This document shows, piece after piece, positions 1 to 64,000 of a stretch of DNA of 64,000 bases (its first letter is position 1; every line of letters begins with the position of its first letter). The stretch spans positions 58,745 to 122,744 of IMG/VR virus record IMGVR_UViG_3300037492_000170; one strand, written 5' to 3'. This DNA comes from a virus. The notes under the pieces were generated by a model that worked only from the letters and a program-made list of their open reading frames with translations, had not been told where the DNA came from and searched no databases. Position numbers and translations under genes: made by a program.

Positions 1-91
1 CAGTTGCAAGGGCTATCTCTAAATCATTTAACACGTCGCTAGTAGCAGCGACAATTGATGCTTCTGTTCCATGTCGAATTAAAGGTCTCAT
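1..91 (-). CDS. Tail-fibre-type protein, N-terminal fragment cut by window edge
   Basis: The first 30 codons are visible, starting at an ATG with an AAGGAGAT ribosome binding site a few bases upstream; the rest lies beyond the left edge. The visible residues contain the motif RHGTEASIVAATSDVLNDLE, which resembles the N-terminal module (x-x-R-G-T-x-A-x-V-x-A) of four other proteins in this window and of phage tail-fibre/major tropism determinant-type proteins. It is therefore probably another fibre or fibre-adaptor gene at the end of the late operon. Function is inferred only from this short motif and from neighbours. Confidence 0.6.
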   Translation of the reverse strand, partial: MRPLIRHGTEASIVAATSDVLNDLEIALAT

Positions 92-107
92 ATATTATCT
101 CCTTGAA

Positions 108-404
108 CTAAGTTACCACCATTCCGCCTACAAGTAAATAGGAAGTATACATTCCATCTACCGGAGGTGTGTTATCTACTAAATAACCACCACCAAATAT
201 CCAAGCATCGAGTGTACCAGAAGCGTCTGCAATAGGAACTTTTGAGGCGGTTGGTATTGCTGTAGGAACAGGGTATTTCTGCCTCGTAGTACCATCATAA
301 ACTACAATCTTCTTAGTGTCTGTAGTAAACGCAATCTCACCTGTTTCTAGGGTAGTAGCGTCTACTACTGCCTCAGTTCCACGTTTTAATTGGAATTTGA
401 TCAT
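108..404 (-). CDS. Small tail-fibre module with RGT-type N-terminal domain
   Basis: This is a 98-residue protein. Residues 3-45 form the module KRGTEAVVDATTLETGEIAF followed by TDTKKIVVYDG, nearly identical in pattern to the N-terminus of the S74 fibre encoded at 4553-6082. The remainder has no motif I recognise and ends in hydrophobic GGMVVT. The module in phage fibres usually forms a small beta domain that joins the fibre to the tail or to another fibre. Being so short, it may be a fibre adaptor, a truncated fibre or a chaperone-like remnant. It lies 10 bp downstream of the next fibre gene in the same operon. Confidence 0.65.
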   Translation of the reverse strand: MIKFQLKRGTEAVVDATTLETGEIAFTTDTKKIVVYDGTTRQKYPVPTAIPTASKVPIADASGTLDAWIFGGGYLVDNTPPVDGMYTSYLLVGGMVVT

Positions 405-413
405 AGGAACCCC

Positions 414-1502
414 TTATGTCAGTACGCCGCAGTCCAACGTGGTAATGTCTCCCCAAGCTACATCTGCACCGTGCCCAGCACTCTTTAAGAACTGTCCGGA
501 TGTACCATGTAAAAGTTCCGTGGGAACAAAAGTAGCGCCCTGATATACCAAAATGGAACCTTGCTCTGCACCATGGACTAACTGTGTTAATGCAATAGAG
601 TCTGCCGCAGGTGCAGGAATAGCTTCCCATCCTATATCAGTAGCAGCTCCACCAGCAGTAAGCACATAACCATCAGCACCAGCAGCTAAAAATGTAGGGG
701 GACCACCAGAACCATTATAAGCAACAAGGTCCCCACGAGTTCCGTGCTCCATCATCGCTAGGGTCACATAGTTAGCGGCAATTGACAAATCATGACTATG
801 GTCCTGACGTGCTACCTGAGATGAACTACCCACTGCACCAGAACTTGCATCTGCAATCGACCCAGGTTCACTGGATGCTAACGCGTAATTATTAATCGGA
901 ACCCATGCAGCACCTGAATAGATGAACAGAAGGTCCTCATCGTCAACATATGCACACATACCTTCAGTAGGGACCTTAAATTCCCATGCATCTGGTGTTA
1001 GCGCAGTATTCCACTGTGCTATCTGCCCTGCTTTATTAGCCCATGCACCAGTGGGGTCTGCTGCAATTATATATCTATCACCATTTGTAGGTGTTACTGG
1101 AGGTGTTGCAAGGTCATTATCCTTAACAGAGTCCTGAAACTCACCTACACCCCAAGAAGCAGCAGTAATAACCTGTTGAATCTTCTGCCCAGACCATGTA
1201 CCAGATGCATCCGTAGCTGCATCGTCGAGCTTCAATGAAACCTTAGTAAATGTAGTCGGTGCTGAACAGTAATACACAGTCGCATTGGTTGTATCTACAT
1301 ATAAACAGCCAGCAATACCGCCAGCAGAAGGCACTCCAGCGCTTGTGAACGCCTTATTGACTGGAACTTTGGTCGCACTGTTGTCTGCCGAGGTTACGTA
1401 GAATACTGTATTCTCGGTGTCAAACCACAATTCCGACAAATACCCTGTAGCTGCAGCAACCAGTGCTGCGGTCCCTCTTTTATGTTGTAATTTCACTGGC
1501 AT
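414..1502 (-). CDS. Tail fibre protein with RGT module and DUF2793-like domain
   Basis: This is a 362-residue structural protein. Residues 3-45 carry the RGT-type N-terminal module (HKRGTAALVAAATGYLSELW). The middle part, about residues 125-200, has the pattern seen in DUF2793 phage tail proteins: DNDLATPPVTPTNGDRYII, then GAWANKAGQIAQWN and FKVPTEGMCAYVDDEDLLF. The C-terminal third holds three degenerate repeats with HG, DGYVL and IGW elements; a similar repeat occurs in the S74 fibre. The start ATG lies inside the last codons of the HNH gene upstream, which also supplies its ribosome binding site (AATAAGGAG). The inferred role is receptor binding or fibre assembly. Confidence 0.75.
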   Translation of the reverse strand: MPVKLQHKRGTAALVAAATGYLSELWFDTENTVFYVTSADNSATKVPVNKAFTSAGVPSAGGIAGCLYVDTTNATVYYCSAPTTFTKVSLKLDDAATDASGTWSGQKIQQVITAASWGVGEFQDSVKDNDLATPPVTPTNGDRYIIAADPTGAWANKAGQIAQWNTALTPDAWEFKVPTEGMCAYVDDEDLLFIYSGAAWVPINNYALASSEPGSIADASSGAVGSSSQVARQDHSHDLSIAANYVTLAMMEHGTRGDLVAYNGSGGPPTFLAAGADGYVLTAGGAATDIGWEAIPAPAADSIALTQLVHGAEQGSILVYQGATFVPTELLHGTSGQFLKSAGHGADVAWGDITTLDCGVLT

Positions 1503-2173
1503 AACGATAACTCCTTATTTGCTTTACTTATTCTCCGACATGCTCTCACAGGAGTTGTAATAATTCTCTCATCACTCCACCCCCTGTCCTTTCTTCCCAT
1601 TATAGCCTCTCTACTTACCGATAACCTTACAGCCCATTGAGCCACAGTTAAATCTTCACCATTGAAAATCAATCTACGATTAGCTCTAGTATTGTTCATC
1701 TGTTCTCTATGTGTCGCCCATCTACAATTTTCAGGTTCATAATCCCCGTTATTGTCCTTCCTGTCTAGGGACATACCCTCCAGTGGATCTCCCATATCAT
1801 TGTAGAAATTCTCAAAGCCGTGATTGGGGTCTAACCATCTATCACAAACCTTAATACCCCGACCACCATAGTCTTTATATCGTGCATTGCTAGGGTTATA
1901 ACACCTATCCTTCATACCTTGCCATGTTCTATATATTTTAGGCAAAGCACCATTCATACGATTACCATGAGTGGTAAAAGACCTAGCTGTAGACTCTTTT
2001 CTTAAACAACCACAAGACTTTGTATTCCCCTTCATTAAATGTGACCCTGTAACAACAGTCTTGTTACCACAAATACAATCACACTCCCAAAGCGTCTTGT
2101 TAAATTTAGTAGTTCCAGCAAACTTCATTACTTCCAACCTATCGAACTTCTGTCCGACTAAATCTAGTCTCAT
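1493..2173 (-). CDS. Free-standing HNH-type homing endonuclease (copy 1)
   Basis: This is a 226-residue member of a phage family with a Cys-rich ribbon (C31, C33, C35, C54, C56), the motif YGGRGIKVCDRW (102-113), an HNH-like segment LDRKDNNGDYEPENCRWA (136-153) and a C-terminal helix-turn-helix-like stretch (LTVAQWAVRLSVSREAI). Such proteins cut intron-less or intergenic target alleles and copy their own gene. I chose the ATG at 2173 over the GTG one codon upstream because the AAGGAG-to-ATG spacing (7 nt) then equals that of copy 2. The stop overlaps the next fibre gene by a few codons, so the insertion does not interrupt the operon. A structured RNA precedes it. Confidence 0.85.
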   Translation of the reverse strand: MRLDLVGQKFDRLEVMKFAGTTKFNKTLWECDCICGNKTVVTGSHLMKGNTKSCGCLRKESTARSFTTHGNRMNGALPKIYRTWQGMKDRCYNPSNARYKDYGGRGIKVCDRWLDPNHGFENFYNDMGDPLEGMSLDRKDNNGDYEPENCRWATHREQMNNTRANRRLIFNGEDLTVAQWAVRLSVSREAIMGRKDRGWSDERIITTPVRACRRISKANKELSLCQ

Positions 2174-2180
2174 CACTTCA

Positions 2181-2268
2181 CTCCTTATTGTGTTATCCTT
2201 AGAAGTTATTTAATGGGAAGGCGGCTAAGGTTTCCGCTTTATCGGGTGTACACCCCTATCCCATTAAA
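2181..2268 (-). promoter_or_regulatory. Structured leader RNA of HNH copy 1 (three-way junction with pseudoknot)
   Basis: Read on the minus strand, P1 pairs 2259-2268 with 2209-2218 (10 bp). Inside P1 lie a GGGTGT/ACACCC hairpin (2244-2255) and hairpin P3, GCGG/CCGC with the 9-nt loop AAACCUUAG (2221-2237). The loop can pair over 6 bp with CUAAGG (2197-2202) downstream of P1. The SD of the HNH gene (AAGGAG, 2181-2186) lies just beyond and contains UAAGG, which can also pair with the loop. A copy with compensating base changes precedes HNH copy 2. I do not recognise a named RNA family. A cis-acting control of endonuclease translation is inferred. Confidence 0.7.
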
Positions 2269-2277
2269 ACTACAATA

Positions 2278-2856
2278 TCACGCAAGAGCCCCACAGTCTA
2301 CTTCATTCAGCCAAGCACCGGATATTGTTGGACTGTCACTTCTAGACAGCGGGATTGAATTAACGGTTGGTGTAGTAGTTGCACTTGCTGGATTCTCCAC
2401 TACAGTATTACTAGCATTTAATGTGGCGTGCTTACTATGAGGACTGGCAGCATTAATATGAGCAGAAATATCTGCTGGACTATATGTAAGCTGTACCCAC
2501 GCATCCCCTGAAGTAAGAAACAATGTGAAGGTATCTGTCTCAAAATACAATTTTCCAGGAACCACCGCAGAGGGTCTTTCATCATGAGTACCTGTTACAC
2601 ACGCTCCTACTAATTTCTTGCCTGTACCATTAAACAAATACACTTCATTAGTATCAGTGGTAAAAACGATTTCATAATCCCTTAGATTACTAGAAAACAT
2701 CTGAGCCTGCGTACCCCTACGCAATACCACTGAATGTCTCTCGGCAGCAAAATCTCCAGGTTCGAGATACTCAACAATCTGCTCGTTAGTCCATAACTCG
2801 GCATCGTCAGTAACAGAATCATCTATGGGATAGTAGGGATTTATTATAGTTATCAT
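2278..2856 (-). CDS. Tail-fibre-associated protein with internal RGT module
   Basis: This is a 192-residue protein. After an acidic N-terminal stretch (residues 1-40) it carries the RGT-type module (VVLRRGTQAQMFSSNLRDYE, then VFTTDTNEVYLFNG). Next comes a short beta segment YFETDTFTLFLTSGDAWVQL, like the sugar- or fibre-display segments of other fibres here, and a Thr/Ser/Asn-rich C-terminus. It ends in VDCGALA, similar to the LDCGVLT ending of the 362-residue fibre, which points to relatedness or shared assembly. Its stop codon is only 10 nt upstream of the structured RNA of HNH copy 1. The role is inferred as a fibre or fibre connector. Confidence 0.6.
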   Translation of the reverse strand: MITIINPYYPIDDSVTDDAELWTNEQIVEYLEPGDFAAERHSVVLRRGTQAQMFSSNLRDYEIVFTTDTNEVYLFNGTGKKLVGACVTGTHDERPSAVVPGKLYFETDTFTLFLTSGDAWVQLTYSPADISAHINAASPHSKHATLNASNTVVENPASATTTPTVNSIPLSRSDSPTISGAWLNEVDCGALA

Positions 2857-2857
2857 A

Positions 2858-3271
2858 TCATGAGCCCCACAACTTTACTCCAGCATTATGTGTTCCTCCA
2901 CTTACAAAAACTATACTCCCAAACTTTCCATCTGTTTCTATAAGCATAAAAACCCCTACTGGTATTTCGAGTACATTAGCTGTATCTCCATTAGCATAAA
3001 AACTAACAATTCCGCCTGTTTCATTGTGTAACATAAGACTATTATAACCCATACATAAAATGGGGTCAGACGGAAAATCATTAACAGTTGCTAATTCCAT
3101 AAATGGATTTACTAGTGGCTCGTGACTAACGAATGATACCCCTGTAGGCAAAGTCGTTGGATAAAAATCCGTAGTGCCTGTCGTATATTTCTTGATGGAC
3201 TTGCGCTTCTTCAGCCCAATACCACCACGTAGAGTAACTGTACGAGCAGTGGAGTTCGTGTAGGTTGGCAT
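2858..3271 (-). CDS. Hypothetical virion-region protein
   Basis: This is a 137-residue protein that I do not recognise. The N-terminus is basic (KKRKSIKKY) and the rest is beta-rich with alternating hydrophobic residues (GGIVSFYANGD, EIPVGVFMLIETDG), typical of small fibre or decoration proteins. It has no membrane segment, signal peptide or catalytic motif. It sits in the fibre cassette, with a 3-bp gap from its upstream neighbour and its stop immediately before the next start, so it is co-transcribed and probably a structural accessory. Confidence 0.55.
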   Translation of the reverse strand: MPTYTNSTARTVTLRGGIGLKKRKSIKKYTTGTTDFYPTTLPTGVSFVSHEPLVNPFMELATVNDFPSDPILCMGYNSLMLHNETGGIVSFYANGDTANVLEIPVGVFMLIETDGKFGSIVFVSGGTHNAGVKLWGS

Positions 3272-3274
3272 ATT

Positions 3275-3505
3275 TTATTCCTCTTCTGGAACTGTCTCTT
3301 CTTCAACCGGACGGAAGGTTATCACCTTAATTTCTGTTTGGCTAATCCAAATACTACCACCATTTTCCATAGGAACTCTTATCTTAGCCTGTGACATTAG
3401 AGCAGGTTCAATAGCTGCTTGTTCCCCGTCTATAACCATGCTAAATACCACATCATTTCCGTCCGAATCACGTAAATTACTTATAATTGTCACTGTCGTC
3501 TTCAT
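3275..3505 (-). CDS. Hypothetical small acidic protein
   Basis: This is a 76-residue protein of unknown function. The N-terminal half predicts beta strands (MKTTVTIISNLRDSDGNDVV) and the C-terminus is strongly acidic (PVEEETVPEEE). A good SD (AGGGAGGTAG) precedes the ATG. It is co-directional with and tightly packed in the fibre cassette, so it could be a chaperone, an adaptor or a small virion protein; nothing in the sequence decides between these. Confidence 0.55.
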   Translation of the reverse strand: MKTTVTIISNLRDSDGNDVVFSMVIDGEQAAIEPALMSQAKIRVPMENGGSIWISQTEIKVITFRPVEEETVPEEE

Positions 3506-3532
3506 CTGTCTACCTCCCTTTTGTTTTACAGT

Positions 3533-3883
3533 TTATACTTTTAGTGCTGCTACTGCTTTAAACGTAGCAATCTTCTCTGACATAGCCAATTCTGTCGGTG
3601 TAGCTTCCGCTGCAACAAACTCAGCCAACTCACCTTCTGCTGCATCTGCCACATCACCTATCTGAGCCTCAACCGCAGTAGTCAGTGCACTAAAGTCTGT
3701 CGTGATGTCGGCAATAACTTTATTGCCTCTGGTTAGCTTTAGCCCTTCCGGTGAAAGCTGTGCCATGAACATTCCGAACACTGAACTGTAAAGCCCAGAT
3801 TCAGCCGGTCCTGCTTCCTGCCACACTATACGAAATGATTCCGTACCTGAAATTATACTAGCCAAAACATCTGCTGCTGCCAT
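3533..3883 (-). CDS. Hypothetical Ala/Glu-rich protein of the fibre cassette
   Basis: This is a 116-residue protein, unrecognised. The first half looks beta-rich (SFRIVWQEAGPAESGLYSSV). The second half is a run of Ala, Glu and Asp with hydrophobic spacing (FSALTTAVEAQIGDVADAAE), likely helical and possibly a short coiled coil. It has no catalytic motif. It lies directly after the glycosyltransferase gene. A small structural or chaperone role is a guess from position. Confidence 0.5.
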   Translation of the reverse strand: MAAADVLASIISGTESFRIVWQEAGPAESGLYSSVFGMFMAQLSPEGLKLTRGNKVIADITTDFSALTTAVEAQIGDVADAAEGELAEFVAAEATPTELAMSEKIATFKAVAALKV

Positions 3884-3884
3884 T

Positions 3885-4556
3885 TTATTCCCCTTCTACT
3901 ACTTTTAGTTGTGGCTTTAGTAATTCTTTTCTAAAGCGCATGAAATCTCCTATAAACCGTTTACCACCAATATGAACATTGGTAATTTCGGGATCTAAAT
4001 AAATGCTATACCCCAACTCTCTTAATCTCCTACACATCACATTATCTTCCGACACCAACTCCCCATCTATTATCTTAACGTCAAATATCATTTTTCTCAA
4101 TTTGCCTTCATTCTCATACTCAGGGCTATTGTCCCATAATGATTGCATGGCTTTATTACTGAGTTTGAGGAATCCAGTACCTAAACTATTAACTTTGATA
4201 AGACCATTCTCCCCTATATCCAGATTCTGTGTGTTAATGTTATAAAGCTCTGCGTCATCAGTCTTTTTACGCACAGTTCCACCAACTACATCCTCTGGAT
4301 AATTGAATAGCTTGAAAACATTTATTGGCTCAAACTCCATGTCATCGTCCACGAAGATCATCGCATCGGCACTGTTCTCCAATGCTATTGCAATCAGATC
4401 ATTTCTTGCCCTTTGGATTAAGGCATCGTGACTGAGGTAAATGGGATAAGTGGTGATACCAAGGGATTCACCCATACGAATAGTTTCTACCATAGAAGCA
4501 CAGTAGTAGACCGAAACGGTTCCCGAATAACAAGGAGTTCCAATGATAATATTCAT
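3885..4556 (-). CDS. Glycosyltransferase, GT-A type, phage-encoded
   Basis: This is a 223-residue cytoplasmic protein without membrane segments. It starts with MNIIIGTPCYSG and has IQRARNDLIAIALENSADAM followed by the metal- and nucleotide-sugar-binding DxD motif in FVDDDMEFEP (about residues 73-82), the layout of small GT-A fold transferases common in large phages. A late GTGFLKL and an SEDNVMCRRLRELG segment match the acceptor-side acidic motif of GT2-like enzymes. The ATG overlaps the stop of the S74 fibre by 4 bp. It probably adds a sugar to a virion protein, a host polymer or a nucleotide; donor and acceptor cannot be read from the sequence. Confidence 0.75.
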   Translation of the reverse strand: MNIIIGTPCYSGTVSVYYCASMVETIRMGESLGITTYPIYLSHDALIQRARNDLIAIALENSADAMIFVDDDMEFEPINVFKLFNYPEDVVGGTVRKKTDDAELYNINTQNLDIGENGLIKVNSLGTGFLKLSNKAMQSLWDNSPEYENEGKLRKMIFDVKIIDGELVSEDNVMCRRLRELGYSIYLDPEITNVHIGGKRFIGDFMRFRKELLKPQLKVVEGE

Positions 4557-6082
4557 CTAGCTTCTAGTTCCTTTACCCTAGCAGACAGTTCCTGAATTGC
4601 CCTCACCATAACAACCAGTAGATTCCCCGATGCTACTTCCAACCTTTCAGGATTCACATCATAGACTAATCCAGGTATTGTCACACCTTCTTCCTTCTGT
4701 GCGATTTGAAGTTCTTGGGCGAGAAAGCCCATACCCGGTATCCCAACTTTGCTACCATCCCTCATATTCCAAGTAAATTCCCTTGGTTTGAGGCGATTAA
4801 TAAACTCAAGTCCTACAGGGATATTGCCTATATTAGTTTTATCTCGTTCATCAGAAATAGCGGTAATAGAAGTAACCTGACATCTCAATGTAGCAACACT
4901 AGCATTACCTAATGTCACTTCATTAGTAGCGGTAGCACTTGAAGCATCAGCATCGTAGCCAATTGCAGTCAGGTTTGAGCCGGTGGTTACGCTATCCAAT
5001 GCTAATGTACCAACAGCGGTGTTGTAGACTCCGGTGGTGTTTGCATAAAGTGCCCAATACCCAATCCCTACGTTGGAAGTACCAATACTATTAGTCTCAA
5101 GAGCACTAGTTCCGACAGCGGTGTTGTTGGCTCCGGTGGTGTTTGCAGCGAGAGCATTAGTACCTACAGCAGTACAGTTTGAAAACGATTGATTACTCGC
5201 TCCTCGTAATGCTGCAACTCCCAAAGCAACATTGTTTATACCAGTTAAATTAAAACGCATGGCAGTGTAACCAACAGCCACATTTTCATAACCGGTAGTT
5301 AATGCCTGGGCTGCCTGATAACCTAATACACTGTTGCTGTTGCCTACTGCGGAAGCAAGTGCACTTCCCCCTACGGCTACATTCTGAACTCCTATTTGAT
5401 TCCCCTCCAATGCTGATGCACCAACAGCGGTGTTGTTGACACCGGTGGTGTTTGTAGTAAGACTATTGTAGCCACATGCTGTATTATTATCTGCTAAATT
5501 AGCTGCTAGGGCACTCCTACCAACGGCTACATTAGAACATCCTACAAGGTTAGCATAAAGGGCTGCATCTCCTACTGCCACATTTTGAACACCCGTTGTG
5601 TTTGTTTGAAGTGCCCTAGAGCCACATGCAGTATTATAATTCCCTGTTGTATTTGCATTCAACGCACTAGTACCAATAGCAACATTTGATGTAACCAACC
5701 CAGCACCATAGGATAAAACACGAGAGAATATATGGTCACCGGCAGGATAAGTTCCAGCAACTACTTCACTGGCATTGATAGCTTCAAAGGCTAAATCAGT
5801 AGTAGTGCCACCACCTTTAAGGACATATCCATCTACTGGTGCGGCAAGTAATGTTGGCGTAAATGAAGCTCCTGCATAGTGCATGATACCACGGGAAGCA
5901 CCATGTACGATGTTAGTTAGGGCTATATTATTAACGGCATCGTCAGCAGAGTACTTCTTCTTTGAGGAACCATCATACACGACCAACTTTTTAGTATCTG
6001 TCTCAAACGCTATTTCATAATCACTGAGCGACGCAGCATCTACAACTGCGGCGGTTCCCCGTTTAATTTTTATAACTGCCAT
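4553..6082 (-). CDS. Tail fibre/spike with C-terminal S74 intramolecular chaperone
   Basis: This is a 509-residue fibre. Residues 3-45 are the RGT-type attachment module. About residues 130-385 form a long array of 13-15-residue repeats of the type N-x-A-x-G-x-x-A-L-x-x-N-x-T-G, as in trimeric beta-roll heads (YadA-like) of phage fibres. The last 100 residues are a peptidase S74 chaperone that trimerises the fibre and then cuts itself off. The expected Ser-Lys dyad is present as ISDERDKTNI, giving Ser410 and Lys415, with cleavage expected just before Ser410. The C-terminal helix (MVRAIQELSARVKELEAR) is typical of the family. Likely a receptor-binding spike. Confidence 0.9.
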   Translation of the reverse strand: MAVIKIKRGTAAVVDAASLSDYEIAFETDTKKLVVYDGSSKKKYSADDAVNNIALTNIVHGASRGIMHYAGASFTPTLLAAPVDGYVLKGGGTTTDLAFEAINASEVVAGTYPAGDHIFSRVLSYGAGLVTSNVAIGTSALNANTTGNYNTACGSRALQTNTTGVQNVAVGDAALYANLVGCSNVAVGRSALAANLADNNTACGYNSLTTNTTGVNNTAVGASALEGNQIGVQNVAVGGSALASAVGNSNSVLGYQAAQALTTGYENVAVGYTAMRFNLTGINNVALGVAALRGASNQSFSNCTAVGTNALAANTTGANNTAVGTSALETNSIGTSNVGIGYWALYANTTGVYNTAVGTLALDSVTTGSNLTAIGYDADASSATATNEVTLGNASVATLRCQVTSITAISDERDKTNIGNIPVGLEFINRLKPREFTWNMRDGSKVGIPGMGFLAQELQIAQKEEGVTIPGLVYDVNPERLEVASGNLLVVMVRAIQELSARVKELEAR

Positions 6083-6083
6083 C

Positions 6084-6305
6084 TTACACTCCTAAGATAT
6101 TCTCGAAATGTTCATGCGCCCTTTGCATACAGATGAACATCTTATCAAGATTTGTCGGTATTATCTGTCCATCAAGAAGTGCTGCTCCAGGAATACTTAC
6201 ATCGCCCCCATCAAACGTGGGGGTTGGATTACTATCACTTGCCACTCCAGCATCCACCAATAGAAGATTATCCAGACAAGTCATATCACCATCATATAAC
6301 AGCAT
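6084..6305 (-). CDS. Hypothetical small protein
   Basis: This is a 73-residue protein that I do not recognise. It has a Gly/Asp-rich middle (TPTFDGGDVSIPGAALLDGQ) and a helical C-terminus with His and Cys residues (MFICMQRAHEHFENIL). Its start overlaps the methyltransferase stop (TAATG) and its stop lies 1 bp before the S74 fibre start, so translation is probably coupled through the three genes. It may be a fibre-associated helper. Confidence 0.5.
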   Translation of the reverse strand: MLLYDGDMTCLDNLLLVDAGVASDSNPTPTFDGGDVSIPGAALLDGQIIPTNLDKMFICMQRAHEHFENILGV

Positions 6306-6862
6306 TAGTATATCCTATACACCATCGCTGGCGCAGCTTGAGGAAAGGGTGGTCGTTCATCACAGAACTCTACCATCCAACCACTTATAGGTTGAAGTTC
6401 ATTTGCAAGAAAATCATGCACGGTAAATTGAATAGGAGACGCATCGTGGAATAAGAATACGCCGGTTGGTTTAAGTTTACTCTTGTATAAATTAAACGTA
6501 TTCTGCGCTTGCTCATAGGTGTGAGGGTCTAAGTCTATGTGAATTATGTCCAAACTATTGTCAGCAAACTGATTTACACAGTCCTCAGCACGTGAGTGTA
6601 TGAAGAATGTCTTTAGATTGTCTATAACAGGTGCCATCTCTACTCGATAATTGATATCCACAAATTTAATGGTGTAGGGCAGCCCTACCTCATCCAACTT
6701 CTCAACAAATAACCTTGCACTGAATCCAAGGTCACACCCTAATTCTAACACAGATATATTAGTTTGTCCAACAATTGCTTTGTCAATAGCATTGAGATAG
6801 AAGTCATGATAACTCTTGAATACTTCCACACCTAACATTTCCGAGAACGGTCGCTCTATCAT
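6305..6862 (-). CDS. Class I SAM-dependent methyltransferase
   Basis: This 185-residue protein has a Rossmann-type SAM-binding motif I, VLELGCDLGFSA (residues 38-49), an acidic motif II region (TIKFVDINYRVE) and a motif IV-like IIHIDLDPHTYEQ, the arrangement of Methyltransf_24-like O- or N-methyltransferases often found in sugar and polysaccharide gene clusters. No DNA-methylase DPPY motif is present, so a small-molecule, sugar or protein acceptor is more likely. The start ATG overlaps the HNH copy 2 stop (ATGA). Its setting between two glycosyltransferases suggests it caps or decorates a glycan, which is inference. Confidence 0.75.
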   Translation of the reverse strand: MIERPFSEMLGVEVFKSYHDFYLNAIDKAIVGQTNISVLELGCDLGFSARLFVEKLDEVGLPYTIKFVDINYRVEMAPVIDNLKTFFIHSRAEDCVNQFADNSLDIIHIDLDPHTYEQAQNTFNLYKSKLKPTGVFLFHDASPIQFTVHDFLANELQPISGWMVEFCDERPPFPQAAPAMVYRIY

Positions 6863-7470
6863 AATGCCCCCCTAACTGGACGTGTAAGAGAATCTTCTAC
6901 TGACCACGCCTTTAGCCTAGAATATAATGTACTGACTGGCATACCTAAATTGCGTGCCCACTGCGATGCCGTCATAGTCTTCCCATCATAATGAATTATA
7001 ACATTATCTCTCATATTATTCATTTGCTCGAAGCGAGTTGCCCACCTATAGTTATTTGGTGCATAATCCCCATCGTTATCAATTCTATCTAAAGATTTAC
7101 CAGCGGGGGCCTCCCCTACATCAGCAAGAAAGTTTTCAAACTTCAACCATCTATCACATACTTTTATTCCTCGTCCACCATATCTATCATAAAACTTATG
7201 ATTTGGGTTTAAGCATCTCTGCAGCATACCACTCCATACACGATAAATATTAGTTTCCTTTCCAACTCTGTTATATCCATGCTTAGTCACTACATCAATA
7301 TGAAGGCAACCACACGATTTAGTGCCTCCACTTCTCAACTGATCCCCACGAACCTTACAGACTTTACCACAATCACATCGGCAAATCCAATAATACATCC
7401 TGCGTTTATTTTTATCACCTGTACTAATCACAGTTAGTCTTCCAAATATTTGCCCAGTTAAATCTATCAT
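6859..7470 (-). CDS. Free-standing HNH-type homing endonuclease (copy 2)
   Basis: This 203-residue paralogue of copy 1 has the same order of parts: Cys ribbon (C30, C32, C34, C53, C55), YGGRGIKVCDRW (98-108 region), HNH-like LDRIDNDGDYAPNNYRWA (127-144, with Tyr in place of the usual Cys) and a C-terminal helix-turn-helix-like DNA-binding stretch (MTASQWARNLGMPVSTLY). The ATG is 7 nt from a good SD (AAGGAG). Its TGA overlaps the methyltransferase ATG, and the terminal codons provide that gene's purine-rich RBS, so the insertion is neutral for the operon. The structured RNA upstream matches that of copy 1 and reaches into the preceding gene. Confidence 0.85.
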   Translation of the reverse strand: MIDLTGQIFGRLTVISTGDKNKRRMYYWICRCDCGKVCKVRGDQLRSGGTKSCGCLHIDVVTKHGYNRVGKETNIYRVWSGMLQRCLNPNHKFYDRYGGRGIKVCDRWLKFENFLADVGEAPAGKSLDRIDNDGDYAPNNYRWATRFEQMNNMRDNVIIHYDGKTMTASQWARNLGMPVSTLYSRLKAWSVEDSLTRPVRGAL

Positions 7471-7477
7471 AATATCA

Positions 7478-7561
7478 CTCCTTATGGTGTTTATCCTTAG
7501 TGATTATCATGGGCAGGCCGCTAAGGTTTCGGCTCTTCGGGTCTAGATTCCCTAGCCCATG
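7478..7561 (-). promoter_or_regulatory. Structured leader RNA of HNH copy 2 (same fold as at copy 1)
   Basis: On the minus strand P1 pairs 7555-7561 with 7508-7514 (CATGGGC with GCCCATG). P2 is a GGG/CCC hairpin (7539-7552). P3 is GCCG/CGGC (7530-7533 with 7517-7520) closing the identical 9-nt loop AAACCUUAG. The CUAAGGAU partner is at 7493-7500 and the SD at 7478-7483. Relative to copy 1, P1 changes GGGA/TCCC to GGGC/GCCC and P3 changes GCGG/CCGC to GCCG/CGGC, so pairing is kept while the sequence changes. The stop codon of the upstream glycosyltransferase (7521-7523) is inside the conserved loop. Confidence 0.7.
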
Positions 7562-9197
7562 CTAAAACTTGTTCAATAGCTTCTATAACTTCCTCCACAG
7601 AATGATTCATACAATCATGGTCTGGCAAAGGACACTGTTCTCTATCTTGTTGATATGGTTGATTATTAAAGCATTTATATTCTATAGGGCACGGCTTCCA
7701 CAAGTTAACTCTATCGGGACCCTCATGACCATACTGCTCTGGTCTAGTCCTCCCAAACATGGTTACTGTTGGTACATCAAAAGCTGCTGCCACATGACTC
7801 CCCATAGTGTCCAAACTAACTACAAGGCTTGAAGAAGAAATCCATCGAAAAGCTTCTCTAAATTTAAGGTTTGATATCGACACAACCTTATCAAAAGAAT
7901 CGTGCTGCTCCTCACCTGTCAGGTGGATAACATCATAACCCTTTTCAGTTAGATAATCAATAATAGCCTGCCATCTGTCATTGGACCAATACTTAGTTCT
8001 GCTGATGTCTGAGAAATCAAAGAGTTTAGCATTACTTTGCGGGCATATAACAACATAAGGTCCACTATTCTCCATAGGCTCTATTCCAAATATCTGTGGG
8101 CGCGTACTTGGAGCCACGGGAACATCTATCATCCTGCAATACGCCTCAGATATGTGTCCCTCCCACTTATTCTCTGCCATCCAACTATATATACTCTTCT
8201 CTACTCGATATGTTCTCTGTGCATCAAACTGACCCTTGGCTATCTCATCAATATCTGGATTTCCTTTGAATACGTGCTCACCGTAAGGATGATAGACTGA
8301 TATATTTCGTTCTGGATACATCTCTCGTAGTTGCCTGAAAGCAGGTTCAGACATAACCAAATCCCCGATAGCGTGACTCAAAGAAATGTGAATACCTGGT
8401 TTCAAGTTCTTCTTCAAAATATTGAACCTACGTAAATCATCGAGAGATTTACTCCCGTCTTTTACTGCTCTCGCTCCACCAGTACCTGCCCGGAAATGAT
8501 ATGCTATCGCCCCTGGATGCACTAATACTTTCATACCTTCGAGATGAACGCGCCAGGACAAGTGTGTATCCTCTCTATGAAAATTCAAGAGAACCGTCTC
8601 AAACCCATTAATCCGGTCGAGTGCTGCCTCTGTTAACATCATAGCAGAGTTTATATGCTCCACCGGAAAAGGCTTCTTCCTAGTGTGAAGGGACCACTGA
8701 ACATTAACACTGTCACTAAGATGCTCAATAGTTCCGTGTTTATATCTATCATCGTCGAGTTTAAAGGTATCCGGTTTCGTCCCGGCGAATAGCATGAGTC
8801 CAGATGCAGCACCTACAAGTGGGTCATCGAACAAAGGAACTACCTTTTCCAAGTAGTCTGGAGATAACCACGAGTCATCCTCTGCTCGATATACCAAGGG
8901 ATTCCCCCAGTCACGCGCACCTAACCACCCGGCTTGGTATACCGCCCCTACATGATAAGTGCTTGGTCCTGGTAGAATTCTTATTCTATGCCCCTGCATC
9001 TGTAATTCACCAATAATTTTAGAATAAAGTGAATGCTTGGTCCACTTCTCCTGCGTAAATGCAACATCATCAGAGTCGTCTACGATACATAAATCAAAGT
9101 TTTTAAATGTTTGCATCCTCAAACTGAACAATAGCTGATGCACAATATCCATGCGGTTGTGCGTCGCAACTATCACTGTCACCCGTTTATTGGACAT
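7521..9197 (-). CDS. Two-domain glycosyltransferase (GT2-like plus GT9/heptosyltransferase-like)
   Basis: This 558-residue protein fuses two glycosyltransferase folds. Residues 1-260 are GT2-like: VIVATHNRMD at the start, CIVDDSDD near residue 40, an EDD metal-binding triad near 106 and the late NFHREDTHLSWRVHLEG motif. From about residue 270 it becomes GT9/GT-B-like: IHISLSHAIGDLVMSEPAFR and, later, VVSLDTMGSHVAAAFDVP with FGRTRPEQYG, as in ADP-heptose transferases. It is Cys-rich near the end (CPIEYKCFNNQPYQQDREQC). The last 15 residues are encoded by the RNA element of HNH copy 2. A strong promoter lies upstream. Acceptor unknown; virion fibres or host envelope are candidates. Confidence 0.85.
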   Translation of the reverse strand: MSNKRVTVIVATHNRMDIVHQLLFSLRMQTFKNFDLCIVDDSDDVAFTQEKWTKHSLYSKIIGELQMQGHRIRILPGPSTYHVGAVYQAGWLGARDWGNPLVYRAEDDSWLSPDYLEKVVPLFDDPLVGAASGLMLFAGTKPDTFKLDDDRYKHGTIEHLSDSVNVQWSLHTRKKPFPVEHINSAMMLTEAALDRINGFETVLLNFHREDTHLSWRVHLEGMKVLVHPGAIAYHFRAGTGGARAVKDGSKSLDDLRRFNILKKNLKPGIHISLSHAIGDLVMSEPAFRQLREMYPERNISVYHPYGEHVFKGNPDIDEIAKGQFDAQRTYRVEKSIYSWMAENKWEGHISEAYCRMIDVPVAPSTRPQIFGIEPMENSGPYVVICPQSNAKLFDFSDISRTKYWSNDRWQAIIDYLTEKGYDVIHLTGEEQHDSFDKVVSISNLKFREAFRWISSSSLVVSLDTMGSHVAAAFDVPTVTMFGRTRPEQYGHEGPDRVNLWKPCPIEYKCFNNQPYQQDREQCPLPDHDCMNHSVEEVIEAIEQVLAWARESRPEEPKP

Positions 9198-9230
9198 AAA
9201 AGCCTCCCTAGTCCATTTAGAATAACATTG

Positions 9231-9259
9231 ACTATAGATGTGATTATCTGCTTTGTCAA
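9231..9259 (-). promoter_or_regulatory. Sigma-70-type promoter for the two-domain glycosyltransferase gene
   Basis: On the minus strand TTGACA (9259-9254) is followed after exactly 17 nt by TATAGT (9236-9231), five of six consensus bases in the -10. It begins within 2 bp of the end of the 64-residue gene and reads into the glycosyltransferase gene about 30 nt downstream. It would let the sugar-modification genes be transcribed separately from the late operon. Confidence 0.7.
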
Positions 9260-9260
9260 G

Positions 9261-9455
9261 TTATCGTTTACCTTGAGTCTCAATAGCTAAAGCAACGGCG
9301 TTCCTGTAATTGTCAGCAGCGATAATAAAATCACTAGTACCGCTAATAGCTGAGATATCTGCGGCTGATACCATCTGCTCCAGAGATGTAATCATCTGCA
9401 AAACAGTAAGCAGCCTCATGTCTACTTTCTCATAATCAATATTTGCTAGTGCCAT
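9261..9455 (-). CDS. Hypothetical 64-residue protein between giant fibre and glycosyltransferase
   Basis: This is a small, probably helical protein (MALANIDYEKVDMRLLTVLQ at the start, later ADNYRNAVALAIE). It has no recognised domain and no membrane segment. An AGGAGAT SD precedes the ATG by a suitable distance. Its place directly after the giant fibre gene is where phages often encode fibre assembly chaperones, but that is only positional reasoning. Confidence 0.55.
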   Translation of the reverse strand: MALANIDYEKVDMRLLTVLQMITSLEQMVSAADISAISGTSDFIIAADNYRNAVALAIETQGKR

Positions 9456-9468
9456 AAGTAATCTCCTT

Positions 9469-12400
9469 TTAGAATAGAACTATTGAATTAACAGGTGGAG
9501 TTCTAATTAGTCTGAGTGTGCCAGTACAACTGTCTAAATAAGTGTTAAACGCAGTCTGATATAGGCTATAAGAATAATTACTCATCCCAACTGCTGGACC
9601 AGCAGTAACAGAAACACTCATATAACCAGATCCCCATAGCACCCACCCAGAAGGATCAGCAAGAGGAATGTTACAGCTTAGTACGTAATTATACGCCTGC
9701 CCCCTTAGATAAGCATCTACTTTTGAACTATTACCTAAAACAACATAGTCTGTATAACAAACAACGTAGCCATAACCTGTAATATAAAAATAAAGAAGCC
9801 CTCTTGATGATCCTGTCCTTAATACATTACATTCTACTGACACATCGGGTCTAAGAAAACCAATCATTGTACTAGACGATATTGTTGCTGAATTAGTAAT
9901 ATTTACATCCCAATACTGTTCTGGTTGATGATATAAAGACCAAAGATTCCAATTGCCACCCATTCTATTGGTAGACACCACCGATATATAACCAATCAGC
10001 ATTGAGTCGCACATACCCTTATTACCAGAGCTGTCACGTGACCCACACACCGTGTAGTGTTTATCAGGCGCAGCTGTTGTTACATACCAGTAAGCAGGGT
10101 TTACCCATTCTGTTCCAAGAGTGTAGTCTTGACCGGCTGCGGGTACTTTCAGGTATATGTAATAGAAACTTCCAGCAGAGAGAGAACAGTTGTCAAGGTG
10201 GAAATGGAGCGTAGAACCATTTACCAGATTCATCTTCGAACCATTCTCAAATACTATCTGGGCATTTGTCTCCATAGGTGAAAGAGTAAAGTAGTATGTG
10301 TCCGCATAGTTCAACCTGATTGGTAGACCAGCGCTTTTTTGGTCCTCATATTTGAACCGTTTTCCAATCCAATCATAAGTAATAAGATAACTCATATCCC
10401 CAACATAACCGCTCTGGAGATTTAATTCCAGTCCCTGCAAATGCAGACTCGTAGTATCCAAAGCGCTATCAAGAGCGTTCAAATCTGATGTGAGAGATCC
10501 CATTCGTTGACTTACCAGACTTACCTTATTACTAAGGCTGTTCCAATCGCCGCTAAGATTACTGATAGTGCTGGCTGTACTATTAAGATTTCCACTGAGA
10601 GCATTGAGATTTGATGTTGCGTTGCTTAAATTGCCGGATAAAGAATTAACATTGCCGCTCAAATTACTGAGCGTTCTGCTCACGTTACTGATATGATTAC
10701 TCAGTGAGTTGTAATTATTTCCCAGCCCACTAAGGTTTAGGCTCAACGAACCTACGTTCCCACTCAAGAGAGAAGCAGTTGATTGAATGCCACTAATATT
10801 AGTAGATAATGAGTTTGTGATGAGACTAATATTACTATACGTGGACCAGAGACTTGTTACCTGCAGACTTGCGGTATTTAGGTTTCCGGATAATGCCGCA
10901 ACATTAGCACTAAGAGCACTTTCATGAACACTTAAATTGCTCATTACATTACTAACATTACTCAACCTACCGCTGAGGGTACTATAAGTATTGCTCAACC
11001 CACTAAGGTTTCCGCTCAGGGAATTTACATTGCCGCTGAGAAGAGTTAGATTAGACTGTGTGGCACTAATATTAGTAGATAATGAGTTTGTGATTAAACT
11101 CACATTGCTATATGTAGACCAGAGGCTATTGATGACTAGACTAGCACCACTCACACTAGAGGTTAAATTGCTAAGATTTCCACTAAGTAAACTAAGATTC
11201 CCACTCAAAGAAGTAAGATTACCACTGACGTTGCTAACCCTATTGCTGAGTGTATTATAATTTGAACCCAGATCGCTTGTAAGTATGCTAAGAGAATTAA
11301 TATTTCCACTCAGAAGGGACACGTCAGAGTATAGTGCGCCTAAGTTTGAATCTAACCCGGACAACTCACTACCAAAATCACTGACATAAGAATGTAATCT
11401 TATAAGGTAGGAATCTGCTGCATTAATATCTGAGGCAACACTGACTAAGTTTCCACTTAAATTACTTACACGACCAGATAATGTTTGTAAATTACTATTT
11501 ACATTTGAAGTCCAATAGCTTAATGAGGCATAGTCACTCTGCAAACTTATAGTATAGTTCGAGAGTTTGTTAACATTACTTCCTAAACCAGAGACACTAC
11601 CTGATAAGGCAGAATATGTTTGACTTATTGCACTGAAATTACTATATAAATTACTAACATCACCACTCATTGCAGAAACATTACTTCTCAAACTGAGTAG
11701 TGTATTGGATAGTCCACTTGCAGAACTAAACAAATCTACTATGTCAAGACTCATAACGTCCGTGTCTGATTGTAGATTACTTAGATTAGAATAGAGAGAC
11801 CCCATATCCTCACTAACATTTGAAGCAAACTCACTGGTATATGAGTGTAAAGCTATTATATTACCATCTGCTGCACTTATATCAGACAGGTAATCTGAAA
11901 TGTGAGACTGAACATTACTCACATTACTATAAACAGCCCCAACATCACTTACAAGGGAATTGTAGTGCAGAGAAATATTGTTAAGATTGATTCCCAATCC
12001 AGAAAGCTGTCCTGATAATGTATTAAAATTACTCCCTGTTGCACTAATGTTACCACTCAGTATATTCAAATTACTAATAGTAGCACTTAGATTTGTACTA
12101 AGACTATTTACTCGAAGGGAAACAGCAGTAAAATTAGAGGCAGCCTCAGACCGCAAAGTACTGGCTAATAAAGATATATTATTACTAATCTGGGTGTCTG
12201 CGCTCCCCAGCATATCGAATCCGTGACTGAGATTACCCAACTCAGAATAGATACCAGAAACATTGCTCCAAACATTATTGGACATAAGACTATTTGCATC
12301 ACTAAGGAATGACGTAGCACTATATAAATCACCTGAAAAGTTGCTAAAAATAGAATAGAGTGAATTAATGGTACCAGAGGCAGCACTTACGTCAGAATAG

Positions 12401-15384
12401 ATATCTCCGATATTAGTATTAATATCAGAGACTACATCGGATATACTAGAGGCTTCCTCCCAAATATCACTCAGTGTTGAATTAATAATCGATACATCAC
12501 TAATAATGTCGGATACGTTATCCTCGATGTTTGATATATTAGACCAAACATTTGAAACAAGCTCGCTTCCTATGTCACTATATAAAGAAGTTAAATCAGT
12601 AAGTTCTCCAGATAAATCGCCAACATAAGACTCTAGCTGGTCAGCATATGAATCAGTTGCACTTAAATTAGAAAATAACGCCTCGACATTACTTCCTATA
12701 TTACTTGCATTCTCTGATATGTTGTCAATATAACTACCCATATCAGAGATATCGTCACCCATACCACTAAATTCACTCTGTAAATCTGAAACATCCCCAG
12801 TTATATCGCTTAGGTTAGAGACAATATTAGATGCATTAGAGTAAGCCCCGTCTATAGCAGAATCTAAAATGGATAGATTACCTGAAAAATCACTTACTGC
12901 TGAATAAAGACCGGATAAGTTAGACTGGGCACCACTCAAATCACTAAACAAGGCGGTCACATTACTCTGAATATCGCTTACATTATCGGATATCTCATTA
13001 AAATTACTTCCCATATCGCTTATATTATCGTAAGCACCGCTAACATCACTATATAAATCATCAATATCGCTATAGATATCCTCTACATTAGATTCCATAG
13101 CATCTAAATTTGAGCCCAACGCACTAACATTATTACTCAGCGCAGACGCATTGGAATAAAGGTCTGTTATATCACTTCCTATATCTACTGTAATAGTCCC
13201 TAAATCACTTACGTCATCTAATAGTTCAGATACATCACTTCGCAGATCAGACGCTATACTATACATCATCGATAGATCATCAGAAAGACTATCAAATAAA
13301 CCTACATTGAAAGAGCCAATGCCTAATAGAAAATTAATAAAACTATCCTGGGATAGAGCTATACTGGCTAGGCTACCTAAGTCCATTGCAATATCATTCA
13401 GATTTAGTAGGGCAGCATCTTGTTTTCCAGGAGAATCTAATAGCCAATACCCGGTCAATAATCCACTGGAATCCGTCTTTACAGTTGCTACCCAACGTGC
13501 TGACGTACCAGGCCAGTTTGCAGACAAATAACCCCTTGTTGGAGCTACTTTTGAGAAGAATAATTTATTTGCGCGAGCGCCCCAACAAGTCTCATTATTA
13601 GCCATATAAACATAAAAAATAGTATCATGTTGAGAGCTAACTAAAGAAATATTACTCAATGGAGCTGATATATTTGATTCAGTGTAAGTTTGAAAATAAT
13701 CACTAACATTCGCGATATGCACATCAGAGTCTGTTGAAGGAAGGGTGATTAGTGTCTCCCCGCCAACATACACAACGCCCGCAGTACCCTCGGTTTCGGC
13801 TACCTTAAATTGAGTAGACGAGTCAGGTTTAATAGCAAAGTCAGCTTGACCTTTAAAATGCGTAGGATTAAGGATTAAACTCTTGATATACGAAATGTCT
13901 TTGGCATATAAAAATCTACCGTTAGCATCAGTCCATACGTGCCCAATACAACGAGAATAGAAAAGGGGCCAGGATTCTGTCAGTCTAAAATGCTCATGTT
14001 CTTTAGTAGATAAGAATGGTTTTAGTTGTAAGTCTTTCCTCTCGTCATAATTACCTACTGCGTTAACATCAGTTCTTCGGAAAGGTTTCCCGGTCTTAGG
14101 ATTTATCTCATTGAAGTTTATAGCATCAACTTCGTTTACAATGTATATCCAATACTCAGTATTACCAGTTAATGCCGTGTCGTGATAAACAGGTAGTTCG
14201 TCCCCGTCTATAGATACCCACGGGTCATTATTGTAAACAGATTTGCCATCCCCAATGTAAATAAGTTCCTCGGGAATATATATCTGTCCGAAGCTACCAT
14301 CCATACGAGTGAGCCGCAGTTCCTCGGTGCCCTCATAACTCAGATAAAAATCACTATAATCGCGAAAGGTCTCCTGAAGATTCGGTCGTCTACTAATCCA
14401 CGATATATCTAGCTCATGTCTGAAGTAACAATCCGAATCAGTCTCTATGAATCCAGCAACCACGGCATTAACACCAACACCCGTCGCTGCCATATAACCA
14501 TCTATTGGTGGGGTTAGTGATAAGAATAGTTTTCCCCGAAAATCCCATGCAATAGTTGTTTCCGTCTCTAACACATTGAATGCAGAAGAAGCTGTGTTTA
14601 CTAAATATATCCAATACTCTGTGTCGGGAGCCAACACAACTGGTGTAATTACATTAGCGGTAAGATCCAACGCAGGACAGGTATTAAAAACAGAGCACTG
14701 TGGGTCCGCATTTACTATCTCTCCATTTACTAAAACAGTTCCGCTTCCACCCTTAACTATATCTAATGATAATTGTTTCTTGTTGTAATATTCAATCTTC
14801 ACGTCTGGAGTAAGGAAAGCAATGAATCCTTCTGGCAGATGTTTCGTTGGTTGGTCATCTTCAAATGCAGAATGTCTAAACTTACGCCAAACATACCCGT
14901 CCCAGAATACCTCAACGTCGGGGTCTATTATTACATGTGCCCCACCAATAAGATTACCCGGATATGGAATATCATTTACATCATCTATTTCCCATAACCA
15001 AACTACTTGAGCCCAAGCATCTGTATCCGAATTCCAGAAATAAATATCATAAGGTCTACCATCATATACATCCTGACCCGCCGGGGGCCAGTTTGCTTTA
15101 GGTACACCCCACGCTTGCATGAAGGGTCTTGGACCGGCGGGAAGTTCACTAACAGTTTGAACAACCCCGGCTAATTCAAGTGTTGTATATTCTCTACCAT
15201 TCCAAATTAACGTCCTACGCCAATCACGAACAAACCTGGTCTGCCCATAAAAGTTACCTTCTGGTGATTGCCAACCAAGTCCCCGAGAATATGTCTTACC
15301 ATCGCCTACCCTTGGTGCAGTAGCACCAGGGGGCACGTAATAAAACAGACTACCCTTATCTTCTAGTGTTGGATCGTAGACCAA
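9469..15384 (-). CDS. Giant long-fibre protein with about 990 residues of heptad repeats
   Basis: This 1971-residue protein starts with TTG, preceded by a GAGGT ribosome binding site. Residues 1-650 are globular and beta-rich with repeated beta-sandwich-like units (for example NTEYWIYIVN and DTEYWIYLVN, three copies). Residues 660-1650 are regular heptads of the form [VIL]-S-x-[LIM]-x-S-[ND], exemplified by LYSNASALSNNVSALGSN, expected to form a very long (likely trimeric) coiled coil. The last 320 residues are again globular (YVGDMSYLITYDWIGKRF onward) and probably hold the distal tip. This would make a fibre rod of roughly 150 nm if continuous. A long side tail fibre or whisker is the inferred role. 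Confidence 0.85.
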   Translation of the reverse strand: MVYDPTLEDKGSLFYYVPPGATAPRVGDGKTYSRGLGWQSPEGNFYGQTRFVRDWRRTLIWNGREYTTLELAGVVQTVSELPAGPRPFMQAWGVPKANWPPAGQDVYDGRPYDIYFWNSDTDAWAQVVWLWEIDDVNDIPYPGNLIGGAHVIIDPDVEVFWDGYVWRKFRHSAFEDDQPTKHLPEGFIAFLTPDVKIEYYNKKQLSLDIVKGGSGTVLVNGEIVNADPQCSVFNTCPALDLTANVITPVVLAPDTEYWIYLVNTASSAFNVLETETTIAWDFRGKLFLSLTPPIDGYMAATGVGVNAVVAGFIETDSDCYFRHELDISWISRRPNLQETFRDYSDFYLSYEGTEELRLTRMDGSFGQIYIPEELIYIGDGKSVYNNDPWVSIDGDELPVYHDTALTGNTEYWIYIVNEVDAINFNEINPKTGKPFRRTDVNAVGNYDERKDLQLKPFLSTKEHEHFRLTESWPLFYSRCIGHVWTDANGRFLYAKDISYIKSLILNPTHFKGQADFAIKPDSSTQFKVAETEGTAGVVYVGGETLITLPSTDSDVHIANVSDYFQTYTESNISAPLSNISLVSSQHDTIFYVYMANNETCWGARANKLFFSKVAPTRGYLSANWPGTSARWVATVKTDSSGLLTGYWLLDSPGKQDAALLNLNDIAMDLGSLASIALSQDSFINFLLGIGSFNVGLFDSLSDDLSMMYSIASDLRSDVSELLDDVSDLGTITVDIGSDITDLYSNASALSNNVSALGSNLDAMESNVEDIYSDIDDLYSDVSGAYDNISDMGSNFNEISDNVSDIQSNVTALFSDLSGAQSNLSGLYSAVSDFSGNLSILDSAIDGAYSNASNIVSNLSDITGDVSDLQSEFSGMGDDISDMGSYIDNISENASNIGSNVEALFSNLSATDSYADQLESYVGDLSGELTDLTSLYSDIGSELVSNVWSNISNIEDNVSDIISDVSIINSTLSDIWEEASSISDVVSDINTNIGDIYSDVSAASGTINSLYSIFSNFSGDLYSATSFLSDANSLMSNNVWSNVSGIYSELGNLSHGFDMLGSADTQISNNISLLASTLRSEAASNFTAVSLRVNSLSTNLSATISNLNILSGNISATGSNFNTLSGQLSGLGINLNNISLHYNSLVSDVGAVYSNVSNVQSHISDYLSDISAADGNIIALHSYTSEFASNVSEDMGSLYSNLSNLQSDTDVMSLDIVDLFSSASGLSNTLLSLRSNVSAMSGDVSNLYSNFSAISQTYSALSGSVSGLGSNVNKLSNYTISLQSDYASLSYWTSNVNSNLQTLSGRVSNLSGNLVSVASDINAADSYLIRLHSYVSDFGSELSGLDSNLGALYSDVSLLSGNINSLSILTSDLGSNYNTLSNRVSNVSGNLTSLSGNLSLLSGNLSNLTSSVSGASLVINSLWSTYSNVSLITNSLSTNISATQSNLTLLSGNVNSLSGNLSGLSNTYSTLSGRLSNVSNVMSNLSVHESALSANVAALSGNLNTASLQVTSLWSTYSNISLITNSLSTNISGIQSTASLLSGNVGSLSLNLSGLGNNYNSLSNHISNVSRTLSNLSGNVNSLSGNLSNATSNLNALSGNLNSTASTISNLSGDWNSLSNKVSLVSQRMGSLTSDLNALDSALDTTSLHLQGLELNLQSGYVGDMSYLITYDWIGKRFKYEDQKSAGLPIRLNYADTYYFTLSPMETNAQIVFENGSKMNLVNGSTLHFHLDNCSLSAGSFYYIYLKVPAAGQDYTLGTEWVNPAYWYVTTAAPDKHYTVCGSRDSSGNKGMCDSMLIGYISVVSTNRMGGNWNLWSLYHQPEQYWDVNITNSATISSSTMIGFLRPDVSVECNVLRTGSSRGLLYFYITGYGYVVCYTDYVVLGNSSKVDAYLRGQAYNYVLSCNIPLADPSGWVLWGSGYMSVSVTAGPAVGMSNYSYSLYQTAFNTYLDSCTGTLRLIRTPPVNSIVLF
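10440..13410 (-). repeat. Degenerate 21-nt coding repeat (heptad array) inside giant fibre gene
   Basis: This part of the fibre gene is made of about 140 degenerate 21-nt units that encode heptads. The second half (10.5-11.2 kb) has nearly duplicated stretches, such as two copies of SLWSTYSNISLITNSLSTNI-type sequence, pointing to recent unit duplication. Most heptad junctions produce an Asn-[Val/Leu/Ile]-Ser triplet. Confidence 0.8.
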
Positions 15385-15391
15385 TTATACC

Positions 15392-15685
15392 TCATGTAAA
15401 AGCAGTTCCAGGAAGCCAGTACTGATCGGGAACAGGTTTCTGTGTTCCTTGTGCATGAAAATTCCAATTTGCACGTTCCTTCCCAGACATTTCTGTGTCA
15501 AATATATCACCTATAATAACAGCAGTGCCTAACACACTCCAACACCCACCAACTTCGGCATCAAACGCTACTGCTCCACCAAGTGCAAAGAATTCAAGAC
15601 ATCCTGGACTAACTGCTCCTATCTCAGTGCCATCTGAAGATTGAAAGTACTTATTCCAATCACCGCCTAGTGGGTCTAGTTCCAT
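15392..15685 (-). CDS. Small Trp/Gly-rich protein, paralogue A of a three-member family
   Basis: This 97-residue protein is related to its neighbours at 15695-16039 and 16642-16944. Shared features are a Gly/Ala run before AFDAEVGGCWSV, a VIIGDIFDTEMSGKERANWN segment aligning to IADTIDSVMAGFERMNHW in paralogue C, and a final D-x-Y-x-L-P-G motif (DQYWLPGTAF). It has one Cys in the GCW motif and another early. I do not know the family. Three tandem copies next to a giant fibre suggest structural tip or decoration subunits. Confidence 0.6.
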   Translation of the reverse strand: MELDPLGGDWNKYFQSSDGTEIGAVSPGCLEFFALGGAVAFDAEVGGCWSVLGTAVIIGDIFDTEMSGKERANWNFHAQGTQKPVPDQYWLPGTAFT

Positions 15686-15694
15686 AATAATACC

Positions 15695-16039
15695 TCATAA
15701 AGATGGACACGGCCCAGGTAATGCGTACTTATCAGTAGTAGGACAACAATCACCATTAGTATGAATATTGAAGTTGAAAATCTGAAACCCTTTCATAACA
15801 GGTGCATCTGTATCCCCTATAGGAATCTTAATTCCTGTAACACCCCAACAAGCTTGAGATGCAGGGTCCCAAGCTACTGCTCCACCACCAGTCATTGATT
15901 GGGCACATGCTCCAGACGCACCACCACCAGAACCTGCATTAGCCGTAGGCACAACTAGACTGATTATTTTTCCACTTGTGGTAGTGCCCATATTAATAGA
16001 AGCATAAGAACCAGCATTAGGACTAGGATTTATAGCCAT
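15695..16039 (-). CDS. Small Gly/Cys-rich protein, paralogue B of a three-member family
   Basis: This 114-residue protein aligns with paralogues A and C through GGGAVAWDPASQACWGVTG, then KIPIGDTDAPVMKGFQIFNF and the C-terminal DKYALPG motif. Several Cys residues (CAQS, ACW, GDCCP, PCPS) are present, and the N-terminal half is low-complexity Gly/Ser/Thr/Ala. There is no signal peptide. The Cys pairs could form disulfides in a virion exposed outside the cell or bind metal. Function unknown. Confidence 0.6.
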   Translation of the reverse strand: MAINPSPNAGSYASINMGTTTSGKIISLVVPTANAGSGGGASGACAQSMTGGGAVAWDPASQACWGVTGIKIPIGDTDAPVMKGFQIFNFNIHTNGDCCPTTDKYALPGPCPSL

Positions 16040-16051
16040 TAGATTACCATC

Positions 16052-16645
16052 CTACCACCCAGGGTCTTCCTCACCCGGAGTACATGGCGTTATTATTACA
16101 TCAAAGTTCTCAGTAAAATATAAGGCTAATTGTGAGTAAGCCCAATCGTGTAAAACAAGTGGAGTCTTTGCCGTAAACCTACTATCATACCAATGTGGTG
16201 GTAAAAGGTATGGACCCATAACATCCTCTCCAAACGGTGATTTCCCTGATGGCTTCCACTCTTTAATACTGGCTTGATAGGTATCTATATACTCATAAAT
16301 CTCGCTCATATGTGGAAAAGACTTGTATAATGACTCAGCAGCAATGTTCGCATCGGGACCCATAAGCTCAAGCATATATTTTGTTACCGTTCCCAACAAC
16401 AACGCACGAGTTTCATCTAAGCTCATTATACGTGCGCCCTTTGGGTCATCAACTATAACCCCCATTCCTACTATCACGCCCTTGCCCAAAGACTTAAGCA
16501 TATACTCATACCACTGCATCCCGGTACCATCGAAAAACGGTCCTATCATGGATTCTACAAACTGCTCCTCAGTGAGCCCACCCATGCCACCAGATAGAGC
16601 ATATAATTGACGAGCAATATTCGCGTAGTACTCTCTATCCGTCAT
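16052..16645 (-). CDS. Hypothetical structural-region protein
   Basis: This is a 197-residue protein, unrecognised. I chose the ATG that overlaps the upstream stop as ATGA; an in-frame start 60 nt further upstream would overlap the preceding gene by 64 bp. It is mostly helical in the first 120 residues (MTDREYYANIARQLYALSGG; LGTVTKYMLELMGPDANIAA), with a Pro/Trp-rich C-terminal part (YLLPPHWYDSRFTAKTPLVL) and an acidic end. It is inserted between two members of the small Cys-rich family, so it may act with them. No enzymatic motif seen. Confidence 0.6.
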   Translation of the reverse strand: MTDREYYANIARQLYALSGGMGGLTEEQFVESMIGPFFDGTGMQWYEYMLKSLGKGVIVGMGVIVDDPKGARIMSLDETRALLLGTVTKYMLELMGPDANIAAESLYKSFPHMSEIYEYIDTYQASIKEWKPSGKSPFGEDVMGPYLLPPHWYDSRFTAKTPLVLHDWAYSQLALYFTENFDVIITPCTPGEEDPGW

Positions 16646-16944
16646 ACTGGTGCTACCGCTCCCGGAAGTTGGTAAGAATCCACACAACACTTCTGTGTGC
16701 CACAAACATGCATCCAGTGATTCATTCTCTCAAAACCTGCCATTACTGAATCAATTGTATCGGCTATTACTATCTTTTGTCCTGCAACTAACCAACAACC
16801 GGGTTTCCTGGACGACCACAATCCCTTACCTGGATCATAAGCGGCAGCACCATGCCCCAAACATAACCCAGAAACTACCCCTATACCTACTGCACCACCA
16901 CCCTGATAATACTTTGCGAAATCTCCCATTGGATCGTCTGCCAT
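16642..16944 (-). CDS. Small Cys-rich protein, paralogue C of a three-member family
   Basis: This 100-residue protein has the clearest family pattern: GLCLGHGAAAYDPGKGLW, KPGCWLVAGQKIVIADTIDS, VMAGFERMNHWMHVCGTQKC and a C-terminal DSYQLPG. It has five Cys residues. It is the first copy in transcription order; copies B and A follow after one unrelated gene. Function unknown; probable virion accessory. Confidence 0.6.
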   Translation of the reverse strand: MADDPMGDFAKYYQGGGAVGIGVVSGLCLGHGAAAYDPGKGLWSSRKPGCWLVAGQKIVIADTIDSVMAGFERMNHWMHVCGTQKCCVDSYQLPGAVAPV

Positions 16945-16954
16945 AACTATTCTC

Positions 16955-17932
16955 CTATTCTAGACAAACCTTCCCTAAACCTAAATCCCATAAATCCATC
17001 TTCAAATGTGCAATTTTAGGATTTGTAAATATTCTATCCCTGTATTGCTTACGCACACTCTCTCCATAATCTGGGAACTCTTGGCTGGCACAATTCCTAC
17101 CCTGCGCGAGCACGTTCCCTATCATAAACCATCGAAGCATCTCATTGTCTTTCTCAACTTCAGGTGGAATCATATCATAATAACTCACACCAATATCTGT
17201 TAAGAAACGCATCGCTGCCAATACTGCATTAGCATTATTACTGTGCTCTTCCCCAAGTCCAATCAAGTGTAGTAACTCCAGATATTTACGTTTGTCCAAC
17301 ACAGCCAGACTATGGAATATAGTGTAAACCGTTCCCAGCTTATGGACCAAATGAGGAGAACGAAACATATCAGCAACATCAAAGACTAGTGCATCCGCTG
17401 AAATATCACTTATGCTTGTTTTATCCCAAGGTAAATTCCAATCATTCATAATCATGTAATAAAGCAACTCTAATAATTGCCTTACATCTCCATCTGGTAG
17501 AAACTTCTTTCGGTCACACGAGTAATTGAGAACAAAATAATACTGATGATTCTCTGTGTCATGTTCCACATAATCAAGCACTCTCACGCCGGACCCCTCA
17601 AAGTCCTTTGAGTTCTTTATGAGTTTCAACTCTTTTGGTCCACACGTCCCTATAAAATCAGAGAAGTAGGGTTGGTACCTATACTGGAATATACCAGTTT
17701 TCCCCGCAAACCTCGGGTCTTGTGTATTATAACCGCAATAGAAAACATCGGATTTACTGGTCACTCCCGGATACCCTATATCCATTGTAAGATGGTTAGA
17801 ATAAGGAACACCCACACCCTTATAATAACTACTACCGTTTTTGCACACCCTACCACCTACAAAGGTTAAGTCAACAGGAATAGAGAAGGTTCTTACTTCT
17901 TCACCGAGGTTATTATAAACGGGTATCTTCAC
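16955..17932 (-). CDS. Hypothetical structural-region protein, GTG start
   Basis: This 325-residue protein begins at GTG directly after the TAA of the preceding small gene, with GAGGG upstream as SD. The first 110 residues are beta-rich (VDLTFVGGRVCKNGSSYYKG); the rest is largely helical with hydrophobic segments (VRQLLELLYYMIMND, VYTIFHSLAVLDKRKYLELL). It has no catalytic motif and no clear membrane helix. The position between the giant DUF4815-like protein and the Cys-rich paralogues suggests a baseplate or fibre-base part, which is only inference. Confidence 0.55.
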   Translation of the reverse strand: MKIPVYNNLGEEVRTFSIPVDLTFVGGRVCKNGSSYYKGVGVPYSNHLTMDIGYPGVTSKSDVFYCGYNTQDPRFAGKTGIFQYRYQPYFSDFIGTCGPKELKLIKNSKDFEGSGVRVLDYVEHDTENHQYYFVLNYSCDRKKFLPDGDVRQLLELLYYMIMNDWNLPWDKTSISDISADALVFDVADMFRSPHLVHKLGTVYTIFHSLAVLDKRKYLELLHLIGLGEEHSNNANAVLAAMRFLTDIGVSYYDMIPPEVEKDNEMLRWFMIGNVLAQGRNCASQEFPDYGESVRKQYRDRIFTNPKIAHLKMDLWDLGLGKVCLE

Positions 17933-18109
17933 TTATGCGCCCTCTAGCTTAACTAATCTATCCAACACATCCGTAAGGGTCTCTTTTAAAACAGCGTTCT
18001 CCTTCTTCACAAGCTTCAATTGCTTAACGATGGGGTTGGGGTAAGGCTTCAACCAACCATCGCTGGATCTAAAATACCCGGAAGGGGGTGTATCATAAAT
18101 ATCCTTCAT
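17933..18109 (-). CDS. 58-residue coiled-coil protein
   Basis: This short gene fills the gap between two large structural genes, with start ATG at 18109 only 3 bp after the upstream stop and its TAA abutting the next GTG. The product begins MKDIYDTPPSGYFRSSDGWL and continues as an amphipathic helix with Leu/Val heptad spacing (VKQLKLVKKENAVLKETL, then LDRLVKLEG), so it likely forms a short coiled coil. Tight packing on both sides supports that it is translated. A small trimerisation or adaptor role is possible. Confidence 0.65.
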   Translation of the reverse strand: MKDIYDTPPSGYFRSSDGWLKPYPNPIVKQLKLVKKENAVLKETLTDVLDRLVKLEGA

Positions 18110-18111
18110 CT

Positions 18112-21100
18112 CTAAATCCTACTACAAATAAAAGCCGGGTTCATAACCCTCGGAGTTCTGGCTCTATTTGAAGTCTCGAAATAAATCAATGGTCTCATCT
18201 GTTCAAACTCTGTAAGTGTGATTGTACCACCAGTACCGTATGTACCATTCCCTGCTATATCAACCCCAGTTGTAGGATTGGTTAACTCAAAAGTATCGTC
18301 AGTGACATTCTTAATTCGAAAGGTCCCATTTGCATTAGTATTAACAGTGACACCGCTAATATCTACAACAGCACCCTCTTTGAACCCATGTTCTTCAGAT
18401 GTTATCTCTATCACGGATGCATTAGTAGCACCAGTAACGGTAGCCTCGTCGGGAGTCTCAAACTCATATCTATAAAATGGGTCTGTGGTGATTTCTGGAA
18501 TATATCCAGCTTTAGCACCAATCTCTACAAAAGTTACCCCATCATCTACAGAGTATTTAGGAGTAATCGAGGTGACTCCCTCTCCATTAGACCCATCTGC
18601 GTAGACTTCCATAAAAGCTGCTATCTTATTTGGATACTCCAGCGCATCTGAAAAGAAGGAATTTCTGCCTACATAATTGGCGCTGACATCATGAAGCATA
18701 AACACAATACCAGCAACCTTGCTTATTATCTGGTAATTTCCACCCAAACTAGTGACATCAATCCTAAGTTGAACCTTATCGTAAACGGCTTCCAAGTCTA
18801 CGTCGATATTGGGGTTATATGCTTCCCACGAATCCTCGAAGTCATCACCAGTTAGAGCTACTCGATAACTCCAAATAACATGTGTTCCTGGATAAATAAA
18901 TTCTGTAACTGCTGTCACAAACCTCGATGCTTCTAATCCGGTAAGCCCATCGAAAACTATACTACAATTCTCCTCGAAGTTAGACCTGTAGAGTTTGTAC
19001 TTTATATCCTTCTTAGACATTGCTTCCCAAGTGGTATTATTAGCCGCGTGGAACATTACCCCAGAAGCTGGTTGAGTTGTGATACGCGCACCAGTTATAT
19101 AATCGAGCTGTCCTATTTCTTCACAAAACAATTCGTACCCAGTGTTATTACCACTTGGCATAATAACAAAGCAATACTCATTATTTGCTTGATACCCCAA
19201 GACATTGCTAAATGTGAATATCGTCTCTACTGAACTATTAGCAGATATGGAAACCTCTGATGGAGCTAATGTCTTTGAGGCATAAACATAAGGCCCCGGA
19301 TACCCATTAATCATATTCCTAATCTGAACAGTAATCCCCTGTGTTGCATGTTTTGTCTGGAAATAAAGCCCCACCGCTGAAACATAGGTAAGCTCTGCGG
19401 GAACAAAGAAAGATTGTGCTAATGGGTCAAAAGTATTGTTAAAAGGAGTTATTGTAGTAACTGACCTAGTATCATCAACACATGCTTGCCTTAATATTGG
19501 AACATCATAACCAACAGTAGTGCCTTGTGAAGACGCAGTAAAACCAGAAGTGTAAAAAATGGTTTGCGCTGAAGATATATCATGTGAGGCATAATAGAAT
19601 ACATCAACGGCAATCTTACCTACTTGCACACCAGCGGGGACCTGGAACGTAGCCGTTAGATTACCATCATTACTGGTTCTGGCTGTAGACTTCGTTTTAT
19701 AAGTATTTGAACCTGCACTACCATGCTTATTCACTGGCGTGGCATCATAAACTAAGTTTACAGGAACACCACCAAAAGTGCAGGCATGGTCAATATTAGG
19801 CATTAGGCCAGTTATGCTAACCTTTATCATAAACGGAGAGCCGTCTGCGTTTGTGGTCCGAGCCCTGCCCATGATAGAAATATCAACTATACGATTTCCT
19901 AAATCCATAGTTCTTGAGCCAGGAACCAATGAAGACTCTACTCCCTGCCTAGTTTCTGTTGTAGTAACATTAATTGTTCCAGCTATTTGACCATAACCAC
20001 CTAATCCGAATACCCCAGGAGCAGCCTGATAAAGGGTAATAAGAGTTTCTTGTGATACACCCGAAACTCCCCAACTACCCCAGTTTATGTGATTAAACAT
20101 CTCTGGGTCGGCAGCAAGTATGGATGCCCAATTATTATCCATTTCCACATTGAGCGCAGGCATCTGTGTCTTATCTATAAACGAATCTACAGGAGGGTCT
20201 AGCAACATAATCCCGTAGTAGTTCTCGTACATAAAGTCAGAGGCGCAATTCATTGTTATACTAGCATATGGCTGTGTCTGAATAACTTCAGGTTGGTAGT
20301 CCAGCATTATAGTATTATCTACTTCTCGAATACCATTGCTCTCAGCAACTGCTACTATCAACTCCTGCTCATCAGTTGTTGCTGGCAACAATAGCCATTT
20401 ATTGTGTCTATCTAATGCAGCCGAATATGTAATCCCACCTTTATCGAATGTAAGGTCCATCTTGTTGAAGCCGGTTAATGCATCTGTGAACAAGCCCTTA
20501 GTGTCCACTGCGGTAGGATGACCTGCTGCTTCTTTCTCAAGTGCGTTTATTGCGTTCCAATACTCTAACCTAACAATTCTATCTTCCAGATTTGCAATAC
20601 CATACTGAGTTGTACGCATGGAATCAACAGGAAGTATTGTAACATCACCTTTATCATATGTATAGGGTGGAACACAAACAACACCTATAGATAGAACCAT
20701 CGGTTGGTCTTGTGGAATAGGCGCGTACTTAGACGGAGTTCCCTCAATAATTGCAAACCTACTATTAGGATAAAGTACTACCTTATCTCGTCGAGGTAGG
20801 TAATATTCATAATCGAATACTGTAGACTGTCCGACTTCGGGCCAGATGCCTTCCGTCCTGAAATCTATGCAGTCCCTTAGATACCAGGTCTCATTGGGTG
20901 CCATTTCTATTTCTTCATATATATCATAGGAATCAGCACTCACATAATCACCCTCAGTACTATGATTCCAAAATTCGTATGTAACATAGTAAACAGCATT
21001 TGCTATAGGCTGCCCAGTTACGCCAGAATTTGGAGCGCCAGCAGCAGACCAATCTATCTCGGAATCCTCATGTATAAGCGCGGTAGAATTCTTTAAAAAC

Positions 21101-23382
21101 TCATAATCTGTATAATAAGTAACCGACTGAGCCGGAGTAGTTGTTACACGAAGAATTCTAACTACATCAGTCGAGTTTCCAGACAGCCCTACAACTGCCT
21201 CATCATTTATAACTTTTTTGATGAAAGTTGCATCAGTAAATGTAAACTTATCCTGTGTATAATCAGCACCTTTCGTGACCTTAGCATCAGTCACCCTTAC
21301 CAGTTCACGAATACCCTTTTCTGCGCTAATATTATAGGCATACTTGACATAATAAGTTGCACCGCTTCCTGGCTCGCTTCCTTGCACACCAGCAAAACTT
21401 ATTGAATTTCCATCCTTGACAAAATCAGAGGTCTCTTCATAATCCCACTTCCCGTCGTGACAATTTGCCGCTGTATCGGCTGCACCAATAATATCCACTA
21501 CTGTATCACTAACTAAAGCATCAATATGTGTCTGAGCATTATGTGTTACTGATTCAACAACCTCAGTTCTGTAAACCATGTCTGTAACAGTCTTAACATA
21601 GGCATCATTCACTTCATATATTCTGGTCCCTATTGGATAATTTACCCCTGTAGATAGACCAAGTATTGTATAAGCATCCGTTGCAACTGCACTTATTGTA
21701 AGCGTCTTCCCATCAATAGCTTGTATTTTTAGATAGCCGCCAGCGGCAGTACATTCTACCAAGTCCCCATCTGTTGCATATGCATTCATTACTGCTTCGA
21801 TTTGAGTTACAAGCTGCGCCGCTGTCTGTCCATTTCCAGAAAGAGTTACTGTATGAGCATTTCCAGAACCAACGGTTAACTTTATATTAAGCGTATCTAC
21901 AGCATAATTCTGCGGATTAGTGCAAATTACATAACCACCATCAGCACTAAAACTATCTGTACCACTTCCATTAATTGCTTTTACAGTTCGTGCTTTATTA
22001 ATTACACAGGTCTGCGTTGTATCAATTTGGACTTCGTGCCCATTGGGATATGCCTTACCAGAACCAATATTCAAGTATAACTTTGTGTCATCTGTATCAT
22101 GGTCAGTTATACTCAATGGGAAATTCTTAACTGTAAAGGAGCCAGAGACATCATAAGTTCGTCGGTCAATCATATCGTAGAGTTCAGAATATTCTGGGGG
22201 TATCCTTGTTTCTAATACCGCCCCGTCGTTAAACTCTGCAATCACAAGAAGATTGGTGTCCAATGTAGTCTCTATTGACCACTCGACCAATGATATTATC
22301 CTATCTGCACCAGGAAGATTGTACATCTCGGCTGGAATATTATCGTCTATATTTCGAAGTTTCACGTCATCAGTGTAATCCACCACATCAGTAGTCACAA
22401 CGATACCAGCATACTCTGTTCCTGTTCCACTGATTGTCAACGAGGTTGCCGGTACTGGTATATGCCTACCATCAAGATAAATCTTCCCCGCTGAGAAGCT
22501 CCATAACAAACTAGTAGTCTCAATAAATAATGCCTTATATGTGTACGAAGTAGTTCCGGGAGTGCCTTCAACTGTTGCAGTTATTGCATCAGGAACTGGA
22601 ACACTTCCCCCAACTACATCAACTGGAAGTGTGGAAAACGCTTGCCCTACATCATAAAACTCATTTACTGTCGCTTTGCACCAACCCAAATACTGATAAG
22701 TCCCAGATGAAAGTTTATAAAATCGAATAGAGCTGACTCCGGCGGGTATTGTATCAACCACCAACTTAATTCTATTAGTAGTGCTTAGTGTAGCGTGTCC
22801 AGTAGCAACAACTGTAGCAGTGCAAAATCCAGATACCTTGAAGATATGTTGTGGTTTACAACCCTCCATAATATCGCCGTTTTTATGATAAGCACTACCA
22901 AACTCAGCCATTGCTTCGGTATTCATTGCTTGCTGGTCAACAAGTTCCATTCTCTGAAGTGGTCTGTCCGTCCTATAACCAATGAATCTCCAGTCCTCCC
23001 GACCACTTGTATTCGTAGTAGCAGGAACCACTGAAGTTACAGCTTGCCCTTCGTCGTACAAAGCATTTACAGCCGCAGTACACTGACCAATATACTTAAA
23101 TACTCCGGTGGTACTTCTAAAGAAGTTTATATAACGAACACCTGCGGGAACCGACTCCACTTGTAGAAGTATCCTATTGGTACCATCGCAAGTAGCATTA
23201 CCGGTAGCTATAGAAGCAGTTGCACTAGCAGTAGTATCACCATTAATGGTAGTAAATGTTGCTTGATACTCATATGTAGTTGCTCCAGGAGTCCCTGAAA
23301 CTACAGGTGTCTTTAATACCGGAACTGCTAAATTAGGAAAGTATCTCAAGTTGTAAGCGTGCAAACTGTCTAAAATTGCCAT
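18112..23382 (-). CDS. Very large baseplate/appendage protein, DUF4815-like
   Basis: This 1756-residue virion protein has near its N-terminus two FN3-like beta repeats that end in AAVNALYDEGQAV and ATVNEFYDVGQAF. Between them is RMELVDQQAMNTEAMAEFGS, reminiscent of the DUF4815 signature of phage baseplate-attached proteins. A segment near residues 485-565 (QTAAQLVTQIEAVMNAYATD ... YLKIQAIDGKTL) matches the repeat inserted in the tail sheath. The C-terminal part is beta-rich and ends with FICSRI. It follows the gpI-like gene in the operon, the usual place for a fibre-network or wedge-extension protein. The exact family assignment is moderate. Confidence 0.75.
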   Translation of the reverse strand: MAILDSLHAYNLRYFPNLAVPVLKTPVVSGTPGATTYEYQATFTTINGDTTASATASIATGNATCDGTNRILLQVESVPAGVRYINFFRSTTGVFKYIGQCTAAVNALYDEGQAVTSVVPATTNTSGREDWRFIGYRTDRPLQRMELVDQQAMNTEAMAEFGSAYHKNGDIMEGCKPQHIFKVSGFCTATVVATGHATLSTTNRIKLVVDTIPAGVSSIRFYKLSSGTYQYLGWCKATVNEFYDVGQAFSTLPVDVVGGSVPVPDAITATVEGTPGTTSYTYKALFIETTSLLWSFSAGKIYLDGRHIPVPATSLTISGTGTEYAGIVVTTDVVDYTDDVKLRNIDDNIPAEMYNLPGADRIISLVEWSIETTLDTNLLVIAEFNDGAVLETRIPPEYSELYDMIDRRTYDVSGSFTVKNFPLSITDHDTDDTKLYLNIGSGKAYPNGHEVQIDTTQTCVINKARTVKAINGSGTDSFSADGGYVICTNPQNYAVDTLNIKLTVGSGNAHTVTLSGNGQTAAQLVTQIEAVMNAYATDGDLVECTAAGGYLKIQAIDGKTLTISAVATDAYTILGLSTGVNYPIGTRIYEVNDAYVKTVTDMVYRTEVVESVTHNAQTHIDALVSDTVVDIIGAADTAANCHDGKWDYEETSDFVKDGNSISFAGVQGSEPGSGATYYVKYAYNISAEKGIRELVRVTDAKVTKGADYTQDKFTFTDATFIKKVINDEAVVGLSGNSTDVVRILRVTTTPAQSVTYYTDYEFLKNSTALIHEDSEIDWSAAGAPNSGVTGQPIANAVYYVTYEFWNHSTEGDYVSADSYDIYEEIEMAPNETWYLRDCIDFRTEGIWPEVGQSTVFDYEYYLPRRDKVVLYPNSRFAIIEGTPSKYAPIPQDQPMVLSIGVVCVPPYTYDKGDVTILPVDSMRTTQYGIANLEDRIVRLEYWNAINALEKEAAGHPTAVDTKGLFTDALTGFNKMDLTFDKGGITYSAALDRHNKWLLLPATTDEQELIVAVAESNGIREVDNTIMLDYQPEVIQTQPYASITMNCASDFMYENYYGIMLLDPPVDSFIDKTQMPALNVEMDNNWASILAADPEMFNHINWGSWGVSGVSQETLITLYQAAPGVFGLGGYGQIAGTINVTTTETRQGVESSLVPGSRTMDLGNRIVDISIMGRARTTNADGSPFMIKVSITGLMPNIDHACTFGGVPVNLVYDATPVNKHGSAGSNTYKTKSTARTSNDGNLTATFQVPAGVQVGKIAVDVFYYASHDISSAQTIFYTSGFTASSQGTTVGYDVPILRQACVDDTRSVTTITPFNNTFDPLAQSFFVPAELTYVSAVGLYFQTKHATQGITVQIRNMINGYPGPYVYASKTLAPSEVSISANSSVETIFTFSNVLGYQANNEYCFVIMPSGNNTGYELFCEEIGQLDYITGARITTQPASGVMFHAANNTTWEAMSKKDIKYKLYRSNFEENCSIVFDGLTGLEASRFVTAVTEFIYPGTHVIWSYRVALTGDDFEDSWEAYNPNIDVDLEAVYDKVQLRIDVTSLGGNYQIISKVAGIVFMLHDVSANYVGRNSFFSDALEYPNKIAAFMEVYADGSNGEGVTSITPKYSVDDGVTFVEIGAKAGYIPEITTDPFYRYEFETPDEATVTGATNASVIEITSEEHGFKEGAVVDISGVTVNTNANGTFRIKNVTDDTFELTNPTTGVDIAGNGTYGTGGTITLTEFEQMRPLIYFETSNRARTPRVMNPAFICSRI

Positions 23383-23393
23383 ATTAATTCCTC

Positions 23394-23972
23394 TTAATAT
23401 TCATATGGTGTAAGAACACCGTACCCATCGTCAACGTAGATATACCACACCTCGCCCGCAGCGCGTGTTGGAAGAAAGTCTTCCAGAAAATTAGGAAGGT
23501 CTAGATCTGTATCAACAATTAGTTTTCTCGCACCTGGATGATAGAGATTAGCGCCCATCAAATAGGAAGATGCTCCGCCTGGGCATCCCTGAGAACCTGG
23601 AACAATAATCTGGCTCATCATGTCTACGCTGCTCCAAGTCTCTCCTCCATGCCGTTCCACTAAATCCGCTATCTCATTCCAAGTTCCTTTGAAAGAGTGC
23701 CTAGTAACCGCTACGCTCGTCTTGGCTCGATTCCACTCAGTCGTGTTAGAGGACCGAACATCAAAAACATGCCCTACAGCATCGCCTTTGTACTGAATGA
23801 ATCTGTCATCTGCTCTGTCTATATTCCTAGATGCAAGAAGTTCAATAACAAGATCAGATACTCTATCGAACTCAGTATCCCAGATACCAAGATACCTTTC
23901 AAGAATACCCTGGCTGTCTAGGCGTGCCCATATATGAGGTAAACGGTCGAATAAAGGGACTCTATTAGACAT
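23394..23972 (-). CDS. Baseplate wedge protein, gpI-like
   Basis: This 192-residue protein starts with RVPLFDRLPHIWARLDSQGI and a helical segment (YLGIWDTEFDRVSDLVIELL), the usual opening of phage tail protein I/DUF2313-type proteins that follow gpJ. It overlaps the gpJ-like gene by 8 bp, which also fits the conserved J-I order. In P2-like tails gpI connects the baseplate wedge to the fibre. The C-terminal half (GARKLIVDTDLDLPNFLEDF) is less typical. Confidence 0.75.
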   Translation of the reverse strand: MSNRVPLFDRLPHIWARLDSQGILERYLGIWDTEFDRVSDLVIELLASRNIDRADDRFIQYKGDAVGHVFDVRSSNTTEWNRAKTSVAVTRHSFKGTWNEIADLVERHGGETWSSVDMMSQIIVPGSQGCPGGASSYLMGANLYHPGARKLIVDTDLDLPNFLEDFLPTRAAGEVWYIYVDDGYGVLTPYEY

Positions 23973-25374
23973 ATGAAACGCTCACTGTTCCAAGCACTGG
24001 AACTGCCCCTATTACACCGGCGACATCAACAATAGGTGCAATAAAACTAAAGTAATCCACACCCGCAACTTTAGAAATAGTCTCAGTAAGTTCGAGTAAG
24101 GTTATTCCATCACCAACCTCTATCATACCTGGTAACAACGCCGCTGTCAATGCAGTAGTGATATAGGTAGATACGGTGTTTTCCGAATAACCCTTCCTTT
24201 TACCAACTCTTAAAGATATATCCAAAGGAGTTTCAGTCACATCACTGATAACGTACCTACCACTCCAATTTCCAAATGCTCCCCACTCGGCACAAGCATC
24301 TTCTATTGTAGTCTTGAGATTATTTGAGAGTGTCCCACCACCGGAAGGATATACATAAATGAAAATATAAAGGTAGGGCCAATCCGAACCACTATTCCTA
24401 TCTATAGCTTGGACAGATACTACACCAGTGATAGCAGATACCATTGCTTCATAATCAGCAACAGTCAAGCCCCTTCGTTGTGTACGCGCGAGTCTAGGTA
24501 TCCTACTACGTAAAGATTCTACGGATTCAATATCGCTCCCACCAGTAGCAGCAACAAGATTACTAACAGTCACAAGAAAATCCCGGTCAACACTTGTAAT
24601 AGTACCAATACCACAGTTACCTATTAAACCATCTGATTTTACATAAGTGATTGTAGCGGTAGTTGGGGGTGTCGCTGTACCATATATTCCATCACCCAAT
24701 GTTAAGAAACAGCAATTCTCCACACCCTCATAAGTATCCGCATTTAAATCTACTCTAAAGTGTGTATCGTCCGCTTGTGAATTAAAGAAAGTATCAACCC
24801 TTGTCCACTCCTGTTGTGTATTATCAATCATCTCTACAGTTGATTCAACAACCCCAACCCCTAAATTATAACGCATTCGCATACTTGAGTCTATACTATC
24901 AAAATCACTAGCAATTACAGATGCAGACTCATAGGTTCCTTGGAGTGCAGGTACTTGCACACTATTCTCATTAGTCTCAAGTATAGCTTCTTCAGTAATT
25001 GAATAAATCAAACCATCTGCCCGCGAAAATACACTCTCCTCTGGGATAACAATCCTAGCAGCAGTATCGCCCCTAGTTATAGTTAATGTAGTAGCAGCGG
25101 GGGATGTTAACATAGGTCTAATATCAACCATACTTCCTAAATCAATAAGGGACTGTAAAAACCGGGCAGTATTAATAAAACCTTCGATGAATGCCTCATC
25201 AATATAAAATCCCAGCATGTCGGTTTCGCGTGCTAACAAACGAATTAATGAAATTCCACCATCAGAATGATTCCTATCTGTAAGTTCAGGGACTTCTTCA
25301 GTAAGGATAGTAAGCAGCCGTTCAAAGTTTGATGTGTAGTCCCTTTGTGAAAAATTTGTATATATGTCAGCCAT
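23965..25374 (-). CDS. Baseplate assembly protein J-like (wedge)
   Basis: This 469-residue protein has the N-terminal pattern of gpJ/gp47 proteins (TEEVPELTDRNHSDGGISLI then RLLARETDMLGFYIDEAFIE), a beta-rich centre, and the conserved C-terminal YRSRIP-like region here as VESLRSRIPRLARTQRRGLT and DYEAMVSAITGVVSVQAIDR. Its length fits the family. gpJ forms the baseplate wedge ring around the hub. Order with gp25-like upstream and gpI-like downstream is as in P2, Mu and many contractile injection systems. Confidence 0.9.
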   Translation of the reverse strand: MADIYTNFSQRDYTSNFERLLTILTEEVPELTDRNHSDGGISLIRLLARETDMLGFYIDEAFIEGFINTARFLQSLIDLGSMVDIRPMLTSPAATTLTITRGDTAARIVIPEESVFSRADGLIYSITEEAILETNENSVQVPALQGTYESASVIASDFDSIDSSMRMRYNLGVGVVESTVEMIDNTQQEWTRVDTFFNSQADDTHFRVDLNADTYEGVENCCFLTLGDGIYGTATPPTTATITYVKSDGLIGNCGIGTITSVDRDFLVTVSNLVAATGGSDIESVESLRSRIPRLARTQRRGLTVADYEAMVSAITGVVSVQAIDRNSGSDWPYLYIFIYVYPSGGGTLSNNLKTTIEDACAEWGAFGNWSGRYVISDVTETPLDISLRVGKRKGYSENTVSTYITTALTAALLPGMIEVGDGITLLELTETISKVAGVDYFSFIAPIVDVAGVIGAVPVLGTVSVSYV

Positions 25375-26284
25375 TTACTATCTCCATCATGATACGTTGT
25401 TTAGATGGAATACGTAAGGAAGCACTAAGCGGGGGGTCTCCCAATGTATCCATATGCTCCCTATTTAGACCAGCAGCAGCAGAATCAGCAATATAATTCC
25501 TTGCAAGAACGTACCAATAGCGAATATCTCCATAAAATTTCCATGATAAAGACAGCCAGGTGTCCCCTCTAATTATTGTGTGGTAAGAGTCCCCAGATGA
25601 TAAACTCAGGTTCTTATAAGGCATTATTCTAGTATAAGGACTGCCGTCTCGCACACTTGTTGGACCTCCCTTATACCTACTCACATAATCATGCCCGGCC
25701 GCATCAATATTACCGGATGGATATTCCTGCAATCTAGAAACCCTATCTGTAACAAAAGGAGAGACAAGATTCCCCGGCACTTGTCTGGTAACAAAATCAA
25801 TAGTAACCCACATGGGAACTTCGCCTAAATCAGCTTGCCTTCCTGTAGTCTTCCACCTGACTCCGCTAAATCTACCATATTTATTACTATCCCCCTCATA
25901 CCCGATAGTATCAAACATATCCGGTATACGTGCTCGTTTTTCCCATCTTACTGTAGAGGTTTTGAAATACACTTCTGCTATCTGCCTAAATTCGTATGTG
26001 TTTGGTTCAAACAATATCATGAATATATAAGAACCGAACTCAGGAAGTGTATCATGCTCACCTGGTCTTGTCAAGAGTATATGTGCAATTGATTCCGCTA
26101 TATGATTTACATTAGGAGTAACAGTTTCTCGTATGGACCAACTATCTTGTAAGTATTCCAAAGCCACAGAAGTAGCATCAGTATTTCCTGCCGTAGTTAC
26201 AACTCCACCTGTAGATGGATTAAGTCTAAATGGAAACCCCAAACCCCGACCGTAAACTGGGAGTTCGGTTGTTTTTCTACTCAT
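25367..26284 (-). CDS. gp25-like baseplate wedge protein fused to LysM-like domain
   Basis: This 305-residue protein has two parts. Residues 10-120 resemble gpW/gp25 wedge proteins (GLGFPFRLNPSTGGVVTTAG; SIAHILLTRPGEHDTLPEFG, with the family EFG element). About residues 232-275 look like a LysM/gpX fold (YHTIIRGDTWLSLSWKFYGD then YWYVLARNYIAD). In P2-like tails these roles are carried by separate genes (W and X). It overlaps neighbours by 4 and 8 bp. The fusion would tie the wedge to the hub or tube end in the baseplate. Confidence 0.8.
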   Translation of the reverse strand: MSRKTTELPVYGRGLGFPFRLNPSTGGVVTTAGNTDATSVALEYLQDSWSIRETVTPNVNHIAESIAHILLTRPGEHDTLPEFGSYIFMILFEPNTYEFRQIAEVYFKTSTVRWEKRARIPDMFDTIGYEGDSNKYGRFSGVRWKTTGRQADLGEVPMWVTIDFVTRQVPGNLVSPFVTDRVSRLQEYPSGNIDAAGHDYVSRYKGGPTSVRDGSPYTRIMPYKNLSLSSGDSYHTIIRGDTWLSLSWKFYGDIRYWYVLARNYIADSAAAGLNREHMDTLGDPPLSASLRIPSKQRIMMEIVNG

Positions 26285-27267
26285 GCGGTTGAAACCTCAC
26301 TAAATAATGATTCCTTAGATGCCTTTACTAACAGATCCGTTACAGGTTTTATCATACTTTCCTCAACAGGAAAGTATAAGTCTTCCTGAATAATAGTCTT
26401 GGTTGACTTCATATCCCCTGTCTTACCACGAAGTTTAAGCTGAAATTTATTTGCGCCGCTGCCGACAGAAAAAATAATTGAGCCCCCATCTTTAGACGAC
26501 ATGATTATTGATGGACCAGTGTTTGCATTTTTACTGTCAGCGCATCTAATTATCATACCGCTGCCATCTTCGGCATCTATCATTGTTATACCAGAACCAT
26601 TCTGCCCCAGTAACCGAACATACCCAGCCTTATCCTTAAAAATTTCGCCGGGGGCTTTTTGTGTCCCATCAGCCTGAGTGTCTGTATTTCGCGTATATAC
26701 TCCAGGTGGTCTGGGTTTAGTCTCCTCTCCCTCTTTCTGTGTCGGCTCCTTCCCCTTAATTCCACCATTAAAAACTAAACAACCGGAAGGACCTTGTATT
26801 ATAAGTTGCTCTTTATTAACAGTAGTTGTTATTGTCAGCCCAGATCCATCAGGTGTTTTGAGTTGATAAATATTATGACCTTGCTTCTTCTTTATAGCGT
26901 TTGCAGTCTCTTTAGGTAGTAATCCTACCTTGCTATCTTTAGACTCAGAAGATGGACCAGCGGGAAACACAATTTGGTTCATTGGGTCTCCGTCAATATT
27001 AACAAGAACACCCCTTTGCCTTGGAGACATGGGCCAGGATATACCAGTATCGCCTTTATTATGTGTGCCACCAATCGGCATACCACCTACTTCAACCCAA
27101 CTAGTATAGTTTTCCTTCCCAACTCCACTCTTAACAGGGCACTCAACTTGTACCCTATTATCCCCCTTGGGGTCTCCTTCTGTTTTACGAATAACACAAT
27201 CGCTAAAAGTGACAGCTTTTAGAATATTCCCAGCATCTGGATTAACTATTGTTGGTGTTTCCCACAT
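26281..27267 (-). CDS. Baseplate spike/hub protein, gpV/gp5-like
   Basis: This 328-residue protein has an N-terminal OB-fold-like segment (TFSDCVIRKTEGDPKGDNRV, VECPVKSGV..., then GDTGISWPMSPRQRGVLVNI) as in gpV/gp5 spike proteins. A repetitive beta region (LTITTTVNKEQLIIQGPSGC; DAEDGSGMIIRCADSKN; SIIMSSKDGGSIIFSV) consistent with a triple-stranded beta-helix needle follows. No lysozyme domain is visible. It is placed between the hub (gpD-like) and gp25 genes as expected. It would pierce the host envelope. Confidence 0.8.
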   Translation of the reverse strand: MWETPTIVNPDAGNILKAVTFSDCVIRKTEGDPKGDNRVQVECPVKSGVGKENYTSWVEVGGMPIGGTHNKGDTGISWPMSPRQRGVLVNIDGDPMNQIVFPAGPSSESKDSKVGLLPKETANAIKKKQGHNIYQLKTPDGSGLTITTTVNKEQLIIQGPSGCLVFNGGIKGKEPTQKEGEETKPRPPGVYTRNTDTQADGTQKAPGEIFKDKAGYVRLLGQNGSGITMIDAEDGSGMIIRCADSKNANTGPSIIMSSKDGGSIIFSVGSGANKFQLKLRGKTGDMKSTKTIIQEDLYFPVEESMIKPVTDLLVKASKESLFSEVSTA

Positions 27268-27269
27268 TA

Positions 27270-27530
27270 TTATGTCCTATCCACCGATGCATTTGCGCCA
27301 TCCTTTTTTACCCCGCCACCTTTAGCCTTTTCAGCACCTCCCCGTGACTGAGTAGTTGACATGGTAAACTTTGCTGATACTATAGTGCTATCATCTTTAC
27401 CAAACGAAACTGTAGCCTGACTTCCAGCATCTAGGTCTCTGGGTCCAATATTAATGTCACCGCCCCCATATATATCAGAGTTAATAACTACCTTACCTTT
27501 ACCTTTTTTTGTTTTTTTAGCTTGTGTCAT
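27270..27530 (-). CDS. Small basic hub-associated protein
   Basis: This 86-residue protein has a Lys-rich N-terminus (TQAKKTKKGKGKVVINSDIY) and Gly-rich beta segments (GGGDINIGPRDLDAGSQATV). It ends in GVKKDGANASVDRT, resembling the SVKQGMNSSVART end of the adjacent hub protein. It overlaps the hub gene by 4 bp. It might be a spike tip, linker or PAAR-like substitute, but no PAAR motif is visible. Function unknown. Confidence 0.55.
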   Translation of the reverse strand: MTQAKKTKKGKGKVVINSDIYGGGDINIGPRDLDAGSQATVSFGKDDSTIVSAKFTMSTTQSRGGAEKAKGGGVKKDGANASVDRT

Positions 27531-28624
27531 GTTCTAGCCACCGAAGAGTTCATTCCTTGTTTTACAGAGGACCCTTTCTTATTCCCCTCCTGCTTCTCAT
27601 CTGGTTCATTTCTCATCACATGTAGTGTAGTAGAACCACCGTGTCCTTCCTCCCAACCATGTGTACATGTTTGAACATACCAACCACCAGAATTCTCTGG
27701 TCCTAAATTATCAAATTCAATTCCCTTCTTTGCGCGAAGTTCAGGAGACCAGTATAGGACCACATCTCCGCGCACTGACTTACCTTTACTGGCATTCTGT
27801 GCTGCATTAGCCCTGTTATTATCCACTGAATTAGTATCAGATGAAGAACCATAATCGTAAGTCAAATCACCACCAGCAGCCGCTCCAGCGGCAGCACCAG
27901 CAACTCCTCCACTGCCAGCCCCTCCTCCACTACCGGCAGCAGCTCCTGCAGCAGCTCCTGCAGCTCCGCCCTTGCCTCCATCTGGTTTCTTTCCGTTTTT
28001 TTCCTCACGACCAACCCCAGAATTAAGCGCTGTACCTGTCATACACATTGCTTTTGGCGCGCACGAGGGAGCCTTGAATTCTCCAATATTAAACATAGTC
28101 TGCTCTGCGTTATATTGACTGGTAGTTTTACACATATTGGTTAATTCACCTATAATACTCCATACAGTACCATTACACGGGAGTTTTACACCATTACCAA
28201 AATCAGGACTTTGAAGGTCTACTTTTACACTAGCCTTATTATCAACAGCAGCCTCAACAGTCTCCTTTATAGCTTTAACTGCATCTGTTCCTTCTTTATA
28301 CATACCTTTCATAGATTTCCCATCAATATTTGCTATTATATCTTGCCCAAGAATCTCTATAGTTAATGCTTTATCAGAATAAGTCTCTGTGACCCCTTGA
28401 ATTTTAAGTTTTGCTGTGTTTGATAAATCATTTGGTGTTCCGAACATAACCTCGATATCACCATCTAATTGAAATAAACCACTAAATAACATATCAATGT
28501 TAACTATAGTTATATTGCAAGAAGACATCCCATCATCAACTTCCTTAACCGACCATTTAGATACAATTTTCGTTATATCTGTCTCGGCTACCTTAACAAT
28601 AAAATCACACTCTTTATCATACAT
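27527..28624 (-). CDS. Baseplate hub protein, gpD/gp27-like, with Gly/Ala linker
   Basis: This 365-residue protein has an N-terminal half with the beta pattern of late-control D hub proteins (FIVKVAETDITKIVSKWSVK; VEVMFGT-like DIEVMFGTPND; LTIEILGQDIIANIDGKSMK). About residues 210-255 are a pure Gly/Ala/Ser linker (GGAAGAAAGAAAGSGGGAGS), and a C-terminal domain with WYVQTCTHGWEEGHGGSTTL follows, similar to the YHVQSVEHSW-type end of gpD proteins. The long low-complexity linker is unusual in a hub. It overlaps both neighbours. Confidence 0.75.
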   Translation of the reverse strand: MYDKECDFIVKVAETDITKIVSKWSVKEVDDGMSSCNITIVNIDMLFSGLFQLDGDIEVMFGTPNDLSNTAKLKIQGVTETYSDKALTIEILGQDIIANIDGKSMKGMYKEGTDAVKAIKETVEAAVDNKASVKVDLQSPDFGNGVKLPCNGTVWSIIGELTNMCKTTSQYNAEQTMFNIGEFKAPSCAPKAMCMTGTALNSGVGREEKNGKKPDGGKGGAAGAAAGAAAGSGGGAGSGGVAGAAAGAAAGGDLTYDYGSSSDTNSVDNNRANAAQNASKGKSVRGDVVLYWSPELRAKKGIEFDNLGPENSGGWYVQTCTHGWEEGHGGSTTLHVMRNEPDEKQEGNKKGSSVKQGMNSSVART

Positions 28625-29076
28625 TACGCGGTTAACCTCAGAATTGTAACTGCAATTGTTGCATTATATGGTAAAAGAGTATCTGGGTTAGCTAAAGTTT
28701 TGTAGTGTACATCCACTTTATCTACTACACCATATATTGATAATGAAGCACCTGAAATAAACATAATCTTCGGTGGTCTCTTAACATTGCCACCAGATTC
28801 AGTAGTATCAGCTAACGCTATAAGACTATCTGCAAAACCTCGAACAAAGAAATCAGAGTTATTATCCCTAGAAACATCTATGGAAAAATGCACTATGTGG
28901 CTTGAACCACATGTATATTGTAAGAACGGCTCGTTATTACCAGCTGCTTTCATAGGATGCCACTGAGCTGACCTTGAATATTGAATGGTTGCTGGGTTCC
29001 ATTGAAAAATAACCGGGGAAGCCCCACCATCGACTGGTATTATCATACCTTTAGTAAAATTAGGTGAGTATGGCAT
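28624..29076 (-). CDS. Tail tube-initiator / CIS tube-type baseplate protein
   Basis: This 150-residue protein contains FQWNPATIQYSRSAQWHPMK, matching the conserved W-N-P-x-x-I-x-Y-S-R pattern of contractile-injection-system tube/LysM-associated proteins (Afp7-like N-terminal domain), and later VHFSIDVSRDN with PPKIMFISGASLSIYGVVDK. These proteins sit at the hub-tube junction. The 1-bp stop/start overlap with the hub gene supports joint assembly. The LysM part often fused in relatives is absent here and may be supplied by the gp25-LysM fusion. Confidence 0.8.
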   Translation of the reverse strand: MPYSPNFTKGMIIPVDGGASPVIFQWNPATIQYSRSAQWHPMKAAGNNEPFLQYTCGSSHIVHFSIDVSRDNNSDFFVRGFADSLIALADTTESGGNVKRPPKIMFISGASLSIYGVVDKVDVHYKTLANPDTLLPYNATIAVTILRLTA

Positions 29077-29096
29077 TTATATAGATAACATCCTTA

Positions 29097-31940
29097 TTAA
29101 TTTGTATAGCCGCCCTGTGGTGGTACTTCAGCAGAACCCCCCACTCTAACGTCCTGTGCCATGCCAGGTCCTGCTATCTTAATTCCTGCAATAGCTGCTG
29201 CCACTCCTGCTAAAGCCGATGCAATACTAGTTCCACCAGTACTAATACTTGCTGCCACTGTGTTGCTAACATCAGTTATAACACCACTAGAAGCCTCAGC
29301 ATCAGACATCCCTGTTTTACCCCCAGCAGCGACCACGGACTCCATTGCTCCTTCCATCCCTTCTGGATACAAATCAACACCTGAAGCAAGACCTTCTTTA
29401 TCGAACCAACTCCCTACATAATCTCTATTTAATTTTATGCCTCTTTTAAGTTCACCCCCCCAATAATCACCAGCAACATTATCATCTTTACGATTGGGAT
29501 CTGAGAGACTATTCCAATACTTCAAGTCTGCTTCATTCTTTAAAACCTGCTGCGCCTTTGTTTGTGTTGAATCTGGAGCATACCTAGATAAAAAGTTTGA
29601 AAGGAATGAGTTTGAGGCAGCAAATTGAGCAACGTCTCTAGAAAAGTTAGCAGTAGCACGTTGATAAACTGTAGAAGCATCTAATAACTTATCAGCACCA
29701 GTAACGGTATCTCCTTGACCATGAAAAGCCTCCTTAGCTTCTGCTGAAACTTGTTTTACTTGTTCCCTAATAAGAGGATTGTTCATAGAATCCATTACTC
29801 CCAACACTTCCAGACTCTTCACTCCGCGCCTAGCTTCTCCTTTACCAAATATATCATCCGCACGAGAGGAACTCTCTCCTACTAAATTCCATAATTTAGA
29901 TGGGTCTTCTGCATATAACGCTGGGGTCATCTGCTCAATAGACTGCCCACCAAACTCAGGCAATGGTTTTGTAATCACCCTTCTATTATGTGTTTGCACC
30001 CCAGACTTACTAACATAAGCAGGTGTAAACGCCTTCGCTCCCCTAACAAAGAAATCCCTTGGTTGTTTACTCATCCATTTTAGTTGCTGAGGGGTAAGCT
30101 TATATGGGTCCTCTGGCAAGTACCTAGATTCAAGAACTTTTCCACGCGTAGCACCCATCGCTACTATTCTATTAATATCCTCCATATTTTTTCCGGTTAA
30201 ATGTCTAAGTTGTCTACCTTGAGTATTGGCTTTCATGCCCATTGCTCTGGCTGAAAAAGCCATTCCAATTTCTTGTTCAATCGGTCTCCCTGTATTTAAA
30301 AGGGACTGAAATGTATACCTACCACTAGCTATCAAATCCCTAAACCATCCAGAAGAGAACGTTTCCCCTGCCCTGACCATATTCTGAAACTTAGTAAATC
30401 CAGCAGCCGGGTCTTTTGCCATAATATCTTTAAACTGAGGATGTTTTGTTAACAACTCAAACACAGTAGGCATCTCTAGTTGCGCCTGTTGAGGAGTCAT
30501 TTTTCCTAATCTAGCACCAACTATCGCATTCTCAGTTAACTTATCCATCTGCCCCGGTGCCATATTCTTAGTACCACCCAAACCCATAAACTCCGCCCGC
30601 ATACTAGCAAAGTCTCCAGAACCTATCCCCTTTAAACCACCATACTTTGCCGATATGTCTGTACCAGTCATAAAAGCAGCTTCAACTTGTTCCTTAGTAG
30701 CACCAGCAGCATACATATTAACTGCCGATTCTGTAAACTCTCCTCTATGTCTTTGAGTTACAACATCGCTAAGTACATTTCCAATGCCCCTAACTGCAGC
30801 ATAACCAGGAACATATACCATAGCAGAACCCATGCCTCCGCCCATAGTATTAATACCCTGTCTAATCAATCCACCGGTTGCGCTAGCCACTCCTCCAATA
30901 CGTTCTCTTATATTACCACCAGCACCACTAAACATATGAGAAGGACCCGCATCCCAGGGCATCCCCCATTCACCTAATCCAGTACCTGTAGGACCACCAT
31001 AATAACGTCCACGTTGTCTAGCATTGTTCTGTCTGGTCCACTCCGCTCTCCTTATCTCCGCTTCGTTATACTGACTAGACCTACCACCCACATAACCTGG
31101 TGCTTGCCAATTAACATAGGCTTGTCTTCCAGCCGCCGTAGTTAGATCAAATTTTGGGGCAGCTCCCGAAACATGAGCGCCCAAATCCGCAGCAAACTGC
31201 CTCATTCTAGGTGTCGGTCCTACACGGTCTGCCCCCCATCTTCCATCTGTCGTTTCAAGAGAACCGGCTGGTCTACCTAGACCACCAGCATCCCTTTTCA
31301 AAGCTGCGTTGCGTGCTTTTTCTTTTGCTGCGGATAAACTCGCTACATCAGCATCGGCTTGCATTGCGGCATCAACTGCTCTTCGGGCTAGTGTAACTTT
31401 CTGCACATCTAATGCAAGTTGTTTTTGACCTTTATGCATGGTAGCATATTTTTTCTGCTGTGCTGTATTCATCGAGGCGACAAGCTGCGCTTCAGTTAAT
31501 GCACCTTGAAGTGCTGCCTGTAATGCAACAGCTTCCTGTTTACCAGCTTTTGTGGTCTTAGCAACACTCATAACGGCAGCTTTGCTTTGTGCCGCTGCAA
31601 GTTCTGGAGCGTAAAGTGATGAGGGTGTTAAGTTTTTAGCAGAACCACCCGCCACATTGGCAAACATATTTCGAACATTATCAATTACTCTCTTGGCTTC
31701 AGTCTCAAAAGCCTTCAAACTATCAGTGCTTATTTTAGGCTCAATAAGAATATCACTAGCTGCTTTCTTTAAATCAGCAAACTGTTTGCGCAGCGGAGCA
31801 GTCAAATCCTTAGACATGGATTTGCCGACAGTTTGCTCAAGTTTGGCACCTAATTGATTAAACTCAGTAGCTATCTTATTTATTTCAGCTTCTAAGTTTC
31901 CAACTAGTGAAACACCTATGGTTACATTGGTATCAGGCAC
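29097..31940 (-). CDS. Tail tape measure protein
   Basis: This 947-residue protein has a helical N-terminus with coiled-coil spacing (VGNLEAEINKIATEFNQLGA), further Ala/Lys-rich helices, a Gly/Arg/Tyr-rich stretch around residues 280-345, and hydrophobic segments (for example AIAGIKIAGPG) near the C-terminus. Size and position directly downstream of tube and tail chaperone genes identify it. At about 0.15 nm per helical residue it would specify a tail of about 140 nm. No lysozyme or peptidase motif was seen. Confidence 0.85.
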   Translation of the reverse strand: MPDTNVTIGVSLVGNLEAEINKIATEFNQLGAKLEQTVGKSMSKDLTAPLRKQFADLKKAASDILIEPKISTDSLKAFETEAKRVIDNVRNMFANVAGGSAKNLTPSSLYAPELAAAQSKAAVMSVAKTTKAGKQEAVALQAALQGALTEAQLVASMNTAQQKKYATMHKGQKQLALDVQKVTLARRAVDAAMQADADVASLSAAKEKARNAALKRDAGGLGRPAGSLETTDGRWGADRVGPTPRMRQFAADLGAHVSGAAPKFDLTTAAGRQAYVNWQAPGYVGGRSSQYNEAEIRRAEWTRQNNARQRGRYYGGPTGTGLGEWGMPWDAGPSHMFSGAGGNIRERIGGVASATGGLIRQGINTMGGGMGSAMVYVPGYAAVRGIGNVLSDVVTQRHRGEFTESAVNMYAAGATKEQVEAAFMTGTDISAKYGGLKGIGSGDFASMRAEFMGLGGTKNMAPGQMDKLTENAIVGARLGKMTPQQAQLEMPTVFELLTKHPQFKDIMAKDPAAGFTKFQNMVRAGETFSSGWFRDLIASGRYTFQSLLNTGRPIEQEIGMAFSARAMGMKANTQGRQLRHLTGKNMEDINRIVAMGATRGKVLESRYLPEDPYKLTPQQLKWMSKQPRDFFVRGAKAFTPAYVSKSGVQTHNRRVITKPLPEFGGQSIEQMTPALYAEDPSKLWNLVGESSSRADDIFGKGEARRGVKSLEVLGVMDSMNNPLIREQVKQVSAEAKEAFHGQGDTVTGADKLLDASTVYQRATANFSRDVAQFAASNSFLSNFLSRYAPDSTQTKAQQVLKNEADLKYWNSLSDPNRKDDNVAGDYWGGELKRGIKLNRDYVGSWFDKEGLASGVDLYPEGMEGAMESVVAAGGKTGMSDAEASSGVITDVSNTVAASISTGGTSIASALAGVAAAIAGIKIAGPGMAQDVRVGGSAEVPPQGGYTN

Positions 31941-32241
31941 TTTTCCTCTTCTTTTTAGCCTCTTTTTTCTCGAACTCTATCTGAGCTAGGTACTGTTTCC
32001 ATGTATCTTTTCTTACTGAGCTGGGCCAGGACATAATATCATTCTTGCTTTCTTTCATGTGCCACTCAAGATTAAACACATCTTGATTGAATCCTTTAAG
32101 TGTTTCATAAACAAGTGGGCACCATATTGAAGCATCTCTATAACCCCATTGTACAAACTCACCAGCCACCTGGCGAGCTAGCCCGTTGGAAATAAAAAAT
32201 CCGGGTGTGTAAGCACATTCACCAACGCGGGAGAACTGCAC
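31933..32241 (-). CDS. Tail assembly chaperone, frameshifted extension (T part)
   Basis: This reading frame overlaps the end of the upstream chaperone in the -1 frame and could nominally start at a GTG. It is better read as the C-terminal extension made by -1 frameshifting at the U UUU UUA site. The extension (ISNGLARQVAGEFVQWGYRD, then HMKESKNDIMSWPSSVRKDT) ends in a very basic tail (KKEAKKKRKSA). The fused product would have 317 residues. In lambda and many other phages such a fusion (gpGT) recruits tube subunits to the tape measure during assembly; the gene sits between tube and tape measure as expected. Confidence 0.75.
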   Translation of the reverse strand: MQFSRVGECAYTPGFFISNGLARQVAGEFVQWGYRDASIWCPLVYETLKGFNQDVFNLEWHMKESKNDIMSWPSSVRKDTWKQYLAQIEFEKKEAKKKRKSA

Positions 32242-32885
32242 TTAGGGCACACCAACTTAGCCACAGAATCATAACCACATACTAATTTACTTCTAGCCTT
32301 TCTTATTGCTCTATGATCAGCAGAAGGGAATTTAACAACATCTTCATATGAAAAATCATTAGAGCCATCAATAGACCTAATACTCTGAAACTCACTCTGA
32401 TTAGAGTCCACGCCGGTATCCAGTTGAGATAAAACAATAGCTTCTTTGTGTCCGGTAAGTAGACCAAATACAATTTTCTTCTTAGTCTTTGGAAGTGTAA
32501 TCTCAACCTCCGGGTCCGCTTTATTCTCTACATCTGGATATGTAAACTTCATAGATTTAAGTGGAAACTCGTGTGGGGAAACTTCTCCACATACGTAACA
32601 CATATTGTTGAACTCAAATACTTCACCATAATTAATCTTGTAGCCCTCTATTAACAAATGGTCCTGATCTGGAACATATAAATCTAATATGTGATCGGTG
32701 GTAACTTTCCTCAAACTACCGATTGATTGAACAAGAACTGCTAGGTAATCCACTATCAGTTCATACATTTTTTTATTTCTTTTGAGAAGCAGTCTATCAG
32801 CGTATCCATCAGTTTCCTGAATAACGACATCTTTTCCGTTTAACGGGAGTGTAACTGTTTTCTTCTCAAGTACATAATCAGACAT
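32178..32885 (-). CDS. Tail assembly chaperone / T4-baseplate-like protein (G part)
   Basis: This 235-residue protein has two CxxC pairs (CYVCGEVSP at about residues 96-99 and CPKCSSPALV near 214-217) that could bind zinc together. Its centre is mostly beta (FPLKSMKFTYPDVENKADPE; EVEITLPKTKKKIVFGLLTG). Proteins with this pattern occupy the tail-chaperone slot in large myoviruses. The reading frame ends shortly after a slippery U UUU UUA heptamer that opens the -1 frame, giving a longer minor product. Confidence 0.75.
   Translation of the reverse strand: MSDYVLEKKTVTLPLNGKDVVIQETDGYADRLLLKRNKKMYELIVDYLAVLVQSIGSLRKVTTDHILDLYVPDQDHLLIEGYKINYGEVFEFNNMCYVCGEVSPHEFPLKSMKFTYPDVENKADPEVEITLPKTKKKIVFGLLTGHKEAIVLSQLDTGVDSNQSEFQSIRSIDGSNDFSYEDVVKFPSADHRAIRKARSKLVCGYDSVAKLVCPKCSSPALVNVLTHPDFLFPTG
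32193..32199 (-). other. -1 programmed ribosomal frameshift site (U UUU UUA)
   Basis: In the chaperone frame the codons read GAT TTT TTA TTT, so T-TTT-TTA fits the X-XXY-YYZ rule; the shifted frame is open for 86 further codons. Fifteen nt downstream, CTCGCCAG and CTGGTGAG form an 8-bp stem (one G-T pair) with a GTGG loop that could act as stimulator. The zero-frame stop lies between them. Confidence 0.75.
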
Positions 32886-32903
32886 AAAGCCTCCCTAGTA
32901 AAA

Positions 32904-33386
32904 CTAAGATATAATTCGCATAGTCCTTGATTCATATGCGATTTCTAACTCTTCAATAACATTAGCAGCTTCACCCAAAGAATGCCTATCCCCTAATGTA
33001 AAGCTAACAGGAAAACCACGTTTATACTCCCACACTCTGGAGGGGTCGCCGCGCGGATCTAACTCATATAAAGTAAAATTCTTTGTATAGACAGATGGGA
33101 CGTTACCATTACCAGTAACCGGGTCTTGACACAGATTCATCCAATCTTCGAAATAAACCCTTCCAGGTCCATCCAAAGGAGCCACTATACCAAGAGTACA
33201 GTTACCATAAGTGAGCATCCCTACTTCTTTAGCCGGGTGGTTTTGCCCAGCCCCTGCGTGCTGGGTAACACTATTTGTACGAACCCCAGGATTAAAGTGC
33301 TGCACTAAAGCAGCCGGAAGTCCATTAATCTCTAATCTAAACTTAAATTGCTTCAACACACTAATTGCTGCAGCTTCTACGGGCAT
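32904..33386 (-). CDS. Tail tube protein, gp19-like
   Basis: This 160-residue protein has the T4 gp19-type pattern: FKFRLEINGLPAALVQHFNP at the start, YFEDWMNLC in the middle, NFTLYELDPRGDPSRVWEYK and a closing strand (VIEELEIAYESRTMRI). The length fits the family. It polymerises into the inner tail tube inside the sheath. It has a good SD (AGGAGG) and lies between sheath and chaperone genes, separated from the sheath by the HNH copy 3 insertion. A second, shorter tube-like protein is encoded at 61873-62253. Confidence 0.9.
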   Translation of the reverse strand: MPVEAAAISVLKQFKFRLEINGLPAALVQHFNPGVRTNSVTQHAGAGQNHPAKEVGMLTYGNCTLGIVAPLDGPGRVYFEDWMNLCQDPVTGNGNVPSVYTKNFTLYELDPRGDPSRVWEYKRGFPVSFTLGDRHSLGEAANVIEELEIAYESRTMRIIS

Positions 33387-33438
33387 TTTCTAGTTCCTCC
33401 TATCAATTTTTGTGCACACAAAAATGAACATGGCGAAC

Positions 33439-33466
33439 ATGTTAGATGCTCGCCAGATTCTGTCAA
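33439..33466 (-). promoter_or_regulatory. Possible promoter between HNH copy 3 and tail tube gene
   Basis: On the minus strand a perfect TTGACA (33466-33461) is followed after 16 nt by TAACAT (33444-33439), a weak -10. It would restart transcription of tube and downstream tail genes after the HNH insertion. An inverted repeat TTTTTGTG/CACAAAAA lies about 25 bp downstream in the leader. Support is limited to the -35 match. Confidence 0.35.
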
Positions 33467-33491
33467 GGGGATGTCAGGAGATATGTTACTT

Positions 33492-34529
33492 TTAACTAAT
33501 CCTATTCTTCAACTCCTCTACCCGTAGACAACCGCAAGATTTGGAAGAGCCCCTCTTCAGGTTGTTTAAAAGAACCTCGGTAACCTTACCACAATCGCAC
33601 TTACATAACGCATATGTGAGATACTGTTTTCCGTTAGATTTTCTGCATGTATTTACTACGGTTAATCTACCAAACCTAATTCCTGAAAGGTCTTTCAACT
33701 TAGAACCTTGAGGGATATTATACTTAGTACCTGGTTTAGTTCCGGGCGTGTGCGCGTTAGGGTCCAATATCTTCTCGGGTGGGTCCCCCCGTTCATACCT
33801 GTTCTTTAATAACTGATACGAAACTCCAAGCTTCTCTGCCCACTCTCCTATAGTCCGTGACTCGCCGCCATATGTAAGAATGGTATTTTTAATATCCCTA
33901 GTCTTGTTGTCAAGTGTGTTCTTAGATAGAACCTTATCTACAGAAAACTTCGACCTTGACCTTATTCGTTTATGAATAGTAGTGGCTGGAATATCAAGTT
34001 GCTTTGCCCAATCCTCTACAACACGAGTCTCTCCTTTATATGTCAACTTACGATTCGTACGTTTGTTCCTTGCCTGTTCTCTTAGGCTTTCGTACCTACA
34101 GTTCTCTGGAGAATACCCCAAATCATTATCTTTCCTACCTAATGTCTTTCCATCTGGGCATATTCCCATATCTTCAAAGAAGTTAGCGAAGCCGTCTTCC
34201 CCATCCCACCTATCACAAAAGGTTATCCCTCTCCCTCCATAATTTTTATACTCTTTTCTGTTAGGATTTCTGCATCTAGCACGCGCCCCTTCCCATATCG
34301 TATATTCCTTCTGGTATATACTGTCTTTTGCCGCCCCGCCGTGTTTCACATTAGCGCTGCACCCACAAGAGGTGGATTTACCAGTTCGTACTGAATAAGA
34401 ATCGACGAGTCTCTCTGTTCCACACTCACATACACACTTGTAAAAATAACGTGTAGATGTCCCCATAACCTTCTTAATGACACCAGTCACTTTCCATTTC
34501 CCAAATTTTGTTCCGGCTTTATTTTCCAT
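33492..34529 (-). CDS. Free-standing HNH-type homing endonuclease (copy 3, extended)
   Basis: This 345-residue member of the HNH family begins with a Cys ribbon (CVCECG ... SCGC), followed by YGGRGITFCDRWDGEDGF and the HNH-like segment LGRKDNDLGYSPENCRYESL. Unlike copies 1 and 2 it then carries two helix-turn-helix-like repeats (VVEDWAKQLDIPATTIHKRI; TIGEWAEKLGVSYQLLKNRY) and ends with a second copy of the N-terminal ribbon (FGRLTVVNTCRKS, CKCDCGKV, SCGCLRVEEL). It interrupts the sheath-tube gene pair without breaking either gene. The SD is buried in a hairpin and a consensus promoter overlaps that hairpin. Confidence 0.85.
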   Translation of the reverse strand: MENKAGTKFGKWKVTGVIKKVMGTSTRYFYKCVCECGTERLVDSYSVRTGKSTSCGCSANVKHGGAAKDSIYQKEYTIWEGARARCRNPNRKEYKNYGGRGITFCDRWDGEDGFANFFEDMGICPDGKTLGRKDNDLGYSPENCRYESLREQARNKRTNRKLTYKGETRVVEDWAKQLDIPATTIHKRIRSRSKFSVDKVLSKNTLDNKTRDIKNTILTYGGESRTIGEWAEKLGVSYQLLKNRYERGDPPEKILDPNAHTPGTKPGTKYNIPQGSKLKDLSGIRFGRLTVVNTCRKSNGKQYLTYALCKCDCGKVTEVLLNNLKRGSSKSCGCLRVEELKNRIS

Positions 34530-34534
34530 AAAAA

Positions 34535-34562
34535 AACCTCCTTACATTTTCATAAGGAGGTT
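34535..34562 (-). promoter_or_regulatory. SD-sequestering hairpin of HNH copy 3
   Basis: The stem AACCTCCTTA / TAAGGAGGTT is 10 bp, perfect, with an 8-nt loop. It contains the full Shine-Dalgarno sequence TAAGGAGGT, ending 5 nt before the ATG. In long transcripts from the sheath gene the SD would be paired and translation low. Transcripts that start at the overlapping promoter would lack the 5-prime arm. Confidence 0.75.
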
Positions 34563-34588
34563 ATACCATAAAAAAGATGAAATGTCAA
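34560..34588 (-). promoter_or_regulatory. Consensus promoter overlapping the HNH copy 3 hairpin
   Basis: TTGACA (34588-34583), 17 nt, TATAAC (34565-34560), with TGG in the extended -10 position. A start point 6-8 nt further is near 34552-34554, that is after the 5-prime arm of the SD hairpin. Five of six -10 bases and all six -35 bases match sigma-70 consensus. Confidence 0.75.
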
Positions 34589-34610
34589 GTTTTACTCTGG
34601 AACGCCGTTT

Positions 34611-34656
34611 GAGTTTTTCCTCAATAGTATGTTTTTTTGTTCCAGACTGAGAAATA
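34611..34656 (-). other. Imperfect stem-loop between sheath and HNH copy 3
   Basis: In the 160-bp gap after the sheath stop the minus strand contains TCTGGAAC and, about 35 nt later, GTTCCAGA, which can form an 8-bp outer stem (arms extend slightly beyond the stated range), with an inner TTGAG/CTCAA hairpin. No U-run follows, so it is not a typical terminator. It may be a boundary or RNA part of the HNH copy 3 element. Confidence 0.35.
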
Positions 34657-34689
34657 AGCTACTTTAAGTATTTTACCTAAGTAGTTGAA

Positions 34690-37326
34690 TTATCTTCGAA
34701 TCCAACCCGGCAGTTCCTTTAACTCTGTGTAGGTCTCGAAAGCCTCACCCGTTCTAAGTACACCTAACTCAAACTCTAGGTAGTAGATAGTTCTGGTAGG
34801 CTGTATAAGTGCCCTACAATGGTAAATTCCTCTATCAATATCAAGTCCTGAGTTGATAACGGCATTCTTAAGTACTCCACCATCAAACCAGGCATCACGG
34901 TCGGTCTGCAACGCGTAGTCATAGATATCATACTTATTCTTCCAATCATCAAAAGCAGGTTCAAGAGTTCTATGAATCTCTCTCCAGGTTACAGGATGGT
35001 TAGGCTCAAACAAGAAGGTTCTCAGTATCGGCATAAGCATCCTGTTCATAACCGTAATAAACCTAACAACATTAAGTTCTCTCAATGCGGAAGGTGCTCT
35101 CTGTGTAGTTCTCTGCTCCCAGAACATCGCGCCCTCGATACCTACGTATCTAGATATCATCAGGTAATTGATGCCGTTCTCTGCAAACAAATCAGAGTAA
35201 CCTGTAGTCCTGTTAGTTTGGATATCAAAATCCAAATCCTCAACAAGTGTTACCACACCTCGTCTGGGTCCAACAGGAGCGTGACTTGAACCGTAATCAT
35301 TATCAGTCCTACATAAACAAGATGCTAGATGCCCAAGGTTGGAAACCCACTTCCTAGTATCATCCAAATCATCATAAACCAACGGGCGACCGTACCACAA
35401 AGAGAACCTATGACTATTGAAAGCCGGATGGCTCCAAGGGGCTCCACCTAGTCTCCAGGTCACTGCTTCTTCAGGACGCAATCCGTAAGGCACCATCCCA
35501 TACCCTAACATATCGGCTCTATCCTCACAGTATACAATCATCGCTTGATAGACCGTAGCAGAGGTAGTACCTGGAACCATAAGATCCATACTCATATGAG
35601 CAGTATCTGCAGCATAAATTCCGGTTTGTGAAGGAGAATCACCTATCCAATCGGAATCATCAAAATCATCAAGCCCGTTAAACCCACCTGTGAGAGCAAC
35701 ACCCAGTGTCTCATCAGAAAGTTCTGGTCGATTAAGCCACCCAACTTCTGTATAAAAATCATTTGAAGAACTTTCATCAGTCACTATTACAAGTGTAGAC
35801 CTTTCATTAATGTAGTTAACAAAATATCTCTGAGATGTTGGGTCCATGCTAAGTGTTGGGAACCACTCTTGCATGGCACTTTGTCGAAGATAAGAAACCT
35901 TTACATCAAAACTACCTCTTGAATCAAGCGCAGAATCGTATATAAACACTCTAAGGTCATCGCCCCAATCTCCTGGGTCTTTTGATGTGAATGTTGCAGT
36001 GTCTTCCTGTACCCCTTCATACCCGAGAACTTCTGTAGTTATAAACCCTAATTTTATAGCTGAGGATGACTCAGATTTAATTTGTACAGAAGAGTCATCA
36101 CCAGAAGCTACAGTTCTAAAAGCTAGTTTACCATCTACGGACAGCACAGTAGCCCCTTCTAATCCTGCCTCGTTTATTTGAGTAACTAACTGAGCAGAGG
36201 TCAATCTAAAAGAAGAGCCCGGTGATGTAGAGGGGCTTCTTTCATAAACACCTTCTACAAATCCTAATACAGTATAACAATGAAGAGCTACTGTCATTAT
36301 CTCTATATCATCTGCTACATTTGTAGCAAATACTCTAATCTTATCTGTACTTGTAGCCACGGCACTAACGTCATCAATAGCTGCAATTTCTTCCGCTATT
36401 TGTGTAGCAGTTCTTTGAATACCAGCAGTTAATGTTATAGTAGTGGGACTCCCCCACTCTCCATTATGCCTGACCCTAATTTTAAACTTATCATTCTCAG
36501 TATCCGTCGCTTTAATAACAAACGGACCAGCAACAGTACCAGTTGTCCTACCAGATATAGTTGAATCATAAGCAAAGGAAAAATACTGATCTGCTCCACC
36601 ATCTATGGATACAATTAGTTCATCTTCCCCAACGATATGCATATACTGTCCCATAGTGACACCAATAGTGCTATAAACATCATCAGCAACATCCGATATC
36701 TCTAAATCATCGTCAGGGTTATCAGTAAATATCTTTACATGCCCGTGTATAGCTTCCGCATTTATACCTGTTGCTGCTGCTATTTCAAGAGCAATCTGTG
36801 AAGCAGACCTCGTTGTACCTTCAGTTAATGTTATAGGTAAAGCACTTCCCCATGTTCCTTCATGTCTGAGTTTAGCCGAAAACTTTTTGTTGTCTGCTGT
36901 TATCTCAAACGGTCCTTCAACAGTACCAGTTACATGCCCACCAAAACTCTGAATAAATGTGTAAGGACCAGTTCTTCCTTCAACATAAGCATGAGTTATA
37001 GCGTTACCTCTATCCGGGATAGTAACAGTAGCTGTAGTTGCAGTTAATGTGGAGGCATCAGAAGTTACGTCATAATGCGCCGTACGTATAAGATTCAAAC
37101 GCGCACCTTGTCGAAGTGCCATTTCACAAACCAACGGATCATTTGTATATGGAACTTTCAGCCCATATGTTCTACGATAGTCATCAAGTGATGTTACAGT
37201 CATTGGAGCACCAACAGGTCCGCGTTCTGCTTGAATAACCATAGTAACATAACCCATAGCTACGGCATCGACAAACATTGAAAGGTCGTTTATAGTCCAA
37301 ATTACTCTAGCAGTGCCTAGTGTCAT
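34690..37326 (-). CDS. Tail sheath protein with three inserted repeat domains
   Basis: This 878-residue contractile sheath subunit has an N-terminal part (YVTMVIQAERGPVGAPMTVT; DDYRRTYGLKVPYTNDPLV) and a C-terminal part (TQRAPSALRELNVVRFITVM; ending LKELPGWIRR) typical of sheath proteins. Between them, residues 133-228, 262-360 and 372-432 are three copies of one domain: TGTVEGPFEIT..., SASQIALEIAAATGI..., then LEI..., A..., IGV-type ends. A further copy occurs in the 1756-residue baseplate protein. The insertions make the sheath much longer than usual (about 400-700 residues) and would sit on the outer surface. Confidence 0.9.
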   Translation of the reverse strand: MTLGTARVIWTINDLSMFVDAVAMGYVTMVIQAERGPVGAPMTVTSLDDYRRTYGLKVPYTNDPLVCEMALRQGARLNLIRTAHYDVTSDASTLTATTATVTIPDRGNAITHAYVEGRTGPYTFIQSFGGHVTGTVEGPFEITADNKKFSAKLRHEGTWGSALPITLTEGTTRSASQIALEIAAATGINAEAIHGHVKIFTDNPDDDLEISDVADDVYSTIGVTMGQYMHIVGEDELIVSIDGGADQYFSFAYDSTISGRTTGTVAGPFVIKATDTENDKFKIRVRHNGEWGSPTTITLTAGIQRTATQIAEEIAAIDDVSAVATSTDKIRVFATNVADDIEIMTVALHCYTVLGFVEGVYERSPSTSPGSSFRLTSAQLVTQINEAGLEGATVLSVDGKLAFRTVASGDDSSVQIKSESSSAIKLGFITTEVLGYEGVQEDTATFTSKDPGDWGDDLRVFIYDSALDSRGSFDVKVSYLRQSAMQEWFPTLSMDPTSQRYFVNYINERSTLVIVTDESSSNDFYTEVGWLNRPELSDETLGVALTGGFNGLDDFDDSDWIGDSPSQTGIYAADTAHMSMDLMVPGTTSATVYQAMIVYCEDRADMLGYGMVPYGLRPEEAVTWRLGGAPWSHPAFNSHRFSLWYGRPLVYDDLDDTRKWVSNLGHLASCLCRTDNDYGSSHAPVGPRRGVVTLVEDLDFDIQTNRTTGYSDLFAENGINYLMISRYVGIEGAMFWEQRTTQRAPSALRELNVVRFITVMNRMLMPILRTFLFEPNHPVTWREIHRTLEPAFDDWKNKYDIYDYALQTDRDAWFDGGVLKNAVINSGLDIDRGIYHCRALIQPTRTIYYLEFELGVLRTGEAFETYTELKELPGWIRR

Positions 37327-37345
37327 TCTATTACCCTCCTATTAT

Positions 37346-37609
37346 TTAGCAATTTATAATCTTAATTTCGCCATCAGCCGCCAGTCTATTTGTGTAACCT
37401 GGGACTAATTTCCTCAATACTGGTCTTGACTTTCCGTTTTTAGGGACTCTACAATTAGCCCCATTTGTAAGGGTAATATCAATTCCACCTGTCTTCACAT
37501 CTTGTATGCAGATAAGACCAAGGACCTTAGCCGCTTTAGCACCGGACTCTACCGCCACTGGCTCAACAACTTGTCCTTCAACATTAGTGTAATCTTCAAA
37601 AGTTGACAT
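37346..37609 (-). CDS. Hypothetical small virion-region protein
   Basis: This 87-residue protein is not recognised. It is beta-rich (LGLICIQDVKTGGIDITLTN; LAADGEIKIINC) with a Lys/Arg-rich centre and no catalytic motif. It is located between the tail-terminator candidate and the sheath, with short gaps on both sides. It could be a neck or decoration protein. Confidence 0.5.
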   Translation of the reverse strand: MSTFEDYTNVEGQVVEPVAVESGAKAAKVLGLICIQDVKTGGIDITLTNGANCRVPKNGKSRPVLRKLVPGYTNRLAADGEIKIINC

Positions 37610-37620
37610 ATTTTATACTC

Positions 37621-38268
37621 CTATTCAGTAGTTATATCAAACTCAACGTCTGTTGTGGGGGTAGACGTATAATGTTCAATTCTATCTAACCATAAATCTA
37701 ACACGGCTAAAACATAAGCACTGCTAAAAACAGGCTTTTCTAGTTGATCCATGCCTAAAACCTTCTCGAATACGAACAATCCGTATTGTGATTGGTCTAT
37801 ATCCGGTATCTGAGATTGAAATCCAGGCGGAAATATTTGAAACATCATTTCCGTCAACCAATCATGCTGCGCCTTATCTGTAGCCATTGTAAACATTTCG
37901 TAATATAAATTTATTGGTGTGGGGTATGGTTTTCTAGTAAATCCATCTGGACCTGTTGCCACACCTCCGCCCATAATCTGTGGAATATCGACACTAATCT
38001 CTGTATCGCTAGGAACAAATACTTCGTGTCCAACCCTAAAACTTATAAGTCTGTGTTCAACGTGAGTACGAACAAATGCAACAGATGGATACAAAGTCTC
38101 ATTTTTTTCCCTATCCGGCATATATTCATAAACCTTCACTGGTCTGTAATGTACGCCTTGTGCTCCAGCAGGTAAAGCTACAGCATAGTTGAATTTTACC
38201 AACTCAAGTCTGCTTTTTATGAATGCATCCACGTACTGTAACACTACTATCGCATCCTTTCGGGCCAA
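37621..38268 (-). CDS. Probable tail terminator / neck protein
   Basis: This 215-residue protein lacks a motif I can name. It begins with an RxxYVDAFIKSRLELVKFNY-type helix; the centre has beta segments (LISFRVGHEVFVPSDTEISV) and a long Tyr-rich part. In myovirus operons the gene between the gpG/HK97-gp10-like protein and the sheath is usually the tail terminator or tail-completion protein. The 22-bp overlap with the upstream gene supports a paired role. Assigned by position only. Confidence 0.5.
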   Translation of the reverse strand: MARKDAIVVLQYVDAFIKSRLELVKFNYAVALPAGAQGVHYRPVKVYEYMPDREKNETLYPSVAFVRTHVEHRLISFRVGHEVFVPSDTEISVDIPQIMGGGVATGPDGFTRKPYPTPINLYYEMFTMATDKAQHDWLTEMMFQIFPPGFQSQIPDIDQSQYGLFVFEKVLGMDQLEKPVFSSAYVLAVLDLWLDRIEHYTSTPTTDVEFDITTE

Positions 38269-38861
38269 GCCCGTTTAGCCCAATTACCATATATGCCTTT
38301 AGGAGGAGCGCCCTGTAAACGAAATCTTTCCCTCATATCGGAAATCTTACCATATATCGCTGGTGCTCTAGCTGCACCTCCAAAAAATCCTTTACCTTGT
38401 TCGGCAAGTGTTAATACTCTGTTGATGCCGCCTCGACTGCCAGCAAAACCAACTCCACCTATGCTTGCAATAACTGCCGCTTTCACAATCGCCGCTGCCT
38501 CCGGCATACATTTAGCAACCGTGGGCCAGAGGAAAGGTCTTGCTGGCATTCTACCAGTGCCCATTTCATGATAAACAGCATAATCAGCACCAACAACCAC
38601 ACTGGCTGACATACCACCACCAGGAACAGCCATTATACTACCAATCAAGCCTCCAGTACGATTCAAGGTTGCAGGTCCGCCTTCTTTAAGCGGTGCCCAT
38701 CCTTCACCGCCCTTAGATATAAAATTCCTAGTCTCTGCGGCTATAAACTCCACTGCATTAAGAATACCGGCTTTACACCCAGCTCTTGCGGCTGCGGGTA
38801 TCTTTCTTAAATCTCCGAGAGCTGCGGTTAACCCCTGAATGTCGAACTTAAGTGCTAGCAT
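38247..38861 (-). CDS. Head-tail connector / virion morphogenesis protein (HK97 gp10 or Mu gpG type)
   Basis: This 204-residue protein contains AARAGCKAGILNAVEFIAAE followed by GWAPLKEGGPATLNRTGGLI, GADYAVYHEMGTGRMPARPF and LWPTVAKCMPEAAAIV, the signature of HK97-gp10-like and phage virion morphogenesis proteins (the H-x-M-G-T-x-x-M-P-A-R-P-F element is diagnostic). It joins head and tail. The C-terminus is extended by about 60 residues relative to short members. Confidence 0.8.
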   Translation of the reverse strand: MLALKFDIQGLTAALGDLRKIPAAARAGCKAGILNAVEFIAAETRNFISKGGEGWAPLKEGGPATLNRTGGLIGSIMAVPGGGMSASVVVGADYAVYHEMGTGRMPARPFLWPTVAKCMPEAAAIVKAAVIASIGGVGFAGSRGGINRVLTLAEQGKGFFGGAARAPAIYGKISDMRERFRLQGAPPKGIYGNWAKRAWPERMR

Positions 38862-39323
38862 CTACCAATCACCAAACTTAAATTTCTCACCTGTTGAAGC
38901 AGCGGGGATGACGTGTTCTAACGCTTCCGCCTTTCGCGCAAAGCAAGTTGTTAGAAGGTCAGTAGCTCCTACTAGTGGTGAATGCTCAGTCTGAATTCCT
39001 GGGAACTTCTCTGTTAAATCATAACGGATATCATTCCAGATGAAATGACCTGCATAATCCAACCCGGTGGTACCAAAAACAGCGGTAATTGCAGAGGTTT
39101 TAAAACAAAATCTAACCAAATCCATTTCAGTTACACCACCAACACCAACGCCATATCCTAATCCCTCACGAACGAACCTAAGATTCTCAGCCATAACATA
39201 GCCTTTAAAGACATATTCTGTTCCTGTAGGGGACACATAAGTTATATCCGAAGAAGCAGTGCCATCAAAAACACTCTCTATTATAGTTTTAACTTGTGAG
39301 CCTATACTGTTCCAATTGGTCAT
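38862..39323 (-). CDS. Head completion / neck protein (unassigned family)
   Basis: This 153-residue protein begins MTNWNSIGSQVKTIIESVFD, then a beta region (YVSPTGTEYVFKGYVMAENL), and VFGTTGLDYAGHFIWNDIRY near the end. Its order between the connector and the gp10-like gene is that of head-completion proteins. It overlaps its upstream neighbour by 4 bp (ATGA type). No catalytic motif. Confidence 0.55.
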   Translation of the reverse strand: MTNWNSIGSQVKTIIESVFDGTASSDITYVSPTGTEYVFKGYVMAENLRFVREGLGYGVGVGGVTEMDLVRFCFKTSAITAVFGTTGLDYAGHFIWNDIRYDLTEKFPGIQTEHSPLVGATDLLTTCFARKAEALEHVIPAASTGEKFKFGDW

Positions 39324-39931
39324 GCTACATAATCCGGAGAATCAAGCAAGGTAGTGGCAGTAACAACTCTGGTTGCAAAAGTTCCTCCCCTGAACTGAGC
39401 AAGGTATGGTTTTAACAACATCCAGATAGGTGCTCCATAAGCTTTCATAGTTTTATACAGCAATGGTTTGTTTACAGAAGTCTGTTCCTTAATTGTGGCT
39501 GCGTCCATAGTATTCTGAAGACCAACTTCCAATATGCCCATAATCTTAACACTTTTAACAAGTGCATTTTCAAGTAGAATATCGCCGCCTACGGCTTGTT
39601 CATCTATGTTAGCTATATTCTTATCTATAACAAGACAAGCTGTTAATGCCTGTGCTTGTTTTACAGCATCTGGAATCTCAGTAACATCAAGTTGACAAGA
39701 GCGAGGAAAACAAAGCGCCTGATTTGCATATACTAAGTTGCCACGCAAAGGGAATGTACCCATAAACTGAGCAGCAACTCTAAGTCTGAACTCCTTAGCT
39801 AAATCTTCGAAATTCAGCCAAGTGTCTAAGTAAGCTTCGTCGATACCAATATTCTGTAGAAAATCATCAGCATCTACAGCTTCTATAAAACTATCAGCAT
39901 ATGCTCCGCCAACTGTAGTATCTACAAACAT
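39320..39931 (-). CDS. Head-tail connector protein (gp6/adaptor-like)
   Basis: This 203-residue protein has ADSFIEAVDADDFLQNIGID at the N-terminus, helical segments (DAVKQAQALTACLVIDKNIA) and a C-terminal PIWMLLKPYLAQFRGGTF. The pattern of an early short helix with TVGGAYADSF and a Q-A-Q-A-L-T-A core is typical of DnaT-like/adaptor proteins (SSP-protein type) placed after the capsid gene. A role in connecting portal and neck is inferred from fold-like features and gene order. Confidence 0.6.
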   Translation of the reverse strand: MFVDTTVGGAYADSFIEAVDADDFLQNIGIDEAYLDTWLNFEDLAKEFRLRVAAQFMGTFPLRGNLVYANQALCFPRSCQLDVTEIPDAVKQAQALTACLVIDKNIANIDEQAVGGDILLENALVKSVKIMGILEVGLQNTMDAATIKEQTSVNKPLLYKTMKAYGAPIWMLLKPYLAQFRGGTFATRVVTATTLLDSPDYVA

Positions 39932-40125
39932 TAATCCTTCTCGTTATCAGAGGTTATTTTAAACCTCGGATCATCAGTGTTGTATTTTTTCAAAGTTCTT
40001 AAAAACTTTGCGGCTTCTTTATCTACTTCTACTGGCTCATAGTACGGAAACTCGGTCCTTACATCTTTGTGCATAAGGAAGTACTTGCTTTCCTTGGGTC
40101 CGAGATATGTTGCGAATATTTTCAT
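39931..40125 (-). CDS. Small protein with FATYLGPKES motif, capsid-adjacent
   Basis: This 64-residue charged protein has a beta start (MKIFATYLGPKESKYFLMHK) and a helix (EAAKFLRTLKKYNTDDP). Small proteins with this kind of short SH3-like pattern often follow the capsid gene in myoviruses. A good SD (GGGGAGG) precedes the ATG. Its stop and the next start share one base. Function not known. Confidence 0.55.
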   Translation of the reverse strand: MKIFATYLGPKESKYFLMHKDVRTEFPYYEPVEVDKEAAKFLRTLKKYNTDDPRFKITSDNEKD

Positions 40126-40186
40126 AATACACCTCCCCTGAATAGGGTAGGTGGGCTCACATTAGAACCCACCTAACTGATTAATT

Positions 40187-41176
40187 TTAATAAATACCTG
40201 TTACCTGAACCACACCATTTTTGTCTTCGATTTGTAAGGCTATGCGAAGCGTAAGAACTATGATGATAACACGAGCAGAGATGTCCTTGTCAGTTTCTAC
40301 CATAATCCTACGCTGAATACCCATAATAAGGTTCTTTGGGTCGCAGAATAATGTGGTACCATCGGGCATAAGCGAGCACGGTCTGATTGTGGTTCCAAAG
40401 ACCTGAAGTGCATCATTGTAAGTTGCACTAAGTCTAATGTCACCAAGACCAGTCAATCTCTGACCAAGATACTTTGCATAATCAAACTCAAGTCTATGTG
40501 AAGTATATATCTTCATAGCTGACTTAAGGCGCTGATATCTAGTCGGAAGTGTACTAATGCTATATGCAAACACGTTCTCGTCAATTGACGGAGCCGTGGC
40601 ATAAGCACAAGTATAAGCATCAGCCAGCTTCAAGATTCCATCCTGAGCCAATCGCATATCAGTAGCCGACCAATGTGTATCGGACACCGGTTCGGCATCA
40701 TGTTTAATGTGATGAGTTTTATCGCCGGTAAGCAGAAGCTCTTCGAGTTCATACGAAACTTTCTGAGTGACTAGTTCCATAACAGTCTGCTCAAACCTTC
40801 CACCCTCGATGTTGTCTTCTAACACGTCGTAAGGAATACGCACTTCAGCTACTAGTTCCTGAGTATCAAGGTCAACGTAGCTAGTCGTAGGCGCAGCATA
40901 GTCACTAGATGCCAACGGAGTAATACTCCCGCCGGGCTTGTGTAGCAGCGTATCGGACATAACTATCTTGTTAAGACGCATAGAAGGTCCGCTCATTGTT
41001 ACTGTGCGAATCTCGTTTAGGATAGTAGGCTGGTCAACAATCATTCTGATGAATCTATCAGCCTGTTCCCTGTTAAGTAAACCACCACCAGCTCCACCAG
41101 AGCCGATGAGGTCGGTAGTCATGAAGATAGAGCCAGCGGCTCGTTCAACCATGTCTTGTGTGTTCGGTCTTGCCAT
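40187..41176 (-). CDS. Major capsid protein (HK97-fold type)
   Basis: This 329-residue protein directly follows protease and scaffold genes. It has a long N-terminal helix region (LLNREQADRFIRMIVDQPTI), an E-loop-like beta segment, IPYDVLEDNIEGGRFEQTVM, VTQKVSYELEELLLTGDKTH (spine helix), and a C-terminal P-domain part (SLMPDGTTLFCDPKNLIMGI; DKDISARVIIIVLTLRIALQ). These are the features of myoviral HK97-type capsid proteins related to phage sp. N4/SPO1-like families. Strong SD (AGGAGG). It is expected to be made in large amounts. Confidence 0.85.
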   Translation of the reverse strand: MARPNTQDMVERAAGSIFMTTDLIGSGGAGGGLLNREQADRFIRMIVDQPTILNEIRTVTMSGPSMRLNKIVMSDTLLHKPGGSITPLASSDYAAPTTSYVDLDTQELVAEVRIPYDVLEDNIEGGRFEQTVMELVTQKVSYELEELLLTGDKTHHIKHDAEPVSDTHWSATDMRLAQDGILKLADAYTCAYATAPSIDENVFAYSISTLPTRYQRLKSAMKIYTSHRLEFDYAKYLGQRLTGLGDIRLSATYNDALQVFGTTIRPCSLMPDGTTLFCDPKNLIMGIQRRIMVETDKDISARVIIIVLTLRIALQIEDKNGVVQVTGIY

Positions 41177-41204
41177 CTTATAAATTCCTCCTAAAGTTAA
41201 TTAA

Positions 41205-42320
41205 TTACGCCAATGCAAAAAGACCCTTGAACACATTATCGCTGTCACGGTCTTTTCTTGTAACTGGTTCTTTATCCTCAGTAATTCTACTAATAGACAC
41301 ATCTTCCTCTTCGAACTTGGTGAGTCTCTCTTCAAGTTCCTTTATTTTAGCCTCAAGTATTTCAACACCATCGACCTTAACTTCTACCACTGTATCAACC
41401 GCTGCCTTCACTTCCTCCACAGGCGGGGGGGCAAGTTTCTCAGAAAGTTGCTCAACAACCTTCGCCATTGCAGTTTCTAGTCTCTCATCAAGAGCCTTAC
41501 CGATAGCATCGGGCAGACGTGTTTCCAGCAACTTTGAAAGCTGCTCTGAAGGATCAGTAGTAATCTCTTCAGTTCTCTCAATAACTTCTTCCATTTGTAT
41601 AACCTCTTCAGTTTTTTTTAGCGAGTCCATTGGATTGGATTCAAATCTGAGCGCAATGCCCTCACCAGAATTATCCAGTCCCATACTCACATAGGTACTA
41701 AAAGCATCAAGAGCGGACGCAACCGACTTTTTCTTGCTCTTAGAATCTAAGCTACTCATACTAAGTGTGCTAATAACATTAGTCACAAGTGAGTCTAATT
41801 CACGTAATATAATATCACCAAATGTCACAACGAATCCGTTAGAATCTATTCCAACTGTTGAAGCCATAGAGTTTCCCCTTACAGTTACAGCTTTTGAATC
41901 AGACTCTAGTAATTCACCAACTAATGCGAGCGCCCCACCCTCAAGCCTTTCCATATAGAAAGACCCTTTATTGAAAGCATCCATTGGTCGATGATTAAAC
42001 TTTTTATAAAAATCAAACTCCTCCACCCTCTGAACTTCCATATCATGTAACCAAACAAGTTTCTCCTTCAGTTCGTCAATGTTGGAAGTAGAAGGGACTA
42101 AAACACTTTGAATCACATCATTCATTCCTTTTTCCCCTCTTTTGTTTTTATCTATATTCCTAACAGTCCACTGAGCACGTTCTTCATCTTCTCTGACAAT
42201 TTTAAAAGGCAATCTGTTACTACCGTGGTCGACAAGCGATACAAACTCAACATCAAAATCTGTAAGGTAGTTTACAAACTTGCTCTCTTCCACAGTATTC
42301 TCGTCAATAACTTTACTCAT
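41205..42320 (-). CDS. Scaffold-like protein with XkdF-type N-terminal segment
   Basis: This 371-residue protein has residues 16-45 (YLTDFDVEFVSLVDHGSNRL, PFKIVRED) like the C-terminal segment of XkdF-type prohead proteases. The middle is alpha/beta, and the last 130 residues are strongly helical and charged (IEVLEAKIKELEERLTKFEE-type heptads, ending DNVFKGLFALA), as in prohead scaffolds. It overlaps the protease gene by 8 bp. It looks as if a protease-scaffold unit was split into two reading frames. Probably removed by the protease during capsid maturation. Confidence 0.7.
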   Translation of the reverse strand: MSKVIDENTVEESKFVNYLTDFDVEFVSLVDHGSNRLPFKIVREDEERAQWTVRNIDKNKRGEKGMNDVIQSVLVPSTSNIDELKEKLVWLHDMEVQRVEEFDFYKKFNHRPMDAFNKGSFYMERLEGGALALVGELLESDSKAVTVRGNSMASTVGIDSNGFVVTFGDIILRELDSLVTNVISTLSMSSLDSKSKKKSVASALDAFSTYVSMGLDNSGEGIALRFESNPMDSLKKTEEVIQMEEVIERTEEITTDPSEQLSKLLETRLPDAIGKALDERLETAMAKVVEQLSEKLAPPPVEEVKAAVDTVVEVKVDGVEILEAKIKELEERLTKFEEEDVSISRITEDKEPVTRKDRDSDNVFKGLFALA

Positions 42321-42927
42321 TTACAACCCCACAACTGCAAGTAAATCTATGACTATGGTCTAACTCTATCTCAGTGGCAGTGGACAGTAATACTTCATGC
42401 ACATGACGCATAGCTTCTGAGGACCAGGTAGGTATAACCTTGCCGTCCTCATCAAATACTATATGAATCACGTGTGAATGTTTATCTATACTTTCGGATA
42501 GGTTCAGTTCTGTTTCTACGTCTAATTCTGTTGTTCTTGTTAAATCAACATAGGTTTTAGTTTCATCTGAAAAACCAGCTATCGAGTAGCCATTGTATTC
42601 GCCTCTTAATACTTTATCCCAAATAGCGTCGCCTACGATTTGTGTTCCGAGAACCCAAGACCCTGTATAAAATTCGTCCGGGTCGTTCTCCCTCGCTATA
42701 AATGATTCAATCACGTAACAGCCGGATTCTTTCCAAGAATGTTGCTCATCAATCCGATTCACATACCCTTTTTTCATAAAATCATAGGCGACGCGTTTAA
42801 TCTCATTAGCGGTCATAGTAGTCCCATGCGAATCAATAAAACCAGGACGATATACTTCACCGAAAACAATGCGCTCATAAGTGTCTCTAACAACTAGGCG
42901 CTTGTTTTTGTCGGGGCTACTACTCAT
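42313..42927 (-). CDS. Prohead protease, XkdF/S78-like
   Basis: This 204-residue protein has FGEVYRPGFIDSHGTTMTAN, then KKGYVNRIDEQHSWKESGCY and VLRGEYNGYSIAGFSDE, matching XkdF-like (Peptidase_S78_2) phage proteases. Candidate catalytic residues are His63 and Ser115. It processes scaffold and capsid. It is the first gene of the leftward late operon. Odd points are the absence of a recognisable SD before the ATG and a TATTAT hexamer directly abutting it. Normally a portal gene would precede it, but the region upstream is non-coding. Confidence 0.8.
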   Translation of the reverse strand: MSSSPDKNKRLVVRDTYERIVFGEVYRPGFIDSHGTTMTANEIKRVAYDFMKKGYVNRIDEQHSWKESGCYVIESFIARENDPDEFYTGSWVLGTQIVGDAIWDKVLRGEYNGYSIAGFSDETKTYVDLTRTTELDVETELNLSESIDKHSHVIHIVFDEDGKVIPTWSSEAMRHVHEVLLSTATEIELDHSHRFTCSCGVVNE

Positions 42928-42992
42928 ATAATAGCACTACTAAAAAACACGTAATATTGTCAAGGGTAAATGCATTACTCCCTGCGTAAAAC

Positions 42993-43024
42993 TTGACAAA
43001 TCAGTATGCATGGTTAATTATAAT
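42993..43024 (+). promoter_or_regulatory. Promoter-like sequence with 20-bp spacer
   Basis: TTGACA at 42993-42998 and TATAAT at 43019-43024 are both perfect but separated by 20 bp. A CATGGT motif seen in the other phage promoters lies before an overlapping TTAATT. Activity may need a factor that corrects the spacing, or the true -10 may be shifted. Confidence 0.45.
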
Positions 43025-43086
43025 GCACACATCGAGAAGGTGCCCCCAAAATGCAAAGATTTACTGCAAAAGAAACTTGTCAAGAT

Positions 43087-43108
43087 GGTGCCCCAAAACG
43101 GGGGCACC
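43087..43108 (+). repeat. GGTGCCCC/GGGGCACC hairpin with upstream direct repeat
   Basis: An 8-bp perfect stem with a 6-nt loop. The left arm GGTGCCCC plus following AAAA also occurs at 43039-43051 as GGTGCCCCCAAAA, 48 bp upstream. It is a possible protein-binding site or RNA hairpin in the leader from the first promoter. Confidence 0.5.
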
Positions 43109-43132
43109 CCCTCCTACAATTTAGGGCAAAAC

Positions 43133-43148
43133 ATGAAAGCGCTTTCAT
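43133..43148. promoter_or_regulatory. 16-bp perfect palindrome, cre-like operator
   Basis: ATGAAAGCGCTTTCAT is a perfect dyad. Its core TGAAAGCGCTTTCA fits every position of the catabolite-responsive element consensus bound by CcpA (TGWAANCGNTNWCA) in Firmicutes. It could equally be the operator of another LacI-family regulator or a phage repressor. Confidence 0.5.
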
Positions 43149-43168
43149 AATTTTAATCAGAAAATGAG

Positions 43169-43207
43169 GCGACATGGCGTGTCGCCCCCTGCGACATGGC
43201 GTGTCGC
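43169..43207. repeat. Two tandem 17-bp inverted-repeat sites
   Basis: GCGACATGGCGTGTCGC occurs at 43169-43185 and again at 43191-43207, identical. Each copy is itself a dyad (GCGACA/TGTCGC around TGGCG). Start-to-start distance is 22 bp, about two helical turns, so two dimers could bind on the same DNA face. Candidate operator or replication iterons. Confidence 0.6.
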
Positions 43208-43235
43208 ACCCCTCGCCCATAAGTCTTTGATTTTC

Positions 43236-43264
43236 TTAAAAAATTGGATTTCTGCTAATATAAT
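43236..43264 (+). promoter_or_regulatory. Promoter-like sequence just upstream of strong terminator
   Basis: TTAAAA, 17 bp, TATAAT. The -10 is perfect and the -35 matches four of six bases. Transcripts from here would meet the terminator after about 80 nt. Confidence 0.4.
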
Positions 43265-43298
43265 GAACGTTCTAGTTAACAAACTAATAAAGTAAGAT

Positions 43299-43356
43299 AA
43301 GGAAACGTACTTAATAAATATAAGATATTTATTAAGTACGTTTCCTTTTTTTTTTT
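43299..43356 (+). terminator. Very strong intrinsic terminator
   Basis: A perfect 22-bp stem (43299-43320 with 43326-43347) with a TAAGA loop is followed by an uninterrupted T-run up to 43356. It is directional for plus-strand transcription. No plus-strand gene lies upstream, so it must end a leader or small RNA, or insulate the replication promoter. Confidence 0.9.
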
Positions 43357-43512
43357 ATAAGATAAGACGCAGGACTGCGTTTCCCCCTTCAGAAAAACCC
43401 CAGGAGCTTCGCGTATGCAGGAAAGTATAGGAGAGGGAGAGGGAGAGAAAGGTAAAGAGAGGAGCGTGGGTGGGTCGCTGCCCCCCATCGCGCGGTATTA
43501 AAGTATTCATGC

Positions 43513-43541
43513 TTGCAATTATTTTGAAATCGTGATATACT
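43513..43541 (+). promoter_or_regulatory. Promoter of the replication operon
   Basis: TTGCAA (43513-43518), 17 bp, TATACT (43536-43541) with an extended -10 TGA-type element. It lies about 40 bp before the first gene of the plus-strand operon and behind the strong terminator, so it is the likely main early promoter. Confidence 0.7.
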
Positions 43542-43579
43542 ATTTGACATTGGAATTTTAGTTTTTTGGGGAGGCGGGC

Positions 43580-44665
43580 ATGGAGAAAAGGTTATTCAAG
43601 GAGAATGAATACAATACACTCACTGCTTTATTTAGTATGGCATTAGCGGCGGCACCTAAGTTTACGTTAAATGTCACTAGTATAGCTCTATTCATGTCAA
43701 GTAGGGCATCTCGTTGGGGGGGCATTGCAGCTACTACATCAACTGCTGATATTAGAAACTTTTTAATAAACACTCCGCATACAAATGCTCACAGAACTGT
43801 CCAGAGGTCTATGGTTTCAATCAAAGAATCTAATCTATTTATATTTACTTCAGCCACCAACTATGTTATCAATTTTCCTGGAATACTGTCGCATTATTTT
43901 TCATATACTGCACTTAAAGGAAGCGCACTTAATTTTTTTAATGGTTTGTGGAGTAAGGTAGTCACGGCATATCATGACCAGGGCATTGCTTGCGACATTC
44001 CTATATTTGGTGGGGTTAGTAATATGAAACTCGATGAACTTGTTGAAGATGCAAGGGCTAAAAGTATAGCGAGTAAGAAGCCGACGAAAGGCAACGCGCT
44101 TACTGTAACCGGCTTTATAACTGCTATGAAAGCACTTTCATCAAAACACAACCGGAGTTTTAACGCTATCGAGGAGCCAAGAACTTTCAAGAAGGTTAAG
44201 AACTATCTTGCCGAATGTATAAAGGAGGAAAGGGACCCAATTGATACTATAGATAATACTATCCCTTATTGGAATGGCATAGTAACTTTTTTAATAGATA
44301 TCACTGGTTATACTAGTATACAAGGTATCACTTTTGATTTTGAAACATTTTATAATTTTAGAGGATATGTGTATGATTACTTGTCGGTTCGTGAAGGAGG
44401 TGAGGGGATACGAGCATCTGAAAGAATTGTAGGAGGTATTTTTCTTAAAAGACTATTAGATGCAGGAAAGAGACCTGTTGCTGGTAAAGATCACCGCATA
44501 GAGATTAAAGGTTTGGGCGCTATGCTTACTAGCATAGAAGCGGGTGGACCTGTTGTTGTTGGACCTAATGTAGATTTGCCAGCTACTGAGACCCCTAGTA
44601 AGTGGTTGAAGAGTGGTAAAACATTAAAAACATTGAAAGAAGAAAGAGCAAAGGAGAAAAGGTAA
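43580..44665 (+). CDS. Hypothetical first gene of replication operon
   Basis: This 361-residue protein is not recognised. It starts at ATG after a GGGGAGG SD. The N-terminal half is helical and rich in Ser/Thr/Ala (FMSSRASRWGGIAATTSTAD), and the region LSSKHNRSFNAIEEPRTFKK with the following helix is basic. The C-terminus is Lys-rich (LKTLKEERAKEKR). The first 90 residues (ALFMSSRASRWGG ... DIRNFL) could hold a winged-helix-like DNA-binding unit. Being first behind the early promoter and upstream of helicase and primase, an initiator or helicase-loading role is possible but unproven. Confidence 0.55.
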   Translation: MEKRLFKENEYNTLTALFSMALAAAPKFTLNVTSIALFMSSRASRWGGIAATTSTADIRNFLINTPHTNAHRTVQRSMVSIKESNLFIFTSATNYVINFPGILSHYFSYTALKGSALNFFNGLWSKVVTAYHDQGIACDIPIFGGVSNMKLDELVEDARAKSIASKKPTKGNALTVTGFITAMKALSSKHNRSFNAIEEPRTFKKVKNYLAECIKEERDPIDTIDNTIPYWNGIVTFLIDITGYTSIQGITFDFETFYNFRGYVYDYLSVREGGEGIRASERIVGGIFLKRLLDAGKRPVAGKDHRIEIKGLGAMLTSIEAGGPVVVGPNVDLPATETPSKWLKSGKTLKTLKEERAKEKR

Positions 44666-44666
44666 A

Positions 44667-45338
44667 ATGGAAACTAATTATCCGGTAACACCTTGGGATG
44701 ATACTGAATTTTCTGGGAGCCGTGCCAACAAGGATTTGATTTACAGTAAGTTGATAGAACGCGGGTATGATATAGAAATAGCCTCCATTCAACCACCGAT
44801 CCCGATGATGAATATATTAGCAGACATATTAGCAAAACTAGATGAGCATAGATGGCTTGTCTTTCTTGCTAATAGTCAGAGTATGTTGGATTCAGTCTGT
44901 AATTTCATCCCTATAATATTTGCACTTAATACGAAGAAGTCCGTTGCTAATGTATCTAACAATATGTTAGTTAGACTCTTTAGTGGGGATAGTGGAAATG
45001 ATTTCCGTGATCCTAACGAGTACTTAAAGGAAATATCCAGGTCTACATTGATAGTACATACGGATATAGCTGATGGCGATAGTCGCATGTCTCATTACAA
45101 GGGAAGTATGTCTGCTTTCATAAAGTATAGAGATAGACCGACCTATAAGTACTTAATAACTAATTTATTCGAGGGGACTATGAATGAAGCTGTAAAAAGT
45201 ACCTTCTTTTCCACTATTAAGAATACACTAGGTACATCTTTATTAATCAATATAGAAGAGAAAGCCGAGTATCTATATCACGAGAGTTCGAGAGCACAAG
45301 CCGCTAAAAAATGGGGTAAAGTGAGGAAAACAGATTGA
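44667..45338 (+). CDS. Putative degenerate helicase loader (DnaC-like, no Walker A)
   Basis: This 223-residue protein sits directly upstream of the DnaB-like helicase (stop and TTG start overlap). The layout recalls DnaC/IstB ATPases: an N-terminal region, a hydrophobic strand LDEHRWLVFLANSQSMLDS where a P-loop would be expected, STLIVHTDIAD in the Walker B place and YKYLITNLFEGTMNEAV like the sensor I region with its T-x-N-L. No G-x-x-x-x-GK[ST] is present, so ATP binding is doubtful. The assignment is inference from order and pattern. Confidence 0.4.
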   Translation: METNYPVTPWDDTEFSGSRANKDLIYSKLIERGYDIEIASIQPPIPMMNILADILAKLDEHRWLVFLANSQSMLDSVCNFIPIIFALNTKKSVANVSNNMLVRLFSGDSGNDFRDPNEYLKEISRSTLIVHTDIADGDSRMSHYKGSMSAFIKYRDRPTYKYLITNLFEGTMNEAVKSTFFSTIKNTLGTSLLINIEEKAEYLYHESSRAQAAKKWGKVRKTD

Positions 45339-46582
45339 GCGTAGGATTAGGCTTTTTACATCAGGTGTTGATAGACCGTCCGTGCTTGGATTTCCTTAAT
45401 AACTTCGGGTTGAAGATTGAGGATTTCGATGAGCGTGAACAAGAGGTAATTGAGATTATTAAGAATCACATCTTAATATATTCAGTACTTCCATCAAAGG
45501 AGACGGTGGAAGCCGAATGGGGGACTCAGTTTTCAAAGTTCCCTAGAGAACCTATAGATTACTGGACTGATGGTATTATCAGGCGTTCTGCCAATATGCT
45601 TATATCTGAATCATTTGATGCCGTAAAGAGGCATATATCCAATAATGATGTGGATGAGGCACAGGTTAGAATAAAGAAACTCTATTTGGAACTGCAGGAG
45701 CGCAGGGGCGCGCCCCCCGCGGTTAATTTGGCTGACCTTGGTAAATTGGTGTTAGAAGAACATGATAAAGCACAGGTATCTAGACATGATGCGGTAATCT
45801 CGCTTGGTTTTCCGTACTTGGATAAGGTATCCGCGGGCGCGCATCCGGGAGACTTCATAGCCATAGTGGGAAAGCGGTCGGCTGGAAAGACTTACATAAT
45901 GTTGAAGATGGCGAACGCTATTCATGCTGCTGGTAAGGTTCCTATGGTTATCTCTACAGAAATGAGTCCTGTGCAGTACGCGAGGAGAATTCTTGCTTTG
46001 AGGAGTGGGATAAAGTTTAGTGCCATCCGAACTGGCAGACTTATTCATCACATTGGCAGAAGTATGATAGAAACAGACATTCAGACACTATTAGAATGTA
46101 AGAACCCATATCTCGTGATGAAGAGTGCCTTGACAACCACCCTTGAAGATGTTATACTCCACGTTAAGGAAAAACGACCGGATTGTGTTTACGTGGACGG
46201 CGCGTATCTATTAAGGTCAGAATATTCGAAGCGATTGAACCGATTTGAACAGTACTCACATGGCGCAGATATGTTAAAACTCTTGGCTCAAGACACGGGT
46301 ATTCCTGTCATTGCGTCCTATCAACTCCGCAGGAAAACAGCGGGGGGATTAGATGACGTTTACATGTCTGATGTGATTGCACAGAATGCTACATTAGTTA
46401 TAGGTATAAGTGATGTAGAAGAAGAACACAAGAATGAAGCTGGATGGGAATCAGTTAAATACAAGATTATCGAAATCCTGAAAGGTAGAGAAGGAGAAAC
46501 AGGTAAGATATTGGTGTATTTCGATATGGAACGAACGAAGATAGAAGAAGTGGAGGTACTAAGTGAATCTAGCGGGCGCTAA
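45335..46582 (+). CDS. Replicative DNA helicase, DnaB/gp41-like
   Basis: This 415-residue protein starts with TTG overlapping the previous TGA. The RecA-type motor has Walker A GKRSAGKT (residues 179-186), then PMVISTEMSPVQYARRILAL (the S-x-E-M-x motif 1a typical of DnaB), a Walker B RPDCVYVDGAYLL and a motif with QLRRKTAG near the arginine finger. The N-terminal 150 residues contain the helical primase-interaction domain. It unwinds DNA ahead of the fork; the primase follows with a 20-bp overlap. Confidence 0.85.
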   Translation: MSVGLGFLHQVLIDRPCLDFLNNFGLKIEDFDEREQEVIEIIKNHILIYSVLPSKETVEAEWGTQFSKFPREPIDYWTDGIIRRSANMLISESFDAVKRHISNNDVDEAQVRIKKLYLELQERRGAPPAVNLADLGKLVLEEHDKAQVSRHDAVISLGFPYLDKVSAGAHPGDFIAIVGKRSAGKTYIMLKMANAIHAAGKVPMVISTEMSPVQYARRILALRSGIKFSAIRTGRLIHHIGRSMIETDIQTLLECKNPYLVMKSALTTTLEDVILHVKEKRPDCVYVDGAYLLRSEYSKRLNRFEQYSHGADMLKLLAQDTGIPVIASYQLRRKTAGGLDDVYMSDVIAQNATLVIGISDVEEEHKNEAGWESVKYKIIEILKGREGETGKILVYFDMERTKIEEVEVLSESSGR

Positions 46583-48494
46583 AGAGTTCCTTAAAGAACT
46601 TGGCATCACGAAATTCACCCATAAAGGAAATTGGGTTAATGCCCACTGCCCACTTGCTAAACATAAGCATGAGAGCGGTAAGGACAGTAGACCGAGTTTT
46701 GGGGTGAGTGTTTCAGAAGAAGAAACCTCAGTGTGGAAGTGTTTCACTTGTAGTCCCTCACCCAGACCTATGTTTTCGTTAATCCAAGACATATGGAGAG
46801 CTACTGGGCATTACCCAAGAGCTGCCTCTTTAGTATTAATGCATGGAGATAACGCAACACATAATGAACCCATTACGTATGAACCACATGATTCGTGGAA
46901 GTCCTACGCGCAAAGACCAACAGATAAACTCCCAGATGATGTAATTGATATATTCCCGCTTCTCTCAAACGATGTATCTAAACCTATAATGGATTATTTA
47001 GTAAACACTAGACGGATAGAGCCCGATGTCATTGAATTGATAGGTGTTAGATGCTGGGTCGATGAAAATCTAATCCTATTCCCTTACACCAATAATCTGG
47101 GAGAGATTACTTTACTGAAGGCTAGAAGTTATAAAGAAAAGAAGATGTTCAACATAACCCCTGAGTATGTGGGGCAACCTTGGTTACGATTCAGGTCTGC
47201 ACAGGCTACAGGGTCTTGGTTAGGACTTCACTTGATTAACTGGCAGGAACCTGTATATATTGTCGAGGGTGAATGTTTTCCACTAGATGCGTCTGTGTTA
47301 ACACCAAATGGTTGGATTTGTTTTGAAGATTATAACGGCGAAAATGTTCTTCAAGTATTTGATGATTTCACTGCTTCTTTTGTAAAACCTACAGCCATCA
47401 TTAAAAAAGATTTTGATGGAGAACTTATTACATATGAAACGAAGGGGTACCTCTCTAAGACAACTCCTGGTCATCTGCTTGTCACCCTTGATACGGAAGG
47501 GAATCTCTGTAAAACAGAAGCACAAAACTATCCTAAACAAGGACACCATGTTCCAAGGGTCGTTCAAGTTGATGGTCCAGGAATTAATCTAACAGATAAT
47601 GAAATTAGATTATGTGTGGCGGTTAGTGCCGATTTCACTATAGATTATAGAAAAGGCACAGGTAGTTGCAAACCTAGAGAAATGAGGTATGCCAGAGGTG
47701 GATTTAAAAAAGAACGCAAGGTGCAAAGAATTTTATGGTTATTAGAAACACTAGGCTTGCATTACTCATGTACTAAACCAAGCAAAAAGAAGTATATATA
47801 TATTAGTTTCTCTATGCCGGATTGGGTTGTAGGTAGGGAGTTTCCACATGAGTGGTTATCACTGGCCACACTACACCAAAGAAACTTGATTTTGGGGGAG
47901 ATGGTATACTGGGACGGGAACTCCGTTAAACACAGAGACCAAACCGAGTATACTTCTATGTCTTATAAAAACATAGTATTTATGCAAACATTAGCCCACA
48001 CATGTGGCAAGATTTCCACTGTTATGCATCGCCGTAACCAATACGGAAGTTGGTATAAAATTTCTATTCTACACGGGAAATCTACAAACTCTACACAATG
48101 TCTACGCAAAAGCTCAGACTATTACAAAGGTAAAGTTTTTTGTGTGTCTGTTCCCTCTGGAATGTTATTAGTTAAACAAAATGATAAAATAACAGTGACA
48201 GGCAACTGTGATATGATGCGATTATTATCATTAGGTCGGTCTAATACCATAGCGGCAGGTACCAGTGGAATATCCCAGGCGCAGCTTGATGCGCTTCATG
48301 GAATAAATTATAGGTTAGGATTTGATGCTGATGATAGTGGGCGCGCTGGTGCTGCCAAAGTCTACAGGATGCTAAGTAACAAAAATATTGTTAGTGTCTT
48401 GGATTGGAGTGTGGCTGGGTGTAAGGACCCAGGAGATATAACCTCAGAAGAACAGATTGTTAATGTGATGGAGCATTTACGGTTATCGCTTTGA
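46563..48494 (+). CDS. DnaG-type DNA primase interrupted by an intein
   Basis: This 643-residue precursor has a GTG start. The N-terminal zinc-binding domain has H-C-P-x-x-K-H at about residues 28-34 and WKCFTC near 58-63, similar to CHC2 domains. The RNA polymerase core follows, with the TOPRIM motif at VYIVEGE (231-237). There an intein of 311 residues (238-548) is inserted, after which the primase resumes with CDMMRLLSLGRSN, ITNxL-like and DADDSGRAG. After splicing a 332-residue primase would remain, which fits phage primases. The acidic TOPRIM residues are E235 and the D-x-D in FDADD. It makes primers for the adjacent helicase. Confidence 0.85.
   Translation: MNLAGAKEFLKELGITKFTHKGNWVNAHCPLAKHKHESGKDSRPSFGVSVSEEETSVWKCFTCSPSPRPMFSLIQDIWRATGHYPRAASLVLMHGDNATHNEPITYEPHDSWKSYAQRPTDKLPDDVIDIFPLLSNDVSKPIMDYLVNTRRIEPDVIELIGVRCWVDENLILFPYTNNLGEITLLKARSYKEKKMFNITPEYVGQPWLRFRSAQATGSWLGLHLINWQEPVYIVEGECFPLDASVLTPNGWICFEDYNGENVLQVFDDFTASFVKPTAIIKKDFDGELITYETKGYLSKTTPGHLLVTLDTEGNLCKTEAQNYPKQGHHVPRVVQVDGPGINLTDNEIRLCVAVSADFTIDYRKGTGSCKPREMRYARGGFKKERKVQRILWLLETLGLHYSCTKPSKKKYIYISFSMPDWVVGREFPHEWLSLATLHQRNLILGEMVYWDGNSVKHRDQTEYTSMSYKNIVFMQTLAHTCGKISTVMHRRNQYGSWYKISILHGKSTNSTQCLRKSSDYYKGKVFCVSVPSGMLLVKQNDKITVTGNCDMMRLLSLGRSNTIAAGTSGISQAQLDALHGINYRLGFDADDSGRAGAAKVYRMLSNKNIVSVLDWSVAGCKDPGDITSEEQIVNVMEHLRLSL
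47274..48206 (+). mobile_element. Intein with degenerate LAGLIDADG-type endonuclease region
   Basis: The intein has 311 residues in frame. Block A is CFPLDASVLTPNGW with Cys1. Block B has TTPGHLL. Block F is GKVFCVSVPSGMLLVKQND and block G is ITVTGN followed by Cys+1. The penultimate residue is Gly instead of the usual His. The middle 170 residues contain two dodecapeptide-like motifs, LCVAVSADFTID and LILGEMVYWDGN, spaced as in DOD homing endonucleases, with a basic region between (RGGFKKERKVQRI). The insertion point lies directly after the catalytic Glu loop of the TOPRIM domain. Confidence 0.85.
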
Positions 48495-48685
48495 GACCAG
48501 ATCCGTTATATGAGTATGAAGGAGAGATGATAACAGCATACGACCTTGCTGAGAAATTGTGTTATAGGAAGAAGTATATTGACAGGATGCTTAAAAAGTA
48601 TACTGCCGATGAAGTTGGAGTATTAGTCAAGGCTTTTCACGAGTACCACAGCAAAAATCTCGGATTACTTGACAACGAGGAATAA
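48491..48685 (+). CDS. Small helical protein after primase
   Basis: This 64-residue protein starts with TTG overlapping the primase stop by 4 bp. The sequence MITAYDLAEKLCYRKKYIDR suggests a short helix-turn-helix, then ML KKYTADEVGVLVKAFHEYH helices. It could be a DNA- or primase-binding cofactor. A promoter for the SSB gene begins inside its last codons. Confidence 0.5.
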   Translation: MRPDPLYEYEGEMITAYDLAEKLCYRKKYIDRMLKKYTADEVGVLVKAFHEYHSKNLGLLDNEE

Positions 48686-48697
48686 ATGTGGTATGTT
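48669..48697 (+). promoter_or_regulatory. Promoter upstream of SSB gene
   Basis: TTGACA (48669-48674), 17 bp, TATGTT (48692-48697) with a TGG extended -10. It overlaps the 3-prime end of the 64-residue gene and would give extra SSB transcription, as is common for this abundant protein. Confidence 0.6.
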
Positions 48698-48731
48698 GCA
48701 AGCATAACAAAATGAAGAAGGAGAAGAAACG

Positions 48732-49478
48732 ATGAATTACGCGACTGGGCTTTCTGCTATTCAGAGAGCAAAAGATGAACGGATCAAAACTAACAAAATG
48801 AGGGAGCGGAGTGGTATTAGGAGATACCGACTCAAGAGAGGGGAGCGCGGAGTAATCACATTTATTGATGTGCCTACCGCGGGCGCGTACGAACACTCGA
48901 TTAAGAACAGCAACGGGTTCTATGAGCCAGTGTGGTGTTCTAATAACGAGAATAACGAGGGCGACTGTCCGCATTGCGCGACCGGCGTATCGAGAAGTTA
49001 TGTGCTGGTTGGGACAGTTATTAACCACAACAAGTATCCATCCAAAGACGGCACAAAGGAGTATAAGGACCAGAAACAGTATATTGTGTTGAAGGGTGCT
49101 GGGCAACAGGCTATGCTGGAGTTTCTTGATCCAGAAAGTCCTGAGTACATTAATGTGCAGTTTACTGCCTTTCGTGTTACGCGCCCAGATGAGCAGACAG
49201 CTTGCGCGTGCGGTGAGATTTTCCACCCTAAAGGCAAGATTTCACCTGCTAAGCTTAAGGCACTTGCCCCGGAAGGAACAGACCAGGACGAGTTCATTAA
49301 ACCGCTTGACTACACTGCTATCATTGATACGATAGATGAGTCTACACCTTTTAAATCTGCTGGCATCGGTGCTAATGATGACCCCTTCGATGACTTGAGG
49401 GAGGACGAAGAGGCGGAAGGCACAGATGAAGCTGGAGAGGATGAGAAGGAAGACGAAACTGTGGAGAGCCTTTTCTAA
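48732..49478 (+). CDS. Single-stranded DNA-binding protein (gp32-like)
   Basis: This 248-residue protein has a beta-rich core with an internal zinc-type pattern (C-x-N, EGDCPHCATG and later CACGEIF), aromatic and basic residues (RRYRLKRGERGVITFIDVPT), and an acidic C-terminal tail (DDPFDDLREDEEAEGTDE ... ETVESLF) that ends in Phe. The acidic tail with terminal aromatic residue is the protein-interaction tail of phage SSBs. Strong SD (GGAG) and own promoter agree with high expression. It protects ssDNA and loads recombination and replication partners encoded next to it. Confidence 0.8.
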   Translation: MNYATGLSAIQRAKDERIKTNKMRERSGIRRYRLKRGERGVITFIDVPTAGAYEHSIKNSNGFYEPVWCSNNENNEGDCPHCATGVSRSYVLVGTVINHNKYPSKDGTKEYKDQKQYIVLKGAGQQAMLEFLDPESPEYINVQFTAFRVTRPDEQTACACGEIFHPKGKISPAKLKALAPEGTDQDEFIKPLDYTAIIDTIDESTPFKSAGIGANDDPFDDLREDEEAEGTDEAGEDEKEDETVESLF

Positions 49479-50849
49479 ATGTTCAACAACCCAATAATAG
49501 TATCTAGTAGCATATTCGTGGATAAAGCAGAACTTGGGCATAAACTGCCAGTATTGCGGGATTCACTTACATTCCGCAGCAAATTCGATGCTTCTGCAGA
49601 AATTCCAATCTATGAAACGACAGATACTATGTTTGGATTCCCCAGACACCACTTCCCACTGACGAATAAACTTGGCAAGAAAATGATTGACAAACGCGCA
49701 GTGGGAAGTCCTATTTCTTTCAAATCCAGGGAGGAATTCAAGCTCTGGGATTACCAAGAACAACTACTTAAAGAATTTAATGCACACACAGATAAAGGAG
49801 GGACAGGATTCTTCTTAGAGGCAGCTCCTGGGTCTGGTAAGACTATCTGTGCTATAAAGTTTATACAATCCCTTGGTAAGACCGCGTTAGTAGTGGTCCC
49901 AAAATCAGACCTAGTTTTACAATGGATAGATAGAATAGTATCGAGTACCGATATTGATCGTATTAGAATAGCGACCGCTCAAAACGGTAAGCTAGATGAT
50001 AATTGGGATAGTGCTTACATAGTTATAGCTCTTGTGCACACATTAGCACTTGATAGATTCGGAGAGGATTTCAAGAACTATTTTGGAACTGTAGTTTTTG
50101 ATGAGGTTGATTCCTCAGTTCCCCCAGCAACATTCGCTCCTGTAGTTGGACTATTCCCGGCAAAATACCGAATTGGGATTACAGCTACCAGGTACAGGAG
50201 CGATGGTCTCCACAAGATATTTGAGGAACATCTTGGACAGATATACTTAAAGGCTACATCAAGTAATACTTTGATGCCATCTGTTACACAGATTCAATAT
50301 AATGCCCCCTCTGGGTATTTGAACCCGGACCTAGAGTTTAAGTTCAGGAGGGGCAAACTTCTAACGCTACTGAGTGATAACAAAGACAGAACTGCACTCA
50401 TAGTAAATCGTATAGCGAGGTTGTATGAAAGCGGCAGACAAATACTTGTGCTATCAGACCGTAAAGAGCAACTGCTATCTATGTGTGAGCAACTTATTGA
50501 AACCCATAATGTTCCAGAAGCTGAAGTTGGATTTTTCATGCGAACTATGGAAGGGAAACAGTTCAAGAAGGATTACACGAAAAATGTATTAGAGAACTGT
50601 AAAATAATCTTAGGAACATTTCCTATGGGTTCCAGGGGCACAGATATCCCAAGATTAGATGCCCTAGTTCTAGCCACACCACAAACCAAGATGCTTCAGA
50701 TATCAGGCAGGATAGAGCGGTTTTTAGATGGTAAGAAGACCCCTGTAATATTAGATGTAGTCGATAATTTTTATGAAGATTTACGTATCTCCGGGTATGC
50801 CAGACTCAAATACTATAAAAGTAGAGGGATGGCAATAACTTATGAATGA
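49479..50849 (+). CDS. SF2 DNA helicase, UvsW-like
   Basis: This 456-residue protein has the motif set of superfamily 2: LWDYQEQLLKEF, Walker A APGSGKT (116-122), ALVVVPKSDLVLQW (Ia), DEVD box (208-211), GITATR (III, 233-238), LVLSDRKEQLLSM-type IV region and ISGRIERF (VI). The N-terminal 85 residues are a separate domain. T4 UvsW with the same layout remodels R-loops and stalled forks. It starts 1 bp after the SSB stop and precedes RecA. Confidence 0.85.
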   Translation: MFNNPIIVSSSIFVDKAELGHKLPVLRDSLTFRSKFDASAEIPIYETTDTMFGFPRHHFPLTNKLGKKMIDKRAVGSPISFKSREEFKLWDYQEQLLKEFNAHTDKGGTGFFLEAAPGSGKTICAIKFIQSLGKTALVVVPKSDLVLQWIDRIVSSTDIDRIRIATAQNGKLDDNWDSAYIVIALVHTLALDRFGEDFKNYFGTVVFDEVDSSVPPATFAPVVGLFPAKYRIGITATRYRSDGLHKIFEEHLGQIYLKATSSNTLMPSVTQIQYNAPSGYLNPDLEFKFRRGKLLTLLSDNKDRTALIVNRIARLYESGRQILVLSDRKEQLLSMCEQLIETHNVPEAEVGFFMRTMEGKQFKKDYTKNVLENCKIILGTFPMGSRGTDIPRLDALVLATPQTKMLQISGRIERFLDGKKTPVILDVVDNFYEDLRISGYARLKYYKSRGMAITYE

Positions 50850-50862
50850 GAGAGGTTAAGAA

Positions 50863-51153
50863 ATGGTAAAGAAAATAGAGAAACAAGAAGGTACTGTTAC
50901 GGTATCCAAAACAATACTAAAACAGACAACACAGAAGCAAGAAAAAATAGAGATACGTCCCTTCGTAACTGACACGGCTACCGTCTCTGTGCAGTTAAGC
51001 CGCACATTGAATCTAGGCAACTTTGAGAATGTGAAGCTGGGTGTTCTGATTGCCGTTCCATGTTATATAGAAGAAATGGTAGATGTATTTCACAAAACCG
51101 TCGAAATGACTAAAGAACTCATGAATGAACAACTCGAAAAATTGGAGGCATAA
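50863..51153 (+). CDS. Hypothetical protein preceding RecA
   Basis: This 96-residue protein has a basic N-terminus (MVKKIEKQEG, LKQTTQKQEK) and the beta element VSVQLSRTLNLGNFENVKLG, followed by a helix (MTKELMNEQLEKLEA). Small phage proteins with an L-G-x-F/Y-E-x-x-x element near recombination genes recur in many phages; the function is not known. It overlaps the RecA start by one base (TAATG), so translation is coupled. Confidence 0.55.
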   Translation: MVKKIEKQEGTVTVSKTILKQTTQKQEKIEIRPFVTDTATVSVQLSRTLNLGNFENVKLGVLIAVPCYIEEMVDVFHKTVEMTKELMNEQLEKLEA

Positions 51154-52250
51154 TGCTCTTAAATGAAGTGGCGGAACAATATAATAAAACATATGGCGAG
51201 AACACCTGTGTTCCAGGTACTCAAATTCTTCCACACATAGATAGACTTCCAACTGGGATATTCTCTCTAGATTTTGCTTTGTGTGGCGGATTACCTATGA
51301 ATCAAATGGTCTGCTTTAGGGGTCCAGAATCTGGAGGTAAAACATCTACTGCTATTAGTACCGCTGCAAATGCAGCTAGAATGTGCTGGAGGTGTATGAA
51401 AATTGAGTGTGAATGCTCGCAGCCCCCCCTTCATATGAAAACTCTCTGGTTGGATGTAGAGGGTTCCTTCGATAAACAATGGGCAACAGATTTAGGGTTA
51501 GATGAAGAAAGTTATGTCATTGCTACCGCTGAAGACTTGGAGCAGTATGTTGATATTGCTACGGCTGCTATACGCGCAGAGGATGTAGGATTGATAGTGG
51601 TAGATTCAGTAGCCGCGTTAGTGCCGTCTAAGATTATGGAAGGCTCATCCTACAGTAACTATATGGGTGTTAATCCTAGAGCAGTAAAGGATTTTGTCAG
51701 AAGGCTTAACCCGGTGCTTATTAGAGAGGGCTTCAAAGGGCACCCTGTCGTAGTGATACTTACAAATCAAGTCATGTTTCTAGTTGGAGAACTGTTCAAG
51801 AATCCAGAGAGTATGCCTGGAGGAGAAGCGTTAAAACACTTCACTTCTTTATGGGTAAGATTCTCTAAGAAGGCACTGACAGACTCTGAAAAGAAACAGA
51901 GAGATGAGAGTAGAAAAGTCTCATTGGTGCAGAGACATTCTTTCACTGTAGAAAGACAAAAGGTTACAATTCTAGCTGGAGGTGGCGAATTTGTAAGGTG
52001 TAAAGAACCCATAAGAGATGAAGAGGGCAACATTGAATTTAGCAGAGGAGAACTATTAGAATACACAACTGTCATAAAACAAGCTAAAACCTATAACCTT
52101 CTTTTACCAGAAGGGGCAAAGTGGCGAATTGGAAGCACAGTCGGTACACAGAAAGAGATAAAGGAGTTTTGGAGAGCTAACCCCGGTGCATACCTTACGG
52201 CTCAGAGGGAAATAATAGAAAAAGCCAAACTGGAGATATTCCATGCCTGA
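51153..52250 (+). CDS. recA: RecA/UvsX-type recombinase with Cys4 insert
   Basis: This 365-residue protein has Walker A GPESGGKT (57-64), LWLDVEGSFDKQWATDLGL, Walker B LIVVDSVAALVP, and the KNPESMPGGEALKHFTSLW loop (L2 and following), in RecA order. Between Walker A and the next strand lies a Cys-rich insert (C78, C81, C86, C88) that could bind zinc and is not part of bacterial RecA. The C-terminus ends in a charged helix. Strand exchange in phage recombination and recombination-dependent replication is the expected role, together with SSB and the nearby nucleases. Confidence 0.85.
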   Translation: MLLNEVAEQYNKTYGENTCVPGTQILPHIDRLPTGIFSLDFALCGGLPMNQMVCFRGPESGGKTSTAISTAANAARMCWRCMKIECECSQPPLHMKTLWLDVEGSFDKQWATDLGLDEESYVIATAEDLEQYVDIATAAIRAEDVGLIVVDSVAALVPSKIMEGSSYSNYMGVNPRAVKDFVRRLNPVLIREGFKGHPVVVILTNQVMFLVGELFKNPESMPGGEALKHFTSLWVRFSKKALTDSEKKQRDESRKVSLVQRHSFTVERQKVTILAGGGEFVRCKEPIRDEEGNIEFSRGELLEYTTVIKQAKTYNLLLPEGAKWRIGSTVGTQKEIKEFWRANPGAYLTAQREIIEKAKLEIFHA

Positions 52251-52707
52251 TGTTGTTTGTTCTACATGCTCTAAAATGTCTGATGTGGATAATAAAGACT
52301 GGAAGTTGATAGACCCAACATCTGCATACTTCTGCTCTAGCGACTGTCTTCTAAAAGCCATTTACAGAAACAAGCCAAGAGACAGGTTCTTATTTAACAT
52401 GCAGACTATCAGAACCGGTACCTATTACTCAAAAAAACTAAAAACATTCTTTATGTCTAAGTATGAAGAAACTGTAGCATTGTTTTTAGCGGCTCACGAT
52501 ATATGGTATCAATATGAAGCTTATTGGTTCCCTATAGTTAAAACTATTTACATTCCAGATTTCTACCTTCCAGACTATGGGTGTTTTCTTGAGGTTAAAG
52601 GGGCTTATGGTATCGGTTCGAAAAACAAATTAGCTTTATTTAGAATAGCATATCCAGATGAAACATTATTCACAATATCCTGGCACATGAGGCATATGTT
52701 CTCATGA
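52243..52707 (+). CDS. PD-(D/E)XK endonuclease with N-terminal Cys motif
   Basis: This 154-residue protein begins with a zinc-finger-like part (CSTCSKM, YFCSSDCLL). A nuclease core follows: YEETVALFL (Glu), IYIPDFYLPDYGCFLEVKGA (Asp ... E-x-K), and WHMRHM at the end. The active site pattern E, D, ExK is complete. Related small nucleases in phages (T7 endonuclease-, VSR- or TnsA-like) act in repair or junction resolution. Overlaps RecA by 8 bp and the Cas4-like gene by 4 bp. Confidence 0.7.
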   Translation: MPDVVCSTCSKMSDVDNKDWKLIDPTSAYFCSSDCLLKAIYRNKPRDRFLFNMQTIRTGTYYSKKLKTFFMSKYEETVALFLAAHDIWYQYEAYWFPIVKTIYIPDFYLPDYGCFLEVKGAYGIGSKNKLALFRIAYPDETLFTISWHMRHMFS

Positions 52708-53555
52708 GTCTACTTACAGAACCAACCATGTTAAATAAGCAAGAGCCTTCGTCTAACATACTAAGCATTAACACTGTGCGTAACGTACAAAAGCTTCATT
52801 ATCCAAGAGCCTCTAGTTTATATAGTGCGTGCATTAGGCAACTAGTCATTGGTACTGCTAAGAAACTAGAGAGAACCGAGATAGTGGGCTTTAGTAGACA
52901 ACTCACCTTTGATATTGGTTCTGCGGTTCATAGTTGGATACAAAACAGTGATTCTTATTTTGGTGTTCAGCGAAGGGGAGTGTGGGAATGCACTGCTTGT
53001 GGAAAAGAGAGAATATTTGGAAAGCCCCCCACGCTACCGTGCAAGAGGTGCGGGGCAGATGTGGCGGCATCAAGATACAAGGAAGTCACTTTATTAATGC
53101 ACTCCCCTTATTGCCTAACAGGACATCCTGATTTGTTTATAGAACCTATAGAAGCGCCGGGAAAGATAAGAGTCGTAGAATTGAAAACTATGAACGGTGA
53201 CAAGTTTTCAAAATTACTCACACCATTAGTCGAACATGTCTGGCAGATTCAAACATATATGTGGGCTTGTCATAAAATGGCGTTTGAGATGTCTGTGCGA
53301 ATAGATGATAGCTGTGGCTACATTGCTTATATATCCAAAAAAGAGACGCAGGGTGAACTTCCTATCAAAGTGTTCCCAGTAATGAAAGACGAGCGCATAC
53401 TAACTGAGATAAAAACTAAATTAAGGTTATACGGAAATTCTATGAAAAGTAAGACCTTACCACCACCAGATCACGATTGCGAGAGAACCAAGTACACTAG
53501 CTGGAAAGCTAGAAACTGCCCTTGCGTGAAATTTTGTATCCGGGCTAAAACTTGA
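52704..53555 (+). CDS. Cas4/RecB-like exonuclease with Fe-S cysteines and zinc-ribbon insert
   Basis: This 283-residue PD-(D/E)XK exonuclease has His76 (GSAVHSWIQ), Asp143 (GHPDLFIE), Glu159-x-Lys161 (VVELKT) and a QTYMWA motif near 183-188. Cys43 near the N-terminus and Cys259, 272, 274 and 278 at the C-terminus match the Fe-S cluster arrangement of Cas4/AddB-type enzymes. A zinc ribbon (C96, C99, C113, C116) is inserted between the His and Asp motifs. It would generate ssDNA ends for RecA. No cas genes or CRISPR arrays are nearby. Confidence 0.8.
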   Translation: MSLLTEPTMLNKQEPSSNILSINTVRNVQKLHYPRASSLYSACIRQLVIGTAKKLERTEIVGFSRQLTFDIGSAVHSWIQNSDSYFGVQRRGVWECTACGKERIFGKPPTLPCKRCGADVAASRYKEVTLLMHSPYCLTGHPDLFIEPIEAPGKIRVVELKTMNGDKFSKLLTPLVEHVWQIQTYMWACHKMAFEMSVRIDDSCGYIAYISKKETQGELPIKVFPVMKDERILTEIKTKLRLYGNSMKSKTLPPPDHDCERTKYTSWKARNCPCVKFCIRAKT

Positions 53556-53580
53556 CAAACATAAAAAAGCATGGTATAAT
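53552..53580 (+). promoter_or_regulatory. Consensus sigma-70 promoter
   Basis: Perfect TTGACA and perfect TATAAT separated by exactly 17 bp, with TGG as extended -10. It starts at the stop codon of the Cas4-like gene and drives the nuclease, AAA+ and following genes. It is the best promoter match in the window. Confidence 0.85.
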
Positions 53581-53616
53581 GACAACTAAGCTAGAGAATT
53601 ACTTGAGGGAGGTTAG

Positions 53617-53991
53617 ATGAGCACTGCCAGATCCAGAATCAGCAAGGGTCGCGCGTTTCAAAAAAGTATTATGCTTTTGATAAAGCAGTGCTTCAATCTA
53701 GACGATGACGATTTACGCAATCCTGTGGGCGCGGAGAATGGACCAGATGTAATCCTCAATAACAAAAAAACCCGTGACCTAGTAGGCTTGACTATAGAGT
53801 GTAAGAACCAGAAGAGTCTTTCAATCTGGAGCGCGTTAGAGCAGACTAAAGACAATCAGAAAAAGTATTATCCAGATACAACGCCAGCGTTAATATTTCA
53901 CCGATCACAGATGGGAAATAGGGATGTCTGGATAACTGTACCTCTTACTCATTATCTTGAGTTAAGACAGAAAATTGACGTGGATTGTTAG
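53617..53991 (+). CDS. Holliday-junction-resolvase-like PD-(D/E)XK nuclease
   Basis: This 124-residue protein has an early basic helix (STARSRISKGRAFQKSIMLL), then ENGPDVILNN (Asp) and LTIECKNQKSLSIWSALEQT (E-x-K), the pattern of small Hjc/VRR-type nucleases. Size fits archaeal-type resolvases. A strong SD (GAGGGAGG) and its own promoter lie directly upstream. It probably resolves branched DNA before packaging. Confidence 0.7.
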   Translation: MSTARSRISKGRAFQKSIMLLIKQCFNLDDDDLRNPVGAENGPDVILNNKKTRDLVGLTIECKNQKSLSIWSALEQTKDNQKKYYPDTTPALIFHRSQMGNRDVWITVPLTHYLELRQKIDVDC

Positions 53992-53992
53992 A

Positions 53993-55561
53993 ATGCCTAA
54001 AATAACGGATTATTTGAGGGCAGGGAACCCGTGTTTGTTTTTACCATCTGCAGAGGAGATGTCTGTGGAGGAGACGGTGAAGACTGCACTTAAGGAACTC
54101 GAAGATGAAGGCAAGGAGCCCACCGATTATGCAGTCTGGAGAGTTACAACAGGATTAAGGATATATGCAGCCGGGCATTATGACAGCTTACCCAAAACAG
54201 GACCTAAAGACTTAATCCCGTCGCTGCAAGAGATTGAGAAAAGTATCTCTCCTCTAGTGGCAATATTCTTCAATGTCAGGTTCCATCTTGATAGTCCGGC
54301 TGTTGTGCAGCAGATAGCAGACACTGTTAATAAAGTGCGCTCTACTTTTTCTGCAGTAATACTAGCCGGTCCATATATAGAACTCCCCCCGGAGCTTCAC
54401 GACGTAGTGACCTTCTGTGATTTTCCCCTACCAACACAGAAGCAACTGGAACAACAGTTTACTACTCTAATTAAAGAGTATCTACCCGATTTAACCAACT
54501 TTCCAGCCTCTGCTCCTGAACGCAGAGCTAAAATAAAGAAGGCTGCTATGAACGCAGCCGGACTTACTGCATTAGCTGCCGAGAACGCGTTATCTCTATC
54601 CCTATCAATGACCGGAGGGGTAGATACAAACATAATCCAGCAGCAAAAAGAACAGGATATCCGAAAGAGCGATATCCTTGAATATATATCAACTTCAGAG
54701 TCAATATCCACACTTGGTGGGTTTAGAGCACTGAAGTCATGGCTACAACGAAGGAAGGCTGGGTTTACTGATGAGGCTAGAGAGTTTGGACTATCTTACC
54801 CTAAAGGAATTCTATTGGTAGGAGCCGGGGGAGTTGGTAAGACACTTTGTGGTAAAGTAGCAGCCGCTTATCTGGAGCTTCCATTATTACGGTTAGATAT
54901 GGGACGTGTGTATTCAGCTTATGTTGGGTCCAGTGAGGCGCGTATCAGAAGTGCTTTGAAGATAGCAGAGGCAGTTTCACCATGTCTCTTATTGGTCGAT
55001 GAACTTGAAAAGGGTTTGGCTGGACTTCAGGGTTCAGGAACTTTTGATTCGGGTGTAACGGCTAGAGTTATAGCTACGCTTTTGACATGGAGGCAGGAGA
55101 CAACGAAGCCAGTGTTCCTGGTAGGCACTGTGAACGATCCTTCTAAATTACCACCTATGGTATACCGACGCGGCAGGTTCGATGAGATATGGTCTGTAGG
55201 GCTTCCTGATGCGGAGGAGCGCGTAGAGATACTTGGCATACATCTTACTAAACGAAAACAAGATCCGGCTCTGTTTGATTTGGTTTTTCTTGCTAACAGG
55301 AGCAATGGTTACACCGGGGCAGAACTTGAGTCTTGTATAGAAGATGCGATGTTTACAGCTTTCTCAGGTGGTAAGAGGTTAGAGACAGAGCATATCATGT
55401 ATTCCATTCAAAGCACTAAACCACAGTCTAACATAGACAATGAAGAGGCACAGCAACTAGCCGAGTGGATGCATCAACGCGCTAGATCAGTATCAATGGT
55501 GTCAGATTACAATGTAATGCCGCTACGAAAGGGAGAAAAAGATGTTAAAAACAAAAAATAA
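53993..55561 (+). CDS. AAA+ ATPase, Ycf46/FtsH-like motor domain
   Basis: This 522-residue protein is counted from the ATG 2 bp after the upstream stop; an in-frame TTG 18 nt earlier is possible. The N-terminal 240 residues (including an LVAIFFNVRFHLDSP region) are poorly conserved and resemble the N-part of Ycf46-type proteins. The AAA+ module has Walker A GAGGVGKT, pore-like RVYSAYVGSSEARIRSAL, Walker B LLLVDELEKG, sensor 1 LVGTVNDPSKLP, box VII RRGRFDEIWSVGLPDAEER with arginine fingers and a C-terminal YTGAELESCIEDA. No protease domain follows. It may remodel replication or transcription complexes. Confidence 0.75.
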   Translation: MPKITDYLRAGNPCLFLPSAEEMSVEETVKTALKELEDEGKEPTDYAVWRVTTGLRIYAAGHYDSLPKTGPKDLIPSLQEIEKSISPLVAIFFNVRFHLDSPAVVQQIADTVNKVRSTFSAVILAGPYIELPPELHDVVTFCDFPLPTQKQLEQQFTTLIKEYLPDLTNFPASAPERRAKIKKAAMNAAGLTALAAENALSLSLSMTGGVDTNIIQQQKEQDIRKSDILEYISTSESISTLGGFRALKSWLQRRKAGFTDEAREFGLSYPKGILLVGAGGVGKTLCGKVAAAYLELPLLRLDMGRVYSAYVGSSEARIRSALKIAEAVSPCLLLVDELEKGLAGLQGSGTFDSGVTARVIATLLTWRQETTKPVFLVGTVNDPSKLPPMVYRRGRFDEIWSVGLPDAEERVEILGIHLTKRKQDPALFDLVFLANRSNGYTGAELESCIEDAMFTAFSGGKRLETEHIMYSIQSTKPQSNIDNEEAQQLAEWMHQRARSVSMVSDYNVMPLRKGEKDVKNKK

Positions 55562-56318
55562 AAACAATCAGCAGAGTTCCGGGGAGGTAGTGGGGGGTGA
55601 GGCTGCACTCAGAGCCGAGATAATCACCATAAAGGATTCCATAGAGTCCGGGTTCCTAGTGCTGGCTCGTGACCTACATGAAGTGTTTATGGCTAAAATG
55701 TTTGTAGGGTGGGGGTTCCCTACATACGAGTCCTATATCAAGACAGAACTTGATTTCTCTTATAGGAAAGCCAAGTTTCTTACAGATATATGGCAGAAAG
55801 TTGAGGAGCTTGGGCTTTCACACGATAAGATAACAAAAATGGGTTGGTCTAAGGCTGTAGAACTCATTAAGGTGCTTACACCAGATAATGCTGACCTTTG
55901 GCTCGAAAAAGCAGGGGGCTTGTCTCTAGCTAAGCTTGAGGCAGCAGTTAAAGACGAACTAAACCGCACAGGTAATGACACGAAGCCTAAAGTGAATATC
56001 ATGACGTTTAAACTTGATGCTGCCGACGCTGGTATAGTTGGTGATGCTCTCACAGAAGCGAAACGGATTCACGACACAGACAATGACGTTTTAGCGTTAT
56101 CTCAGATATGTGGTGAGTGGCTTATATTCAAAGGCAAGACTCCGGTTAGAACTTCCATCGAAGACTACATAGTGTTCCTGGAAAGGTCATTTGGAGTGCG
56201 CCTTGGGGTTGTTAATGCAGCAGAACCAGTGCCTAAGAAAAAGATGGTGAAAAAAGAAGAGCCGGTATTTGACGATTTAGATGATAAAAGTATAGATGAT
56301 TTGCTGAGTGACGATTAA
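55542..56318 (+). CDS. Putative DNA-binding regulator, helical
   Basis: This 258-residue protein has about residues 35-110 of the type seen in phage and plasmid proteins with an AALAxDLxEV...SFEEYV module (VLARDLHEVFMAKMFVGWGF; YESYIKTELDFSYRKAKFLT), likely a DNA-binding helical unit. The C-terminus has a basic patch (KKKMVKKEEPVF) and an acidic end (DLDDKSIDDLLSDD). It overlaps the AAA+ gene by 20 bp and the next gene by one base. It may recruit partners through the acidic tail, as SSB does. Function unproven. Confidence 0.5.
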   Translation: MLKTKNKNNQQSSGEVVGGEAALRAEIITIKDSIESGFLVLARDLHEVFMAKMFVGWGFPTYESYIKTELDFSYRKAKFLTDIWQKVEELGLSHDKITKMGWSKAVELIKVLTPDNADLWLEKAGGLSLAKLEAAVKDELNRTGNDTKPKVNIMTFKLDAADAGIVGDALTEAKRIHDTDNDVLALSQICGEWLIFKGKTPVRTSIEDYIVFLERSFGVRLGVVNAAEPVPKKKMVKKEEPVFDDLDDKSIDDLLSDD

Positions 56319-57046
56319 TGCTTTCTGTCCAAGATTACCTAACCGGTTTATATAGAGCTGTGCTGCGCGCCGATGCAGCCGTGGCAAAGCTCTGCCTTGG
56401 GCATCTGTGGAAAACGCTGAAAAACACCGATTATATAAAATGGAAACTTCTCCTTCTTTGCTGCAGCTCATCTTATCACAATCTCGACGAAGCCTATGCA
56501 ATATTGAACAGCGACAAACTTACCGGGAAGACGGCACTGGAACTTGTTTACAATCTATGTGTATCGCCGAAATCCAGGGATGCTTTTGCGTTAGCATGGT
56601 TTGTAAAGAAGGGGGGTACAATTGTACCCTATGAAGTAGCGTATTTCAGAGAAAGTATGTTCGAGCCTCCCATTGTGGGAGGACTCCCATTTATTGGCAA
56701 AGACCCGGTGCTCAGTCACGATGTAATCCTTTATAAAGCTGCATTATATTTACTAATGAATAGAATACGAGGAGAAGCGCATTTTGTTGAGACTCCTGCG
56801 GTAGAGGCGGCTAAGATACTCCCATCATGGGCTACAGCGAAATTGGAGGATGTAGATATTGGTGATAATGCTGTTAATGAAGCATACTTTAATCTATTTA
56901 TAAGTGAGTATACTTACAATGTAGAGATAATAGAGCCTACAATACTACGATTAAAGACAACAGACAACTTACTTTGGACACAATACATGGCAACTATATG
57001 TAATAGAGCTAACATGAGTCTGGAGGAGCTATGCAAACTAACATGA
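56318..57046 (+). CDS. Hypothetical protein of the replication operon
   Basis: This 242-residue protein is largely helical (LTGLYRAVLRADAAVAKLCL; DAFALAWFVKKGGTIVPYE). No motif is recognised and no membrane segment is certain. It is translationally coupled to the preceding gene (TAATG) and overlaps the small zinc protein. A clamp-loader or accessory factor next to an AAA+ protein is conceivable but not supported by sequence. Confidence 0.5.
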   Translation: MLSVQDYLTGLYRAVLRADAAVAKLCLGHLWKTLKNTDYIKWKLLLLCCSSSYHNLDEAYAILNSDKLTGKTALELVYNLCVSPKSRDAFALAWFVKKGGTIVPYEVAYFRESMFEPPIVGGLPFIGKDPVLSHDVILYKAALYLLMNRIRGEAHFVETPAVEAAKILPSWATAKLEDVDIGDNAVNEAYFNLFISEYTYNVEIIEPTILRLKTTDNLLWTQYMATICNRANMSLEELCKLT

Positions 57047-57273
57047 TTAAGAGACAGAGATGGTTTGGAGTGAGAGAAGAGGCTAAGGGTGTCAAGCTAG
57101 CTGGAACTGTGGAAGACTGGCTTGAAGTGAATAAAGATGATTTGGTGTATTGTGAGTCCCTTGGCGCAACCATTCACAAACGACATTGCACAAAGCACGT
57201 ATCTAAGCATGATAACGAGTATAAAGAGCGCAGAGTCCTTACCTATTGTAAGAGTTGTCCAATATCCTCTTGA
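57031..57273 (+). CDS. Small Cys/His protein
   Basis: This 80-residue protein has a C-terminal half with CESLGATIHKRHCTKHVSKH and TYCKSCPISS, three Cys pairs and several His residues that could form a zinc-binding site, like small zinc-ribbon proteins of phages. It overlaps the upstream gene by 16 bp and sits behind a GGAGGAG SD. Its stop is followed at once by the promoter-like site of the terminase genes. Confidence 0.55.
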   Translation: MQTNMIKRQRWFGVREEAKGVKLAGTVEDWLEVNKDDLVYCESLGATIHKRHCTKHVSKHDNEYKERRVLTYCKSCPISS

Positions 57274-57298
57274 CAAATGGCTGATAATGTGATTAAAA
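57270..57298 (+). promoter_or_regulatory. Weak promoter before terminase genes
   Basis: A perfect TTGACA directly at the stop codon is followed after 17 bp by TTAAAA with a TGA extended element. The poor -10 suggests dependence on a phage factor or low activity. Confidence 0.4.
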
Positions 57299-57319
57299 GG
57301 CGACAGAGGTGATTAATTA

Positions 57320-58039
57320 ATGGAAATAGAAGAAGTTCTTGAAAATAAAGAACTCATGTCAAATATCACGACTGTTGCTAAGGAAAGCACTATAATTGGA
57401 CGGTGGCTTCATGAAATACCAGACCATCTTCTAGCGGAGATATATCTAGACATGAGAGAGGGTGCCACATTTATTGAAATAATAGATAAGGTCCAAAAAG
57501 ATTGGAGAATACTGTTTGACAGAAACTCCAGGTCTCTTATGGGTGACCTTGCAAACTTTAAGATGAAGGCACTTAATGATATCGCGCTTGTTGAAGCACA
57601 GTTAAAGAATGGTGAGCCTGGGGCACGCGAGATTAAAGATAAGCTTGAGAACCTGTCGGCAAGGATAGATGCTATGGGTAGATTAGGCTGGCTCGCAGAT
57701 GTGCAGACAGCAAGGGTAGAGAAGTTTATAGCTATGGAAGATGTTGAAGGGAAGCCACTTATAATCCTGAACGATACGATTAGGCAACTAAGCTCAATCC
57801 TGGAAAAATATATCAAACTTGAGAATGATGTAGGTACAAGCAGAATTACATTCTCTGCAACAGGACAACCGTTAAAAGCATTCGCATTCGAAGCACAAGA
57901 TGATACAGATAAAATAATCTCAGCCACACGTAGACTTCTGGCTTTAACTGAAGAACGTGGGTTAGCAAACATAAAAGACGAAGCGATTGATGTGCCTGTC
58001 ATTGAGGCTTCCTCACAGAAGGTAGTAGTCAATGCATAA
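57320..58039 (+). CDS. Putative terminase small subunit or packaging cofactor
   Basis: This 239-residue protein is wholly helical in pattern, for example LAEIYLDMREGATFIEIIDK and LIILNDTIRQLSSILEKYIK. It lies directly upstream of the large terminase and overlaps it by 8 bp (stop and start), the usual place of TerS. The N-terminal region around YLDMREGATFIEIIDKVQKD could be a helix-turn-helix. I cannot see a diagnostic TerS motif, so the call rests on position. Confidence 0.5.
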   Translation: MEIEEVLENKELMSNITTVAKESTIIGRWLHEIPDHLLAEIYLDMREGATFIEIIDKVQKDWRILFDRNSRSLMGDLANFKMKALNDIALVEAQLKNGEPGAREIKDKLENLSARIDAMGRLGWLADVQTARVEKFIAMEDVEGKPLIILNDTIRQLSSILEKYIKLENDVGTSRITFSATGQPLKAFAFEAQDDTDKIISATRRLLALTEERGLANIKDEAIDVPVIEASSQKVVVNA

Positions 58040-60026
58040 GTACATAGAAATAGGAGAAGCACTGGAGGCAGTGCAGCAAATAAGTAAAGATATAGGACTT
58101 ACCAAGCAATCGACCGGGTTCTTCGAAGACCTTGTTCTGTCATGTCACATGACAGAGAAAGATGGGCAATTACTGTTAGATAAACATCTGTTCAGTTTAT
58201 ACTGCGAAAACTATATGAAGACCATGTTATCTAAAGACATGGACCAAATGACAGCCACACGAGGATATAAGAAGCAGCCGGTAGATATCGAAGAGTTCTT
58301 AGAGTCTAAAGAATATATGAACCAAAGAGGTCATCTTAGACCAGTGATAAAATATGAACTGGATAGACTCTTTTCTAACAGAGATAAATATCTTGAGGTA
58401 ATTCTTTCGGGTGGAATAGGGATTGGGAAAAGCTTCTTCTCTGAAATGGCATTATCCTATTTGGTGTATCTAAACTCTTGCCTAACAAATATGCAAGCAG
58501 AATATGATTTAGCCCCAGGTTCTACCATCTACTTCATTCTACAGTCTGTATCTATGACATCGGCTAAACGAGTCCTCTTCGACCAGATGATGGGGCGCAT
58601 GTCACAAACACATTACTTTACAAGGGTGTTCCCCTTCGATAAAAAAGTTCGCTCTATGTTGAAATTCCCGAACGGATTGTATGTAACCCCGGTTAGTAGT
58701 ACTGAAATGTCAGCTATTGGGTTGAATGTGTTTGCAGGTGTGATTTCGGAAGCTAACTTCTTCCAAGTAATAGCAGATAGTAAGTTAAGTAAATCTGCTG
58801 ATGGAACATATGACCAAGCGGAACAGAATTATGGCACTATTATGCAGAGAATGCGTTCCAGGTTTGATAAAATGGGTAAAATGCCTGGAATGATGATATT
58901 AGACTCTTCCGCACGGTACCCAGGCGACTTCCTAGATAGAAAGATGGAAGAAGCGAAGACAGACCCTAGTATATTCGTCATGAAGTATGCACAATGGGAA
59001 GCATTACCTGCGGATAGGATGAGCACAGAGAAATTCCTTGTTGAAATCGGGAATCATGAACGAAGTTCTAGAATTCTACCGAAATATGAGATGGCATTCG
59101 AAGGGTCCGAAGTTATTGAAGTGCCGATGAACTACTTCCGTGACTTTCAACGAAATTGTGAAGCTGCACTCCGAGACTTTGCTGGTATTGTGCTCGGTGT
59201 TGAAGGCGCCTTCATGAAGAACAAGGAAGCAGTAGTTGATGCTGTTCGCGCGCACGCGGCTGTGTATGATAATAAGCAACTATTCACAATGGATGACATT
59301 ATCATAGATGCTGAGCTAGATTGGGGTTCTCCACACTGGGCGATGCTTATAAACCAGGACTATTTAAAGGAACCATCGTTCGACGCTGGCGCTACATTTG
59401 CGCTGCACGCTGATATTGGTATCACACACGATAGTACTGGTCTTGTAGTGGGGCATATCCAAGATTATGTGAATCTGCCATCAACCAGTAGATACAACGG
59501 CAAACTAGACACATTTGTAGAGTTAACCGATTTACTCGCACCAGTATTTTGTATAGATGGGATTATCCGTATTCGCCCACCACATGGCGGCGAAGTTCAC
59601 ATGGATCTGCTAAGAGGATTCATTTTCTACATCTGTCAGGTTCTTAATATAAAGTTTGGTACGTTTGATAGATTCTCTTCGGTGCAGTTTATACAAGGGT
59701 TGAGGCGATTAAAAGTAAGGAGTGGGTTAGTATCGACAGTAACAACGACACAACCATACAACGAACTTAAATCTGCCTATATTGAACACCGAATCATACA
59801 TCCCAGTCACAAAGTATATGTAGAGGAGCTACTTGGGTTGCAGTTCGAGCCTAAGAAGAACAGGATTGACCATTTACCCGGTGCTGGAAAAGACTGCGCT
59901 GATGCTATGGCTTCTGTTGTACACATACTTACAAACAAAGTGGCGAACTACAGCAGAAAGCACGAGGAAATCAAACAAGTAAAGCGGTACCAAAAGTTAG
60001 GGATTCGGAAATTGAGGTTCAGATAA
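58032..60026 (+). CDS. terL: Terminase large subunit
   Basis: This 664-residue protein has the ATPase with Walker A GGIGIGKS (127-134) and Walker B AGVISEANFF (Glu240). The nuclease part has HADIGITHDSTG (first Asp, about residue 459), IKFGTFDRFSS (second Asp region) and KDCADAMASVVHI (third Asp). The length fits family members of large myoviruses. It cuts and pumps DNA into the prohead. It is unusual in this genome that TerL is on the plus strand, 15 kb away from and opposite to the capsid genes, and no portal gene follows it. Confidence 0.9.
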   Translation: MHKYIEIGEALEAVQQISKDIGLTKQSTGFFEDLVLSCHMTEKDGQLLLDKHLFSLYCENYMKTMLSKDMDQMTATRGYKKQPVDIEEFLESKEYMNQRGHLRPVIKYELDRLFSNRDKYLEVILSGGIGIGKSFFSEMALSYLVYLNSCLTNMQAEYDLAPGSTIYFILQSVSMTSAKRVLFDQMMGRMSQTHYFTRVFPFDKKVRSMLKFPNGLYVTPVSSTEMSAIGLNVFAGVISEANFFQVIADSKLSKSADGTYDQAEQNYGTIMQRMRSRFDKMGKMPGMMILDSSARYPGDFLDRKMEEAKTDPSIFVMKYAQWEALPADRMSTEKFLVEIGNHERSSRILPKYEMAFEGSEVIEVPMNYFRDFQRNCEAALRDFAGIVLGVEGAFMKNKEAVVDAVRAHAAVYDNKQLFTMDDIIIDAELDWGSPHWAMLINQDYLKEPSFDAGATFALHADIGITHDSTGLVVGHIQDYVNLPSTSRYNGKLDTFVELTDLLAPVFCIDGIIRIRPPHGGEVHMDLLRGFIFYICQVLNIKFGTFDRFSSVQFIQGLRRLKVRSGLVSTVTTTQPYNELKSAYIEHRIIHPSHKVYVEELLGLQFEPKKNRIDHLPGAGKDCADAMASVVHILTNKVANYSRKHEEIKQVKRYQKLGIRKLRFR

Positions 60027-60033
60027 AAAATTT

Positions 60034-60106
60034 GGAGTATCACATCCATTCAACCTTCTCCTCCCGAATGGGGACACCCGGATGATGATACTCCCTTTTC
60101 TCTTTT
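60034..60106 (+). terminator. Stem-loop with U-rich tail after terL
   Basis: GGAGTATCACATCC (60034-60047) pairs with GGATGATGATACTCC (60080-60094) with a 2-nt bulge, enclosing a 32-nt loop, then CTTTTCTCTTTT. The stem is strong but the loop is large, so it may act as a terminator or as a processing/stability element between terL and the small-gene cluster. The SD of the next gene follows directly. Confidence 0.5.
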
Positions 60107-60115
60107 GGAGGCATA

Positions 60116-60397
60116 ATGGCAATTGAAGTATCAATTTTGGATGAGAATGAAAATGAAACAATACTAAAGGAGGCACAAGTGACTGAAAACTTGCCGGTAG
60201 TAGTGAAAGGTAAATTCCCTAGTCTGCAAGAACAGCTTAAACAACAGCTTAATGCTGCTCACCAGAGATGTGTAGAGGCTGGCAGGGTAATTCAACGGGC
60301 TGCAGAAGAGCGCGCAGAGTTGTGGGAGAAAATGGCGGATGAGAGTAAGGCTGCTTTGAAAAGAAACGTGGATGATTTCAACAAATTTGAGGGCTAA
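60116..60397 (+). CDS. Small helical protein, coiled-coil-like
   Basis: This 93-residue protein has an N-terminal charged beta part (MAIEVSILDENENETILKEA), then a long helix (SLQEQLKQQLNAAHQRCVEA; ERAELWEKMADESKAALKRN) with heptad-like spacing. Strong SD (TTTGGAGG). Unknown function; the first of the accessory cluster behind the stem-loop. Confidence 0.5.
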   Translation: MAIEVSILDENENETILKEAQVTENLPVVVKGKFPSLQEQLKQQLNAAHQRCVEAGRVIQRAAEERAELWEKMADESKAALKRNVDDFNKFEG

Positions 60398-60610
60398 ATG
60401 ATTATCTTAAAAAAATGTGTATGCAATAGTGCCTTCCAAGACGAAGAATACGGCGAAAACATACGTGTTCACAACATGTGTAACCCGGCGGGTAACAAAT
60501 TTACCAAAGCTGGGTGTTCGGTATGTGGCAGAGTCAAAGACATTGCCGCAGTCTCAATGGCAGATGATACAAAACTTTCCAAGAAAGAGAAAAAGAAGGG
60601 TAAAAAATGA
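60398..60610 (+). CDS. Zinc-ribbon-like small protein
   Basis: This 70-residue protein has Cys residues arranged as CVCN, HNMC and CSVCGRV, suggesting one metal site, and a Lys-rich C-terminus (KLSKKEKKKGKK). It starts directly after the stop of the previous gene and ends with a 4-bp overlap with the next (ATGA). Nucleic-acid binding is possible. Confidence 0.5.
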   Translation: MIILKKCVCNSAFQDEEYGENIRVHNMCNPAGNKFTKAGCSVCGRVKDIAAVSMADDTKLSKKEKKKGKK

Positions 60611-60885
60611 TACCTACCCCAGTGGAACTACTAGGACCGAATTTTGATGCCGGTATAGTAGAAAAATACATAGACCAGATTGAAGCGCAGATGTGGAATA
60701 GAAGGGGTAGGGATATGAGCTTATATATAGTAGTCCCTTCCGAGGAGCATCATGTAATTAAGATAATACAGGAGTGTATAGAGTTAAAAGGGTGGACTGT
60801 AACTGCGACTGGTATAGGAACATCGAAAGATCCGCCAGGAACACATATCGAATATGTTGTGAGACCCTCACGACCTAATGTATAA
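60607..60885 (+). CDS. Hypothetical accessory protein
   Basis: This 92-residue alpha/beta protein has MSLYIVVPSEEHHVIKIIQE and CIELKGWTVTATGIGTSKDP. Its short strand-helix-strand pattern has no catalytic motif. Start overlaps the previous stop. Unknown function. Confidence 0.5.
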   Translation: MIPTPVELLGPNFDAGIVEKYIDQIEAQMWNRRGRDMSLYIVVPSEEHHVIKIIQECIELKGWTVTATGIGTSKDPPGTHIEYVVRPSRPNV

Positions 60886-60894
60886 GGAAGTAAA

Positions 60895-61299
60895 ATGACC
60901 CATTTAGAACAACTTAGAGACGGAATACAACAACTAGTAGACAGTGATGGTCATTCTGATTGTTTTTTTAAAGAAAAACTCAACAGAATAGTAGAAATCG
61001 GTCCAAAAATCTGTGAAGATGAGGGAATGATAGCAGAAGTATGGGTACCCGCCGAGGTAAAAAAGAATATGCGGTTATCAGCAGACGCATTCAGGACTGA
61101 ACTAGATAAATTATCTATTCAGAAGATGTCATATGAGTTTGTTGACTATATGGTAGAGTGGAATGCCGGTAAGTTAGTGCTTGAAGACCTTGCATTTGAA
61201 TTAAAGGATGGCGAACCTGCCAAACATATTGGTGTAATTCATTTTCATTGGTTTCCATTATGTAAATATGACGAATGGGGGGGATATAATGAAATGTGA
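60895..61299 (+). CDS. Hypothetical accessory protein
   Basis: This 134-residue acidic protein has helices (MTHLEQLRDGIQQLVDSDGH; DAFRTELDKLSIQKMSYEF) and a His/Trp-rich end (GVIHFHWFPLCKYDEWGG). A GGAAG SD precedes the ATG. No family recognised. It overlaps the following zinc-type gene by 11 bp. Confidence 0.5.
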   Translation: MTHLEQLRDGIQQLVDSDGHSDCFFKEKLNRIVEIGPKICEDEGMIAEVWVPAEVKKNMRLSADAFRTELDKLSIQKMSYEFVDYMVEWNAGKLVLEDLAFELKDGEPAKHIGVIHFHWFPLCKYDEWGGYNEM

Positions 61300-61540
61300 A
61301 ACATGTATGTTTGCAACTAAAGCTAATCAACCGCAATATTACATATACTGTGTCAGGTATCCAAGGGTAGAGCAGAAAGAGAGAGGTACGTGGTGTGGGG
61401 AATGGCAGAATAAAATGAGTTTTGAGGATGTGCCGCGTCCACCAGAAAGTGCGTCTGGGTGGGTGGGAAGAAAGGAGCACGTTGGCACTACACTCTCCGA
61501 GCGATTCTTCAAATGGTTTCAAAGAAGGGGAGAGAAATGA
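61289..61540 (+). CDS. Small Cys-containing protein
   Basis: This 83-residue protein counts from the ATG that opens MKCETCMFATKA and follows GGGGGGAT; an in-frame ATG 21 nt upstream is also possible. Cys residues in CETC, YCVRYP and WCGEW fit a four-Cys zinc site. The C-terminus is basic (RFFKWFQRRGEK). Such small CxxC proteins are common in phage accessory clusters; the function is not known. Confidence 0.5.
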   Translation: MKCETCMFATKANQPQYYIYCVRYPRVEQKERGTWCGEWQNKMSFEDVPRPPESASGWVGRKEHVGTTLSERFFKWFQRRGEK

Positions 61541-61701
61541 CATTTGAGCAAAAGTGGGAAGAGTTGGAGCTTCATATCCAGCGAGAGATTGATGAGTGTG
61601 AGCGTATAGTAGCTAGGGATGACGATGATTGTTTTTCATACGGAGCACTCTCTACTTACATTAGGCTCAGAAAAGAGATGGAGAAAATAAGCGAATGGTA
61701 A
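61537..61701 (+). CDS. Small acidic helical protein, paralogue 1
   Basis: This is a 54-residue product beginning at the ATG that overlaps the previous TGA, with GGGGAGAG as SD; a longer reading starting upstream lacks such a signal. MTFEQKWEELELHIQREIDE resembles the start of the next gene (SEDKWSELALEIIHQKFELM), so the two look like tandem duplicates. Function unknown. Confidence 0.5.
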   Translation: MTFEQKWEELELHIQREIDECERIVARDDDDCFSYGALSTYIRLRKEMEKISEW

Positions 61702-61886
61702 CATCGGAAGATAAATGGTCTGAACTAGCGTTAGAAATAATACATCAAAAGTTTGAGCTTATGAACTCGATAACAGAAACAGAGATGGATAGAGACCTAG
61801 TAACCGTGAAACTAGGTGAGCTAAAAGCATTTACATTTTTACAAGTACTTATGGAAGAACTGGAGAAAGAATATGGAGAGGCTTAA
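61695..61886 (+). CDS. Small acidic helical protein, paralogue 2
   Basis: This 63-residue protein has an N-terminal half matching paralogue 1 (x-K-W-x-E-L-x-L-x-I). The C-terminal half is a hydrophobic helix (LGELKAFTFLQVLMEELEKE). Overlaps both neighbours by 7 to 14 bp. Function unknown. Confidence 0.5.
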   Translation: MVTSEDKWSELALEIIHQKFELMNSITETEMDRDLVTVKLGELKAFTFLQVLMEELEKEYGEA

Positions 61887-62253
61887 AGAGTTCAAATTCC
61901 GGTTTGACATGCCAGGATTCTCAACATCACTTGTGCAGCAATACAGTATCACATTTGATGATTCATGGCTCCGCTCGAATAGAGTGAGAAAGGCTGGGAC
62001 ACTAGCACTGACTTACCTCGTTGCTTGCACGGATGAATGCACTATCTTCCAAGATTGGCAGGATAAAGGTTATATAGCCAACATCTCACTGCTTGACCTA
62101 GATGCAGCCGGGACACCAATACGATGTATGACTTTCAGAGATTGTAAAGTGACAGAGATATACTACCCGTGGAGAAACGCAGAAGGTGATGGTGATTATT
62201 TCAATCGGGTGTATTTTAGATTCAAACGAATAGATACCAAATGTATGTTATAG
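61873..62253 (+). CDS. Orphan tail-tube-like protein (gp19-type)
   Basis: This 126-residue protein resembles the true tube protein of this phage along its length: LKEFKFRFDMPGF against LKQFKFRLEINGL, SLVQQYS against ALVQHFN, IFQDWQDKGY against YFEDWMNLC, NISLLDLDAAGTPIRCMTFR against NFTLYELDPRGDPSRVWEYK, and a final strand YFNRVYFRFKRID. It lies far from the tail genes, in the opposite direction, among small accessory genes. It might cap, compete with or regulate tube assembly, or be a relic. Confidence 0.65.
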   Translation: MERLKEFKFRFDMPGFSTSLVQQYSITFDDSWLRSNRVRKAGTLALTYLVACTDECTIFQDWQDKGYIANISLLDLDAAGTPIRCMTFRDCKVTEIYYPWRNAEGDGDYFNRVYFRFKRIDTKCML

Positions 62254-62262
62254 GAGGCTAAG

Positions 62263-62463
62263 ATGTTAGTACGCGCAAGATACAAAGAAGGTTATAATCC
62301 AGGAATAGAAGTGGTTATGGATATGAGCATAGAAGAAGCGGAAGTGTTCCACTATATAATGGACTGTGAGGTAGAACGTAACCTTACCACAACGGCTGAT
62401 TTTGCACAAGAGATACTAGATGTTTTATTAGTAGCAGAGGAAGACATAAAAGAATGGAACTAA
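62263..62463 (+). CDS. Hypothetical small protein
   Basis: This 66-residue acidic protein has a beta start (MLVRARYKEGYNPGIEVVMD) and helices (IEEAEVFHYIMDCEVERN; AQEILDVLLVAEEDIKEW). Good SD (AGGAGG). Overlaps the next gene by 10 bp. Unknown function. Confidence 0.5.
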   Translation: MLVRARYKEGYNPGIEVVMDMSIEEAEVFHYIMDCEVERNLTTTADFAQEILDVLLVAEEDIKEWN

Positions 62464-62822
62464 CACAATCTGATGAGTTCATTAAAGCTATTAACGGAGA
62501 GAAGGTATACACATACTACTTCGATGTGTTCTGGGATGTAAAAGAAAACACGATAATATTATCCCCTGCCAGGTCTGAGCATGAGTCTATGGCTGATTGT
62601 GGAGTGACCGGATACCGGAATGGAGACTCCTGGCATTTGCGAGTAAAAGAAACTAGCGCATCGGCAGCAATGAAGAAAGCAAAGCTGCGGCTTGCAGCAC
62701 ACATTGGCGCGTTGGCGCAACGAGTAATGGGTGCAGTGCCCGATGACCCATCCACACACATGGGAAGCGAGGGTACAAAGTTTCCAGGATATGAATGGGT
62801 GGATGAGGTATTCTCAGCATGA
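62454..62822 (+). CDS. Hypothetical accessory protein
   Basis: This 122-residue protein has a beta-rich first half (KVYTYYFDVFWDVKENTIIL) and then an Ala-rich helix (ASAAMKKAKLRLAAHIGALA). Overlaps the methyltransferase by 4 bp (ATGA), so the two are translationally coupled. No motif recognised. Confidence 0.5.
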   Translation: MELTQSDEFIKAINGEKVYTYYFDVFWDVKENTIILSPARSEHESMADCGVTGYRNGDSWHLRVKETSASAAMKKAKLRLAAHIGALAQRVMGAVPDDPSTHMGSEGTKFPGYEWVDEVFSA

Positions 62823-63544
62823 GACTTTCTTTAATTCCATACTTTGGCGGGAAAGGAGCAATCTATAAATGGATACTGGCAAACTTCCCAGAACACGATT
62901 ATTTGGTTGATGCCTTCGGCGGGAGTGGTGTTATTATCTTGAATGATAATGTGCCAGGGTTGTATAACGAAATAGACCCAGACCTGTTCTGGATGATGAT
63001 AAACATCAAATGGGCATGTGCCCAGTTTGTAGATAGATTGCGGGAAGTAGAATATTGTGAAAGCACTTGCAAGTCCGCTAGCAGATATTTTAAATTGGCG
63101 GAAGGAAGTTTTGACAGGTCGGTAGCCTACTATACGTGGCAACGAATGCGATATGCTGGCGGAGAAGCTGCCGGTAGAGGATTCAAATGGACTGGTAGAC
63201 AGACATGGGAAAACATGCTGCTAAAGTTGCCGGTAATCGCCCAGCGGTTGCAGAATATAACCATATCCAACAAAAGTGCGCTAGACTTGTTACCGCTTAA
63301 TCCTGCGGTCCAGCGGGGTAAAAAACCGCTAATATACCTGGACCCACCATATCCTAGCGAGTTGAGAACAAGAGGGTTGTACAAATACGAGTTCGACGAG
63401 CATGAGAAGCTAATGAAGCTGGTAGAACCCTACGCATTTGTGTTGTCAAGCTATGATAGCACGCTTCCTTACCCACACGTTAAGAAACCGACCAGAAACC
63501 AGAACGGCAAAGCCAGAGAAGAATACCTCTACATCCACGCCTGA
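62819..63544 (+). CDS. DNA adenine N6-methyltransferase, D12 class (Dam-like)
   Basis: This 241-residue protein has PYFGGKGAIYKWI (motif X, residues 7-20) and VDAFGGSGVIILN (motif I) at the N-terminus, and the catalytic YLDPPYPSELR (motif IV, DPPY) near residue 175. The order is that of alpha-class/D12 adenine methylases. YKYEFDEHEKLMKLVEPY and the final YLYIHA are typical too. It probably protects phage DNA from restriction or marks it. No cognate restriction gene is visible. A GC-rich repeat begins about 180 bp downstream. Confidence 0.85.
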   Translation: MRLSLIPYFGGKGAIYKWILANFPEHDYLVDAFGGSGVIILNDNVPGLYNEIDPDLFWMMINIKWACAQFVDRLREVEYCESTCKSASRYFKLAEGSFDRSVAYYTWQRMRYAGGEAAGRGFKWTGRQTWENMLLKLPVIAQRLQNITISNKSALDLLPLNPAVQRGKKPLIYLDPPYPSELRTRGLYKYEFDEHEKLMKLVEPYAFVLSSYDSTLPYPHVKKPTRNQNGKAREEYLYIHA

Positions 63545-63546
63545 AA

Positions 63547-63586
63547 TTTTTCCACCAATTTTTTCTTGAAACCCCTGGTGGAAAAA
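63547..63586 (+). repeat. 11-bp inverted repeat behind methyltransferase gene
   Basis: TTTTTCCACCA (63547-63557) and TGGTGGAAAAA (63576-63586) are perfect inverted arms around an 18-nt centre containing a T-run, just after the stop codon. No U-run follows the right arm, so it is a weak terminator candidate or a binding site. Confidence 0.4.
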
Positions 63587-63725
63587 CTTGCCGAAAATCA
63601 CTAATCGCGAAAAGGTGCCAAACAAATTCTGAGGGTTAGCTACACCAGCCCGCGCTGCGTTAACGTTATGATTACGATACGTTATCACCCTCCCCATATC
63701 CTTTCTTATATACACGCGCGGGAGT

Positions 63726-64000
63726 GACCCAGGTCGACCCCGCGACCCTCGACCCAGGTCGACCCCGCGACCCTCGACCCAGGTCGACCCCGCGACCCTC
63801 GACCCAGGTCGACCCCGCGACCCCGCGACCCTCGACCCTCGACCCAGGTCGACCCCGCGACCCCGCGACCCTCGACCCAGGTCGACCCCGCGACCCTCGA
63901 CCCAGGTCGACCCCGCGACCCTCGACCCAGGTCGACCCCGCGACCCTCGACCCAGGTCGACCCCGCGACCCTCGACCCAGGTCGACCCCGCGACCCTCGA
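63726..64000. repeat. GC-rich 25-bp tandem repeat at window end
   Basis: Ten units begin with GACCCAGG (at 63726, 63751, 63776, 63801, 63841, 63874, 63899, 63924, 63949 and 63974). Most are exactly 25 bp (GACCCAGGTCGACCCC plus GCGACCCTC); two are longer because of extra CCCCGCGA or GACCCTC segments. Each unit holds the dyad GGTCGACC. The very high GC content contrasts with the AT-rich phage, and the array runs into the end of the window. No gene is seen in it. Confidence 0.85.

Follow-up and report, generated by a model that had tools for sequence, protein, structure and literature searches.

The leader of a free-standing phage HNH endonuclease gene, located between the tail sheath and tail tube genes, carries a hairpin that buries the complete Shine-Dalgarno (SD) sequence and, across the 5' arm of this hairpin, a predicted host-type promoter. 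We consider it fairly probable that both elements together form a transcript-selective translation switch, by which the endonuclease would be translated from an early or low-constant message of its own. A broader reading, to which we lean only slightly, is that of a recurrent module formed or kept repeatedly in unrelated phages, in which HNH genes behind capsid or sheath genes would be masked on late messages and translated from their own early message, with the timing known from T4 reversed. As judged from the sequences, the feature is real, its first reading was correct in outline and its meaning is wider than originally proposed.

The window analyzed here is a stretch of 64,000 nucleotides comprising positions 58745–122744 of the 122,744-base IMG/VR virus record IMGVR_UViG_3300037492_000170. 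The sheath gene, the endonuclease gene (HNH copy 3) and the tube gene are all encoded on the minus strand, with HNH copy 3 in the middle. The features of the locus are as follows (window coordinates).

34690–37326, minus strand: tail sheath gene (phrog_23), the source of read-through; its end and the HNH start are 160 nt apart
34583–34588, minus strand: -35 hexamer TTGACA (TTAACA in a 98% identical contig)
34560–34570, minus strand: extended -10, TATGG plus TATAAC (hexamer 34565–34560), whose last 3 nt are the first 3 of the left arm
34553–34562, minus strand: left (5') arm AACCTCCTTA, with the predicted transcription start at A34553
34552–34545, minus strand: loop TGAAAATG, in which two inner G-U pairs are possible
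34535–34544, minus strand: right (3') arm TAAGGAGGTT, which includes the SD TAAGGAGGT (34544–34536) in full
34530–34536, minus strand: T7 tract that separates the stem from the ATG and, on the read-through transcript, turns the hairpin into a terminator match
33492–34529, minus strand: HNH copy 3, 345 aa, phrog_374 (E=2.8e-68), motif LGRKDN
33431–33466, minus strand: candidate promoter TTGACA-16-TAACAT plus hairpin between the HNH stop and the tube gene (consensus match only)
32904–33386, minus strand: tail tube gene (T4 gp19-like), downstream of HNH copy 3

Following TATAAC, the minus-strand leader reads CTCCTTATGAAAATGTAAGGAGGTTTTTTTATG. The original prediction of a perfect 10-bp hairpin burying the whole SD was confirmed: the stem AACCTCCTTA/TAAGGAGGTT (34562–34535, minus strand) is perfect over 10 bp, holds the SD entirely in its 3' arm, occurs once in the window and was found in 0 of 100 shuffles. 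The ATG at 34529 lies 7 nt past GGAGG. On the read-through RNA, the SD is predicted to be sequestered by this stable hairpin, and the predicted unpaired fraction of the ribosome site (-15 to +3) rises from 0.17 on the read-through leader to 0.53 on the leader starting at A34553. The promoter postulated on the 5' arm is present as TTGACA-17-TATAAC, with TATGG before the -10 corresponding to a TRTGn extended -10 and with the 3-nt overlap of -10 and arm. However, the term "near-consensus" was generous, since the -10 hexamer has a C in place of the most conserved T (-7), for which the TATGG extension may compensate. A start 6–8 nt after the -10, leaving out the left arm, had likewise been proposed; the -10 spacing predicts it 7 nt downstream at A34553, with which the left arm ends, and by this geometry the internal promoter would give an RNA without the 5' arm. 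Such a transcript would begin with AUG AAA AUG UAA, a leaderless three-codon frame with its stop at the SD (34553–34542, minus strand), which is possibly a chance occurrence. The central idea of a masked read-through and an unmasked own transcript agrees with the anatomy and the folding as well as with the recurrence behind capsid genes and the compensatory stem changes presented below, but it had been put forward with the U-tract overlooked. The base at -7, the -35 variant of the near-twin contig, a glycine in the HNH motif and the int-alpA leaders of two HNH copies had been overlooked as well.

The whole record holds nine sites that match the promoter at 11 or all 12 positions and have an extended -10, whereas 12 shuffles averaged 0.4 such sites. 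The promoter class of TTGACA-17-TATAAC with extended -10 is thus represented in this record beyond chance. Several of the nine sites immediately precede a gene, another HNH copy among them (TTGACG-17-TATAAT, TGTGA). At the head of the late minus-strand operon (42700–43700), no minus-strand sigma-70 match of the extended -10 class was found. The plus strand of the divergent region between the late and the early genes features a perfect 20-bp stem followed by a long T run (window 43300–43346).

In the reading we favor, messages reading through from the sheath gene, which is late and strongly expressed, would carry both arms and have their SD sequestered, a part of them probably also stopping at the T7 tract, and endonuclease synthesis would be kept low while late mRNA is abundant. 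From the host-type extended -10 promoter across the left arm, transcription would start at the arm's end and yield a short message without the left arm and with an open SD 7 nt from the AUG; the endonuclease would be made from this message early or at a low constant level. In other phages, the same module, built from different sequences, would guard HNH genes directly behind major capsid genes.

To survey HNH leaders, relatives were gathered from IMG/VR and GTDB genomes, and a single script scored hairpins that cover the SD and hold, in their left arm or loop, the start predicted from the best promoter. With the sets pooled and the SD required in the arm, 7/282 HNH genes but only 1/2158 neighboring ORFs reached a score of at least 8 (p=2e-6; survey p-values are indicative only, because thresholds were picked after copy 3 had been seen and later scans were seeded with positives). 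At a score of at least 9.5, six HNH genes and no neighboring ORF remained in the pooled survey. The first set, scored after copy 3 was known, contributed 5/196 HNH genes versus 0/1474 neighboring ORFs at this higher threshold. In the first hold-out, a score of at least 8 was reached by 4/37 HNH genes versus 0/351 ORFs, and SD stems of -10 kcal/mol or better were found in 8/37 versus 8/351. The second hold-out gave 1/49 versus 3/333 at a score of at least 8; these three ORFs are prophage genes with operator-like palindromes that have no SD in the arm. The difference persisted when genes with less than 50 nt of upstream space were removed from the first two sets (7/119 versus 1/638). SD accessibility alone was rejected as a discriminator: the first survey was too noisy owing to misassigned start codons, and mean accessibility barely separates HNH genes from controls. 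Half of the six best "controls" (L362, L453, L345) turned out to be HNH genes missed by the classifier. In two of these (L362 2973, L453 3000; GARG variant), an SD hairpin lies over the -10 behind genes not recognized as capsid genes.

The genes upstream of the scored cases fall exclusively into clusters of major capsid genes, apart from the sheath gene of copy 3. These are phrog_283 (L254, L285, L304 and, below threshold, L296 and L297), phrog_9953 (L078, L084) and phrog_617 (L312, L318, L322, L386, L428). Two further cases missed by the scan were picked by annotating upstream genes irrespective of the leader, and with these counted the module is found behind major capsid genes of five families. 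L222 (behind a phrog_267 capsid gene) has TTGCAT-17-TATAAT and a 10-bp helix with a 23-nt loop over the SD; in L361 (phrog_29), TTGACT-17-TAATAT abuts CTCCT-TTTACT-AGGAG, a 5-bp stem. The upstream annotation covered a part of the ORFs with a length of 230 aa or more, and some HNH genes next to capsid or sheath genes were possibly missed. As later scans were seeded with positive genes, the number of independent origins is estimated at about six. For each of the nine top HNH cases, the end of the -10 was located no further than 2 nt ahead of the left arm and no deeper than 5 nt into it. Poor fits were L294 (hairpin beside the SD), L299, L230 (inverted hairpin) and L403, whose HNH gene lies behind a phrog_1328 capsid gene with an int-alpA RNA in place of the module. 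The HNH gene of L366, likewise next to a sheath gene, begins at the stop of the latter and was rejected as a carrier of the module. Ten isolate capsid sites without such an HNH gene showed several separate intergenic hairpins and no SD-hairpin plus promoter, and a search with joined query proteins for isolates with adjacent capsid and HNH genes in two capsid families found none. In a search of literature available without subscription, the module behind capsid or sheath genes was not found described, which is weak evidence of novelty.

The hairpin of copy 3 also has the makings of an intrinsic terminator: a G+C-containing stem followed by a U-tract, listed as such by the terminator scan. Like the terminators after phage capsid genes, it is located directly behind a heavily expressed structural gene. 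It could therefore primarily terminate the sheath transcript, with the HNH gene starting at the U-tract and using the purine-rich arm as SD, so that masking would be a by-product. This view gains from an exact-hairpin pattern search in IMG/VR, which returned mostly plain terminators with no gene after them, from capsid genes without HNH insertion, which often have a terminator-like hairpin behind them, and from the terminators also present in T4 mobE and segF (PMC2988022). We nevertheless regard it as unlikely. A U-tract follows the stem in HNH copy 3 and L304 only and is not kept across relatives: it is missing in L254, L285, L078, L084, L296, L312, L318, L322, L386 and L428, which still have the SD in or beside the 3' arm and the promoter over the 5' arm, an arrangement that distinguishes the module from intrinsic terminators. 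Moreover, the tube protein encoded downstream still has to be made. In addition, the stems covary. Those of L254, L296 and L297 have compensatory double changes at 4 of 11 positions, with 33/33 cells paired; in L312, L318 and L322, 2 of 11 positions are compensatory, one of them with three pair types, and again 33/33 cells are paired. With pairing preserved by covariation and a U-tract absent from most stems, the feature common to the cases is, by the sequence evidence, SD masking and not termination. In HNH copy 3 and L304, termination may act together with masking. Transcription of the tube gene past HNH copy 3 may restart from the candidate promoter at 33431–33466 (minus strand), whose -10 TAACAT sits in the loop of a 9–10 bp hairpin.

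It is rather improbable that the inverted repeat serves as a DNA operator over the promoter, bound by a repressor (perhaps the endonuclease itself), with the RNA hairpin being incidental. Palindromes over the -10 or the start are typical of operators, the three control prophage genes look alike in this respect, and I-TevI represses its own late promoter via an operator. However, an operator would not account for an SD consistently in or bordering the 3' arm, for the G-U pairs in some stems, or for stem sequences that vary widely among relatives with the pairing kept.

The history of the endonuclease gene was approached through its sole close relative in IMG/VR, a 124-kb contig that is 98% identical in this region. 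Here, the hairpin is unchanged, and one SNP at 34586 produces the weaker -35 TTAACA. The HNH ORF differs from its counterpart by 1 SNP in 1038 bp and, including flanks, by 2 differences in 1303, whereas the neighboring tail tube gene (32904–33386) has diverged by 7.5%. This contrast is a sign of a recombination boundary, and the near-identity of ORF and flanks beside the divergent tube gene suggests a recent spread of the HNH cassette. The two near-identical phages do not have the same HNH copies, and one clean empty site was found: the HNH gene of the near-twin at L036 1519–2117 faces an empty site here (genome 119127–119154) with about 28 nt common at the junction and is, by this comparison, a clean insertion. 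For the sheath and tube genes, no relatives without HNH insertion were found in IMG/VR, and neither an empty sheath-HNH site nor the arrival of the hairpin with the HNH gene was seen. Among 166 members with readable motif, the first HNH-motif residue is D in 120, E in 34, N in 10 and G in 2. HNH copy 3 and its twin read LGRKDN, the Gly being a departure from the L(D/E)R.(D/N)N of relatives. Because this Gly replaces a conserved Asp, Glu or Asn, cutting activity is uncertain, and the nuclease may be inactive or altered. That the promoter is inactive and the hairpin keeps a perhaps decaying gene near-silent, any product coming from the occasional read-through mRNA that opens or is processed, would fit the C at -7, the TTAACA of the twin and the Gly, but is very unlikely in light of the TATGG extension, the 17-nt spacer, the genome-wide class of the same promoter and a divergence pattern that fits recent spread and not decay.

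Another structured leader was found in the same gene family. Six phrog_374 HNH genes of this phage and its near-twin have the Rfam int-alpA RNA (RF02996) immediately ahead of their SD, as does the capsid-adjacent HNH gene of L403, a different contig. The RNA was located at window positions 2197–2266 and 7494–7562 (minus strand), upstream of HNH in L040, L043, L044 and L045, and at 2369–2437 of L403. HNH copies 1 and 2, considered as further carriers of the module, were rejected on account of this leader. Like the module, int-alpA places a structured RNA just ahead of the SD in phrog_374 HNH genes of the late region; unlike the module, it is a 70-nt fold in which no internal promoter was seen. 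It may represent an alternative leader for late-region HNH genes. At a contig end, L024 (8599–8639) carries CCTCCTTA-loop-TAAGGAGGTTTTTTATGAAAAGA, a hairpin of the SD-in-terminator type directly before an ATG.

Hairpin-sequestered ribosome binding sites combined with an internal promoter have been described for I-TevI, I-TevII, I-TevIII and segB of T4 and for mobE of Aeromonas phage Aeh1 (PMC2988022, PMC3014915). HNH copy 3 resembles these genes in that it encodes a putative endonuclease, is predicted to have its SD in a hairpin on RNA initiated upstream and would have its own transcript without the 5' arm; it differs in belonging to the phrog_374 HNH enzyme family, in residing in unrelated phages and in having no intron. 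The likeness to T4 I-TevI drawn in the original prediction was therefore right for the mechanism, the same device being found in PMC2988022. A similar leader is known from the T4 lysozyme gene e, where early read-through is masked and an internal promoter drops the 5' arm (PMC3014915); there, the promoter is late and serves a lysis gene, not a mobile one. The main difference concerns timing. The endonuclease-specific promoters of T4 are middle or late, never early (PMC2988022), and these genes are on late and masked early. The internal promoter predicted for copy 3 belongs to a host-type class, and late read-through would be masked. With a host-type promoter instead of a T4 middle or late promoter, expression timing is probably inverted relative to T4, which fits the earlier suggestion that a housekeeping-type promoter shifts expression.

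If this holds true, the T4 device would not be a peculiarity of T4 but a general answer to the general problem of how a selfish gene can persist next to one whose mRNA swamps the cell. Carriers of the switch would then be predicted among HNH genes located just behind capsid or sheath genes, and the finding would speak against late expression being a requirement for phage endonucleases. Placing a promoter inside a hairpin would, in addition, offer a simple design for insulating a gene against upstream read-through.
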